The position numbers were made by a program, and so were the translations under genes. Under the pieces are notes generated by a model. That model saw only the letters and a program-made list of their open reading frames with translations. It did no database searches and was not told where the DNA came from. Source: Hysterangium stoloniferum (taxonomy: Eukaryota; Basidiomycota; Agaricomycetes; Hysterangiales; Hysterangiaceae). Taken from it: 64,000 nt of DNA. Positions 1-64,000 of this stretch are shown here, in pieces. Positions within the stretch are counted from its first letter, which is position 1; each line of letters starts with the position of its first letter. The stretch lies in the NCBI GenBank assembly GCA_015178975.1, contig WHVD01000172.1:1-64000 (forward strand), written 5' to 3'.

Positions 1-2
1 TG

Positions 3-3000
3 ACCCAGTTAGACTCAAGTTGCTCGGTGGTTCTAGGACATAACTGGCTTACCCGCTACAATCCGTTGATTGACTGGATAGCTAACAGTATAACTTTCCG
101 GACTCCGCGGCGACCGAGGAAACTGCGCCTGTCTCGGCCTCCACGGCACCCATGGCCTTCCCGGCACCTGCAGTCTCGAGGACTCCTGTGATCCCTACGG
201 CACCTACAGCTTCCCCGGAACCCACGGCACCTCCGTCCATTTCTCTGATTAATGCTGCAGCTTTTATTAGGGCTTCAAAAATGGATGGGTCCCAGGCGTT
301 CACTATCAACTTAAAAATTGATGAAGCAACTGGACGTTTCTCAACCCCAGTATCCGAATCTGAGCAAGCTGCTGACCTAGAAGGCGTCCCGGAGAAATAC
401 CATGACTTCGCGGATGTTTTTAGCAAGCGAAAAGCTGACCGGCTTCCGCCTCACAGAGAATACGACTTAAAAATCGATCTTGAAGATGGCGCCCAGCCAC
501 CCCTAGGACATATTTACCCGCTTTCGTCCACGGAACTATCCGCAATCCGTGATTTCCTGGATGAACATTTGTCCATAGGTTTTATTCGACCCTCAAAGTC
601 TCCTTTTGGAGCACCTGTTTTGTTTGTCAGAAAAAAGGATGGATCCCTTCGACTATGTGTGATTTTAGAGGACTCAATGCTGTCACCAAAAAGGACAAAT
701 ATCCACTCCCACTTATATCTGACCTGCTCGATGCTCCGCGGAATGCCCGGATTTACACCAAAATAGATCTCAAGCACGCCTATCATTTGGTCCAGATTGC
801 CGTGGGCGACGAATGGAAAACCACTTTTAGAACCCGCTATGGGGCCTTCGAATGGTTGGTCATCCCTTTTGGACTCACTAATGCCCCGTCTGTTTTTCAG
901 CGTTTTATCAACGACATTTTCTCCGACATGCTCGATGTATGCGTCATTGTTTACTTGGACGACATTCTTATCTACTCCGAGAATCCCGCGGAGCACGACA
1001 AACAAGTCCATGAGGTTCTCCGGAGGCTCAGACAACATGGTTTATTCGCAAATGGTAAAAAATGTACTTTTGACACGGACTCCGTGGAATACCTAGGTTT
1101 CATGATGGGACCCGATGGACTCCGCATGGATGAAACTAAAGTGCAAGTCATCAAAGATTGGCCCGAACCCCGAAAAGTTAAAGATATACAATCCTTCCTC
1201 GGCTTTGCCAATTTTTATAGACGTTTTATCCGTGTATATTCCGACATCACGGTACCCCTTACCCATCTTACGCGTAAGGGTACTCCGTGGAACTTTAACG
1301 ATAAGTGTCAAAAAGCTTTCAATCTTTTAAAAAATTCTTTTTCCACAGCTCCTATTCTGTCGCATTGGAAACCGGACTTCCCGCTCATTGTTGAAACGGA
1401 CGCCTCCGACTATGCACTTGGAGCCATTCTCTCTATCCAGGACTCCGACGGAGAAGTCCACCCCGTGGCTTTTCTGTCCCAGACTTTTACCGGAGCAGAG
1501 CTCAACTACAACATTCATGATAAAGAACTTCTGGCAATCTTTTCAGCTTTCAAAGCGTGGCGACACTATTTGGAAGGTTCAGGAGCTCCTATTGATGTTG
1601 TAACAGATCACAAAAACCTGGAATACTTTTCTACCACAAAACTCTTGACCCGTCGGCAGGCCCGCTGGTCTGAATATCTCTCCACCTTCAACATGATTAT
1701 CCGTTTTCGACCCGGCCGTCTCGGCGGCAAACCCGACGCTTTAACTAGACGATGGGACGTCTATCCTAAAGAGGGGAGCAACGACTATGCAACGGTAAAT
1801 CCGCACAACCTGAAACCTATTTTCACGAATCAACAACTTACCGCATCGGTCCGCACAACTTTCCTCGTCAATCCCATTGTCCGTGGAATTATCATTATGG
1901 ATATCGAGAAGTTACATCAAGATATTCTATCGGCAATTCCCCTAGACCCCATTACTAAAGCTCATCTAGACAATCCCGTGGACCCCGATCAACCTCGGTG
2001 GTCTCTTGATCAACATGGTTTCATTAGACTTGACGATAGGATCTATGTACCAGACTCCGACGGCCTCCGCCTCAGGATCCTTCAATACAAACATGATCAT
2101 CCACTCTCAGGACATTTCGGGTACAACAAAACTCTATCATTAATAAGAAGAGAATATACTTGGCCCGGACTCCGTGGATTCGTTAAGCACTATTGTAAAT
2201 CTTGCACTACTTGTCCCCGCTCGAAATCTCAGCGACACAAGCCATACGGCCTTTTGAAACAACTCCCAGTACCGGAACACCCGTGGAATTCTATATCTAT
2301 GGATTTCATTGAACACCTACCAGATTCTGAAGGCTTTTCTGCTATTCTAGTCGTTGTTGACAGATTCTCAAAACAAGGTATATTCATCCCTACTTATGAT
2401 ACAATTACGTCCGTGCAGTTAGCGGAACTTTTCATTATCCACATATTTTCCAAGCACGGAGTTCCATCCCACGTGACTTCCGATCGAGGATCAGAGTTCG
2501 TGTCTCACTTCTTTAGATCCCTCGGAAAATCCTTGGACATGACATTACATTTCACGTCCGGACATCACCCGGAAGGTGACAGACAAACCGAATGCGTCAA
2601 CCAGACATTGGAACAATACCTCCGCGTATATTGCAACTATCAACAGGACAATTGGAAAACCTTCTTACCACTTGCAGAGTTTGCTTACAACAATGCACCC
2701 TCGGCCACTACTGGCGTTTCCCCGTTCTTTGCAAATAAAGGATATAATTCAAACATTACAGTACATCCAGAACGAAATCTCACCTCTGTTCGTGCTCAAG
2801 AGTTCACCACGGACCTCCACGAGCTCCACGAGGAACTCCGGACTGCAATATTGTCCGCCCAAGAGCAATACCAACATTCAGCAGACAAACACCGGATCCC
2901 GCCACCAAACTTCAAGATTGGCGACCGTGTTTATGTCAAAGCTCAATTCTTCCGGACTACCCGTCCATCAAAGAAGCTTGCTGAAAAATATTTAGGTCCC

Positions 3001-3381
3001 TTTGAAATTATCGCACAAGTAGGTTCAGTTTCTTGGACTCTACGGCTTCCGGATAGCATGCACGCGGTACACCCGGTATTTCATGTCTCTATGCTAGAAC
3101 CTTGTACTGCTAACACTATCCCGGATCGCGTGCAATCTCCACCTCCCCCTGTCGTCATTGACGGAGAACCCGAGTTTGAAATCTCGCAGATTTTAGATTC
3201 AAAAATTGATAAGCGTCGACGCACTTGTAAACTGCTTTACTTGGTCAAGTGGGCGGGTTACGAGGGCACCGATGAAGAAACCTCATGGATTTTGGCCACA
3301 GAACTCGGTAATGCCACGGAAATCGTTACTGACTTTCATACAGCTTACCCACTCAAACCTGGACCATTATCGTCTCTCTGA
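3..3381 (+). pseudogene. gypsy pol (protease end, RT, RNase H, integrase, chromodomain), two frameshifts
   Basis: Pol polyprotein for reverse transcription and integration. The C-terminal end of the protease is read from base 3. Against copy 2, one base is missing near 107 and another near 658 (in the RT motif LCVDFRG). After the second shift the frame is open for about 900 codons. Visible there are the RT catalytic YLDD (952-963), the RNase H motif TDASDYALG, an HHCC integrase zinc finger (HDHP, then CKSC), the integrase core with MDFIEHL, SDRGSEF and a downstream Glu in DRQTE, and a C-terminal chromodomain (YLVKWAGY). The chromodomain places it among chromoviruses, whose integrases are directed to heterochromatin. 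Two single-base losses make this copy non-coding as assembled; a sequencing error at either is possible. Confidence 0.93.
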
Positions 3382-3588
3382 CTGCACTCTGCGGACCCCG
3401 TGTTACGTTTGGACTCATTTTCACTATTCCCTGTCGCCCTATGTCTCTCCTTGCTTTTACAGGTTCTGACATGTCTTGTCAAGTCTTTAAGCGGATTCCC
3501 CGCGGACTTTGGCTTTGACTTTTAATTTTTATGTTTTTCTTTCACGCTTTGCTTTTATGATTCAAATTATTTTATTCTATACTACTTT

Positions 3589-4572
3589 TCAGTCTACATT
3601 TATGGGACTGTTCTTTTTCCCTGCTTCCTCAGCTATCTCCTCTGGGAGCTCTGCGACCTCTGCGGCAACCCCGTCCTCATCCGATCCGGCATCCTCGGAA
3701 CTCCCGACTTGCGGCTCCTTATACACATAGCCGCCATACTCCGCCAGGAACTTCCAAAACTCCTCGCGGAGTCCGGACAGCTCCTTTGCCACCACAATTT
3801 GGACCTTGTTGCTCTTCCGGAGCAACTCATTTTGGGCCTCGATGCCCTCGGCGATCCGTCCAAGGACCTCATCCAACCCGGACAACCCGTCCGTCCCGCT
3901 TATGTCTCGCGTCCCGGACCCCGTGGCCTGCTCGTGCACAAGCGAGCACCTCGCCTTGAGGTGCGCGCATTGGTAACATCCCGGCCCCCGGCCGGCCTTT
4001 CGGTTGCATTCCGTGTTCCGGTCGTTGCAACTGGAACACCGTGGCTCGTTCTGCATCGGAAGACGGACTGGCACCGCCTTCCTTGCCTTCTGTTGATATG
4101 GTCAGTTTCCGCGGGTATTCCTTGGACATGAGGCCTACCTTTTGGGGGCTCTCTGGCTCCCCCTCGGACTCGGACTCCACCTCTGTCGCTTTGCGCTGAA
4201 AATCACAAGTCAGTAAAAGTCGACAAGTTGAATATTGGGACTTACCTTTCCCGCAACAATGGCGGCCCTCTCCGCGGCCAACCGGGCTTTCTCCGCAGCC
4301 ACCCGGGCGTTCTCCGCGGCCACTCGCGCAGCCTCCTCCGCCTCACGTTCCCTCTCCTTTGCGGCCTCTTCCTCCGCGGCCAATGCTTCCTGGTACTCTC
4401 TGTCCAGGGCCTCCTCAGCCTCCCTCGCCTCTCTCTCTGCTGCTTCACGAAGCTGGCGCTGCTCTTCTCGCCATGCCAACAATTGGGCTGCCGTCCACGG
4501 CGCCCGATACGGAGTGCCCGTGGAGGGCCCTGCTGTCGGCATTGGCTTGCGTGGTGTTGGTTTTGGTCCCAT
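3589..4572 (-). CDS. antisense spliced gene in gypsy copy 1: coiled coil plus Zn2Cys6-like cluster
   Basis: Three exons on the strand opposite pol: 4572-4246, 4195-4139 and 4089-3589, separated by introns of 50 and 49 nt. Intron 1 has GTAAGT, CTGAC and TTTTCAG; intron 2 has GTAGGC, CTGAC and AACAG. Joining keeps one frame and predicts 294 residues. Residues 1-30 are Pro-rich. About 45-109 form an Ala/Glu/Arg-rich coiled coil with repeats such as AARVAAENARVAAEKARL. An acidic linker follows. Then comes a cluster C-x2-C-x6-C-x9-C-x2-C-x6-C (CSSC to CYQC to ARC), which fits the Gal4-type Zn2Cys6 spacing, then a second helical stretch and an acidic tail ending in INVD. A TATA box lies about 50 bp upstream of the ATG. 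Exon structure and all six cysteines recur in copy 2. The position resembles the antisense ORFs of plant Tat-lineage gypsy elements. Its role is unknown; DNA binding or element regulation is inference. Confidence 0.8.
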
Positions 4573-4620
4573 AGTGATGAAGATGGGGGTAATAAAGAAG
4601 AAGAAATTTCTAATTTTCAA

Positions 4621-4631
4621 TTTTTTATATA
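4621..4631 (-). promoter_or_regulatory. TATA box of the antisense gene
   Basis: On the minus strand the sequence reads CCTATATAAAAAA, 49-59 bp upstream of the antisense ATG. The matching site in copy 2 (near 11145-11153) keeps the CCTATATAAAA core although its surroundings have diverged. This supports an internal promoter separate from the LTR. Confidence 0.6.
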
Positions 4632-4768
4632 GGCTCGTCGCGTTTGAACCTTACCTTCCAGATCACATGACTCTTTGACACATACGTGTAACCGACATGA
4701 CTTTTGACACATGCGCGTAGCCGACAAGAACCTTATTTAGGTCTAGAGCCTCTTTGGGACTTCGGCAT

Positions 4769-4778
4769 AAAGGGAGGA
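4769..4778 (+). other. polypurine tract of gypsy copy 1
   Basis: AAAGGGAGGA followed by TAC lies directly before the TGTTA start of the 3' LTR. Copy 2 has the equivalent AAAGGGAGGG at the same place (11290-11299). This is the expected plus-strand primer for reverse transcription. Confidence 0.8.
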
Positions 4779-4781
4779 TAC

Positions 4782-5600
4782 TGTTACAACCGGACAAATC
4801 CCGCCGGACTCCGGGCACTAACTCGTACGCCCCCACGCGCTACAAGCACCAATCGTCTGTTTATAGGTTTTCCCGCCCGGACTCCGTTACATCAAGACTC
4901 ATTACGTTCGACCTCATTAAGACACATATCAGTCACCGGACTTCCCCCGGACCCCGTCTCTGTCTATGTCCGTCTTCGTCCCACGCATCAGTCACCGGAA
5001 CCCGCTTAGAATCCCGTCACCGCTCTAATCAAGCCCCGTTCCCGTTTTAGTCAAATGACCTGTCACGATTTAGGACTCCGCTCCCGCTCCGTTTCCCGTT
5101 ATGGGTTATGCTTTGTCACGATTCAGACTCCGCTCCGTTCCGTCCCGTTCCTAACACCAATTTGGTGTTTACTATTCCTGTTTTATGTTTTGCTCGTTTC
5201 GTCTCATTATTACTGGATTCGGTATGTCATGCATTCCACGGTCTATATAAACTGGCAGATGTTGTACATACAATCCAGTCAGAAAATTAGCTTAGATTCC
5301 CCCCAGTAATCTAATACATTTTCCTCTCTAAACCCTACTCTTATCAGACCGCTCGCACTAGTCGGAGCCCGCGGGCTCCGGCGCATCTATCTCTCTCGAC
5401 TATCTCGATTCACGACTCACGACTCACAACCTACGACTCACAACCCACGAACCCCCTCCCGGACTCCCCGGGATTCCCGTCCGCCTGTCTGAAATTGGAC
5501 AATACGATCTAGCGAGGGCGCAGCCTATAAGCTGAAGCCAAGTCCTACCGGATATCCCGCAGGTTTCTCCGGAAACCCAGCCTGAGTGTGTATCCTAACA
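4782..5600 (+). repeat. 3' LTR of gypsy copy 1 (LTR family A, 819 bp)
   Basis: Begins TGTTACAACC and ends ATCCTAACA, with inverted TGTTA/TAACA ends. It contains a TATA box (tctatataa, 5242-5250), a perfect 18-bp palindrome (5363-5380), a block of short repeats related to cgactcac (about 5397-5450) and a conserved stretch gcagcctataagctgaagcc near 5520. Family A recurs at 11302, 41699, 50103, 51975, 52874 and 58193, mostly as solo LTRs with 5-bp duplications. Confidence 0.93.
5242..5250 (+). promoter_or_regulatory. LTR core promoter TATA box (family A)
   Basis: tctatataa is kept in the family A LTRs of the window, including CpG-depleted ones, as tctatatar. It is followed about 20 bp later by a conserved element around gttgtacatacaatc, a probable start-site region. 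The promoter role is inferred from position and conservation. Confidence 0.55.
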
Positions 5601-5601
5601 C

Positions 5602-6204
5602 TATATCATCCAATTCAATAATCTTGCAGCTTGTTGTCAGTGGGGTGATCCTGCTCTCTGTCACCAATTCTATGCTGGTCTGCCATCCCACCTTAAAGAC
5701 GAAGTCTCAAAAGGAGAGGATGGCAAGCCAAAAACCCTGTCCCGTATGTGCTTTAAGGCTCAAAATGCGGATGCACGTTATTGGGAACATTGCATGGAAG
5801 TTGCCCATGAGACCTCCACAGACAAAGTGAACAAGTCCATGGCCAATAAAAACAACAACAACAACTCGTCAACCAGCAATGAGAACTCCACACAATCTGA
5901 CAAGAAGAACAATGAAAAGTCTTCAAACAACAACAACAACAACAACAACAACAAAGGTCAACAGTCCGGCAAGCAAACTGGAAAACCTGACCTCACAGGC
6001 AAACTCAGACCTGATGGCAAATTGATCCCACAGGAAGGACAATGTCGTATGGACAATAACCTCTGTCTCTTGTGCGGAAAACCTGGTCATCAAGTCCCGG
6101 AATGTCCGCTGGCAAAAGCAAACTCTGCAAAGGGTCAAACAGCCAAGACCTCCATGGAAACTCTGTTGAAGGACAAACTGGCTTCTGACTCAAAAAAAGA
6201 GTGA
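5602..6204 (+). CDS. gypsy gag C-terminal part with CCHC zinc knuckle (copy 2)
   Basis: Structural nucleocapsid protein of the retroelement; the N-terminal half is cut off by the copy 1 insertion, and the frame runs straight into the LTR boundary at 5600. Visible parts are the capsid-end motif LCHQFYAGLP, an Asn/Ser/Lys-rich linker with an (AAC)n microsatellite coding poly-Asn (about 5926-5955), and one zinc knuckle, CLLCGKPGHQVPEC. The frame ends TCA AAA AAA GAG TGA. Pol continues in the -1 frame across the A7 run. Confidence 0.85.
   Translation, partial: YIIQFNNLAACCQWGDPALCHQFYAGLPSHLKDEVSKGEDGKPKTLSRMCFKAQNADARYWEHCMEVAHETSTDKVNKSMANKNNNNNSSTSNENSTQSDKKNNEKSSNNNNNNNNNKGQQSGKQTGKPDLTGKLRPDGKLIPQEGQCRMDNNLCLLCGKPGHQVPECPLAKANSAKGQTAKTSMETLLKDKLASDSKKE
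6192..6198 (+). other. putative -1 ribosomal frameshift heptamer (gag/pol)
   Basis: A AAA AAA lies in the correct phase (X XXY YYZ), two codons before the gag stop TGA (6202-6204). A -1 slip enters the protease frame that reads through 6198-6367. The corresponding part of copy 1 is outside the window, so conservation cannot be judged here. Confidence 0.5.
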
Positions 6205-9200
6205 GCAACCCTGTAGGCTCCATGCAGGTTGGGGATTGCATTGCCTCTCTGCGCATTCAAGAGTTTACCCGTCTCAATGCATCCACTCTTTCGCATTCTG
6301 ATTCATTTTTTATTAAACATATGTCTAATATGATTCCGAAATTCGTTTTTTCAGCTCTTATAGATTCCGCTCGACTCATTGTTTTTTAGATACAAAATTC
6401 ATGAAAAGAAATCTGTTGTTAGCTTATCCGATAAATCCCATCGGCCTCCGCCTCTTCGATGGCACAAGTAATTTGGTTGTCACCCAAGCTTGTGATTTAT
6501 CCATCTGTTTCCCATGTGGAACACCTCAGTTGGTCACTTTCTATGTGACCCAGTTAGACTCAAGTTGCTCGGTGGTCCTAGGACACAACTGGCTTACCTG
6601 CTACAATCCATTGAATGGCTGGATAGCTAACAGTATAACATTCCAGACTCCCATGGCAGCCGAGGAAACTGTACCTGTCACAGCCTCCATGGCACCCATG
6701 GCCTTCCCAGGACCTGCAGTCTCAAGGACTCCTGTGATCCCTACGGCACCCATGGCTTCCCCAGAACCCATGGCACCTCCGTCTATTTCTCTGATTAATG
6801 CTGCAGCTTTTATTAGGGCTACAAAAATGGATGGGTCACGGGTGTTCACTATCAACTTAAAAATTGATGAAGCAACTGGTCGTTTTTCAACCCCAGTATC
6901 CAAATCTGAGCAAGCTGCTGATTTAGAAGGCATCCCGGAGAAATATCATGACTTTGCCAATGTTTTAGCAAGTGAAAAGCTGACCAGCTTCTGCCCCACA
7001 GAGAATACAACTTGAAAATCAATCTCAAAGAAGGCACCCAGCCACCCCTAGGACATATTTACCCGCTCTTATCCATGGAACCTTCCGCAATCCACGATTT
7101 CCTGGATGAACATTTGCCAATAGGTTTTATCAGACCCTCTAAGTCTCCCTTTGGAGCACCTGTTCTGTTTGTCAAGAAAAAGGATGGATCCCTTAGACTA
7201 TGTGTTGATTTCAGAGGACTCAATGCTGTCACAAAAAAGAATAAGTATCCACTTCCACTTATATCTGATCTACTCGATGCTCCATTGAATGCCCAGATTT
7301 ACACCAAAATAGATCTCAAACATGCCTATCACTTGGTCTGGATCTCCATGGGCAACGAATGGAAAGCCACTTTTAGAACCTGTTATGGGGCCTTTAAGTG
7401 GTTGGTGATCCCCTTTGGACTCACCAATGCTCCATCTGTTTTTCAGCATTTTATCAACAACATTTTCTCTGCCATGCTCAATGTATGCATCATTGTTTAC
7501 TTGGATGACATTCTTATCTACTCTGAGAATCCCACAGAACATGACAAACAAGTCCGTGAAGTTCTCTGGAGACTCAGACAACATGGTTTATTCACAAATG
7601 GTAAAAAATGTACTTTTGACACAGACTCCATGGAATACCTGGGCTTCATAATGGGACCTGATGGACTCTGCATGGATGAAGCTAAAGTACAAGTCATCAA
7701 AGATTGGCCAGAATCCCGAAAAGTTAAAGATATACAACCCTTCCTTGGCTTTGCCAATTTTTACTGACAGTTTATCTGCAGATATTCTGACATCACAGTT
7801 CCCCTTACCCATCTTACGTGTCAGGATACTCTGTGGAATTTTAATGATAAGTGTCAAAAAGCTTTCAATCTTTTAAAAAATTCTTGTTCCTCAGCTCCAA
7901 TTCTGTCACATTGGAAACCGGACTTCCCACTCATTGTTGAAATGGATGCCTCAGACTATGCACTTGGAGCCATTCTGTCTATCCAGGACTCCAACAAAGA
8001 AGTCCACTCCATGGCTTTTCTGTCCTGGACTTTTACCAGAGCAGAGCTCAATTACAACATTCATGATAAGGAACTCCTGGCAATTTTTTCAGCTTTCAAA
8101 ATGTGGCAACACTATTTGGAAGGCTCGGGAACTCCGATTGATGTTGTAACAGATCACAAAAACCTGGAATACTTTTCTACTACAAAACTTTTGACCTGCT
8201 GGCAGGCCTGCAGGTCTGAATACCTATCAGCCTTCAATATGACTATCCACTTTCGACCTGGCTGTCTCGGCGGCAAACCCGATGCTTTAACTAGATGATG
8301 GGACATCTATCCTAAATAGGGGAGCAACAACTATGCCATGGTAAACCCGCACAACTTGAAACCCATTTTTACGAATCAGCAACTTACCGCATCAGTCCAC
8401 GCGACTTTCCTCATCAATCCCATTGTCCGTGGAATTATCATTATGGATATTGAGAAGCTACATCAAGATATCCTATCAGCAATTCCACTAGACCCAATAA
8501 CTAAAGCACACTTTGACAATCCCATGGACCCCAGTCAACCCCAGTGGTCTCTTGATCAGCATGGTTTCATTAGACTTGACAATCACATTTATGTACTGGA
8601 CTCCAATGGCCTCTGCCTCAGGATCCTTCAGTACAAACATGATCACCCACTCTCCAGACATTTCGGGTACAACAAAACTCTATCATTAATAAGAAGAGAA
8701 TACACTTGGCCCAGACTCCATGGCTTCATTAAGCACTATTGTAAATCTTGCACTACTTGTCCCTGCTCGAAATCTCAGCAACACAAGCCATATGGCCTTT
8801 TGAAACAACTCCCAGTACCAGAACACCCATGGAATTCTATCTCTATGGATTTCATTGAACACCTACCGGATTCTGAAGGCTTTTCCACCATTCTAGTCGA
8901 CATTGACAGATTCTCAAAACAAGGTATATTCATCCCTACATATGATACAATTACATCTGTGCAGTTAGCGGAACTTATCCATGTATTTTCCAAGCATGGA
9001 GTTCCATCCCATGTAACTTCTGACCGAGGATCAGAGTTCATGTCTCACTTCTTTAGATCCCTTGGGAAATCCTTGGACATGAAACTACATTTCACATCTG
9101 GACATCACCCAGAAGGCGACAGACAAACCAAAAATACGTCAATCAGACATTGGAACAATATCTCCGTGTATATTGCAATTATCAACAGGACAATTGGAAA

Positions 9201-9923
9201 TCCTTGTTACAACTTGCAGAATTTGCTTACAACAATGCACCCTCAGCCACTACTGGTGTTTCCCCATTCTTTGCAAATAAAGGATATAATCTAAATATTA
9301 TAGTACATCCAGAATGAAATCTCGCCTCCGCCCACACTCAAGAGCTCACTGTGGACCTCCCCGAGCTCCACGAGGAACTCCAGACTGCAATAAAGTCCGC
9401 CCAAGAGCAATACCAACATTCAGTGGACAAACACCAGATCCCGCCACCCAACTTCAAGATTGGTGATCGTGTTTTTGTCAAATCTCAATTCTTTCAGACT
9501 ACCTGTCCATCAAAAAAGCTTGCTGAAAAATATTTAGGTCCATTTGAAATTATCGCACAAGTAGGTTCAATCTCTTGGACCCTACAGCTTCCAGATAGCA
9601 TGCGTGTGGTACACCCAGTATTTCATGTTTCTATGTTAGAACCTTGTACTGCTAACACTATCCTGGATCATGTGCAATCTCCACCCCCTCTGGTCATTAT
9701 TGATGGAGAACCTGAGTTTGAAATCTCACAAATTTTAGATTGGAAAATTGATAAGCATTGACACACTTGTAAACTGCTTTACTTGGTCAAGTGGGCAGAT
9801 TACGAGGGCACCGGTGAAGAGACTTCATGGATTTTGGCCACAGAACTCGGTAATGCCAAGAAAATAGTTACTGACTTTCATACAGCTTACCTGCTCAAAC
9901 CCGGACCACTATCATCTCTCTGA
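6198..9923 (+). pseudogene. gypsy pol of copy 2, multiply disrupted
   Basis: Same domain order as copy 1, here with the whole protease. A one-base loss near 6368 breaks the retropepsin DSG motif; another near 6966 shifts frame before RT. Stops appear at 7767 (TGA), 8296-8298 (TGA where copy 1 has CGA), 8316-8318 (TAG) and 9759-9761 (TGA for CGA). An extra base near 9130 shifts the integrase frame. YLDD (7498-7509) and parts of RNase H, integrase and chromodomain are still readable. Several stops are exactly what CpG deamination would create from Arg codons. Confidence 0.92.
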
Positions 9924-10117
9924 CTGCACTTCATGGACCCTGTGTTACGTTTGGACTCATTCTCATTATTCCCTGTTGCCCTATGTCTCCCTTTGCTTTT
10001 ACAGGTTCTGACATGTCTTTTAAGTCCTTAAGTGGATTTTCTGCAGACTTGGATTCTTATGTTTTTTCATGCTTTACTTTTATTTTCAAAAAGAAATTAT
10101 TATCAAGTTTTATTATT

Positions 10118-11094
10118 TTATTTATCTACATTTATGGGGCTGTCTTTTTTGCCCACCTCAGCTTTCTCTGCCTCATTCATCTCCTCAGGGAGCTCCACTA
10201 TCTCCACGGGCACTGCATCCTCGTCCAAACTGGCATCCTCAGAACTCCCAATCTGCGGCTCCTCATAGACATAGCCACCAAACTCCACCAGGAATTTGAA
10301 ATATTCCGAGTGGAGCCCATGGAGTTTGTTTGCCACTACAATTTGAACCTTGTTGCTCTTCCGGAGCAACCTGTTTTGGGCCTCTATGCCCTCGGCAATC
10401 CATCCCAAAACCTCATCCAATCTGGAAATCCCATCTGACCCACTAATGTCCCATGCCATGGACCCTGTGGGCTGCTTGTGAACGAGCGAGCACCACACTT
10501 TGAGATGCACACACTGGTAGCAGCCTGGTCCCTGCCCAGACTTCCGATTGCATTCAGTGTTCTGGTCATTACAACCGGAACACCACGGGTCGTTCCATGT
10601 TGGTAGGCAGACTGGTGCCACCTTCCTTGCCTTCTGTTGATTTGGTTAGTTCCCTGGACCTCCCATGGACCTGAGACTTACTTTCTGGGGGCTCTCTGGC
10701 TCTCCCTCAGACTCAGACTCGACCTCTGTCACCTTGCACTGAAAATGCCAAGTCAGTCAAAACAACAAGTTGTATCTATGGGACTTACTTTGCCTGTGGC
10801 AACTGTGGCCCTCTCTGCAGCTGCCTGGGCTTTCTCTGTGGCAACCCACACAGCCTCCTCCTCATCCTTCTTCCTTTTCTCCTCAGCCACTTTCTCCCCA
10901 GCCAATGCCACCTGGTATTCTCTATCCAATGCCTCCTCGACCTCCCTGGCTTCCTTTTCCACCTCCTCTCACTGTCAACATTGTTCCTCCTGCTGTGCCA
11001 AAATTTGGGCAGTGGTGAGAGGTGCCCAGTATTAGTTGCCCGTGGAGGGCCCAGCAGTCAGCATTGGCCTTCACAGCGTTGGCTTTGGACCCAT
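10118..11094 (-). pseudogene. antisense coiled-coil/Zn2Cys6 gene of copy 2 (5' exon broken)
   Basis: Counterpart of the gene at 3589-4572. Both introns are recognisable, with GTAAGT donors, CTGAC/CTAAC branch points and TTTTCAG/AACAG acceptors (about 10791-10742 and 10683-10636). All six cysteines keep their spacing (CSGC, CYQC, VWC), and the frame from the second intron to the stop is open for about 167 codons. Exon 1 has an in-frame TGA at codon 8 and a TAA further on, so a full protein cannot be made. A downstream ATG could give a shorter product; this is speculative. Confidence 0.75.
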
Positions 11095-11301
11095 TTATGT
11101 CAAAGATGGGGGTAATAAAGAAGAAATTTCATTTTTTCAAAATTTTATATAGGCTCATCACATCTGAACCTTACCTTCCAGATCATGTGACTCTTTGACA
11201 CATATGTGTAACTGACATGACTTTTGACACATGCATGTAGCCGACAAGAACCTTATCAAGGTCTAGAGCCTCTTTGGGACTTTGGCATAAAGGGAGGGTA
11301 C

Positions 11302-12477
11302 TGTTATGACCAGAATTCCTGCCAGACTCCGGGCACTAACTTATACGCACCCATGCCCTATATGCACCAATTGTCAGTTTACCAGAATTCCCGCTGGACT
11401 CCATACATCAGACTTGTCCACGTTCAAGTTCGTTACATCGTGTATCAGTCACTGGAATACCTGCCAGACTCCGTCCCTGTCTATGTCTGATTGTAAGGGT
11501 ACACTGGTTACATTTCCAAGCCCTGCTTTCCTATGCTAGTACGAGCACCTAGTTAGTGCACATCCCCTATGTATCCATCACCTGGTTAGTTATTTAGAGT
11601 TCAATAGCTAAAGATATCCTCCAATTACAGGATGATCAATGGATCAGATCCATCGATCCATCTTTGTAACTCAGGCTCCAGCACTACAATAGTTTGTGGC
11701 TATTTCCATGTTCCCTAGATGCCTTAGAGGTGTATATAGGAGTAGCTAGCTCATGTATATTTGCTAGCTTGATATCTACTAGGTTTTCTGTCCTATACCT
11801 TAGTCCGAGTTACATATCTCGTCCCCTGACACCGACCTCATCCCATGCATCAGTCACCGGACCCCGCTCAAAAAACCCGTCATCCCTCTAACTGAGCCCC
11901 ATTCCCATTTTAGTCAATGACCTGTCACAATTTGGACTCTGCTCCCACTCCATTTCCCATTACGGTTTATGATTTGTCACAATTCAGACTCTGCTCCGTT
12001 CCATCCCATTCCTAACACCAAATTTGGTGTTTACTTATGTCATTTTATGTTTTGCTAGTTTTGTTTCATTATTACTGGATTTGGTATGTTATACATTCCA
12101 CAGTCTATATAGTCTGGCAGATGTTGTACATACAATCCAGTCAGAAAATCAGCTTAAATTCTCCCCAGTAATCTAGTACATTTTCTGCTCTAAACTCCTC
12201 TCTGAATTACACCACTCTTGCTAGTCAGAGCCCACAGGCTCTGACACATCTATCTCTTAACCTCCGACTTATCTCGACTACCCAACCTCTCAACCCATGA
12301 CCTCCGACCTACGACCCCTTGACCCACAAACTCCACCCGGACTCCCTGGGTTTCCCATCTGCCTGTTTGAAATTGGACAACACAATCTCATGAGGGTACA
12401 GCCTATAAGCTGAAGCCAAGTCCTACTGGATTTCCCACAGGTTTCTCCAGAAACCCACCATGTACGTACCCTTAACA
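11302..12477 (+). repeat. 3' LTR of gypsy copy 2 (family A, with insertion)
   Basis: Starts TGTTATGACC after the polypurine tract and ends CCTTAACA. It aligns with the 819-bp LTR at 4782 but is longer because of an inserted 340-bp piece (11492-11831). The TATA box, palindrome remnant and gcagcctataagctgaagcc block remain. Most CpG sites of the younger LTRs are TG or CA here. Confidence 0.88.
11492..11831 (+). mobile_element. 340-bp solo LTR nested in the copy 2 LTR
   Basis: The inserted segment starts TGTAAGGG and ends CCCTGACA, near-inverted ends of LTR type. The flanks ctgat and ccgac can be read as a 5-bp duplication decayed by C-to-T change. An internal gtatatagg resembles a TATA box. 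A copia-type origin is likely but unproved. Confidence 0.5.
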
Positions 12478-12582
12478 CACAGCACATAAGCTGAAGCTGA
12501 TGTCCTGACCCTATCCAATAGTTTCCAACTTCCCAGTGACTTTCTGATAGTTCCAGAATAGGTTCCAACACGGCACTTAACA
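12478..12582 (+). repeat. 3' end of a family B LTR, target of gypsy copy 2
   Basis: Aligns with 58041-58145, the end of the intact family B solo LTR, ending GGCACTTAACA. It is CpG-depleted. Its 5' part must lie left of copy 2, outside the window. Confidence 0.7.
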
Positions 12583-12637
12583 GCCCTCTCTCTTGTTTCT
12601 TTTGTGTTTTGGTAGCCTTGTTAGTGTTGCCCTAACA
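12583..12637 (+). repeat. end of a third LTR type (family C)
   Basis: The stretch ending gttagtgttgccctaaca recurs inverted at 15825-15862. It directly abuts the family B LTR end, suggesting B inserted into C. Too short to classify. Confidence 0.4.
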
Positions 12638-12658
12638 TTGCTCAAGCTTTTGTCTAGT

Positions 12659-13239
12659 GGAGGATAACCCAAAACTTTAAAAATTATTTATCCACTAAAG
12701 TATATATATTTATATTGTTTGTTGTAAAATTAATATTTAATCAAATTCAGTTGATTAGGTATCACTCTGAAGAATGCAAAAATATCAATATTTATCCTAT
12801 ATCTGACAAAATTTAGTCAAACAATTGTCTGTAGATTATTCTTTTGGAATAAATTGCACAATGGGGATTGGTACCCCAGATAGTTCTGGTTAACTCTCTA
12901 AACCAACTAAATTTAAATTATATGAAATATATTTGAAAGTTTGCTTGTATACAACAGAATACATCATAACCCAAAGATTAAGTCATAACCCAAATGATCT
13001 TGTTTAACCCAAATGATCTTGTTTAACCCAAATGATCTAGGTTAACCCAAATAATCTTGTGTAACTATGTCATTTGTGTGTATTTTAAAAAGGCATGCAT
13101 ATTTTAAAGATGAAATTTCAGGTAATTAAATATAAACTCATAGAATAAGTTGTCATGGCCAGAAGGAATAGACTCACTTAGAAAATATGAGGATTATCCA
13201 GTAAAATTTTGTATATTCAATAAAGTGTGACCATCCTCC
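12659..13239 (+). mobile_element. MITE copy 1 (581 bp, 3-bp duplication AGT)
   Basis: The same unit occurs inverted at 44423-45004. Ends are GGAGGAT and ATCCTCC. The flanks are AGT on both sides here and ATA on both sides in the other copy, so the boundaries are defined by two independent insertions. Inside are AT-rich DNA and repeats of tttaacccaaatgatct. No coding capacity is seen. Confidence 0.7.
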
Positions 13240-13242
13240 AGT

Positions 13243-15403
13243 GCCTTCATGGAACCAAACAAGAACAGTCATATTCCTCAAAAGTAATAACTTTTTCAGA
13301 AGAAGAGAGTAAGAAATTTCTTGAAAGTTCAACTAGTAGGCCCAAAGTTCTGTATCAGTTTGATTGGCAGGGCAGATTGTATTAAAATAGGTGAAAGGAA
13401 AGCTGAAGCTCACCCAGAACACTGTGAGGGAAAAGATGAAAGCAAGCTCTAAGGTTGCTTTCCCACAGCCACACAGGTGTGACAAAGTACTGTGTGCTTA
13501 TATAAGTGCCCAAGTTCCTGGGAACGTACATACATAGTTGCCTAACAAGGTAATTCAGTAACTACTTCACCTACAGTGCAGGAATAAATACTACAAACAT
13601 CAGAAAAATACAGGGAGCTGACATGTATATCATTTCTGCTTGAGGACACCCTCAAATGCATCTTCAATGGCAGCTTTGAATGTAGGCCAATCAGATAGTG
13701 TATAGCCATCAGAGGTCTTGAAAACATCCCACTGATGTCAATGTAAGGCTGCATTAGACAGCAGCCTTTCACAGGGCTTGGGAGTTTGGAGATGGAATAG
13801 GGGCTTGAGAGGAAGGGAATACTGTGGGATGAAGCTTAAAATGAGGGAAATGCACTTCAAACAATATCTAAAGAAGGTGACAAAGAAGTACCAGGCTGTG
13901 GGAAACTGTCTTGAGGTTTGGGACTGGAGTTACAGGGGAGAGAGATGTTTCAGGGTGAAGCTAACAACTCAGAAGGTGAAAGGCATGGAAAGTTGCATGT
14001 GTTGATGAGAAGAGGATTGTTGAAGAGGGGAAGGGTTTAATGGATGTTGAGGAATGGAAGTACAGTAGTAGCATGTTCACAAGGGCAGAGAGTGTGAGCA
14101 GCAGTGCCAGTTATAATGTCTTCTTGGCCACAATTGTGGATACAGGGGCTCTACAAGACACTTTTGTCTTTTCACAAGCAAACAAGATGAAAAGAAGACT
14201 CTTAATCTTTGGGAGGGTGAGACTCCATTATGTAAGCTATGTAGTGCAGCATGCACACAAAACACCTCTACCAAGTTACTGTTATTTAAGCTAATGTAAG
14301 ATGGTTTATATACAGAGGATGTATCAGTGGAACTGAGATATGGAACAAAATAAATGAGGAGAACAAAGGGAGAACAAAGGAACAATAGATTCTAAAGGAA
14401 TAAAAGAAATGTGGAGGAATATTCTAGTGGTATCATACTGGTATATTCTTTGTAAAAGGAACACATAGAGACAAGAGGACATGTGTGGCCAATCAAAGGC
14501 TCAAGGCAATGGAATCAAAATCTGTGCTGTCATGTGTCTTTGATTTAGCAGAATCAGTGTTGGGAGTTCACTCCCTTACAGTTGCATACTCAGCAGCCAC
14601 TTTATCTTTCAAGGTTGATGTGGTCAATAATTCATAGTACAAGCTTTAGAATAGTTGGCCATGATGAGAATACAATCAGATATTTTGTCTTTGCCTTTTC
14701 CACAGAGCAGGCAGAAGTTGTTTATCCATGTGTGTTAAGGTCTAAGCAAGGGGGTAAAGGGAGGCTCTATGCCAGGGGGCTGATGATAGAGATCATACTA
14801 GTTGGGAGGTCTGACTCTATGAAACAAGTGGAGCTTGGCTTCAACTTATATGTTAAGGTGCTCTGGTATTTCAAACAGAGCAGATAGTACACTAAAGACT
14901 AAAGACAACACTTAGCTCAATCAACTGGAGGGAAAAATGCTAAGAGTCATGGGGTAAAGAGTCACAGCTTGCCAATGACATCTTCAAGGGCATTAGGGAG
15001 GGAGTAAAGTGACTGAAGACTAAATGGAAGAGTCAACACCCTTGTTGGTGTAATACTCTTTGACTTTGAGTTTGGCCCAAGGTTCAGCAGTGCCTCCTTT
15101 CATGTAAGATAGGGCAAATATTATTTTGTCAGAGTCATACTCCACCCTCTTCCCATGAAAATAGAGCATGAGTTGATAAATGAAGGTTTCTGTTTTCTTC
15201 TGAGACCCATCAAAAAGATCTGGAGTGGCTACTTTCAAGGTCCTGGCTGATGAGGTGGGTAGAGATGGCTGAAGATCCTTCAGAAGCTGCTGCATCTGAA
15301 GTATCTTTTGCTGCAGCTCTTGAATAGGAGGAGTAGAGGATGTCGTAGGGGGAGAGGTATCCATGGTATCTGTAAAAGGGGGAAAAAAAGAGGTGGGGTC
15401 CAA
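13243..15403 (-). pseudogene. decayed minus-strand gypsy element with gag remnant
   Basis: The best part is 15403-15020, an open frame with an Ala/Pro/Ser-rich start, a predicted coiled stretch (QELQQKILQMQQLLKDLQ) and a capsid-like domain (LFDGSQKKTETFIYQLMLYF, then GTAEPWAKLKVKEYY). Further along the minus strand, near 14700, is CLLCGKGKDKISDC, a zinc knuckle whose His is lost. The rest, to about 13250, has no long frame. A block around 13500-13600 (ctacagtgcaggaataaatac) recurs near 45850, probably LTR sequence. Confidence 0.55.
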
Positions 15404-15767
15404 TAGGGTAGGGTGTGCACTGATCTTCCCTCAGGAGTGTGTGTGTGAAAGAAAGCTAGCTACAAAAGTGCCCTTGGTCATACCTATCTACTTTAAACTA
15501 AAAGGACTATTTAATTATTTTACTGAACACCCAGTTGTCACCTTTTTGAGCCTGATCCAAGAATCACAGGGTTGACTACCTGGATATTTTCTGGAGAACT
15601 GAAAGCTGTCTCAAAATGAGAACCAGCCCCAACAGTTGGTGTTCCTAATTAAAAAGGTCACAACACACTATATAGGAGTTTTGTTGACAGTGCACAGAGC
15701 CTGAGAGGTTGATAGATGGAGGAATAGGGAATTGGATGTGGGGAGTTATTGAGAATAGATTTGTTGA

Positions 15768-15798
15768 GAGAGAGAGAGAGATAGAGAGATAGATGGTA
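15768..15798. repeat. GA-rich microsatellite
   Basis: A run of gagaga passing into gatagaga units. Simple sequence only. Confidence 0.8.
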
Positions 15799-15824
15799 GA
15801 GTTGTTAAAAGAGGTTCAATCTTC

Positions 15825-15862
15825 TGTTAGAGCAACACTAACAAGGCTACCAAACACAAGAT
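15825..15862 (+). repeat. family C LTR end (inverted match to 12600-12637)
   Basis: tgttagagcaacactaacaa is the reverse complement of the LTR end at 12637. It lies upstream (in minus orientation) of the gag remnant at 15403, so it could be that element's 5' LTR. The other LTR border was not found. Confidence 0.35.
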
Positions 15863-17224
15863 AGAATATAGAAATATGAAGTGAAGAGGGGACAGCTCAA
15901 TGACCGGGGAGATCACACTTGTTTTAGTGGAATTCCTAAGAGATTGAAACTAAATAAATGAGTATGTACAGGTCTACTATTTATACTATTTTTTTAATAT
16001 TTATTTATTTATTAGGACTCTGAGAAAAATACTAAAAATGGCAAGTATGCACCCTACAGTGCATAGCCGTGCCTCAGCACTTATGTAAGCCCACCCAGCA
16101 CACAAGGAGGCCCCATGGGCACACAGTGCAAAGCACTGTGTGCCCATCAGGATGTAGGTGGTGGTGGCAGCCTTGCATCAGTGCTGACGTGAGGATGCCA
16201 TAATACTGCTGTGCTGTGTGCACACATTGTGACTGCAGTGTGCACACTTTGTGACTGTGCAGTGTGCCCATGCATTGTGATGGTGTGACCACTTTCAATA
16301 GCAGTGGCGGTGGTGTGATTACATAATCATTCTCGCACCGTGCCTGCACTGCTACATGTAGATATAATAAAATAAACTAAAATCAAAAATAAATGGCAAA
16401 AATATATATTATATATATTGCCCTGACAAACAACTCTAGCAGTTGCTGGTAGAGATGTGTCTGGGAATGTGGGACTGGTAGATGGTGAGAGGGATCAGCA
16501 AAGAAGCTGCCTCCTATTAGTATTTTATATTGAATGTTTAATAAAATTTGTATTATGACTTCAACTAAAATTTGTGAGTGTAGAAAGAATATTGGAGGGC
16601 TGGAATGGTCATAAACATCTTCAAGAGCCCATGCTGACTTTTGGCTTGAGGATGGGACCTCTGCCTTCAGAGGGGACCAGCGATCATGCACTTGTCAATC
16701 ACTATATTGGACCCCTGCAATCACTTGTTCATTCTCAACAATCCAACAACCTGTTGGACCCCTGATAGACTCAAGAACCCTGTCTTGATGGCAATACCTT
16801 TCTTTTTAGATACTGGTTTCAGCCCTCTGATTTACCTTTTGGACTCATTATCATTACTCCCTGTTGCCCTATGTTTCTTTTTTCTGCTTTTCTAGCTCAT
16901 TTCAGCCATCCACTTTACAACTCAAGACACTTAGGCTCTTGTTTACATCCAAAAATGAAAACACCAGTGAGTTCTAAGAGGGTAGGGAATATGTAGACTT
17001 GCCAAGACAAGACCAAGTATCTGATGGGGTTTAACATGCTGTTTACTGAGGATTCTATGAAGTCACTAGCTTTCATCAGAATGCTATCATGTTCAACAGT
17101 TGCTTCTAAAGAGGGTAGTCACATGCATGGAGGTGCCAGACTGAGGGGTGTTCAGTAGAACTCTAAAGGTATGTAGTTTGTGTATGCAGGGCACCAAACT
17201 GGGAGAATGTCCAAGAGGAATCTA
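15863..17224. other. CpG-poor repeat debris without a recognisable gene
   Basis: Contains a pocket rich in gcacactgtg-like words (16060-16350) and a short stretch at 16850-16880 matching the gypsy region just after pol (compare 9955-9985). No supported coding frame. Confidence 0.5.
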
Positions 17225-18205
17225 AATGTCACAAATGTACAAGCTCAAATTTCAATAATATTCAATTTAAATTTCTTTGACATTCCTTCAACATTCCTTT
17301 GACTTTCCTTTGACTTTCCAACTCGATTTCTGACTTGACCTCTGATTCAACTATTCCTCAACAACATCAAATCTCTTTGTCATGAATGGAATTTTACTCA
17401 CTAAAGTCAAATAAACAATCGAAGAATATTCAACAATATTGAATAAAGATGCCTCATTCAACGAAGTATTAATTCGTCCTGTTGATAAAGCATGAGGCAA
17501 AGATAGGACACAGAGGCTCATGAATAATTAAGTCAAAGAAAGGCTTGGAAAAAGTTCGACAATTATATAATACAGTAATAATATAATATAGTACAGGTTT
17601 TCTGACTGACTTCCTTTGTTCCTATCATTGCCCTTACATATATACTATACATGTATATCATTTACCTATGATGATAATATGATATCAAAGTGAAATCATC
17701 AATGACATCAAACTGAGACAAGTTGAAGATATTTGATATTGTCGAAGATATTGTCAAAGAATAGTCAAGTCAGAAGTCGAGTCGGAAATTGAGTTGGAAA
17801 GTCAAAGAAATGTCAAAGAAATGTCAAAGAAATATTAAATTGAATATTATCGAAATTTGAGTTTGTATGTTTGTGACACTCTTTCAACATGTCTCATTTC
17901 AACTTCACGAATGATTTCATTATTAAATCATAATATAGTCATGGTGATGCGAAGAAAAGCATAAAGGGGCCTTGAAAGGAGCAAGGGAAGTCAGTCGAAA
18001 TATCTGTAAAATTAGTGTCATATTAATAATCAAAATCTAACTTGTTGTAACTTCTTTGACAACACTTCTGTGAGCTCTTGCAACTTGTAATTGCCTCTTA
18101 CTTCATCAACAGGGCAAATATATACATCATTGAATGAGGCTTTTGAATTCGACCAATAGAATATTATTTGACTTTATTGAAGAATATTCGATTTGTGACA
18201 CTAAA
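17225..18205. repeat. nested long inverted repeats
   Basis: 17225-17370 is the reverse complement of about 17700-17885, with outer ends gtcacaaa and tttgtgac. A second pair, 17397-17470 and 18126-18205, surrounds and overlaps it. The arms carry direct repeats of ctttgacatt. The structure resembles foldback or MITE-type elements; target duplications were not identified. Confidence 0.5.
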
Positions 18206-18940
18206 GATGGGTGGCCAGCAGAGTCTCCACACCCTGGCCAAGCTAAAGAGAAAGAAATTGATCATCAGATGTCTGAACTATATGATAACCCAATATCCAA
18301 CAATCAATGGATTGTAAATGGGTGGGTTAGTAGTATCCCAGGATTGCCAAATACCCAAAAGTCAAATTTGTCATAAAAAATTTCCTTACAGAAGGGTGAC
18401 TGAAATGATCTTTTGAGGAGTGACAATACTGTTAAACAATGTTGTCCAAGTGTTCTGAGGGAGACCGGGTCAACCAGTCAAGCTGGAGCTAAAACAAGTC
18501 TGAAGGCTAAAAGGGAAAGCTAAAAAGGAGGAAGCCAAAATGGCTTTGAGAGTCTAAAATGAATGGATGCATTGCAAGTCAGGAAGTGGCTTTCACACAG
18601 GAGGATCCAATGTGATCCTTAGCCTGCATGGGGGCCCAAGGGATTGCTTACATTACTTTTGACTCAATCACCAATGTCAGGTCATTGTCTTTTTGTCATT
18701 GTCTTTCCTCAGGTGGTAGCTTACTGTCTGGGCCAATCTTTGAGCTGAGCTTGGCTTGGACAATCTGTGGAATGCCATGATCCATGCCATCCCTTTTGCA
18801 AGTGTGTAGGCTGCTGTAGAGGGTCCAATTGGGAAGCAACTCAAAATGATTCAAGCTCCAAGTCATAATCACAGTCACACTCCACTTCTTATACACATTT
18901 TGGCACTGATCAATCATCCATCACAGCATCTGTCAGAGTC
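18206..18940. other. repeat debris, no gene recognised
   Basis: Short frames on both strands lack family motifs. CpG is scarce up to about 19000 and normal beyond, which marks the border of the gene island. Confidence 0.4.
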
Positions 18941-19091
18941 TGTTGAGCCATAGAAGCTGTGAAATGCTGGTGTTGTTTCAGATAATTGATTATGAGATTG
19001 AATTAAATATTTGGGTATATAAAGGTAGTTAACGTTATATGACAGTGTGTTCTGCCCACCTATAAAATCTTAACAGGTTATGGGCCCGGGG
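18941..19091 (+). repeat. copia-type LTR remnant with primer-binding site
   Basis: TGTTGAGCC (18941) to CTTAACA (19075), with gggtatataaagg as a TATA box, followed at once by ggttatgggcccggg. Copia elements prime from an internal part of initiator tRNA-Met with a GGTTATGGGCCC-type site. No internal coding region follows, so this is a 5'-end remnant. Confidence 0.5.
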
Positions 19092-19581
19092 CCAAAACCA
19101 TTGGCGATCCCATATGCCACCTCAGCTCTAATATTCCCTTCGACTGTATATTGTATTCTAGATCGCATATAGTGATGCTCGGCTTTTCTCGTAGTTTCAA
19201 TATAACATAGCTATGAAGAACTTAAGCTAGGCTTCCAAGTTGATTCTTACAAGTTTGATGTGATTTCATCCAACGGGTGAGAAAGTAACGCCTTCACATC
19301 ATGACGCGTACTAGTATGGTCGACTACCATCAATATCTTTCCAATTAGACAGCGCGTATCAATTATGGACGATTTGCGGAACGATATTAAGGCTCGCATA
19401 TGATTGGTTCTGCTAATGCCCTGTATGGGAGTCGTCGATCTCTCGTCGGTTTTCCTGTCCTGTTCCACCAGGATCCGATCGCTATATCTCTCACTTCTCC
19501 TGAAGGGCAGGCCGGACTTGCTTTCATTTTTCGTAGCTTTCGTCTTCGCTTCCACCCCTATTGTCTTCTGGCAAGACCATA

Positions 19582-21135
19582 ATGGACGCCGCCATATTGG
19601 AATCCCTTCTGCCTGGCATCGTTGCTCGTAAGCGGGTTTTAGCTCCAAAAATACTTATTAGTTCAAACACTTCTCTTGAAGTCGATGCAAGCAAGTTCTC
19701 TTGGGTGGCTTCGTTCACTGTGATGATGTATGATTATGGTACGATGGACTTTCGTTCCACTACACAACACATGCCATGCTGAAGACTGTTCTGCCTATGT
19801 ACTAGTATTGACTTTTGGTGACGAGGTTTGTTTGAAGACTGTTCATCATTTGTTAGTAGTGGTGGCAGACTTGACTTGTAGGTCTACATTTGGCGTGAGC
19901 AACGCTGGTCTGTCGGAAAGGTCTTATATCTGGTTGTAAGTCATCCGTGTGTTACACATCGTCAAGGTCAAGACGTATTGCATAGCTTCGATATCTGGGA
20001 ATATCTATTATGTTTATCGACGTTGTAGGTGTGTACACTATTAACTTTAAAGTTTTCAGAGAAACTCAATGTCAAATGCTTTCTAGTGGCTTTCCATGGC
20101 GATCTTGGAGACGAGGTGATTTTTTCTTTTTCCAATTCCTTTCAAAACCGTGCTCACCAGTTTGAAACAGTTGTAAGGGCGTCTCATAACTATAAGCACA
20201 TCAGTTTAATATATTTTACAACCAGTTGTAGAGGGTTTCTCATATGGCTAATTGTATCGTCAGTGCTTCGCCGCTATGCCTTAATTATTCATATCATTTA
20301 TACTTCTCACAGCATAATATTTGTGATATTCTCAGTCGAAGGTAATGCACTGCTTAAATTAAATTAAATATGTGCATCTACTTATCTTCTACTCACATAA
20401 GCGATCCTACTATGTCGAGTCAGTCTAGGATAGCAAACACAGGGATATGATATTTTGACGTGTTCCTGCTTCAGGTTTATGCCGTTTATGGACGTAGCAA
20501 ATACATACTCTTTATCGTGGGCGGGACACTTGTAGTTGGTTTAACATCGAGTTCAGCCATCATAGGAAAAAACTTGCCCATTGGTGAGTGGAGTTCCTGA
20601 GGCTGATGGAAGACAGAGACATACCGCTTGACACAGGAGCGTCCTTCCCCATGGGCTTAACTGGGTGCGGAATTACAAAAATCCCCCCAATTTTTTGGTA
20701 CACGTGGCTATTTCCCATGATCAACGAGACAACACTCTGTATTCTCATGTTATGGAAGGCTTGGGGAATGTGGAAAGACGAATATCAATCAACTTTGCTT
20801 CAAAGACTGGTTCAAGATAGTGCCATATACTTTCTCAGGTGCGGTTATCGGTTAATAATTTCATACACTCGACACTCGACACTGAACATCATGCTTTGTA
20901 GCATCTTCATCTTGTTGACCTTTAACTGCCTTATATGGCTGCTCAACATCGTGGATTATGTCGATTTTACTGTTGGGTCAGAGTTTTGGCTTACTTACCA
21001 TGAGAGTTTATCTGATACAACAAACCGATTTACAGATGGGAGGTCACCATATCCTGCACGATCGGCAGTCGTCTACTCATGAACATTATGTCGCGCCCGA
21101 CTCATTCTTATGATGAATCGTTGCTTCCCAAGTAA
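19582..21135 (+). CDS. DUF6533-family multispanning membrane protein (intact paralogue 1)
   Basis: Member of a large basidiomycete family of integral membrane proteins with no known function. Exons read with confidence are 19582-19627, 19682-19738, 19806-19825, 19882-19935, 19986-20028, then 20475-20583, 20637-20838, 20902-20976 and 21036-21135; two or three exons between 20029 and 20474 are unresolved. Splicing yields the N-terminal signature DYVLTFGDEVYIW...GKVLYLVLRY, then VYAVYG, TWLFPMINETTLCILM, NCLIWLL and SRLLMNIM near the C-terminus, all typical family positions. Exons 2-5 have the same lengths (57, 20, 54, 43 nt) as those of the gene at 26933-28663, which supports the model. The start ATG sits 46 nt before the first intron. 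No stop or shift was seen. It is more diverged than the other copies here. Confidence 0.82.
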
Positions 21136-22247
21136 TCAGTCAGGCCATACTATGCGATTTTCCTTGCCATAGTGTCATTCATTGTTGTATCCATCTCGTC
21201 CGCTTCGACGATGAAATTGTACTAAGATGTATAATCTACAACAAACCCTGTAACATGCTACTTGTCGATGATAGATCAGTCGCTGCTTCTGTATTTATTA
21301 ATTTAATTTAAGCCAATCCAGGGCATACTAACAGCACCTAAGAAAAACCCATTAGGTTTACTTTTAGCTTGACATCGAACAGTACCTGTGCTTTCATGGG
21401 CGAGCAGGCCAGAATTTATATGGCAATGATATCTCTTAGAGAGCTGTAGACAGTTCTATATAAGAGATGTCAAAAGTAATACTTGTTCACAGATGGTGGT
21501 ATGCGCAAGGTGTTCTCCCACCATGCCAATCATCCTGTCCTAGCGTTAATGGCAAGAATCCCCGTCGTCGAATTTCAGGTCACGTTTGCTGCCTCGCAAA
21601 GTGCACTTGCGCACCAAATTTTATTTCAATTAAACATCAATCTCGAAGCTCACAAGAATGTTTCATCAGCACAAGAAATATGATTTCCGTTTGAGTTTGC
21701 ATCTGTCTCGTAAGAGGAGGCAAATGAGTCCATGAACGGTAAACTACTCGATAGGTGTGCCATTATTCTCGGGTGGCACAGCCCTTGGCGGGTCTGCTCA
21801 GAGACGGGCGACACGATGAGGACCGGGGCCGGGATGCCGAATGGTGACAATAGACTGTTGCAGACAGCGAAGGCACCTATTGAGTTTTAAAAGTGGCAGC
21901 CGCAGGACTGAATTCGGCATTCAATTGGCTTTCCAGGAGACATTTCGTGCAGATTACACCGATGCAGCTCGTCCTACTCAGAGTCAGCCTGGCGTTCGAT
22001 TCGATACACCCTATGTACGCATAATCTTGGAGACAGCCACGACAAACAATACACTGACTACAAAGGAATACAGCTGTACGTATCCAACTTGAAAGTGTCA
22101 AGTGCATTGGCACTCCAAATTATAGCCCCCAGTCATGAAAAGTAATTTCACCTACCCAGTTTGGACGCCTTTGTCCGGCCACGGCGCTGACGTGATTTGG
22201 AGCCGAAAGGTTTCTTCCGCGGGCTAACTTTTATCTCCTAAACACAC
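21136..22247. other. intergenic region before the CCC1-like gene
   Basis: No convincing coding frame. About 100 bp before the CCC1-like start is gctgacgtgattt, a possible CRE-like TGACGTGA site; this is a motif match only. Confidence 0.4.
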
Positions 22248-23485
22248 ATGTCCAACCGCAAAGGCTCCGTGTCGACCGACTCGACAATAACCATCGCTCC
22301 TTCCTCCGTCGCTCTACCACACCGCACAGAGGCTGAAACACAGGCCCAAGGACAGCGCCCGCCAGTCTGGTCCCTGGACTCCACCGCAGACCCTGCGATA
22401 TCCGCGCCGTTGCCAGCCAAATGCGACCGGCACGGGAGACCCAACGGAATTTGCTGCAAGGAGCTGAAGGGTGAGGATGAGCGACACTTGCTAGATCCGG
22501 ATGTCGTCCGTGATATGTAAGTCTTGTCATGATCATTTGCAGTGACAATGCGTGCTGCATCTCGGGATATGCGGTATGGCGATATGTGACTAACGAATGG
22601 ACACACCACAAGTGTTATTGGTCTTTCGGATGGGCTGACCGTCCCGTTTGCGTTGACCGCTGGTCTTTCGAGCCTGGGAGAATCAAGATTAGTCGTGGTG
22701 GGCGGTGTCGCCGAGCTAATTGCCGGTGCCATCTCTATGGGCATTGGTGGCTTCCGTACGTGTCACGTCTACCCTGCCCTTGACAGAGCCCCAATTCCCC
22801 ACTAACCATACAACTTCGCGTCGTCCCAGTCGCATCCCAGGCCGAGCGCGACCACTACCGCTACCTCCAAAAAGCGACGTCCGCTCGCGTCATCCGCTCC
22901 TGCGCCGGCGAAATGGAGCGCGAAGTCCACGCTGTCCTCGGGCCGGTGGGTGTTCCCGAACGGCTCAGCAGACAGGTGGCAGACAGCCTGCGCAAGGTCG
23001 AAGTCGACTCCGGAGGGTTAGGCGCCGTTTCTGGTCCCCCCAGCGAAGAGGAGGGAACCCTGCGGTGGAGCAAGGACGTCGGATTGACGGCTTTCCTTCT
23101 CAAGTTCGGTGAAGGTCTAGGTATGTGTGGGCCGTCCCGTGCCAGTGCCGTTGCTCATCATTTCTCAACCATAACAGACGAAGTACCCACTCGCCGCCTG
23201 TATATCTCCGCATTCACAATCGGCATGGGCTACCTCATCGGTGGAATCATCCCGCTGATGCCCTATTTCTTTACCTCGTACGCCAAAGTAGGTCTCCTGT
23301 GGTCGTGCATCGTGACAGGGATCGTATTGCTCGTCTTCGGCGCAGTCAAAGCCCACGTCACCGGCGCGCAAACGGGCACTCGCGGATACCTTTGGGGCGC
23401 AATCAGCATGTTATTCGTTGGCGGATCCGCGGCAGGCGCAGCATATGGAATCGTTGCTGCTATCGAAGGCCTGAATTCTCATTGA
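22248..23485 (+). CDS. CCC1/VIT-family vacuolar iron/manganese transporter
   Basis: Predicted to move Fe2+ (and Mn2+) into the vacuole for storage and detoxification. Four exons, 22248-22516, 22613-22755, 22830-23120 and 23178-23485, join in frame to 336 residues; introns are 96, 74 and 57 nt. After a hydrophilic N-terminus comes the family signature DIVIGLSDGLTVPFALTAG in the first membrane helix, then AELIAGAISMGIGGFLASQ. A cytosolic segment follows with the Glu-rich helical pattern of the metal-binding domain (QAERDHYRYL, GEMEREV). Three membrane segments close the protein (MGYLIGGIIPLMPYFF, LLWSCIVTGIVLLVFGAVKA, SMLFVGGSAAGAAYGIVAAI). Length and topology fit the family. Reading frames opposite this gene are shadows. 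Metal choice cannot be told from sequence alone. Confidence 0.93.
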
Positions 23486-24147
23486 TCCTCCCCCCTTCTC
23501 TCTCTCCCTGTGCCCCCCTCGTTTCCTTGCCTTCTTGTTTGTTGCGTTTCTGGCTGCACGGTCTGTGAGATGGTTCATTACGCTTAAAGGTGTAGGGTTT
23601 GAAGAGCGATGTTTTCTTGAGCTGTTGTGTGCTCACTTATTACTTTAAGATATGAGATATACTATACTACTTTGATTCTAACACGAAATCCTCTATGTTC
23701 GTTCTGTAGCGTGATTATGACACAAAGCTCAATTTCCGGTCTCAGAATACCCATCAAAACGTTTCAAAAAATGATAACCTTACCCACGGACAACATTTAG
23801 AAGCATTTGGGGAAGTATCACGAAACGGGAATCCGGAGAATAGGGACGCCGCCCTCATAGTATTAGAGGTATAGTGCCGAGTGCCGTACGATCCCTGGCA
23901 TGCCGGGAGTAGTTCGGCTCTCAACGTGTCTCACTCCTTTCTTTCTTTCCTACTGTGACAACTCTGTCGTTACAATCCAAGGATCGCCACTCTTTGTATA
24001 TCTGTTTTACCCGCCCTCCCGAGCGGCGAGTCTTCCCACGCATACGCGGAGAGCTAACACTCTCCCCCTCCAACCGTAGATGAAGCTGGACATATCATCC
24101 CTATTGCCGAACTAACCAGCGCAAGCAGGACATCGGGAGACAACACA

Positions 24148-24200
24148 GCCACGTGACGTTTATGTCAGTCACAGACGTCGTCCCATAAAGACCACGTGCG
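24148..24200. promoter_or_regulatory. cluster of CACGTG and GACGT motifs
   Basis: ccacgtgacgt, cagacgtcg and ccacgtg occur within 50 bp, between the CCC1-like gene and the small ORF at 24439. Such words bind bHLH and bZIP factors in fungi. Which gene they serve is unclear. Confidence 0.35.
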
Positions 24201-24438
24201 TTCAAGTGCGATCACTGCCAAGTGAACGTCACAGACAATAAAAGAAATTCACAAAAGAAATTGAGACTTGCTCATGCGCCAATCCGATGAGAAAAAACCC
24301 TCCGGTAGCTTGAAAAAGTGACTGGTTTCGTATAGTATCAATTGCCAGTGACTGACACTTCAGGAGGGTGGGTATCACTTATTAGATTGGTGTTGGATAT
24401 ATATATAACGGAATAAAGAGCCCGAGACGGAAAGAAAG

Positions 24439-24603
24439 ATGAGCGTGATACCGGAACGAGCAATGATAGCCTGTGAAGACTACCGCTGTTCGGAATCCGA
24501 GACATTTCATCGTGAAGGTATCCTTAACCTCGACGAAGGTGATTGGCAGGGTTATATGGATCACGCAACACAGCATTTTTGGATTCCGGGCTTTTTCCGG
24601 TGA
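24439..24603 (+). CDS. possible small protein (54 residues)
   Basis: ATG at 24439, TGA at 24601. The product is acidic and starts MSVIPERAMIACEDYRCSES; no signal peptide or family motif is visible. A strong TATA-like ggatatatatataac lies about 35 bp upstream. The base composition is that of the gene island. Could be chance; listed because promoter and frame are close together. Confidence 0.25.
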   Translation: MSVIPERAMIACEDYRCSESETFHREGILNLDEGDWQGYMDHATQHFWIPGFFR

Positions 24604-25736
24604 ATAAACTCCAGTACTTTAGACTATTGTTGCCCTAATTAGTAATGAACAGAACAGGCCAGCACTTGATTGAACATCGCCCTATGAGTGGTCTTGCTGC
24701 TATACACGATGACGTGGTGCACTGCTTAAGCTGGGGCTTGGAAGCTTGGAAGTGGAGAGGGTTATATTGTCTCGTTTCATTTAGCGATTGACGCTGAGTA
24801 TCCAGACATTATGTAATGTATTTGGGGGGGGACATTAATCCACGTCCACAACCAAATTAAAATCCTGTCATTGCCAGAGGCGCATAGTATCATCGAACTT
24901 TATGTCACTCGTTCGTAGCTTGCGAACGTAGCCATCTGATGTCCTGGCTGAAACTCTAAAGCGCCAGCCTTGAGGAAGCCTGGCTCTTTCCTGGCATCGG
25001 CCTATGAAGCTTCTTACACAAAAATACCCCATAGCCTTTATAATTGCAGACAAAAATCGTGGGTCGACAAGTCGACCGGTATTCCGCCTCACTTCCTGGG
25101 CATTAAAAACAAGCTTTTATACATGGAAACATATGAAGTTAGCGTTGTTGTATAGACTTTTCATTAGAGCGAGACAGAAAAGGCAAATCAGGGTTGTCGT
25201 GGGACTTAGCGCGCGGATCAATAGGATGTCTCACTGTGACAAGGGGGTGCCGGTCCGGCCACAACAAAGCAGTCGGCCTCGAGGCATCGTCGAGGCCTGT
25301 GGGAGCACATTTTAAATTTCACTATTGTCTTAGAATCATAGTATTGGCCTTGCCTTGCGCCCACCCAGCACTAAACGGTCCACCAGCAGCAGAGACGCAA
25401 AAAAGCGGCCACAGGTTGCCCTGAAAGTGAAAATTAGACTCCTTTTGTTAGCCCGAATTCACTCGTCCCGTTGTTCACTCCTTCATTCAGTCACAATTTC
25501 AGGGTCTCAGCTTCTTCTCCTTGTCTCTCTTTTTTATAGACTAAAAACGTTGCCATTGTGCTCTACGGTGGTTTTGGAATCCTTATAAGCTCGAAGGATT
25601 GCCGTCGAGTTAGGCAAAGATCTCCTAAGCATAACAAAGGGAGGGTTGCTATCGGCTATTCAGGTGCGTTCTCTTTCATATGTCCGTCATTTCACATATT
25701 CACATTGATTCGGTTCAGACTATTCAGGATTCCAAT
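24604..25736. other. upstream region of the homeodomain gene
   Basis: No supported gene. Just before the start codon is a likely 5'-UTR intron (gtgcgttct near 25662 to ttcggttcag at 25718), so transcription probably begins before about 25660. Confidence 0.4.
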
Positions 25737-26689
25737 ATGTCTTTCGTACATCCCGCCAATAGCCTCAATCTTCGACGAGATGTTAGGAACGCTGTGGCCT
25801 TGACGTCTGCTAGCAAGTCGACGCGACGGCCGCCACACAAAACCACCGAGGCTCAAAAACAGATCTTGATGGCTGAATTCGACGAGGATCCTAATCCATC
25901 AGCGATGAAGCGAGATCGTTTGGCAAGAGTGTTGAATATGTGAGTATGAATTTCTTTTTGCGCCTGTCTCATGTATGTTTACTAGTTCTCGATTCCACAT
26001 CGCAGAGAACGCCGGATCGTGAAAAATTGGTTTTCCAATCAGCGTGCGCTGAGGCGCAAGACTGGCCAGGGGTATCGAGGATGGATGTCTGGGAGTGTTT
26101 CGAGCCATTCTGCATATGGCTCAGGAGATGAACTCGAAACATACCCTACTCCAGCATCCGACGTGCGTACTTCTATGCTCAGTCCACGAGCACTTGTAAA
26201 GACTCTGACCGTCATTAGAACCCAGCCAAATCGTCCAAAAGGCGTGTCCTCCTAACCCGTAATGACACCCCAACGTCCCCCCTAATCTCTCCAGAACCCC
26301 AATCTCCCCCTCCTCTACAAAATATACTTAGTGCCACCATCAATGCTGACCCGCTCCGGACAATACTGCCTAAATCAGCGGCCCCAGCGCCGTACCGGTA
26401 CACACGCGCTATGCGGCCACCACCAACTATCGCTCTTCCCCCTCCCCCTAACGCCCCGTCTTCCAGAAACTTAATATCTCCTCCCGTTTCGCTGCCTCTC
26501 GCTTACCCGTCGTCGTGGCTCCCATCACCAATAATTTCTCCTGCTAGGTTACTCCACCAAACAATAAGTAATAACCATAATAATTCGGCGACCCAAGATA
26601 TACCGGATGAGCTCGAGGAGGATAAGTTCTCGCCGTCGCTTATGCGGGGATATCCCGAGTCTGCGCTTCGCTCTAGTTTGGCCGTTTAA
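25737..26689 (+). CDS. homeodomain transcription factor
   Basis: Probable nuclear DNA-binding regulator. Exons 25737-25939, 26006-26162 and 26219-26689 join in frame to 276 residues; the introns are 66 and 56 nt, the second with CTGAC and ATTAG. The homeodomain lies at about residues 28-88, beginning after TRRPPHKTTEAQKQIL and ending in the recognition helix RRIVKNWFSNQRALRRK, with the diagnostic W-F-x-N-x-R. The C-terminal two thirds are rich in Pro and Ser (TIALPPPPNAPSSRN), typical of a disordered activation or regulatory region. The start at 25737 has A at -3; an in-frame upstream ATG at 25680 lies in the probable UTR intron. Not one of the paired mating-type HD genes as far as context shows: no divergent partner is present. 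Confidence 0.85.
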
Positions 26690-26932
26690 TTGGTGCCCGC
26701 CGTATGCAGAGCAAATGTTGGGTACTTTTCTTTTTAATTTCTTCTTTTCTCGTTTTCATATTTCGCACCTCTCAATAATATATTAGAGAACTTGTATGGT
26801 TTGGATGTAACACATTTTCAAATACTTGTAATACGGGGTAGGGGATCGTTCATTGTACTCGAAATGGTCATTTAAAAGATCCACTATGAATGGAAGCTTT
26901 TACAGAAGGATAACATTAATACTAGAAACTAA

Positions 26933-28663
26933 TTACGACTGCGGGGCTACAATGCCAGAAGGAGGTGCAAACACTGGTGCCGACAAACTTGTGAAAGAAG
27001 TGGGTTGGTGCCATGTGTGATACCCCCAATGGCGCGAATGGTGGGTATTCATTGTCTCCAAGCTAATCACCGTAAGTTGCCGCGGAGTGGGTGTCTCCGG
27101 GCTGCCCCGACCTGTCATTATATTTAAGAGGAGACGACAACCCATTGTGGAGCAGACTGTAACCATCCAACTGAGCCAGTGTTCTCATTAATTATCATGA
27201 ATTAAATAAGAAGCAACCACACACCCCGTTGCGAACCCGAGGTAGTTGCGAGTGTCTTCCAGGGACCATATAATGCAGTTGATAAGCGCCACTACCACAA
27301 TACTATAACTCTCATATGAAAGCCGTCCTTAATCAAATAGTTTAAGATAACCACACCTGAAAAAATAAAGCACACTATGGCAAATTTATTCTGGTAAGCT
27401 TTTATTTATTAGGACAACATGTTCACGATAAACGCACCTGTCCCTCATCAACATACCCAACAACTTGGAAACCCTCGCGCTTCTGTATATCGTGCACGTT
27501 TTGTAAACCATCAACACGCATAGTACCATTTCCTTAAATATAGGGAATATCCAAAGATAGAATAGAAACCTTGGAGATCCAACCACGGGCAAGCATCCTG
27601 TGAAACCCAGGGATTGGGCCTGACCTGTTTATTTATCGGTCATAATGCTAGATCAGGCAAAGATACGGATCGTCTGCTGACCTTTCAAGTTGATCAATCC
27701 TAGTAGAGTGCATGTCCCTACTGTTCCGGTAAGGACCAAAATGCCAAGAGCGACTATCATCCTTCTACTACCCCCATAAACCGCATAAAGCTGGGGAGAG
27801 TTTGTGGTGATTAATAGTAGTGCTAGAAACTGTAGGTGAAGCTCACTCGAGTGGATAGAATGACTGCAGCAAAGAAATGTTAATCCAGGACGATCAATGT
27901 ACGGCACTGAGTAAGTACCTTCGGTGGCAATAGAGCTTAAAATTGTGCTGTCTCTTTGTCAGAAGGGTTGAAAACAACCTTGAAGAGAAAAACCCACATG
28001 ACAAGCCGTACAGAGACGTATACGGTACAACTACAATGTTTTTTAAATGACGCTTTCCTTCATGATTAAGAGGCGAGACTGCATACAACTGGGGGAGTAA
28101 CTTTGTAAGAACTCGCCGGAACTTGTGAAATGAAATGTCTGCACCTTGTCACTCAGACCACTAAGAAACTGAACTATTGCCGAACCAGCATTTCAGAAAT
28201 AAATGCATTTTGGGATGAAGTATTTTCGTACCGGAGCCGTCGAAACACATGAAACATAAAGTCGGGTATCGTACCTACTCACGAGTATTGCGTCATTATT
28301 AGTCAGTCTATCCCAAGTCGAAAACCACTCACAATAATGTAGAGCACCTTGCCCACCGTCAATGGCTTTTTCCATACCACCAGAGTCTAAGTGAAAAAAC
28401 GCATTAGAACAGACGGGTCAAAACAGCAGTAGTTCATCAACCTCGTCGCCTATATTTAACACTTGACGGGAGGGCGTCAGGGTTATGCCTTCGCACGACC
28501 ATGGGAGGAAACCTACGATAATCGTACAATATGGCAGCGACAGAAGCCAGTGCTGAATATTTTGTCGCGTTGACTAAGAGCGTACGTCTATTCCAGAGAT
28601 CGGAACATCGAATGAATAGAGTCACGTACACGCTGTAACCGCAGCCAGTAGTTCTACGGTCAT
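26933..28663 (-). CDS. DUF6533-family membrane protein (intact paralogue 2)
   Basis: Exons: 28663-28630, 28573-28517, 28461-28442, 28386-28333, 28274-28232, 27790-27682, 27624-27438, 27302-27225 and 27170-26933. One to three short exons between 28231 and 27791 are unresolved, but ILSTR can be read just before LYAVYGG. The protein begins MTVELLAAVTA and shows the domain signature DYLLNIGDET...GKVLYIIVRY, then LYAVYGGSR, LWIFPIFKEMVLCVLMVY, INCIIWSLEDTRNYLGFATG, CRLLLNIM and a polar tail ending APQS. No stop or frameshift was found in the resolved exons. Other copies in this window are duplicates of this gene and its flanks. Confidence 0.82.
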
Positions 28664-30119
28664 TTTTAGAGTGTGTGGTTTGCAGCAGTCACGGTTTCTG
28701 GGAGCTCGTGAGCTGGTTGAGAGGTTTTAGACCATACACACATGTCGTGGTTATAAAGGCCAGCCATCACCTCACTTGGAGGAGCGGCAATCGCAATCGG
28801 AGAAGATGGAAGGAATGATCACGTGGTCGACACTTGCTCAGGCTCATCGCTGCTGAACTGACTTGAAACGTCAAAGCGTATCATGCGATCAACCAGGAAA
28901 AGAAGCTTCCTGGGGAGCGTGTTCTTCGCCATCTCACAGTGATGCAGGGAAAAAACGACGTCAGGGAGTGTGGCTGATATGACAGGATGACAGTAAAAAT
29001 AACTTGGCAGAAATATGAGGACATTCTTCGGATCAATAGTGGTAGGTAGTTCTTTGCATATGTACAATGCAAAAAATCTGAAGGCTATTTCATCCCAGAC
29101 CGGGTGGGATTCGAGTGCCCCGTGTGTACTGGAGTGCCCATATCACAGCCATGGCATCTCGGGAACTTCGGAACTACTGCCATCAAAAGTTGCTAAGTTG
29201 CCGCGCCTGATTATCGATGGATTTAAAACTTGGCGAACTGACTTGCCAACGGGACTAATCTCAACACACGCTAGGAAAGAGGCGGACTTCTTTGAACCCC
29301 AGATATGGAGAATAGATCCCTTGTGCACTGGGCATCAATCCCACTCGCCTGATCATCAATGCTTCCGAAAAAATATTAAGATTGGCGCCGGTCTTGGTGT
29401 AACTTTGGCACTGATTATAGGTTCAAAAGTATTAGAGCTTAAAAATGTGTTAATGCGGTGCAACCGAACGGTATATACACAGCCCAATACAAATATGCGA
29501 GGCTGAGACTGACCGACGAATTTCAGCAAAGTTTCATTGACGTTTAGGAATTCCTGTTCCTTCAAACTAAAAATTCCTGATTGACCCATGTTATTCTGAG
29601 TGCGATTTACCCTCTCCAAATTTTTTGTTCTGTATTTTATGGAGTTGATGAAGCGCTTTGGAGCTTTTGGGAACTTGCTACAAATGCGTGACATTCGCTG
29701 AATGCCACATATTACGGCTTCGGTTTTCTGGTCAAACGTGCCTATGTCATACTCGTAATCCCATACTAGGCCGCGAGAGGACTGGACGGAGGGTGGTCGA
29801 GGGGTTGTGCATGGTGGCGACAGGTGACCTTATTAATACGAGTCGTCCCCGGTACCATTTCCCGAATGGGTCTGTGGTGTCTGATAAGTGGATGTGGCCG
29901 TAGCCTCTGTCAAATGAACTCTCGATGTCGGGGACGTATAAATCTTCGTATGAGTGCGTATTATTACCGTTGAATCAAGTAGGCTTCTGTAAGTACAATA
30001 GTTCCCGGCCCGGCGCGGTTGAGAACAGATGGCGGCGCAGTAAATCTCTTCGCAATGCCCTAGGTTTCGTGGGCGAGGCATGAGGGGGAACCTCAGGCTG
30101 CCGCCGCACGTCCAACAGT
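28664..30119. repeat. 5' flank of the DUF6533 gene, duplicated elsewhere
   Basis: 28960-29450 aligns with about 33040-33400, and part of it with 61310-61430, so it belongs to the duplicated block. The longest open frame (29015-29506, plus strand) has no family motif and is not proposed as a gene. 29500-30119 is CpG-normal DNA without a recognised feature. Confidence 0.45.
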
Positions 30120-32976
30120 CTCTTTGGAAGTATCGAGTATGGTGTTTATACCGTGTTTATAAATTTCAGAAGTTTCACATTTGTGAAGAGGATGTCCAAT
30201 TTTAAGAGTGATGGAGGGCGGCACAGTCACTAGCTTCCCCCATACATCTCTGAACATTCAAGGAGTTTGCCCTCTTTTAGATTTACAGTTACTGGATTTG
30301 AGTCTAGTACAGGTATCAACGGTTCATGAAATGCAACCCGGATGGACTTGGAGCCGACATTTGGCAACCAGTTCAAAATATCACTGTCTACATATTTCTG
30401 TTTCATTCTCAAGTTATTCCACATTCGCGAATATCCCTGTATTATATTATGAATAACTCTCCTATAAAAAGTATGTCCCAGGTCGAATACCGTGGTTACA
30501 TATTCTTATTCAAATATGGCCGCCTAAAGATTTGAAATTGTGCGGCCTATAGCGTAGCTCGCCGGAAGCGCACGTGGCACCAAGGCTTCTTTCAGTGGTG
30601 TCTGTATCGGTGAGAATTACCTGCGGTTCCGATATTAATCCCCAAAATGGAATCGGGGAACTAAGGCAACGCCAAGGAAGCGTCGATGCAGCCGTCTTAG
30701 ACATTAATTTTCTGAAATAATGAAGGTTTAAATATCCAGTCGTGCCCCTGTGATCTAGAATAGCCTTATGTCTCTATAGATTAGTACAAACACTAATGAC
30801 GAAATACAGACATTCACCTCCACGGTATCTTTGAGAACTTGTATGATTTGGATGTGACAAATTTTCCAAGCTCTTGCAATACAGAAGGTTAAATCGCTTA
30901 TTATACCCGAAACGGTCCCCGGAAACGCACAGATGGGCCAAACTAATTGAAAGATCCACATGGATGTGAAGGTCCACGGGAGCATGGAATTGACACGGGA
31001 ACTAATGGCGGCTGACGAAGTGCCGGCAAAGTTGAGAAAGGAGTGGGTTGTATTGAAAATTTTGGCAGTCTCAATGTATACGGGCAAAGCACACTAGAGT
31101 ACATTTGTAAATATACCGAGTTTATATATTATGTCTTATACAACTTCTCTAAGACAGTCCTCTGTATCCAAATTTTCCAAAACTCCTATGGCTCGCTTAC
31201 CGATACTCTGAGTCATAGCCCCAAGAGCGGGAAGGGTGAATGTTCATCGTCTCCAGGGGTCGCTGGAGGTCGACGCCGTGTGTTTGTTTTTGGGTCACCC
31301 CAGCATTTCATTATATTTAGGAGGAGACGACAACCCATTGTGGAGCAGATTGTAGCCGCCCAACTGAGGCCAATGTGCTTATTAACTATTATGAATTAAA
31401 TAATAAGCCATCACATACCCTGTTGCGAACGCAAGGTAGTTGTGGGTGTCTTTCGTAGACCATATGATGCAGTTGATAAGCATGACTACCACAACACTAG
31501 AAATATCATTTGACAGGTGTCTTCAAATAAATAGTTTTCAATTCCCACACCTGAAAAAATAGAGCACACTGTGGCAAATTTATTCTGATGTTTTATTTTT
31601 CAGGATAATATGGTAAACATACCTGTCCCTCGTCAAGATAACCAACAACGTCGAACACCTCGCGCTCCTGTATATCGTGTACGTTTTATAAACCATAAAT
31701 CCGCATAGAATAGTTTCTGTATAGATAGGGAATATCCAAACATAGGGTAGAAATCTTGGCGACCCAATTACGAGCCAACATCCTGTGACACCTGGGGATG
31801 TGGCCTGAGCTGTTTATTTATCAGGCAAATTGCTAGGTCAGGTAAAGATATAGATCGTCTGCTGACCACTGAAATTGATCAATCCTATTATAGTACATAT
31901 CCCGGCTATTCCAGTAAGGAGGAAAATTCCGAGAACTAGCATCAGTGCTCTACTACCTCCATAGACCGCATAAAGCTAGGGAGATTTTGAAGTGATCAAT
32001 CATAGTACTAGTCCAAGAACAAAAGGGGATCGGAGCTTACTCGGATGGATAGAATGACTGCAGCAAAGAAACATTAATTTAAGACGATTAATGCACGGCA
32101 ATGAGCAAACACCTTCGGTGATAATAATGTTTAAAATTGTACTGTCCGTGTGTCAGAAGGGCTGTGAATAACCTGGCAGAGAGAACCCACAGAAAAGTTT
32201 CTTCCCATATATATACGCTACAACTACAAAGTATTTCAATGCAGCCTTTCTCTCATTTGGAGGCGACTACATACAACTGAGCAATAACTTTGTTGTGAGA
32301 ACTCGATGGAACTTGTGAAATGAAATGTCTGCACCTTCTCACTCAGACCACTGAGAAACTGAACTATTGCCCAACCAGCTTCTAAGAAATACGATACATT
32401 TTTGGATGAGATATTTTCGTACCGGTGCCGTTGAAACACATCAAACATAAAGTTGGGTATCGTACCTGCTCATGAGGATTTCATCATTATTCGTTAGTCT
32501 ATCCAGGTCAAAAACCACTCACAATAATGTAGAGCACCTTCCCCATCGTCAATGGTCTTTTCCATATCAACAAAGTCTAAGAGAGAAAAGAACGCATTAA
32601 ATAAAACGGGTCAAAACAGAAGTAGTTCCTCAACCTCGTCGCCTATATTTAACACTTAACGGGAGGACGTCAGGGTTGTGCCTTTCGGCACGACCATGAG
32701 AGGAAACCTACGATAATCGTATATTACAGCACTGACACCAGCCAGCGTTGAATATTTTGTTGCGTTTACTAATAGGTGTACGTTCATTCTAGAGATCCTC
32801 GGGGACATCAAAGAAATAGATTCACGTACACGCTGTAACCCCAGCCAGTAATTCTTTCAAGGTCATTGTTTGAGTGGTTGCTGGGAGTTCGTGAGCTGGC
32901 TGAAAGGTTTAAACCCATACACTCTTCTTATAGTTTTCAACGCCAATCGCCATCTCACTTGCGAGCAAGCGCTATC
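30120..32976 (-). repeat. left arm of a large inverted repeat (DUF6533 block)
   Basis: 30750-32164 is almost identical to the reverse complement of 33888-35300, and similarity continues outward to about 30340 and 35640. The inner edge is at 32938-32976 versus 33849-33887. The arm carries a DUF6533 gene with its 3' flank; 30120-30600 also recurs at 51425-51850. Confidence 0.8.
31213..32866 (-). CDS. DUF6533-family membrane protein (paralogue 3, left arm)
   Basis: Same exon plan as paralogue 2. The start is ATG at 32866 (MTLKELLAGVTA). Spliced exons give DYLLNIGDET, GKVLYIIVRYPTL, ILSIRLYAVYGGSRALMLV, VWIFPIYTETILCGFMVYK, LINCIIWSTKD and CRLLLNIM, then a tail different from paralogue 2 that stops at 31213. 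No disabling change was seen in the exons I could resolve, so it may be functional. Two or three middle exons (about 32420-32165) were not settled. Confidence 0.7.
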
Positions 32977-33369
32977 TGAGATGATGAGAGTTCTGGGGCT
33001 ATCGCTGCAGTGTGAATACACCATGGAAGTAAAATAACTACACAGAAATATTAGGAATGACTCCGAGTGAAGCCATTTTTTGTATCAATAGTAGTAGTTC
33101 TTTATATTCTATGTAAAAAAATCTGAAAACTATTTCAGAGATAGTTTCATAATTCGAAACGAGACTGGATGTTAATTGGATCTGAGTGTCGGTTCCATAC
33201 AGTTTGGCAACGCAGTGGGCAGTGATGGTGAAGTGCCCAATAGTAAACAGGGATAGGAAGCCAGATAAGATCTCAGAGTTTCGGAACAACTGACATTAGA
33301 AGTGAGTGCCGCGTTTTGATTACTGATGAACTTGGAACTGATAAATCGACTTCCCGCCGGCCTAATATC

Positions 33370-33830
33370 AACATATTGCTTGGAGACTTCAGTTTTCGAG
33401 CACACACTGCTCGCCAACCTGATGCTCTTTCTTCCTGCTATATGACTGTCAAACCATCTCCCAACACCTCCCAGAACTTTCTTTGCACTGTTAAAAACCC
33501 AGATGGCTCGCAACCTCATGTTCAGATGCAGGATGGCTATTTTCCAGATGGGACTCCACACCTCACCCTCAAGCTGGCTTTTTCAAAGGCATGTGCAACA
33601 TCAGCCAGGAATACATTGATCATGGTGTCAACTTTGCCAATCCCACAAAACTTCACGCCCAGTGCAAGAACTTCAAATGCCTGCCACATGCCACTAATTG
33701 CTGCTGTAGTCGAATTCTCTTTTGTCAGCCTGATTTTGCCAATCAAAAATCTAAACTCACAGACAGAGATGTCCAAATCATGAGGGTGCAATGTCATCTT
33801 TTACCCCAAAATTTCACTGCGAATTAAGGT
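33370..33830 (+). pseudogene. truncated fungal DDE transposase fragment
   Basis: Readable pieces are RQPDALSS, DGYFPDGTPHLTLKLA and, after a frameshift near 33590, AQCKNFKCLPHATNCCC, ILFCQPDFANQKSKL and, one more shift on, PKFHCEL. This order (a PDGT motif, a Cys-rich CCC...ILF.QPDF motif, then PKFHCEL) is typical of a DDE endonuclease family common in Agaricomycetes. The fragment ends at about 33830, just outside the inverted-repeat arm at 33849, and lies between the two arms. Confidence 0.65.
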
Positions 33831-33848
33831 TCATAGACCAATGCTGGA

Positions 33849-35640
33849 GATAGCGCTTGCTCGCAAGTGAGATGGCGGTTGGCGTTGCCCTTCTGACACA
33901 CGGACAGTACAATTTTCAACACTATTATCACCGAAGGTGTTTGCTCATTGCCGTGCATTAATCGTCTTAAATTAATGTTTCTTTGCTGCAGTCATTCTAT
34001 CCATCCGAGTAAGCTCCGATCCCCTTTTGTTCTTGGACTAGTACTATGATTGATCACTTCAAAATCTCCCTAGCTTTATGCGGTCTATGGAGGTAGTAGA
34101 GCACTGATGCTAGTTCTCGGAATTTTCCTCCTTACTGGAATAGCCGGGATATGTACTATAATAGGATTGATCAATTTCAGTGGTCAGCAGACGATCTATA
34201 TCTTTACCTGACCTAGCAATGTGCCTGATAATTAAACAGCTCAGGCCACATCCCCAGGTGTCACAGGATGTTGGCCCGCAATTGGATCGCCAAGATTTCT
34301 ACCCTATGTTTGGATATTCCCTATCTATACAGAAACTATTCTATGCGGATTTATGGTTTACAAAACGTACACGATATACAGGAGCGCGAGGTGTTCGACG
34401 TTGTTGGTTATCTTGACGAGGGACAGGTATGTTTACCATATTATCCTGAAAAATAAAACATCAGAATAAATTTGCCACAGTGTGCTCTATTTTTTCAGGT
34501 GTGGGAATTGAAAACTATTTATTTGAAGACACCTGTCAAATGATATTTCTAGTGTTGTGGTAGTCATGCTTATCAACTGCATTATATGGTCTACGAAAGA
34601 CACCCGCAACTACCTTGCGTTCGCAACAGGGTATGTGATGGCTTATTATTTAATTCATAATAGTTAATAAGCACATTGGCCTCAGTTGGGCGGCTACAAT
34701 CTGTTCCACAATGGGTTGTCGTCTCCTCCTAAATATAATGAAATGCTGGGGTGATCCAAAAACAAACACACGGCGTCGACCTCCAGCGACCCGCCTGGAG
34801 ACGATGAACATTCACCCTTCCCGCTCTTGGGGCTATGACTCAGAATATCAGGAAGCGAGCCATAGAAGTTTTGGAAAATTTGGATATAGAGGACTGTCTT
34901 AGAGAAGTTGTATAAGACATAATATATAAACTCGGTATATTTACAAATGTACTCTAGTGTGCTTTGCCCGTATACATTGAGACTGCCAAAATTTTCAATA
35001 CAATCCACTCCTTTCTCAACTTTGCCGGCACTTCGTCAGCCGCCATTAGTTCCCGTGTCAATTCCATGCTCCCGTGGACCTTCACGTCCATGTGGATCTT
35101 TCAATTAGTTTGGCCCATCTGTGCGTTTCCGGGGACCGTCTCGGGTATGATAAATGATCCAACCTTCTGTATTGCAAGAGCTTGGAAAATTTGTCACATC
35201 CAAATCATACAAGTTCTCAAAGATACCGTGGAGGTGAATGTCTGTATTTCGTCATTAGTGTTTGTACTAATCTACAGAGACATAAGGCTATTCTAGATCA
35301 CAGAGGCATGACTGGATATTTAAACCTTAATTATCTCCGAAAGTTAATGTCTAAGATGGCTGACGGCCCATCTGCCTTGAACATCGACGTTTGCTTGGTA
35401 TTGCCTTAGTTCCCCGATTACATTTTGGGGATTAATATCGTAACCGTACTGAATTGGTAGCCACCTGGTAGGCCACACAATTTCAAATCTTAGGCAGCCA
35501 ATTTGAAAAGATGCAACCTGAGTAAGTTAGTGGACGGTATTACATGCTTTGCATAGGAGGGTTATTCATAATAATACAGGGATATTCGCGAATGTGGAAT
35601 AACTTGAGAGTGAACCAGAAATATGTAGAGATTTTCAACA
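33849..35640 (+). repeat. right arm of the inverted repeat
   Basis: Reverse complement of the left arm, lacking the piece equivalent to 32165-32937 (about 770 bp). The junction is ggcgttg|cccttctgac at 33887/33888. The outward continuation past 35420 is more diverged. Confidence 0.8.
33888..34902 (+). pseudogene. 5'-truncated DUF6533 gene copy (right arm)
   Basis: Begins at the exon reading DSTILN..., then ILSIRLYAVYGG, GCWPAIGSPRFLPYVWIFP, MVYKTYTIY, MLINCIIWSTKD and CRLLLNIM, ending with a tail that stops at 34902. The first five exons, with the DUF6533 signature and start codon, are missing because of the arm's internal deletion. Confidence 0.75.
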
Positions 35641-35925
35641 CACTCAGGACAACTCATGGATGCTTATGGTAAAGGATTGACTGGGAGTCAAGCGGCTCCG
35701 GCGGCCCAGAGGTACTGGGGTCACAAGGTTATTCCTGAGTGGATACTAGAGGAGCTAGAATATTATAATATCAAAGAATATACATATCTACAATACTTAA
35801 TGCCATAGCTCATACATGCATTTGAGCCGTACTTGATGCTCGACCTCGCAAATTTTTTCTGTGAGCGTGACAGGTCACACCACGTGATGGAATGATGGCT
35901 ACTACTGAGGTTGCATCTTCTTTTT
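35641..35925. other. unassigned insertion between duplicated blocks
   Basis: Breaks the duplicated block after gtagagattttcaacac. It contains a GC-rich piece (aagcggctccggcggccc). No gene, repeat ends or family recognised. Confidence 0.3.
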
Positions 35926-36289
35926 CAAATTGGCTGCCTAAGATTTGGCCTACCACGTGGCTCGCCTATGGCGCACGTGGTACCAAGAGTGTTTCTTTCA
36001 GTGGTGTCTGTATCAGTAAGAATGACCTACGGTTCCGATATTAATCCCCAAAAATGTAATCGGGGAACTAAGGCAACACCAAGCAAACGTCACTGTTCAA
36101 GGCAAATGGGCCGTCAGCCATCTTAGACATTAACTTTCGGAGATAATTAAAGTTTAAATATCCAGTCATGCTTCTGTGATCTAGAATAGCCTTATGTCTC
36201 TGTAGATTAGTACAAACACTAATGACGAAATACAGACATTCACCTCCAAGGTATCTTTGAGAACTTGTATGATTTGGATGTGACAAATT

Positions 36290-37187
36290 TATTGGGAACT
36301 TGCGCAGACCACAGTAGAAATTAGAATATAACCTGGCTTCTATCTATGAGTGAACTACTGGAGATTATATATGTCTATGGGGAGAAGGTTCTGGAAGGGA
36401 TGACAGAGATATTACTAAAGCTATGTTACAGCGCTTTGCATTACGTAAGGCGCGCGCTAGATTTGCGCGGAAATATTGCTGAAAGTTGCGAACCTCGTAG
36501 CTTGCTCAATAAGTGACCAATTGTCTTGTAACTTAATATACGTATTTTAATACCATATATATAGTATTATATGATGTTATAACTCCAAAACTTGACCTAC
36601 AGCATGTTTCCCAAAATTGCAGTCTATTTGAGCTTGCGAACCAATTCATGAGCCAACAGATGTGTCACTCCCAATGAGCTCATAATATGTTGTTTTACAT
36701 GTATCTAGGTAGTAAAAAATGACAGCGCCTGGCTTTTGCGGTCAGAGCTAATGTGAGTGAGGTTGCCGAGTAAATGCATACAACTACCCTCATACAGGTT
36801 TTCAGCTGGTATTTAGACAGAACAAGCCAGGCGCTGTTATTTTTTACTACCTAGATACATATAAAACAACATATTACAAGCTCATTGGGAGTGACACATT
36901 TGTTGGCTCATGAATTGGTTCACAAGCTCAAATGGACTGCAATTTTGGGAAACATGCTGTAGGTCAAATTTTGGAGTTATAACATCATAATATACTAGAT
37001 ATATAGTATTAAAATATGTATATTAAGTTACAAGACAATTGGTCAATTATTGAGCAAGCTACGAGGTTCGCAACTTTCAGCAATATTTCCGCACAAATCT
37101 AGCACGCGCCTTACGTAATGGAAAGCACTGTAAGTATGTTCCAAGATATTCTATAATATTCTAGGAATGTCAGGTTGATTACCAACA
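36290..37187 (-). mobile_element. solo LTR (about 194 bp without its nested insert), duplication AAATT
   Basis: On the minus strand it runs TGTTGGTAATC to GTTCCCAATA, flanked by aaatt on both sides (36285-36289, 37188-37192). Removing it restores the duplicated block exactly. The final CA is TA here, a C-to-T change. It is split by the foldback element at 36429-37130. Confidence 0.7.
36429..37130. mobile_element. 702-bp foldback/MITE element with TA duplication
   Basis: Arms of about 315 bp (36429-36743 and about 36822-37130) are near-perfect reverse complements around an 80-bp centre. Ends are CAGCGCTTTGCATTACG and, read inward from the other side, CAGTGCTTTCCATTACG. TA flanks both ends. 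The CAG ends and TA target fit a Tc1/mariner-related non-autonomous element. It has no coding capacity and should form a long hairpin. Confidence 0.8.
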
Positions 37188-37876
37188 AAATTTTCCAAGC
37201 TCTTGCAATACAGAAGGTTGGATCGCTTATTATACCCAAAACAGTCCCCGGAAATGCACAGATGGGCCAAACTAATTGAAAGATCAACATGGACGTGAAG
37301 GTCCACGGGAGCATGGAATTGACACGGGAACTAATGGTGGCTGATGAAGTGCCAGCAAAGTTGAGAAAGGAGTGGGTTGTATTGAAAATTTTGGCAGTCT
37401 CAATGTATACGGGCAAAGCACACTAGAGTACATTTGTAAATATATATCGAGTTTATATATTATGTCTTATACAACTTCTCTAAGACAATCCTCTGTATCC
37501 AAAGTTTCCAAAACTTCTATGACTCGCTTACTGATACTCTGAGTCATAGCCCCAAGAGCGGGAAGGGTGAATGTTCATCGTCTCCAGGTGGGTCGCCGGA
37601 GGTCGACACCGTGTGTTTGTTTTTGGGTCACCCCAGCATTTCATTATATTTAGGAGGAGATGACAACCCATTATGGAGCAGATTGTAGTCACCCAACTGA
37701 GGCCATTGTGCTTATTAGCTATGATGAATTAATAATAAGCCATCACATACCCTGGTCCGATGGGAAGGTAGTTGCGGGTGTCTTTCATAGACCATATGAT
37801 GCAGTTGATAAGCATGACTACCACAACACTAGAAATTGTTAGAGTATGGGATACTCCGATTAGTGATGATCTCATA

Positions 37877-39483
37877 CAGTAGGCAACAAAACCATTTGGA
37901 TGTTTCTTTGTTTTGAAAAGATCCTTTAGCATTAGCCCAAACTAAATTCTAAAAATTCTGAATAAATTATGATAGATGCTCTAATATCACAAAATGTTGA
38001 TTACATAACCATGATGTCATATGTCCATTTATGGCTATGCAATAATACCATGAATGCAGCTTGTACATCCAAATGGTTTTGTTGCCAAGATTCACAGAGC
38101 AAAGAAGTGGTCTAAAAATATTCATGATCACATGACTTTACTTCCACAACCTAAAACATGAACCTTAAACCCAAAAGTCACATGATTTGTTCATGTTCAA
38201 GTATATATACAAGGCCTTTTAACATGCTTGTCCCCACAGTTCACCATGCACACTGTTCCCCCTACTATGTGTGAACACATCATTACTCTGCTCCTCTCTA
38301 ATGTCTCTGGGCACTCTATCCATCAGACCACTGGTGTTAGCATTGGAACTATCTCAAAAATATGCTCTGAATACTGTCCTGAGGCTCCCAAGTCCTCTGG
38401 TGATTGTCCAACTAAACTTACATCTGCCAATATCAGCTATGCTAAGCATCTCATTTGCAGGCAGAAAGCTGATAATGCAGTGCAAGTTACCAAGTCTCTT
38501 CAGGATGTCACAAATCAATCCCTCTCCTCCCAAACTGTACCTTATGCAAAGCTGGCCTAAGGCCTGTGGTGAAGAAGAAGTGCCCTTTTCTGCGACAATC
38601 TCACAGGAGGGAGAGGCTACAGTGGGCAGAGAGACATCAGGAGTACACTCTGGAGGACTGGAAGAGAGTTGTATTTTCTGATGAGACCAAAATCAATCAT
38701 CTTAGGTCAGATGGAAGGAAGTGGGTGTGGAAAAAGGTGGGGGAGGGGTTGACTGATAGGCAGGTGGAGGGAACATTGAAGTTTGGTGGTAGTAGTGTGA
38801 TGATGTGGGGTTGCATGCTTTGGGAAGGCATTGGATATGCCACTAGGATTGAAGGGAAGATGGATTAACAGCTTTACTGCTCTATCTTGGAGGATGTACT
38901 TCAGCAATCCCTTGAGTTTTACAAGAAAACTCCATCTGATATCATCTTCCAGCAGGATAATGATCCAAAGCATACCAGCAAACTGGCTCGAAAGTGGTTT
39001 GATGATCATAGCTACAATGTGATGAAGTGGCCAGCACAGTCTCCAGATCTAAACCCCATAGAGCATCTCTGGGGGCACTTGAAAAGGAGGCTAGCTGACT
39101 ATGAAACACCACCTAGTGGAGTGGAGGAGCTTTGGGAGTGCTGTCAAGTGGAATGGGAAAAGATACCAAAGGAGGTGTGTCAGAACTTGATAGAGAGTAT
39201 GCCTAGAAGAGTAGAAGCTGTAATTAAGGCCAAGAGAGGGTATACCAAGTACTAGTTTAGTATATAGAGTTTATAAAATACAGGCAACAAAACTGTTTGG
39301 ATGTACAAGCTTCATTAATCCTATTATTACATTGCCATAAATGGACATATGACATCATGGTTATGTAATCAACATTTAGTTATATTAGATCATCTATCAT
39401 AATTTATTCAGAATTTATTTTGGGCTAATGCTAAAGGAACTTTTCCAAGCAAAGAAACATCCAAACGGTTTTGTTGCCTACTG
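37877..39483 (+). mobile_element. Tc1-like DNA transposon, 1607 bp, nearly intact
   Basis: TA at both flanks (37875-37876, 39484-39485), ends CAGTAGGCAACAAAACC and GGTTTTGTTGCCTACTG, and terminal inverted repeats of about 210 bp. The 22-bp end sequence is repeated in inverted orientation at the inner edge of each repeat (38065-38086 and 39283-39304), giving four probable transposase sites. Encodes the transposase at 38246-39255. Confidence 0.9.
38246..39255 (+). pseudogene. Tc1-like transposase (DD34E), one frameshift and one stop
   Basis: Cut-and-paste transposase. The N-terminal helix-turn-helix is readable (TTGVSIGTISKI). A frameshift near 38545 separates it from the catalytic part. The first Asp is in VVFSDETKI, the second in FQQDNDPKHTS and the Glu in SPDLNPIEHLW, with 34 residues between the last two. 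A single in-frame TAA stands at 38866-38868, after GKMD. The C-terminus ends AKRGYTKY. With only two defects the copy is young; both could be checked in other copies. Confidence 0.88.
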
Positions 39484-39884
39484 TACCTTGTCTTGTGATT
39501 GATTAGATCCTACTGGTTCACATCATGTGATAGTTATATTTAGTTTAGTGTTCACTTAGTTCCATGTTGTGCACACATGTTTGCTGCACAGACCAGTGCA
39601 CAGACTATGTATTCTAGTATATAGTTTGCCCCAGCTGAGGAGTGGATCCTCATCTGGAAGCCTAGCTATAATATCGGTTTACTTCACACTGCTCTACTCT
39701 TAAGTGGCATTCGCTCCTTGATAGAGAGTCCTTGCACTTTGCTCTCCCTTGCTACCAGATTATTTCAATAGAAATATCATTTGACAGCTGTCTTCAAATA
39801 AATAGTTTTTGATTCCCACACCTGAAAAAATAGAGTACACCATGGCAAATTTATTCTGATGCTTTATTTATCAGGATAATATGG

Positions 39885-40240
39885 ACTGAAAGAAACACTT
39901 GGTACCACATGTGCCTCAAGTGGGCCACACAATTTCAAATCTTTAGGCAGCCAATTTGAGAAAGAAGATGTAACCTCAGTAGTGGACAGTATTTTGACCT
40001 GACACATGCTTTGCATAGGAGGGTTGTTCATAAAATAATGCAGGGATATTTGCAAATGTGAAATAACTTGAGAGTGAAACAGAAATATGTAGACAGTGGT
40101 ATTTTGAACTGTATGTCAAATGTTGGCTCAAGTCCATCCAAGTTGCATTTCATAAACTTTTGATAAACAACCCATTACTGGGCTCGAATCCAGGAACTGT
40201 ATAACAAATATAGCCTCTGTTAACATATTAGTGTGCCATC
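39885..40240 (+). repeat. fragment of the DUF6533 block 3' flank
   Basis: Matches 35460-35640 and, inverted, 30310-30590. It holds the conserved agtgaaacagaaatatgtag and ttcataaaat words. Non-coding. Confidence 0.6.
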
Positions 40241-40582
40241 AAGAATTTAGTTATAAGTGACTTACCTCAGTTGACACAATGGAAGAACTGACTGAGGTAC
40301 AATGGCATTGGGCAAGCCTAGTATTGATACAAAGAGAACAATAGAGAGACAAAGGCTTTAACTGGCAACAACTTATTATAGAACACAAAGAATGTTGATG
40401 CAAAGGGGGGGGGGTATATGTTGGTACACCATGGATGTGAACAAAAAGCATTGTACATTACTAAGCTACTATACAGAATTATGTAGTTTAGCATGAAATA
40501 TTCTAGGACCCACAAATGTCATTGCATTGAGATTATTGCCAAGTGGCCATAACTTCAACACACTCCTTTAGTTGAAAACACA

Positions 40583-41461
40583 TTAATGACACTCCTTAGA
40601 ATGCAAAGTCAGTAGTTGTGTGATATGTATCTGTCCTGTAATCTGTGGTGTTGTTGGCTCCAACAATATTGCAGGAGTCAGCAACATTCCGAATGCATTG
40701 GTGTAAGCCCTAGAGCTGGGGCAGTCAGTTCCATAATGACCTTGTCTGCCACAATTAAAACATTGAACATTGGGGGGACACTTAACTGCATAGCCTCAGG
40801 TAGCTGAGAGAGCTTGAGGTTCAATGTCATTACCAACAATAGATATTGTACAATGGCCAAGCTGGTGCAATTCTTCATTGAGTAGGCAATTGATGATGTA
40901 CTGAGTTGTTCAGGTGGGATGGAATCCAAGCTGACGACAAACTTGCCATAAGATTCATCAAGGCCATTGGTGAGTACCAGGATCATCTCTTCTTCTTCAT
41001 GGGTTTTGAGCCAACAAAAGATGGTGGTATCTATGTTAATTGATGGAGGGCTGGTTGCATGGCTGAGGCATTGTGAGGCATGTTTCACAGCAGCGATCCA
41101 TAGCTGCATGCTCTGTGAGTCATCCTTTTTCATGGTCAGGAAGTGGCAGTGAACAGCAAGACAAGATGTGAATCCATGGGTGATGTGTACTTGGCACAGA
41201 TTTTCCCAAGAGATGGTGGAATCATTTTCATGGAGGTGAGGGATTTGCTCTGGTTCAATACCAAAAGTGAGTTCTGACTGCATGAGTTGTTGTTTTTTGA
41301 TGAATGCAAAAACCAATTTTGAGGAAGGTGAGCTGGGCAGTTGAGTTTCCGAACCATTGATGATATCCCACATCCTTGCAAGTGAGAAGTGCTTTCATAT
41401 AAACACACCATGTACTATAGTTCTCCTCCCCTAGTTTTTGAAAGTGGTTCTCATTTCCCAT
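40583..41461 (-). pseudogene. copia-type gag (DUF4219/UBN2-like, zinc knuckle), frameshifted
   Basis: Starts MGNENHFQKLGEENYSTW, the usual copia gag N-terminus in which the element protein begins with a W-containing L.G.NY..W motif. A shift near 41365 moves the frame, and another near 40880 brings back CFNCGRQGHYGTDC, a CCHC knuckle, close to the stop at 40583. The central UBN2-like part (WIAAVKHASQ, LTNGLDESYGKFVVSL) is intact between the shifts. Confidence 0.8.
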
Positions 41462-41698
41462 TGTGGATAAGTAGTTGATGCCAATTTAGAATAGTGGAAA
41501 GAATGAAGATGGAAAATGTGGCTAAAAAAAGCCTAGTGCCAGACAATAAAGTCAGCCCACTCTCAGTGTTCAAGACACACCAAACATATACTGTGGAGCC
41601 CTTCCCATGAGAATCTTCAAACTGCAGAGTTTGATGTACTGCCCCAGAGCCCTTCCTGTGTGAGTACTGTGGCATCTAAGCCCATTAATACAGCCACC

Positions 41699-42521
41699 TG
41701 TTAGGACTGGAAAACCCGCTGGGCTCTGGACCCTGTCCTACATGCACCTGACTCTCTATACCAGGTTACAGTTAACTGGAAATCCCACTGGCATCTGGAC
41801 CCCACCTTGCATGCACACGACTCTTTATATCCACCAAGTCAAATTTCACAACCGGACAACCTGTTGGGACCCAGATGTCAAACCTGTCTATGCCTGACCC
41901 TCTGTGTCTCATGCACCAGTCATTGGAATACCCACCGGGACCTGCACATGTTGTACCTGTCTATATCTGACTCTGTCCCAAGTACCAGTCACTGGACTCC
42001 ACCTGGACAACCCATCAGCTCTCTAACTGAGCTCCATTCCCATTATGGTCAAATGACCTGTCATGTTTCAAGCCCTGCTCCTATTCCATTCCATCCCTAA
42101 CACCTAGTTTGGTGTTTACTTGTCTTGTTTCATGATTACTTGTTTTGATCTTCATTATTACTGGATTTGGTATTGCATACATTCCACAGTCTATATAGTC
42201 TAGTTAATGTTGTACATACAATCTGGTCAGAAAATCAACTAATTTCTCCCCCAGTTACTTAGCATATATCCTGTTCCATCCCCACCTCTCATCATTGCAA
42301 CACAATGCTATTGATCTTGTTGGAGTCCATGGACTTTCCGACTGACCTCCTGACCTATCAACCTATCAACTACACCTAGACTCCCTGGGTTTTCCATCCA
42401 CCTGTCTGAAATTGGACACCATGATCTTGCAAGGGTGCAGCCTATAAGCTGAAGCCAAGTCCTACTGGATTATCCACAGGTTTCTCCAGAAACCCTCTGT
42501 GAGCCTGCTCATCCCTTAACA
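41699..42521 (+). mobile_element. family A solo LTR (823 bp, duplication CCACC)
   Basis: TGTTAGGACTGG to CCCTTAACA with ccacc at 41694-41698 and 42522-42526. CpG-depleted, so an older insertion, yet it is younger than the gag-only element it interrupts. Keeps the TATA box and the gcagcctataagctgaagcc block. Confidence 0.88.
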
Positions 42522-42993
42522 CCACCTACTCCTGCAAGTTCACTGTATTGCCCTGGAGCCCTTCCTGTGCAGATACTGTGGCTTCTATGCCCTTCTATAT
42601 AGCTACCTAAAAAAGATATGATGAGTAACTACTCAAAGGAATGAAAATGTGTGCTGAATTATAAGTCTGTGGGGCCAATAACCTGTTGACACAAAGGGGG
42701 GGGGTACATATGTATACGTCAGTACACTGTGGATGCTCACAAAAAGCATTGTACATTACTAAGCTACTATACAGAATTACATAGTTTGGCATGAAATATT
42801 CTAGGACCCACAAATGTCATTGCATTGAGATTATTGCCAAGTGGCCATAACTTCAACAAAGAATAGAACAAAGGAAATTGTTTGAAGAAAGAAAACTGTT
42901 CAAACAATGGGTGGAAATAATGATTGTGGGCGCCTCACATTATCTGGATTCACAGATACATGTAAGTACACAACTGTGACTACCACATCTAAC

Positions 42994-44287
42994 ACCCCCA
43001 CCTGATGAGATATATACCAAGAGAATAACTCCCATTGAACAAAAATAACCAAATTAGATCTGAAAAATTATGGGGGGACTGGAGGAATGAGATGGAGGTG
43101 GCAAAGATGTGTAGAAGGTAGAAGATAGGACCTGTTCTGAGAGTCCAGTGGAGGGATGGGGGGAAAGTGAGGACCTTGGAGGATGTGCTAAAATCCATTC
43201 CCTAACTTCTTGAGGCATGTTATAGATGCAGAAAGTAGCAATATGACCTGGACAGCCACAATGATGACAGTGATGTTCATTAGTAGGATCACACCAACAC
43301 AAGCCTTTGTCATCTTCAAGAGAAGGAGATGGAGTAGTGCCTGACCTAGAAAATTGACCAGATTGCTTCACAGTATTCCCATACTTGGGATCAGTGACAT
43401 ACTTGTATGTACACTAAATCAACTGGCTCAGACTTCATGGCAATAGCAGAGGATGCTGAACCAATGAGAATTCTTTTAACATCAGAAAGAGGAGGTTTAG
43501 ATTTGGTGGTGAGAATGGAGGTACATATGAATGGTGTGATGGGAAGGATGAAGGTTTATGAGGAGGACATCCAATGTTTGAGAATCACTGATGACACAGC
43601 CTAAAGATGTGAGGTTCTGACAAGTGCTTTTGATAGCATGGATGTAAATATCAATAGGTTTAGAAGGATCATCATCAACATGATAACAATCCTCACAACA
43701 TTTGAAATGACAAGTCATAGTGGACCTCTGGAAATGTTCCCTGACTGCTTTCTAAGCAGTTAAACCTGAAGCCTTCCCTCTAACCAATACTGCAATTCAT
43801 CATTAATAATTGACCAGATGGCTGCCATTTGCTTATCTGTTTGCACAGAAGTAGCAGGAGATGTGGGAGTGACAGCATCATTATCATCTATGATCCAAAA
43901 AGTGCCAGCATCTAAAAAGGCCTTGGAATACATATCTGTGTTCTGTGAGGAGAGGGACTTTGGCTATGATAGGAGTAAGGAAGTTGGGAAAGGACATGAT
44001 GTTTATTGAGTGATATTGTGAGCTGATGGTAAATTGGTGGAGATATATGGAGAAGCTGATAAGGCCAAAAATGTGAAAATTGGTGGTAAAATTGGTGTAA
44101 TTCAGTTAGAGCCAGGGCACATAACCTGTAAGAATGATAAATGGAAGAGGCTGAATATACCAGAAGTGCACAGATATGGACACTGACACAGACACAGATG
44201 AGGAAGAGATAGATTCACCAGAGTTTACATATGGACCCACATAGGTACCCAAACTATAACTAATGTGATGAGTCACAACATCTAACA
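42994..44287 (-). mobile_element. probable third gag-only copia-type element
   Basis: A 5' LTR in minus orientation occupies 44127-44287 (TGTTAGATG to TTCTTACA), followed by ggttatgtgccc as primer-binding site. At the other end a purine tract (ggtgggggtg) abuts TGTTAGATGTGG at 42993. The 3' LTR beyond 42993 seems shortened, so the left border and the target duplication are unsettled. Confidence 0.5.
43054..43990 (-). pseudogene. copia-type gag remnant with zinc knuckle
   Basis: Pieces readable on the minus strand: IDIYIHAIKSTCQNL and LDVLLINLHPSHHTIH (UBN2-like) near 43660-43540, and CHHCGCPGHIATFC (knuckle) near 43250, followed by a Ser/Pro-rich tail. Several frameshifts. Distinct in sequence from the gags at 40583 and 46306. 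Confidence 0.6.
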
Positions 44288-44422
44288 GATTTCCCCTCAA
44301 AAACTACCTTTTTGTTGACAGTTCTGATTGTAACAAATATGCTCAGTTGACACAAATACATGGTTCAACTATATTTATTACCTGTAACAAATACACTACA
44401 GTACATTTAGTGAACTAACATA

Positions 44423-45004
44423 GGAGGATGGTCACACTTTATTGAATATACAAAATTTTACTGAATAATCCTCATATTTTTTAAGTGCAACTATTCCTTC
44501 TGGCCATGACAACTTATTCTATTAGTTTATATTTAATTACCTGAAATTTCATCTTTAAAAATATACATGCCCTTTTAAAATATGCACAAATGACATAGTT
44601 ACACAAAATTATTTGGATTAACCTAGATTATTTGGGTTATGACTTAATCTTTGGATTAAACAAGATTATTTGGGTTGTCACCTAATCTTTGGGTTATGGT
44701 GTATTCTCTTGCATACAAGCAAACTTTCAAATATATTTCATATAATTTAAATTTAGTTGGTTTAGAGAGTTAACCAGAACTATCTGGGGTACCAATCCCT
44801 ATTGTGCAATTTATTCCAAAAGAATAATCTACAGATGATTGTTTGACTAAATTTTGTCAGATATAGGATAAATATTAATATTTTTGCATTCTTCAGAGTG
44901 ATACCTAATCAACTGAATTTGATTAAATATTAATTTTACAATAAACAATATAAATATATATACTTTAGTGGATAAGTAACTTTTAAAGTTTTGGGTTATC
45001 CTCC
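44423..45004 (-). mobile_element. MITE copy 2 (582 bp, duplication ATA)
   Basis: Reverse complement of 12659-13239 over its whole length, with GGAGGAT and ATCCTCC ends and ata on both flanks. Confidence 0.7.
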
Positions 45005-45040
45005 ATAACTGAAAGTATAATGGTGGTAATGTACCTCAGT

Positions 45041-45394
45041 CAGCATGAATAAGTGGTTTGACTGAGGCATGGAGCTGCAATTACAGTAGTTAAATAGGTT
45101 ATGGCCAATATAAGGGTGAGACAATGGTATACATGTGTAAGGTATGATACAGCTTGGTATGGCCATCTAGGGCTTGGTGTAGACTAGAGCATGAGAGCCT
45201 ATTTCAACACTGACACCATTGTTAAGTTTTTGGTGTGGACCTTGAGAGTTAACAATGAGTGATATTCACATTTATCTGAGCTCTGTCAAACACATGAGGA
45301 AAACTAGCTACAGCAACTCCACTATGTATGTATATATCCCATGAACCAGCTGCCTAAGCTTCTAGTGGCTTCTAGTGCCCACAATACTTCAACA
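45041..45394 (-). repeat. copia LTR fragment (family D)
   Basis: The end acaatacttcaaca (45381-45394) and about 150 bp before it match the end of the LTR at 54777-55131. On the minus strand a purine tract (aaaggggtg) precedes TGTTGAAG, so it is read as minus-oriented. The other border is unclear. Confidence 0.4.
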
Positions 45395-46128
45395 CACCCC
45401 TTTGAGGGTAGAGGGTCAAAAATATAAGATGCACCCCCTCAAACCTAGCTTGCTATTAAAGATAATTTAAATATCTCAGCAGTAAATGTTTACTGTATTG
45501 TACAATACCTAAACATGATTTGAATACTAAATACACATATTAAGTTCTACTTTAGAATGAGGGAACAATCAGATTAATTACTCTGAGCAGTAAAAGTTCA
45601 CTGAGAGATTGATTAACTATACTATGTGTATATATATCAAAGTACATTTGAGAGGAGATTGAACACTAATGACCCTCATTAGAGAGTATTTGCTGTTGAA
45701 ACAGTTGAATAACACTTTGCAGAACACCCCTGTGAGTGTGATTGGAAAGTAAACACTAAGGAGACTTTCCAGTGGACTATACTACTAGGTGCTTATATAA
45801 GCACCTATACAGTAGTTACCGACCTAAGGTAACTCACTCAATACTGCACCTACAGTGCTGGGAAAAATACTACAAATATCAGAATAATATGGAGATCATA
45901 ATAGACTATGTTAGAGCTGTAGTATCATACTCTAACATTTTCAACTAATATATATTAGCATTTTTTGATCTGATATCATGTTGGATAATATTGGCACCTG
46001 TGGTACCTAATATTCAACATTAGTTGTAGCATAGTTATGTCTGTCACACAGTCAAGACAGTTGAGAAAAACACTCCAGGTGACAGAAGGTCCTCATTGCT
46101 GGTACTATTGCCAATGTTTTCATCCAAC
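45395..46128. other. CpG-poor repeat debris
   Basis: Contains LTR-like sequence at 45700-45900 (gcttatataagcacc, ctacagtgctgg) related to 13490-13600. No gene seen. Confidence 0.4.
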
Positions 46129-47619
46129 TATAAGAATACGGTGCAGATGTATATTGAGACATGGTGGATGTGAGCAAAGAGTGTTAGTATTACTAAGCAG
46201 CTATACAGTAGTTACTTATCTATTTACAAAAGAATGCAAGATTACTAATTATATATATCATATTTCAACACAATCCCTTAATCAAAGCATTTGAACAAAG
46301 GCTCCCTAAGTGTGAATTATTGTATCTGTGCAGTATGCACCCATTGCACACTCCAAGGTATTGCCAATTTTGATGTTGTCATTACAATCAGCAACATTGG
46401 TGTTGGTGTTGGCGGAAGTTGTAGGGTTTGGACAGTCAACCTGGTAATGACCATGTCCCCCACAGTTGAAGCACAAAATGTTTGGTGTGTGCTTAATTGT
46501 ATGGTGGTGGGCAGCAGAAAAGGCTTGAGTTTCTGCATTGTTATTAACAATGGATAAATTACGAGGGCCAAGCTGGCACAATTCTTCATTGAGTAAGCGA
46601 TTGGTGACATATTCGAAGGTCAGTTGTTCAGGTGGAATGGAATCCAAGCTGACAATGAATTTGTCATATGATTCATCAAGGCCATTGGTGAGCACCAGAA
46701 TCATTTCTTCATCTTCATGGGTTTTGAGCCAACAATGGAAGGTGGTATCCGTGTGAATTGATGGAGGGCTGGTTGTATGGCTGAGGCGCTGTGAGGTATG
46801 TTTCACAGCAGCAATCCATAGCTGCATACTTTGTGAGTCATCTTTCTTCATGGTCAGAAAGTGGTGGCAAAGAGCAAGACAAGATGCAAATCCACAGGTG
46901 ATGTGCACTTGGTGCAGGTTTTTCCAAGAGATGATGGGATCATTTTCATGGAGATGAGGGATTTGCTCTGGTTCAATACCAAGAGTAAGTTCCAATTGCA
47001 CCAGTTGCTGTTTTTTAATGAATGTGTGGACCAATTTTGAGGAGGATGAGCCAAGTGGTCAAGTTTCTGAATCATCAATAAGATCCCAGACGTCCTCGTG
47101 GATGAGAAGTGCTTTCATATAAACACACCATGTACTATAATTTTCTTCCCCTAGTTTTTGAAAGTAATTCTCATTCCCCATTTTTGGATAAGTGTGCAAT
47201 GCCAATGTAGAGTAGTGAGAAAAATGAAGATAAGGTGTGCAGTGCCAATTTAGATGTACTGCCCTGGAATCCTTTCTGTGCATGTACTGTGACTTCTAAG
47301 TCCTTTTATATGGTCACCTTCAATATACTGCCCCGGAGTCCTTCCTGTGCAAGTATTGTGGCTTCCAAGCCCTTCTATATGGCTGCCTACAAAGAATACA
47401 ACAAGTAACTACTCAAAGGAATGAAAATGCATGGTGACAAATCTGAAAGATAAGTCTGTGGGGCCTATAACCTGTAAGAATACAGTGCAGATGTACAGTA
47501 TATTGAGACACAGTGGATGCGAGCAAAGAGCGTTAGTATTACTAAGCAGCTATACAGTAGTTACTTATCTATTGACAAAAGAATGCAAGATTACTAATTA
47601 TATATATCATATTTCAACA
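46129..47619 (-). mobile_element. gag-only copia-type element 2 (complete, 1491 bp)
   Basis: LTRs 47473-47619 (5') and 46129-46270 (3'), with flanks ccaac and ctaac as a duplication with one change. After the 5' LTR comes ggttataggccccacag (primer-binding site), a leader with a duplicated stretch of about 60 bp (tactgcccyggartcctt) and gag. Then come a purine tract (ttaagggattg) and the 3' LTR. Gag stops about 35 bp before the 3' LTR, so pol is absent. Confidence 0.82.
46306..47181 (-). pseudogene. copia-type gag of element 2, one early disruption
   Basis: Begins MGNENYFQKLGEENYSTW; a stop/frameshift occurs near 47055. From there an open frame of about 240 codons continues through the UBN2-like region (LWIAAVKHTSQRLSH, EEMILVLTNGLDESYDKF, YVTNRLLNEEL) to the knuckle CFNCGGHGHYQVDC and a short tail. 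More intact than element 1. Confidence 0.82.
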
Positions 47620-47850
47620 CTAACATCACACAGTATCACAGCCTCAGCCTCTCACTGCATTATCCATTTTATCCCCCACCATCCACCTCCAATTTGAGGA
47701 TGCAGCCAACATTGCAGCTCTTGAAACCATTTCTGCACTATCCAAGCAACAACCTTGGCCAAATCAGGGAGGAGAGAGGATTACTGTGGATTATCTGAAC
47801 AGGCTTGGGCAGTTGGGGTGTCTTTGGGCATTCAGGTGCATATGGATATA

Positions 47851-48668
47851 TAGTGGGGGACAAAACCATTCCAATGATTTTTTATATGTCAAGGAATGTT
47901 GAATAACTCAATGAGTACTTGACCAATTGACCTGAAATTTTTAATTTAGATAGTCATATATATGGCTATATACCCTAAAAATTCTATGACATAAGCATTA
48001 TTTGTCATCAAACTATAAATGAAATACTAATCCAATCTCATTGGAACAGTTTTGTCCCTGGTATATAATCCAATACAAATTATATAATCTAGTACTTGGT
48101 GTAACCCTCCTTGGCATCCAAAACAGCTGCAATCCTTCCTTCTATGCCTTTTTGTGAGTTTAGGCCTTTTCATCTTCACCACAGCCTTCATTCCAGCTTT
48201 CTTGAGTTCCCTATGAATTGTCCTGGCAGAGATAGACTCCCCATTCATATCTTGTAGGACTTTAGAGGCCTGAGTGGCATGATCAATCTTCTGGGAAGTG
48301 ATTTGTTGGATGATGTAATGGGTATCAGAGGGGGAAAGTTTGCATGGATGACCTCCAGCTGCTTTGGAGAGGGAGGAAGAATGTTTAGAGTGAATTCTGG
48401 ATATAGTAGAGACAGAATGACCAGTGGTAGCAGCTACTTCATGTGCAGACTTGCCCTTGTCAAGTAGAGTAAGAACACAATCAAGTTGAGCAGGAGTGAG
48501 AGCTCTCATGATGTAAACTGATGGGTTGTTGGGATGCTATCACTTGGAGAAGTGAACAGTTGTATATATACACAATTTGGACAGGTCACATGATTTTATT
48601 TACATTTATTTGTGGATAATCAATAAGGTCATGTGCTAATCATGTGACAGGGACAAAACTGTTCACCT
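47851..48668 (-). mobile_element. Tc1-like transposon relic (internal deletion, right end lost)
   Basis: The left end tagtgggggacaaaaccatt follows TA. An inverted inner copy of that end lies at about 48017-48037 and a further copy at 48648-48668, as in the element at 37877. The outer right end is missing. Encodes the pseudogene at 48089-48509. Confidence 0.65.
48089..48509 (-). pseudogene. Tc1-like transposase, catalytic core deleted
   Basis: The N-terminal DNA-binding part is intact (MRALTPAQLDCVLTLLDKGK, ATTGHSVSTISRIHSKHSS, GGHPCKLSP), then the frame jumps to the last residues, with GYTKY readable in another frame at 48105-48089. The D, D and E region is absent. Confidence 0.8.
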
Positions 48669-48679
48669 GTGTATCTTCT

Positions 48680-49671
48680 ATTTCTGACCTAATTAGCTTG
48701 CCGCATAGCCCCCTGAGCCCCAACCTAGTTAGAATGAATAAGCTGTTTTGCCGCACCCTGCTGGATGGTCCTGCACTTTCCAGCTGCTAGACGAGTCACC
48801 CTTCGCTTGCAATGCTCCACGCGACCTCTAGTTGTACACAACTGTACATAGCTGACATAATGTGTCTCCCTGCACTTTGCTTGTCCCACCTGCCGCCATT
48901 TCATTCCTGGGCTTTGCTTTCCTATCATTTCATGGGCAAGAAGCACAAATTAGGGCTCTCTTCAAAGGTCTCTGTATCTAGTGTTGGGCCAAATGGATGT
49001 CTTGTAACTTCTAGGATTACTACTGTGCACATACATCAGAATCCCGCCAATTTTATTCAAGAATGTCAGGAAAGGTTGAAATGTAAGTAAATTACACTTT
49101 ATTACATATAATAACATAATGAATTTATGATGCCAACATCAAATTGTTTAGAGATATTTTGGGGATTTTGAATGCGGAAGATTTGTGTGCTGGTGTACCA
49201 CACCCCCGCAGGTTTCCTGTCGATGTTGAAATTTGATGCCCGTGCCCTTTGACTGTTGCCCCTGAATTGTCACACACCGTCACCCATGTTTTGGATCATC
49301 GCTATCACCATTTCCATGCTGATTTACTGGCTGTTGTCACCGCTGCATTTTTCCCGCTACATTTTGCACTGCTGTCACATCTTGCCACCAATGCCACCAT
49401 GTTTCACCACTATCGCCATTCCTCCGACATTTCCATGGCATCTTTTTTCACTATTGCTGCGTTTTCCACTCATCTTTGCATCTTCTACTCATCTTTGCAT
49501 TTTCCCTCATCTTCATGTTTTCCACTCATCTTCGCATTTTTCACTCAGCATTATATTCTGGTTGTCATGCTGGAGCTAGAAAATCGAAGACTTTAACACT
49601 TATTTGGTTGAGGTAGTAAATTTTTCTTTTCTATTGCTTTTAATTGAAAGACTTTTATATTTCAGGGAGTG
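48680..49671. other. no supported gene; pyrimidine-rich low-complexity stretch
   Basis: 49250-49580 is biased to C and T with repeats of cactcatctttgcat, so open frames there are compositional. Nothing else recognised. Confidence 0.45.
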
Positions 49672-51397
49672 CTTTGGGCACTTGGTTTTCCTCGAGGGAG
49701 TGTATTAGAATATAGAGCTGTGTGAGCATATACAAGGTGCTACACTGGCCCCATTGTTCTTTTGATTTTTGGTATTGCCAAATACTATTGTTCTCATTGT
49801 GTATATACATAAGTAGTATAGTTTTTTTATAATTACACTATCCATTTCCCTCCATGAGACATTGAGGTCAAACAAAAATTATATTCATCTTTCCTTATGA
49901 TTCTTATGAACTTCGAGAACTGATTTCAACAGTTTTAATGCACTTCTCATTATCAGAGTGTGGTACAAAAATCATAACATTCAACCAATATTCCAACAGT
50001 TTTAATGCACTTCTCATTATCAGAATGTGGTACAAAAATCATAACATTGAATTAACTATCCTGATATTGCTGATAGACAAGTAGAATATATTTGATACCT
50101 AATGTTAGGATACACACACAGGGCGGGTTTCCGGAGAAACCCGCGGAATATCCGGTAGGACTTGGCTTCAGCTTATAGGCTGCGCCCTCGCTAGATCGTG
50201 TTGTCCAATTTCAGACAGGCAGACGGGAATCCCGGGGAGTCCGGGCGGGGGTTCGTGGGTCGTGAGTCGTAGGTCGTGAGTCGAGAGTCGTGAATCGAGA
50301 TAGTCGAGAGAGATAGGTGCGCTGGAGCCCGTGGGCTCCGACTAGTGCGAGCGGTCTGATAAGAGTAGGGTTTTAGAGAGGAAAATGTATTAGATTACTG
50401 GGGGGAATCTAAGCTAATTTTCTGACTGGATTGTATGTACAACATCTGCCAGTTTATATAGACCGTGGAATGCATGACATACCGAATCCAGTAATAATGA
50501 GACGAAACGAGCAAAACATAAAACGGGAATAGTAAACACCAAATTGGTGTTAGGAACGGGACGGAACGGAGCGGAGTCCGAATCGTGACAAAGCATAACC
50601 CATAACGGGAAACGGAGCGGGAGCAGAGTCCTAAATCGTGACAGGTCATTTGACTAAAATGGGAACGGGGCTCGATTAGAGCGGTGACGGGATTCTAAGC
50701 GGGTTCCGGTGACTGATGCGTGGGACGAAGACGGACATAGACAGAGACGGGGTCCGGGGGAAGTCCGGTGACTGATATGTGTCTTAATGAGGTCGAACGT
50801 AATGAGTCTTGACGTAACGGAGTCCGGGCGGGAAATCCTATAAACAGACGATTGGTGCTTGTAGCACGTGGGGGCGTACGAGTTAATGCCCGGAGTCCGG
50901 CGGGATTTGTCCGGTCATAACACCTAATTCTTTTGTTGATTTCCCAGTCAGGCTATGGTATGACATTACATGTATATAAGATCACAGATGGAAGCCATAT
51001 ATGGTGCATGGACAACACAAGGATGTGTTTATTAAAGATCAATTGTGGTCATTTGAAGGAGATATTGGAATAGTTAGTTAATTCAATGTTATGATTATTG
51101 TACCACACTCTGATAATGAGAAGTGCATTAAAACTGTTGAAATCAGTTCTTGAAGTTCATAATAATCATAAGCAAAGATGAATATAATTTCCATTTGACC
51201 TCAATGTCTCATAGGGGGGAAATGGATAGTGTAATTATAAAAAAACTATACTACTTATGTATATACACGATGAGAACAATAGTGTGTGGCAATACAGTGA
51301 AAATCAAAAGAACAATGGGGCCAGTGTAGCACCTTGTACATGCTCACACAGCTCTATATTCTAATGCACTCCCTCAAGGAAAACCAAGTGCCCAAAG
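49672..51397. mobile_element. two inverted copia-type LTRs (or foldback element)
   Basis: 49672-50050 is the reverse complement of 51075-51397. Each arm begins ctttgggcacttggttttcc, gagggagtg (purine tract) and then tattagaatatagagctgtg, as at the pol/3'-LTR junction of copia elements. The left arm has an internal tandem duplication of about 66 bp (49924-50047). Between the arms is about 200 bp of other DNA plus the solo LTR at 50103-50922. Confidence 0.55.
50103..50922 (-). mobile_element. family A solo LTR (820 bp, duplication CCTAA), CpG-rich
   Basis: Minus-oriented: TGTTATGACCGGAC to ATCCTAACA, flanked by cctaa on both sides (50098-50102, 50923-50927). Nearly the same sequence as the LTRs at 4782 and 58193, and like them rich in CpG within a CpG-poor setting, so recent. 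Confidence 0.93.
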
Positions 51398-51424
51398 TGT
51401 GGGGAGCCGGGGGTTAGAGAAGGT

Positions 51425-51850
51425 TTGGAGATATTGAGTAAGGTGTTTATACCATGCGTATGGATTTCAGAATTTTCACATTTGTGAAGAGGATGTCCAA
51501 CTTTGAGACTGAGGGAGGGCAGCACAGTCACTAGCTTTCCCCATACACCTCTGATCATTCCAGGTAGGTGGTTTTCCCTCTTCATATGTCTTCATATCAT
51601 TTTTCTCTCTCCACGGTTAAAGTTACTGGATGCCAGTCCAGTAACAGGTTGCGTATCAAAGGTTCATGAAATGCAACTCGGATGGACCGCAATATTTGGC
51701 ATACAGTTCAAAATACCACTCTCTACATATTTCTGTTTCACTCTCAAGTGGTTTCTAACAGTTACATCTTCTTTTCAAATTGGCTGCCTAAGATTTGAAA
51801 TTGTGTGGTCTACCACGTGGCTCGCCTGAAGCGCACGTGGTACCTAGTTT
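51425..51850 (+). repeat. fragment of the DUF6533 block 3' flank
   Basis: Aligns with 30120-30600 (tcacatttgtgaagaggatg, then ttcatgaaatgcaac). Non-coding. Confidence 0.6.
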
Positions 51851-51974
51851 CTTTCTAGAAAAGAATTGACCCAGCTGTTAAGTTCTGGATCTTGGGGTGG
51901 AGTTTTTGGTGGATATTCCAGACACGTCCTGGAAATATGTCCACAGAGTTTCAGAGAATTAGTCCAGGATTTTC

Positions 51975-52767
51975 TGTTAAGGCGCATGCAAGGCTTAGTG
52001 AAGGGTTTCCAGAGAAACCTGCTGATGATCCAGTAGGACTTGGCTTCAGCTTATAGGCTGCACCCTCATGAGATCATGGTGTCTAATTTCAGACAGGTAG
52101 ATGGGAATCCTGGGGAGTCCAGGAGTAGTTGGTGGGTCGAGAGGTTGGAGGGTCGATTGCAGGCATCCCACAGAGGTCAAGGGGTTGGGTGGTGATGGGT
52201 CAGAGGTCGAGCGATAGATAGGTTGGAGCCTGTGGGCTCCAACAAAGTAAATAGTGGTGTGTTTCAAAGAGAGGAATAGAGTGAAAAATGTACTGAGATT
52301 ACTGGGGAGATCTAAGCTGATTTTCTGACTGGATTGTATGTACAACATCTGCCAGACTATATAGACTGTGGAATGTATGGTACCAAATCTAGTAATAATG
52401 AAATCCTAAACAAGTAATTATGAAACAAGATGAGTAAACACAAACTAGGTATTAGGAATGGAGGCAGAGTCCAAAACTTGACAGGTCATTAGACCATAAC
52501 AGGAATGGGGCTCAGTTAGAGAGCTGTCAGGTTATCTGGGTGGAGCCTGGTGACTGGTGTGTGGAATGGGGTTAGACATTGACAGGCTTTGATGTGTGCA
52601 GGTCCCAGTGGAGTCTGATGACTGATGTGCAAGACACAGAGGGTCAGGCATAGACAGGCTTGACATCTGGGTCCCAGCAGGTTTTCCAGTTTAGCTGTAA
52701 CTTGGTATAGCAAGTCAGGTGCATATAGGATGGGGTCCAGAGCCCAGTGGGTTTTCCAGTCCTAACA
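51975..52767 (-). mobile_element. family A solo LTR (793 bp, near-duplication)
   Basis: TGTTAAGGCGC to GTCCTAACA on the plus strand, i.e. a minus-oriented LTR. Flanks ttttc and atttc differ by one base. CpG-depleted. Confidence 0.8.
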
Positions 52768-52873
52768 ATTTCCAGGGATTAGTATGGGAGTATCGGAATA
52801 TTACCAGAGTACAGATAGACTTGGCTTCAGCTTATGTGCTGTGCCCTCATGCACTCACTTGGATGTCCATATT

Positions 52874-53680
52874 TGTTACAACTGGAATTCCCACCAGACT
52901 CTAGGCACTAACTTATATGCACCTGCACCCTATATGCACCAATTGTCAGTTTACTGGAATTCCCACCAGACTCCATACATCAGACTTGTCCACACTCGAC
53001 TTCATTACTTCATGTATCAGTCACTGGAATACCTGCTGGACTCTGTCCCTGTTTATGTCTGACTCTGTCCAACACATCAGTCACCGGTCCCCACTCAGAA
53101 AACCCGTCATCCCTCTAACTGAGCCCTGTTCCTGTTTTAGTCAAATGACCTGTCACGATTTGGACTCCACTCCCACTCCATTCCTGTTATGGTTTTATGA
53201 CCTGTCACAATTCAGATTCTGCTCCATTCTGTTCTGTTCCTAACACCAAGTTTGGTGTTTACTTATCTCATTTTATGTTTGTTAGTTTCGTTTTCATCAT
53301 TACTGGATTTGGTATGTTATTCATTCCACAGTCTATATAGTCTGGCAGAAGTTGTACATACAATCCAGTCAGAAAATCAGCTTAGATTCTCCCCAGTAAT
53401 CTAGCACATTTTCTGCTCTAAACTCCTCTTTGAATTACACCACTCTCACTAGTCAGAGCCTACAGGCTCCAATGCATCTATCACTCAACCTCTGACTTAT
53501 CTATCTCGACTCCCTGACCTCTTGACCCACGACCTCCACCTGGACTCCCCAGGATTCCCATCTGCCTGTTTGAAATTGGACAACATCATCTCATGAGGGC
53601 GCAGCCTATAAGCTGAAGCCAAGTCCTACCGGATTTCCCACAGGTTTCTCCGGAAACCCTCCATGTACGCACCCTTAACA
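52874..53680 (+). mobile_element. family A solo LTR (807 bp, duplication ATATT)
   Basis: TGTTACAACTGG to CCCTTAACA with atatt at 52869-52873 and 53681-53685. CpG-depleted. Confidence 0.88.
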
Positions 53681-54389
53681 ATATTTCAGAGCATGGATAT
53701 ATGCCAGAGAGTTTATGGATACTCGGAAGTTCTGGATATCTGGAGTCCAGAGAGTTCCAAAGATTGAGCATACAGAAAGACAGAAGAGATACAAACTAAT
53801 TTGAGATTAAAACTAAAGAGTAAGTACATACATGACTATGGCAGATTATATAGATGTTCCAGTAAATTGTACTACAAATCTAGAAGTATAATAAGACCTG
53901 TTTGGAAATATTTCCAAACTAAGCATACAATAACAAGTCAGATAAATGGGGAAACAAGGATAGGGACAGATCAGGGAATAAGTACAAGAACAATAAACAA
54001 GTGAATGAATAACTGTTAACCTGTCAGTTACCAAATATAAAACAAGGCTGAGGTTCGGAAATCTGGGAACTAGAAATGTTCCATGGACAGAAGTTGATTC
54101 AGAAAGTTATGGAAAGTTATGGAGAATCAAAGTATCCAGGAATGGGTGATTACAGAAGGTTGGGCCACAAATCAAAGTATTGTCAAAGGGGAGAGTCCAA
54201 TGAGTTCTGAGTCATAACAGGAGGTGTTTAGTTGAGGGCAGAATACCAGAATGGGATTTGGATTGAAGGGTACTTGAGGGATGAAGGTCAGGTTCCAGTG
54301 GATTCTGGAACTTGATACTGGTCCAGAAGATGGTTTGGAACTTGATATGATGAGACACTCCATGGAGTCTCTGGGAATGGAACTTCACA

Positions 54390-54464
54390 CCAGCCTGGGA
54401 TTGAATGAGGGACCTCCTGGCTATACATATATGCCAGTGCTCTTAACCACTGAGCTACTGGACC
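54390..54464 (-). repeat. tRNA-derived SINE head
   Basis: The minus strand begins GGTCCAGTAGCTCAGTGGTT, a tRNA-like 5' end with an A box, and 50 nt later has attcaatccc, a B box. The acceptor stem does not close, so it is not a working tRNA gene. Confidence 0.45.
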
Positions 54465-54679
54465 TTATGGTCTAGTGTTATATGATGGATTATATATACA
54501 TATTTGTCCCTCTCCTGATGCAACACTGGGACTTATGTATAACAGTAACAACTGCCAACTGGGACTTACATATAACAGTCTGACTAATATATGTAGATAT
54601 TGTATTTCCAATTCTAACACCAGTACCATTTCACTTGTGACACCACTAACAAGAATTTGATATTAATCTGATTTGTGTC

Positions 54680-55131
54680 CACACACAATAATCTTGCTGA
54701 CATGGTAATAAAGCCATTAGCCAGACCAAAGGTTCTCTTACCTTGTTAGACTACATACATTCCACTTAAGGGAGGGTGTTGAAGCAATAGCATTATGTAA
54801 GCTACTTTTTGGTAAGCTGAAATATATGAGGCAACTGTATGTATATTTGTTGAAGACTTACAGATATCATATGTATATGGTTGAAGACTGATCATGTAGC
54901 CTCTCAGTAACATTTTATCACTCACTGAGAATTTTATTTACAATGGCACATTTTTTATTAACAAAGTTTTCAGTGTGGACTCAAGAGTTACTAATCAGTG
55001 ATATTCACATTTGTCTGGGCTCTGGCAAATATGTCAGGAAAACTAGCTACAGTAACTCGACTAATATATCCCATGAACCAGCTGACTAAGCTTCTAGTAG
55101 CTTATACAGTAGCACTCACAATACTTCAACA
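54680..55131 (+). mobile_element. copia 3' end: pol tail, purine tract and LTR (family D)
   Basis: 54687-54776 codes NNLADMVIKPLARPKVLL, the end of a copia RNase H (normally LAD..TKPL). Then come aagggagggtg and an LTR of 355 bp, TGTTGAAGCAATAG to ATACTTCAACA. The rest of the element is absent on the left. Confidence 0.65.
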
Positions 55132-55799
55132 ACCTTGTCTTTGGACAGTTCCTCCCACAGTGGCTGTCATACCTTGTTTCCTGTTGAATGGCATATAAGA
55201 TAAAATTCACCAATGTTTATGAAACAATTATCACTGGGTGCAGAATTGGCATATGTGAGATGCAAGATTGGATGGGTTTGGCAACTTGAGTCATGAAGGC
55301 ATACAAGTTGTTCCCATATGTAGCCACTACTAGTTCTGTGTGTATGAGAGCAATATTAACAGTGGGTGTCTGTCACTCTATCTTTGGAGTGGATTGACTG
55401 GCATTCCCCTTTCTCTTCCACTAGTCTAGTTATTGAACCTTCATTCCTCCCCCAGGTTTAAAACACTTGTTAATAGTGTGTCCAACTCTTTGGCATACTG
55501 GATTCAAGCAGACTAAAAAACTTCATAGGGTCTTTGTTTTGTTGTAGCTAGGGCCTGGCTGGTTTGTATGATGGGGTTTCAATGTCACACTATAGTTGCA
55601 TCATGCATGGCAAGCCTCACAATAACTGCTGCCAATATCTTCTGATCATAGAGTGTGCTAACATACATATATGGACCACTCCCTTGGCATCAACCCTAGG
55701 ATGATTGTATGAAACTCAGAGCCATCAATTCTGTTACTCTGCTTTTTCCCATGCTTCTTGAAGCACTGTGGAGTGTGTAGTTATGTATATCAGTGCCAT

Positions 55800-57165
55800 C
55801 TGTATATCTTATAGATCATACTGTATTTTTAGTATGTAAGTGTTCAATGTCAGATATGGCATCCTATGTTGTTATGAGTGCATTCCAAGCCTCCACTGCA
55901 GTTAGAGTTGTTTAATTATGAAATCAAGTGGATTCTTAGTGTTGAGGGTAATCATAGTTTTGCATATGCATCACACTGTGCTCATTTATCTGGTATTGGT
56001 GTCATAGAGCCCCAATGATGTGTTAGTGTCAGTGTTGATCCATTTGGAGTGGTCATTGGGGGTCTAATGATGCTCCCATCCAGGTAACTGTGAACTCCTC
56101 TGGCATTAGCTGCAGACAGAATGGTCTCCTTCCAGGAGGGGTGACTTTATAAACCCATTCCAACGTGGGAATGTTACATTAGGCAACATTAAGCAACAGC
56201 ACCCACATGCTTTGTAATATATATTCATGTCATTCGTGTTGCATTTGTTTCATCACAGTGTCAAATAAAGTTTGTTTTCATTGTCAAAAAGATATCAAGT
56301 TAATTATCAAGCTTTATTATATTAATAAAAAATTGTATATTCTACATAGTTATTGTTTAGCCAAGCTTGTCTAATAAAATATCCTTTCTCAGATAAGCTA
56401 GAGCCTCGAAGTTTTCATATCATTCAAAGAAGCAGGGTCTGTAATATTCTTCAATTATAAAAAAACATTATCAATGCACTAAAAATACAGACCATGACCA
56501 TTATGCATCCAATGATATTCAACCTGCACCCCTGTTGCATCAAGTTGTGATATATGTACATACCTTCACATTGCAATCACATCTAATACTTGTATTGCAT
56601 TGGCATCGTTTGCTAGGACTTGCATCATTGTTAGCCTGACAATGGTATGAACTGGCATAGTCACATTCATAAGTGTCTTTCCACAAATATTTACTTCACT
56701 GTGTAATGTGTTTTTCTGAATATGTTCATATCAGATAATGTGGTTTGTCAATTTTAGCAGACATGGACACATGCTGGGAACATGATGTTTTTTAAGATGC
56801 AAATTGGTCTTTTGAGATTGTAGTTTCAACCATTCCTTCCAAGTGTCACCTAGCAACTGGAAACAATGAGGGTTTTCAGTGTATACTTTTTCAGTGAGGA
56901 GTTGCTTGATAACTAGTTTCACTGCTTCTGCTGTCACAATGATGTGAATATTGGATGAAAATGAACTTTATTTGATGCTGTGATGAAACAAATGTGACAT
57001 GAATGACGTGAATATGTATTACAAAGCATGTGGGTGCTGTCACCTAATGTTGCCTAATGTAACATTCCCACTTCACAGTGGGTTTATAAGGTCACCCTTC
57101 CAGGAGTACCACTTGTTTCCATCAAAAAACTCATCAGTGGAGAGCTGAAACAAAGATGGTTGTGT
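55800..57165 (-). pseudogene. copia-type gag remnant split by a long-TIR element
   Basis: On the minus strand, joining across the insertion at 56139-57097 reads STDEFFDGNKWYSWKETILS, then ARGVHSYLDGSIIRPP: the copia gag pattern of a W-containing motif followed by YLDG. Beyond about 55980 only scattered matches remain. Confidence 0.55.
56139..57097. mobile_element. 959-bp element with ~155-bp TIRs and a 9-bp duplication
   Basis: TTCCAGGAG lies directly on both sides (56130-56138, 57098-57106). The termini are GGGTGACYTTATAAACCC, and the inverted repeats continue with good similarity for about 155 bp. The interior has no transposase, only a minus-strand frame of 68 codons (56937-56731) without a known motif. 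A 9-bp duplication and long repeats fit Mutator-like elements; the KDZ group, frequent in mushrooms, is an alternative. Confidence 0.8.
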
Positions 57166-57581
57166 GGACATTTTAAAATGTCAGTTATATCAAATCAGGG
57201 TCAGTATGACCAGAGGTTAGTGTGTTGGAAAGCATCATGGACAACAGTGTCTATTCTTAGAATGACAAAGGGGTGGTCTCCGGAACTTGTGGACACACGG
57301 GGATATAGGGCCGTGTCACCTTATAAATACTAAGAGTCTGTTACTATGTTACTTAGTTGAATATACTTCTCCATGACTCCCTCATAATATGGGTCTTGAG
57401 TTTCAACATAGTGGTCAAAGTTATGGTCAGGTTGGGGGTCAGCATGATCAGGGTCAAATATAATCTCTCAGTTGACACAATGGAAGCATCAGCCATATTG
57501 TAATTGTACCTACAACAAACATAATCACTGCCAACATATTAGTGTGCTATTGAGAATGGGTAGACATATACAGTGACTCAC

Positions 57582-58145
57582 TGTTACGACCCGTTCCCGG
57601 ATGTTTCAATATCCGACTTCCGATCTCCCACTTTCGATATCCGATATCCGACTACGGAACATCATAGTTACCGTATCATCCGCGTTCTTCGTTTGTTCCG
57701 CATTTGGTAATTTGTCCGTTGACAAGTATTCACTCGTTTGTTTGTTATATTCCTGTTACGGAATATTGCCTTCCTAATATGTCTTATTGTATTTCCGTTT
57801 TAAGAACACTTCTGTTTCCGTCTTATTATGGTCTCAGTTTGTAGTACAATAACGAGTAGACTTATATTAGTTTCCGCGAATTTGTACTTTACTTTAGATC
57901 TGATATCGACTTAGTTTCTTATTCCTCCTCCCGTCTTTCTGTACGCTCGATATTCGGAACTCTTCGGAACTCTGAATATCCATATCTTCCGTCGTTAGTT
58001 CACTTCCGAAATTAAGGACATTGAGCGTTTGCGTAGAGGCGCAGCACATAAGCTGAAGCCGACGTCCTGACCCTATCCACGAGTTTCCGACTTCCCGGTG
58101 ACTTCCCAATAGTTCCGGAATAAGTTCCCGACACGGCACTTAACA
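57582..58145 (+). mobile_element. family B solo LTR (564 bp, duplication CTCAC), CpG-rich
   Basis: TGTTACGACCCG to GGCACTTAACA with ctcac at 57577-57581 and 58146-58150. This complete young copy identifies the fragments at 12478 and 51876. Contains gcagcacataagctgaagcc, close to the matching block of family A. Confidence 0.9.
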
Positions 58146-58192
58146 CTCACAAAACATATCCAATGTTTTTCAGTTTCAACTTACATACCTTA

Positions 58193-59012
58193 TGTTACGA
58201 CCCGGACAAATCCCGCCGGACTCCGGGCACTAACTCGTACGCCCCCACGCGCTACAAGCACCAATCGTCTGTTTATAGGATTTCCCGCCCGGACTCCGTT
58301 ACGTCAAGACTCGTTACGTTCGACCTCATTAAGACACATATCAGTCACCGGACTTCCCCCGGACCCCGTCTCTGTCTATGTCCGTCTTCGTCCCACGCAT
58401 CAGTCACCGGACCCGCTTAGAATCCCGTCACCGCTCTAATCGAGCCCCGTTCCCAGTTTAGTCAAATGACCTGTCACGATTTAGGACTCCGCTCCCGCTC
58501 CGTTTCCCGTTATGGGTTATGCTTTGTCACGATTCGGACTCCGCTCCGTTCCGTCCCGTTCCTAACACCAATTTGGTGTTTACTATTCCCGTTTTATGTT
58601 TTGCTCGTTTCGTCTCATTATTACTGGATTCGGTATGTCATGCATTCCACGGTCTATATAAACTGGCAGATGTTGTACATACAATCCAGTCAGAAAATTA
58701 GCTTAGATTCCCCCCAGTAATCTAATACATTTTCCTCTCTAAAACCCTACTCTCATCAGACCGCTCGCACTAGTCGGAGCCCACGGGCTCCGGCGCATCT
58801 ATCTCTCTCGACTATCTCGACTCACGACTCTCGACTCACGACCTACGACTCACGACCCACGAACCCCCGCCCGGACTCCCCGGGATTCCCGTCCGCCTGT
58901 CTGAAATTGGACAACACGATCTAGCGAGGGCGCAGCCTATAAGCTGAAGCCAAGTCCTACTGGATATCCCGCGGGTTTCTCCGGAAACCCGGCCTGAGTG
59001 TGTATCCTAACA
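58193..59012 (+). mobile_element. family A solo LTR (820 bp, duplication CCTTA), CpG-rich
   Basis: TGTTACGACCCGG to ATCCTAACA with cctta at 58188-58192 and 59013-59017. Nearly identical to the LTR of gypsy copy 1. Confidence 0.93.
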
Positions 59013-59311
59013 CCTTATACCTCAGAAGATCAAATAGTAAAAATTACCAAAGTATTTGTCAACATGCTCTATCATGCATAGTTTGATATGAGATAATGTC
59101 ATTGTGTAATATCCATATATGGTAACAATATGAATAATTTCATATAGAAGGTTCATTGGCTACCTTTTGTTGCTGACAGGCTCTTGTATGAAAATCATGT
59201 ACTATGTTGATTGATTGCACTTGTTTATATATTTTCAGCATGTTATGTGATCATTTGTGCTAAAGTATAAGTCAATGGGCTCTCACAGCTAAGATTCTCC
59301 CAATTCCAACT

Positions 59312-60304
59312 ATGCATCCCCTTTCCCCTGCTGCCCAGCATGAGATCCTTTCTCTACTTGATGCTGGCTATTCTGCCAAACATATTTCACTTTCTACTGG
59401 TTATGGCTTTGCTACTATCTCTAAACTTCACTCTGAATATGAGGCCCACCTTTCTAAGGCCTCTGGTGGTCACTCTTCTAAACTCTCTACAGCCAACATC
59501 TGTTTTGTATGATGCCTCATTAGCTCTGGGAAGGCTGACACAGCTGTAGATGCAACAAAGGCACTTTGAACTATCACCAACCAGTCACTCCATCCTCAAA
59601 CAGTGCATTGTGGGCTCAAGGCAGCTGGATGAAGCCTGTGGTAAAGCAGGAGGGGCTTCTTCTTTCTAAGAAGCAGAGGAAGGAAAGGATGGACTTTGCT
59701 TTGGCACATCAGAATTGGACTGTGGAGGACTAGAAGAAGGTGATGTGGTCTGATGAGACAAAAATCTATAGGCTGAGGTCAGATGGTAGGAAGTGGGTGT
59801 GGAAAAAGGCAGGGGAAGGCTTGAGTGACAGGCTGGTTGAGAGAACCCTGAAGTTTGGTGGTGGATCTTTGATAGTATGGGGGCATATGCTGTGAGGGGG
59901 GGTTGGATATGCATGCAGGATGGATGGATGGATGGATGGGGATCTCTACATACAGATTCTGGAGGATGACCTGCAAGCCAGCCTTAGTGACAATGAAATC
60001 TGCAGCTTCCAGCAGGATTATGCCCCCAAGCACACCTGCAAGAAGGCCCAGAATTGGTTCCAATAAATGGTTTCAGGGTTCTCTCATGGCCAGCACAGTC
60101 TCCTGACCTGAATCCTGTTGAACACTTATGGAATTACCTGAAGAGGAGGTTGGCAGGGTATTCCAGGGGATGGAAGAGTTTTGGGAGAGGGTGGTGGAGG
60201 AATGGTAGAAGATTGATGCAAAGGTGTGTCAGGATTTGATTGAAAATATGCATAGGAAAGTTTCAGATACATTAAAGGCAAAGGGTGGCTATACCAAGCA
60301 CTAA
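59312..60304 (+). pseudogene. Tc1-like transposase, decayed
   Basis: HTH part MHPLSPAAQHEILSLLDAGY and GFATISKLHSEYE, then stops and frameshifts. [16 protein letters not shown] and [11 protein letters not shown] mark the D, D and E positions; it ends GGYTKH. At least five disabling changes. The centre has a ggat tandem repeat (59921-59940). Confidence 0.85.
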
Positions 60305-60546
60305 ATACAAGTAATTTCCCACCTAACCTTGTCAGCAACAAAAGGTATCCAATGAACCTTCTCTATTAAAATATTAATATTGTTACCATACATATATGGA
60401 TATCACATTATGTCATTATGTCATTAAAACTATACATGATAGAGCATGTTGACAAATACTTTGGTGATGTTTACTATTTTATCTACTGAGGTACAAGGTA
60501 TATAAGTTGAAACTGAAAAACATTGGATATGTTTTGTGAGTCACTG

Positions 60547-61200
60547 TATAACTTAACTCAGTTGACATGATGGAAGAATTGACTGAGGTGCAATTGCATT
60601 GGGAAAGACTAGTATTTCTACAAAAGAAATCAATACAGAGACTTTAGATGGGGACAACTCATTATACAACAACAACAAAAAATAGAACAAAGGAAACTGT
60701 TTGAACAGTGGGCACACATCATGATTGCAGGTTGCCTCACATTTTCTGAAATATTCTGGTACCTCTGGTACCACCACCCCCTTTAAACACATGTAAGCCT
60801 TAGTTCATAACAAACTGTAACAGTAGGAAGAGAATAATTGATATGAAGATGTGAAGAGGGCAAACTACCTACCTGGAATGTTCAACAGCCTCTGATCTAT
60901 CAATTTTCTCAAGGTTGCATACCACCGATAAACATTTCCAGAGACAAATCACCAGGGTGCTGCAGAATTGAAGGCACAGATATTATGATGGGAGGGAGGT
61001 AAATTGGATATCTGTTAAGCTGAAAAATGGGGAGACTCCGAGAAGGTTCCACATTTGTATTCGTAAGTTAAACAGGCTCGAAACCTGAAGTTTCCAGGCA
61101 ATACATTGATATTAGGTGGGCAGGAAGTCAATTCATCAGTTCAAATTCATCTGTAATCAAAAGTGTGTTAGATTGAGTAATGCTAGCAGTGTTTCCCAGT
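60547..61200. other. repeat debris
   Basis: 60550-60790 matches both flanks of gag-only element 1 (40255-40392 joined to 42864-42990), which shows the pre-insertion sequence there. No gene seen. Confidence 0.5.
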
Positions 61201-61270
61201 TCAGGTGGTGTAATGGTTAACACCCCTGCTATATATGCAGAAGCCCTGGGTTCAATCCCCAGTCTGGCCA
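61201..61270 (+). repeat. tRNA-like sequence (SINE head or tRNA pseudogene)
   Basis: A box ggtggtgtaatggttaac and B box ggttcaatcc, with a D arm (ggtg/cacc) and T arm (ctggg/cccag) that pair. The acceptor stem does not pair and the anticodon loop lacks T33. Confidence 0.4.
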
Positions 61271-61588
61271 TTCATTTTCTACACTTTTAACAAAGCAGCA
61301 CTCTCTTCTAATGTCAGTTTTTCCAAAACTCTAAGATCTTATCTGACTTCTTATCACTGGCTGCTATTGGGCACTTCACCCACTGCATTGCCAAACTGTA
61401 TTGAACCGACACTCAGTTGAGCGATAGCCCAGAAGTCCCGTAATCTCAGATTGTGCCTGCTGCTCCCGCAAGTGAAATGACGGTCGGTCGGCGTTGTATA
61501 ACCATAAGAAGAGTGTATGGATTCCAACCTTCCAACCAGCTCACAAACTCCCCGCAACCGTGACTGCTACAAACAACACACTCAAACA

Positions 61589-62838
61589 ATGACCTTGGGA
61601 GAATTACTGGCTGCGGTTACAGCGTGTACGTGAATCTATTTCTCTGATGTCCCCGGGAATCTCTAGAATGAACGTACACCTATTAGTAAACGTAACAAAA
61701 TATTCAACGCTGGCTGGTGTCAGTGCTGTAATATGCGATTATCGTAGGTTTCCTCTCATGGTCGTGCCGAAAGGCACAACCCTGACGTCCTCCCGTTAAG
61801 TGTTAAATATAGGCGACGAGGTTGAGGAACTACTCCTGTTTTGACCCGTTTTATTTAATGCGTTCTTTTCTCTCTTAGACTTTGTTGATACGGAAAAAAC
61901 CATTGATAATGGGCAAGGTGCTCTACATTATTGTGAGTGGTTTTTGACCGGGATAGACTAACGAATGATGATGAAATCCCCGTGAGTAGGCACGATACCC
62001 GACTTTATGTTTAATGTGTTTCAACGGCACCGGTACGAAAATATCTCATCCAAAAATGTATCGTATTTCTTAGAAGCTGGTTGGGCAATAGTTCAGTTTC
62101 TCAGTGGTCTGAGTGACAAGGTGCTGACATTTAACTTCACAAGTTCCGTCGGGTTCTTACAACAGAGTTATTGCTCAGTTGTATGTAGTCGCCTCCAAAT
62201 GACAGAAAGGCTGCATTGAAATGCTTTGCAGTTGTAGCGTATATATATGGGAAGAGATTTTGCTGTGGGTTCTCTCTGCCAGGTTATTCACAGCCCTGGC
62301 CAACGGACAGTACACTTTTAAGCACTATTATCACCGAAGGTGATTTCTCATTGCCATGCATTAATCGTCCTAAATTAATTTTTCTTTGCTGCAGTCATTC
62401 TATCCATCCGAGTGAGCTCCGATCCCATTTTGTTCTTGGACTAGTACTATGATTGATCACTCCAAAATCTTCCCAGCTTTATGCAGTCTATGGGGGTAGT
62501 AGAGCACTAATACTAGCTCTCGGAATTTTTCTCCTTATTGGAATAGCCGGGATATGTACTATAATAGGATTGATCAATTTCAGTGGTCAGCAGACGATCG
62601 ATATCTTTACCTGATCAAGCAATGTGCCTGATAAATAAACAGCTCAGGCCACATCCCCAGGTGTCACAGGATGTTGGCTCGGAATTGGATCACCAAAATT
62701 TCTACCCTTTCTTTAGATACTCCCTATTTGTACAAAAACTATTCTATACGTATTTATGGCTTACAAAGCGTACACAATATACAGAAGCGTGAGGTGTTCG
62801 ACGTTGTTGGTTATGTTGACGAGGGACAGGTATGTTTA
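61589..62838 (+). pseudogene. 3'-truncated DUF6533 gene copy
   Basis: Start MTLGELLAAVTA with the first introns in place (gtacgtg donor, ctattag acceptor), then DYLLNIGDET, GKVLYIIV and, further on, the LYAVYGG-type and IGSPRF-type exons. It breaks off just after the donor at 62830 (gggacag|gtatgt); at 62839 the sequence turns into the opposite-strand 3' flank. The last two exons are missing. Confidence 0.75.
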
Positions 62839-64000
62839 GGCGTCTGTATCAGTATTAGTTGCAAATACTCTCTAATAATTATGACCTGCGGTCCGATATT
62901 AATCCCCAAAATGTAATCGGGGAACTAACGCAACACCAAGCAAACGTTGATGTTCGAGCACATTGGCCGTCAGCCATCTTAGACATTAACTTTCGGAAAT
63001 AATTATGTAAGGTTTAAATATCCAGTCATGCCTGTGATCTAGACTAGCCTTATGTCTCTATAGATTAGTACAAATATTAATGACGAAATACATACATTGA
63101 TGTCCAGTATATTAGATGATTTGGATGTAAGAATTTTTTCAAGTTCTTGCAATCCAGAAGGTTGGATCGTTTATCGTACCCGAAACGGTCCCCGGAAATG
63201 CACCGATGGACCAAACTAATTGAAAGATCCACTATGGATGGAAAGGTCCACGGGAACATGGAATTGATAAAAGAACTAATTGCGGCTGACGATGTGTCGG
63301 CAAACTTGGGAAAGGAGTGGGTTATATTGAACATTTTGGCAGTCTAAATGTATGAGGTCAAAACACACTAGAGTACATTTGTAAATATACATATTATATC
63401 TCAGATAACGCCTCTAAGATAATCCTCTGTATCCAGCGTTCCAAAACTTCTATGTCTCGCTTACTGATGCCCTGAGTCGTAGCCCAAAGAGCGGGAATGT
63501 TGCATATTCATCATCTCTATGGCGGTCGTCGTAGGTGGGCGCCGTGCGTTTGTTTTTGGATCACCCCGGCATTTCATTATATTTAAGAGGAGACGACAAC
63601 CCATTGTGGAACAGATTGTAACCGCCCAACTGAGGCCAATGTGCTCATTAACTAATATGAATTAAATAATAGGCCATCACATACCTTGTTGCGAACCCAA
63701 TGTAGGTGCGGGTCTCTTTCATAGACCATATGATGTAGTTGATAAGCATGACTACCACAACACTAGAAATCTCATATGAAAGTTGTCTTTAAATAAATAG
63801 TTTTCGATCGCCACACCTGAAAAAATAGAGCACACTGTGGCAAATTTATTCTAAGGCTTTTATTGATCAGGGTAATATATTCATGGTAAACATACCTGTC
63901 CCTCGTCAACATAACCAATAACGTCGGACACCTCGCGCTCCTGTATATCGTGTACGTTTTGTAAACCATAAAAACGCATAGAATAGTTTCTGTAAAAATA
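62839..64000 (-). pseudogene. DUF6533 block copy running out of the window
   Basis: Minus-strand 3' flank and last exons (CRLLLNIM-type exon near 63600, MVYKTYTIYRSARC at 63969 and beyond), closest to paralogue 3. Together with 61589-62838 it forms a tail-to-tail pair. Its 5' half lies outside the window, so its state cannot be judged. Confidence 0.65.

Follow-up and report, generated by a model that had tools for sequence, protein, structure and literature searches.

An intron-bearing antisense coding gene conserved in a chromodomain Gypsy family of Hysterangium stoloniferum

Between pol and the 3' LTR of a Gypsy retrotransposon of the basidiomycete Hysterangium stoloniferum, the minus strand carries what looks like a spliced gene. 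Is it a real coding gene and, if so, what might its product do? We have analyzed a window of 64,000 nucleotides (GenBank assembly GCA_015178975.1, contig WHVD01000172.1, positions 1 to 64,000). The original prediction had placed a three-exon minus-strand gene in this interval, and splicing and translating positions 4572-3589 in silico bore this out, giving a coding sequence of 885 nt, i.e., 294 amino acids and a stop (Table 1). Two 50-nt introns had been proposed, which is right for intron 1 but not for intron 2, with 49 nt. The canonical donors, acceptors and branch points stood: both introns are GT-AG and contain a branch-like ACTGAC. We infer splicing from the sequence; among the automatic gene models of H. 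stoloniferum, P0003 has both junctions, P0002 the first and P0004 the second. The introns may have survived because the RNA that is copied by reverse transcription is the sense strand, where they would not be introns.

In the translation, the Ala/Glu-rich coiled coil is followed by the cysteine spacing as claimed, and the order along the 294 residues is coiled coil, basic/acidic linker, Cys6 cluster, second (likely helical) stretch and acidic tail. The ends of exon 2 form, by eye, a bipartite basic NLS-like stretch, KRK...KKARK.

Table 1. Coordinates of the antisense gene, its carrier element and a second copy in the window
Feature	Position	Strand	Description
gag-pol part	1..3381	+	RT, RNase H, integrase, chromodomain; 5' end of the element lies beyond the contig
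Exon 3	3589..4089	-	six-Cys cluster, second likely helical stretch, acidic tail, stop
Intron 2	4090..4138	-	49 nt, GT-AG, GTAGGC...AAACTGACCATATCAACAG, branch-like ACTGAC
Exon 2	4139..4195	-	19 aa, acidic Ser/Glu linker
Intron 1	4196..4245	-	50 nt, GT-AG, GTAAGT...TTTACTGACTTGTGATTTTCAG, branch-like ACTGAC
Exon 1	4246..4572	-	start codon and Ala/Glu-rich coiled coil, aa 1-109 (translation)
Upstream region of antisense gene	4573..4778	-	TATA-like CCTATATAAAA about 60 nt before ATG; duplicated unit GTCGGNTACNCGNATGTGTCAAA
3' LTR	4779..5601	+	823 nt; TATA TATATAAA at 5244; six CGG-N3-CCG dyads
LTR CGG-N3-CCG dyads	4805, 4878, 4948, 4996, 5363, 5372	+	kept in 29, 28, 25, 14, 2 and 31 of 36 rows
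Second copy of antisense gene	10118..11100	-	inside a CpG-decayed element copy, about 6541-12460

The carrier element and its copies

By its domain content the carrier is a chromodomain Gypsy element (chromovirus), with RT, RNase H, integrase and a C-terminal chromodomain: PF00078, PF17917, PF17921, PF00665, PF24626 and PF00385 all score above their Pfam cut-offs in pol (565-3381, plus strand). In the window copy the pol frame is broken by a frameshift, with two overlapping frames at 565-766. The second copy of Table 1 has a CpG observed/expected ratio of 0.32, against 1.03 in the first, and the older copies L032, L036 and L053 have ratios of 0.23-0.43, so that old copies in this genome seem to have undergone strong CpG-to-TpG decay. 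Two more LTRs, at 50103-50922 (minus) and 58193-59013 (plus), are 96.8% and 97.2% identical to that at 4779-5601 and are probably solo LTRs, the rest of the window containing nothing that matches the internal part. Elsewhere in the window, a plus-strand open frame of 233 aa at 22784-23485 has several hydrophobic segments and presumably resembles a CCC1/VIT-type transporter, and two related minus-strand open frames (40678-41394 and 46306-47058, the second with a CCHC-like stretch) resemble what we take to be Copia gag proteins.

Copies were collected from the 111-Mb, 554-contig assembly of the same genome. The young gene query gave 96-100% identity for the best 40 of 744 candidates scored; with the decayed copy and with the second family described below (family X) as queries, the best 40 of 803 and the best 40 of 293 candidates were scored. 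The young set comprises 29 loci (L002-L030, window copy excluded; 30 young rows in counts of rows); the older set adds the window copy to 30 loci and so has 31 rows. Homologues of exon 1 are found in L067-L070 and, diverged, in family X. At L068, a long run of short tandem repeats, open in several frames, adjoins the element copy (2958-3781). A sense open frame follows pol in two further chromodomain families (L061 1019-1609 and L062 464-943), both frames sharing KEYRRxLHxxGxRxPYAPDDPVxI; tblastn of the antisense protein against these frames reported no likeness.

The gene is well kept among young copies. The full 294-aa product without an earlier stop is found at 22 of the 29 loci, and GT and AG at both introns at all 29 (30 of 30 young rows for each site). 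At least seven loci (L003, L006, L008, L014, L018, L019 and L021) combine this product with an open pol of at least 1276 aa, as counted from the 150 matches listed of 2638 candidates. L017, L019 and L020 are identical across the last 1100 nt compared, and the family has therefore been recently active with the antisense gene in place. Even in the older set the splice sites persist, GT and AG in 29 of 31 rows each for intron 1 and in 31 and 30 of 31 for intron 2.

Selection, a second carrier family and a likely promoter

Counted against the window copy, separate indel events numbered three in 885 exon nt (one of them at the stop codon), five in 99 intron nt, six in 208 nt upstream and 15 in 189 nt downstream. 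For substitutions, columns with CpG in any sequence were removed because CpG decay dominates the copies. Non-CpG diversity in the 30 young rows was then 0.0054 at codon position 1, 0.0068 at position 2 and 0.0205 at position 3; the two introns had 0.091 and 0.057, the upstream stretch 0.0084 and the downstream stretch 0.045. In the older set, shared non-CpG variants occupied 110/195 sites at position 3, 69/428 at positions 1+2 (Fisher p = 1e-23, with sites that are not fully independent, as copies share history) and 31/68 in introns, while singletons gave no position-3 excess (36/195 vs 111/428). Among young rows the contrast between position 3 and positions 1+2 was weaker and did not separate shared variants (p = 0.034) from singletons (p = 0.010), although shared variants were clearly denser in introns (12/71) than at positions 1+2 (10/473, p = 2e-6).

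Between the window copy and the diverged L067, L068, L069 and L070, the dN/dS of the antisense gene without CpG codons was 0.16, 0.14, 0.14 and 0.14, and that of the pol part 0.10, 0.08, 0.05 and 0.06; with CpG codons the antisense values were 0.15-0.26. The highest antisense value without CpG codons among the pairs compared was 0.21. For closer pairs the non-CpG changes are too scarce to allow such a judgement, e.g., for L002, where the ratio to the window copy is undefined without CpG codons (no synonymous and one other change) and 0.58 with them. There is purifying selection on codons but not on introns, and the antisense gene is almost certainly a coding gene under selection. We considered two trivial sources of the pattern. 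Sense coding was discarded for exon 3, the part that this check by ORF ends and phase arithmetic covered, where the only phase-matching sense frame has stops at 3728-3730 and 3974-3976; the chance opening of a GC-rich frame was rejected because, in the older copies, shared variants are distributed differently from singletons.

The same data bear on whether the antisense transcript acts instead as RNA, pairing with genomic sense RNA and feeding or damping silencing, with the protein secondary. The gene does lie inside the stretch that a full-length sense transcript would span, so that complementary RNAs would arise, and the possibility is raised in the available text of a review of plant elements (PMC7264820). 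Nevertheless the patterns of codon positions, dN/dS and freedom of the introns point to selection on a protein, which an RNA role alone would leave unexplained, and we consider this reading improbable.

Without CpG codons, dS between the window copy and L068 is 0.55 in the antisense gene and 0.10 in the adjoining pol. Such a disparity points to an exchange of the 3' module among subfamilies.

A diverged homologue of the gene, likewise antisense, characterizes family X (L063 and L073-L076). In L073-L076 it lies after pol and before the polypurine tract and LTR, L063 being a chimera. Intron 1 has 50 nt in all five loci and follows the same GK, intron 2 follows the same SPK, and in L076 all six cysteines are present, with a cluster spacing of x10 instead of the x9 of the window family. 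The spliced product is intact in L076 and has stops in L063 and L073-L075. The antisense proteins of both families are 28% identical over 210 aa by BLASTP (E = 0.011, a single comparison) and 36% by MAFFT, so that their homology rests for the most part on where the gene lies, on its intron sites and on the cysteines. Over 921 aa, the pol sequences of the two families share 78% identity, against about 30% for the antisense protein, indicating that the latter evolves much faster. Conservation in other elements and a dN/dS away from 1 across copies were among the tests set by the original prediction; family X shares the gene with its intron sites and all six cysteines, and the four diverged copies gave the values above. 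Beyond H. stoloniferum, protein searches, one of them scoring the best 7997 candidates by shared words, gave no relatives; Pfam, PDB and protein searches gave no named relative. One match to a bacterial peptidase (P0005, E 0.095) was taken as due to chance, and a scan of viral contigs for the pattern confirmed none of 330 matches.

These results also concern the origin of the gene. If the element had captured a host gene and carried it today as neutral cargo, the antisense introns would be accounted for, as they fit the capture of a genomic gene, and the L061 and L062 families have other frames after pol, in sense. Recent neutral cargo is contradicted by the selection on shared changes and by the homologue in a family with 78% identical pol, and no host paralogue was found among the predicted proteins, so that we regard this origin as highly improbable.

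The upstream region probably holds a TATA-type promoter of the antisense gene's own. Some 60 nt ahead of the ATG, 29 of 30 young rows have the TATA-like CCTATATAAA; TATATAA is found in 22 of 31 older rows, and ACATATAAAA occupies a like place in four of the five family X loci (not in L063). A unit of about 30 nt (GTCGGNTACNCGNATGTGTCAAA...TCAT) occurs twice in the window at 4573-4778 and, in a related version, once in family X. Local alignment of the upstream regions of both families scored 61, whereas 2000 shuffles reached 35 at most; as part of it is the polypurine tract that serves the sense strand, the alignment alone is no proof of a promoter. Diversity was lower upstream than downstream in young rows (p = 0.002, shared variants), a difference that lost significance in the older set (p = 0.24).

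The zinc-cluster-like protein and its candidate DNA targets

A fungal-type zinc cluster had been predicted, and here the cysteine spacing agreed, while the match to the Pfam family fell below its cut-off. The spacing is C-x2-C-x6-C-x9-C-x2-C-x6-C, with residues C146, C149, C156, C166, C169 and C176, within the Zn2Cys6 pattern C-x2-C-x6-C-x(5-12)-C-x2-C-x6-8-C for both x9 in the window family and x10 in family X. The consensus seen in the published text available to us has x5-9; a wider form allows x5-12, and x10 of family X fits only the latter. PF00172 matched two of three proteins, the best E being 1.8, and gave the window protein 8.3 bits over a partial stretch, against a cut-off of 21. The protein can thus be called Zn2Cys6-like by spacing, short of membership in the PF00172 family. 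A PDB search returned 11 sequences at E up to 10 and no zinc-cluster chain among them, the weak matches over the cluster being XIAP RING chains with E of 2 or worse. At Pfam E up to 10, TRP28 (PF04195) was absent for all three proteins and no bZIP family appeared. A single-sequence AlphaFold model of the exon 3 product had a mean pLDDT of 48, helices being seen only in that low-confidence model, which was set aside as a query for fold searches for the same reason.

Which parts of the protein are maintained was seen from non-CpG residue retention in 30 older copies. It was highest in the cluster (0.96; 0.93-1.00 for the six cysteines), followed by the linker (0.92), the second helical stretch (0.89), the tail (0.86), the N-terminus (0.83), the first coil (0.70) and the part between cluster and second stretch (0.59). 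In young copies all parts reached at least 0.97.

The antisense gene would then encode a small protein laid out like a fungal zinc-cluster transcription factor. In what we hold to be the most likely mechanism, this protein would enter the nucleus as a dimer and tune transcription or silencing of its own family by binding CGG/CCG dyads, both in the U3 of the LTR and at other places in the element. That the product regulates its own element by binding DNA seems to us an evenly balanced proposition. CGG-triplet dyads are, in the sources seen, of the kind recognised by zinc-cluster dimers, and they were counted in the element (window positions 1-5601) against means of dinucleotide shuffles. Inverted CGG numbered 19 at N3 (mean 1.6), 18 at N5 (1.5), 8 at N7 (1.9) and 9 at N14 (1.5), everted N0 9 (1.3), and direct repeats 20 at N4 (3.3), 21 at N6 (3.0) and 16 at N8 (3.7). 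Family X had 8 inverted N3 (1.1), 6 inverted N14 (1.0) and 10 direct N4 (2.0). By this test L062 and L064-L066 nowhere reached z 3.5, but the unmasked rest of the window exceeded it at many spacings, indicating that the shuffle null is too lenient for mixed DNA. Of 14 N3 sites in that rest, 10 are inside two LTRs of the window family.

A second count, run post hoc, once the excess had been noticed, took each sequence's own other spacers as background. Against a background of 2.74 per spacer, the window element had 19 N3 (p 1e-10) and 18 N5 (p 9e-10) dyads; the gag-pol part had 8 N3 and 10 N5 against 1.10 and the LTR 6 N3 against 0.39, while the 1397-nt antisense/spacer part alone, with 5 of each against 1.16, did not reach p < 1e-3. 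L011, L026 and L070 have an N3 excess too. In family X, one copy had 8 N3 against 1.39 (p 1e-4), L074 was enriched for N2 and N3, and L073 for no spacing. No enriched spacing appeared in L061, L062, L064, L065 and L066, which are devoid of the gene and perhaps represent three families, nor in the 51.5-kb LTR-masked rest of the window.

Four of the N3 dyads in the LTR (4805, 4878, 4948 and 4996) lie upstream of its TATA, as upstream activating sites would. LTR dyads were no better kept than other CGG/CCG triplets (0.84 vs 0.88), and the 206-nt antisense promoter region has none. Against an origin of the dyads from one repeated word, the inner bases vary and the nine N5 sites in 565-3381 are distributed 3, 4 and 2 across frames, but the 8-mer GGACTCCG does occur nine times, both strands together. 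Inheritance from a common ancestor of the two families was rejected: in the aligned pol part, none of six window N3 dyads is shared with family X and none of three family X dyads with the window (one of these three being opposite a gap), and one of nine window N5 dyads is common to both. An 8-mer specific to family X was not in excess over shuffles. The PDRE-like TCCRYGGA occurs six times in the element, against a mean of 0.46 and a maximum of 4 in 200 shuffles; Pdr1/Pdr3 sites are given as TCCGCGGA and TCCGTGGA in the part seen of PMC5539612.

That these dyads are the targets of the antisense protein is a tentative reading. Equally tentative is the fuller proposal, in which the protein recognises its own element by CGG-N3-CCG dyads (also N5 in the window family) accumulated in LTR, coding and antisense DNA, drives or unsilences its own family, and co-evolves with the dyads family by family. 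Rather than a sequence-specific regulator, the protein might be a nuclear accessory factor for retrotransposition or chromatin targeting, a role that has been suggested for antisense ORFs of plants, the dyads being host zinc-cluster sites or the product of an unrelated bias. Such a role sits well with selection on the antisense gene as on pol, with the LTR dyads not being preferentially kept, and with the conserved antisense ORFs of plants, for which the available text of PMC7264820 and PMC11963269 gives no established function; the Cys6 cluster as the best-kept part of the protein, and zinc-cluster-type dyads enriched in the two carrier families and not in the five non-carrier loci, speak against it, and we judge it rather unlikely.

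Antisense genes in other elements and what the gene may mean

A view of antisense genes as foreign to fungal chromodomain Gypsy elements is not borne out. Going by the portions consulted of the literature, Boty, of Botrytis cinerea and Sclerotinia, is such an element, and an antisense gene called brtn sits between its pol and 3' LTR. PMC8365987, PMC4227169 and PMC5987419 all refer to brtn, as far as their text was available. The hosts of Boty are Ascomycota, unlike H. stoloniferum, and the likeness to brtn drawn here is one of position. For plants, the review seen in part reports that antisense ORFs are conserved at this place, after pol and before the 3' LTR, with functions unknown, and also notes Boty (PMC7264820), and the Retand elements have TRP28 antisense ORFs (PMC11963269, likewise in part). 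The plant cases compared were Grande gene23, which has an upstream promoter, RIRE2, Retand TRP28 and PvRetro13; where a domain is known in the text seen it is of TRP28 or SMC type, and TRP28 was not matched in the Hysterangium protein. The word intron is absent from the main text of both papers on plant antisense ORFs (PMC7264820 and PMC11963269). Our literature search, covering few subscription papers, recognised no comparable antisense gene that was from a basidiomycete, had a zinc cluster or was spliced. Among fungal Gypsy elements, antisense genes as such are already known; the Hysterangium gene, coding, conserved and with introns, adds a new variant to them.

The Hysterangium gene can also be likened by position to HBZ of HTLV-1 and to the APH proteins, where an antisense gene read from the 3' end encodes a nuclear factor acting on the LTR (PMC3185765, in the part seen). 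HBZ is a bZIP protein, whereas the Hysterangium protein has a Cys6 cluster, and the HBZ transcript, by the text available, starts in the 3' LTR, whereas here a TATA-like box lies between ATG and LTR. With Gal4/Pdr1-class Zn2Cys6 factors, as far as described in the sources seen, the protein has in common the cysteine spacing, the coiled coil and CGG triplets (here candidate targets). It differs in scoring below the Pfam cut-off and in its central cluster, the Zn2Cys6 cluster being usually N-terminal.

An analogy to the proposed self-recognition is in VANDAL21, a DNA transposon of Arabidopsis. It encodes a DNA-binding protein, VANC21, whose short motif is concentrated in the element itself and scarce in other TEs (PMC5735166, in the part seen). 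The dyads here are enriched in carriers and not in the five non-carrier loci or the 51.5 kb of masked window, any binding by the protein being putative. In the same partial text, binding of VANC21 and loss of methylation are demonstrated by experiment (PMC5735166), while the Hysterangium protein is known from sequence. The VANC motifs, from what we have seen, are mainly non-coding; the Hysterangium dyads are also in coding DNA.

For years the literature has recorded antisense genes in LTR elements with no known function, to go by the available text (PMC7264820, PMC11963269). Here the layout, a likely promoter, introns, selection and a candidate DNA target come together in one element, making function directly testable, and the enrichment of CGG dyads is a new reason to test a regulatory role. 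The gene also suggests how a retroelement may keep introns: placed on the antisense strand, they go unseen in the RNA template of reverse transcription. If true, the proposal would give a retroelement a system of self-recognition comparable with that of VANC and VANDAL.
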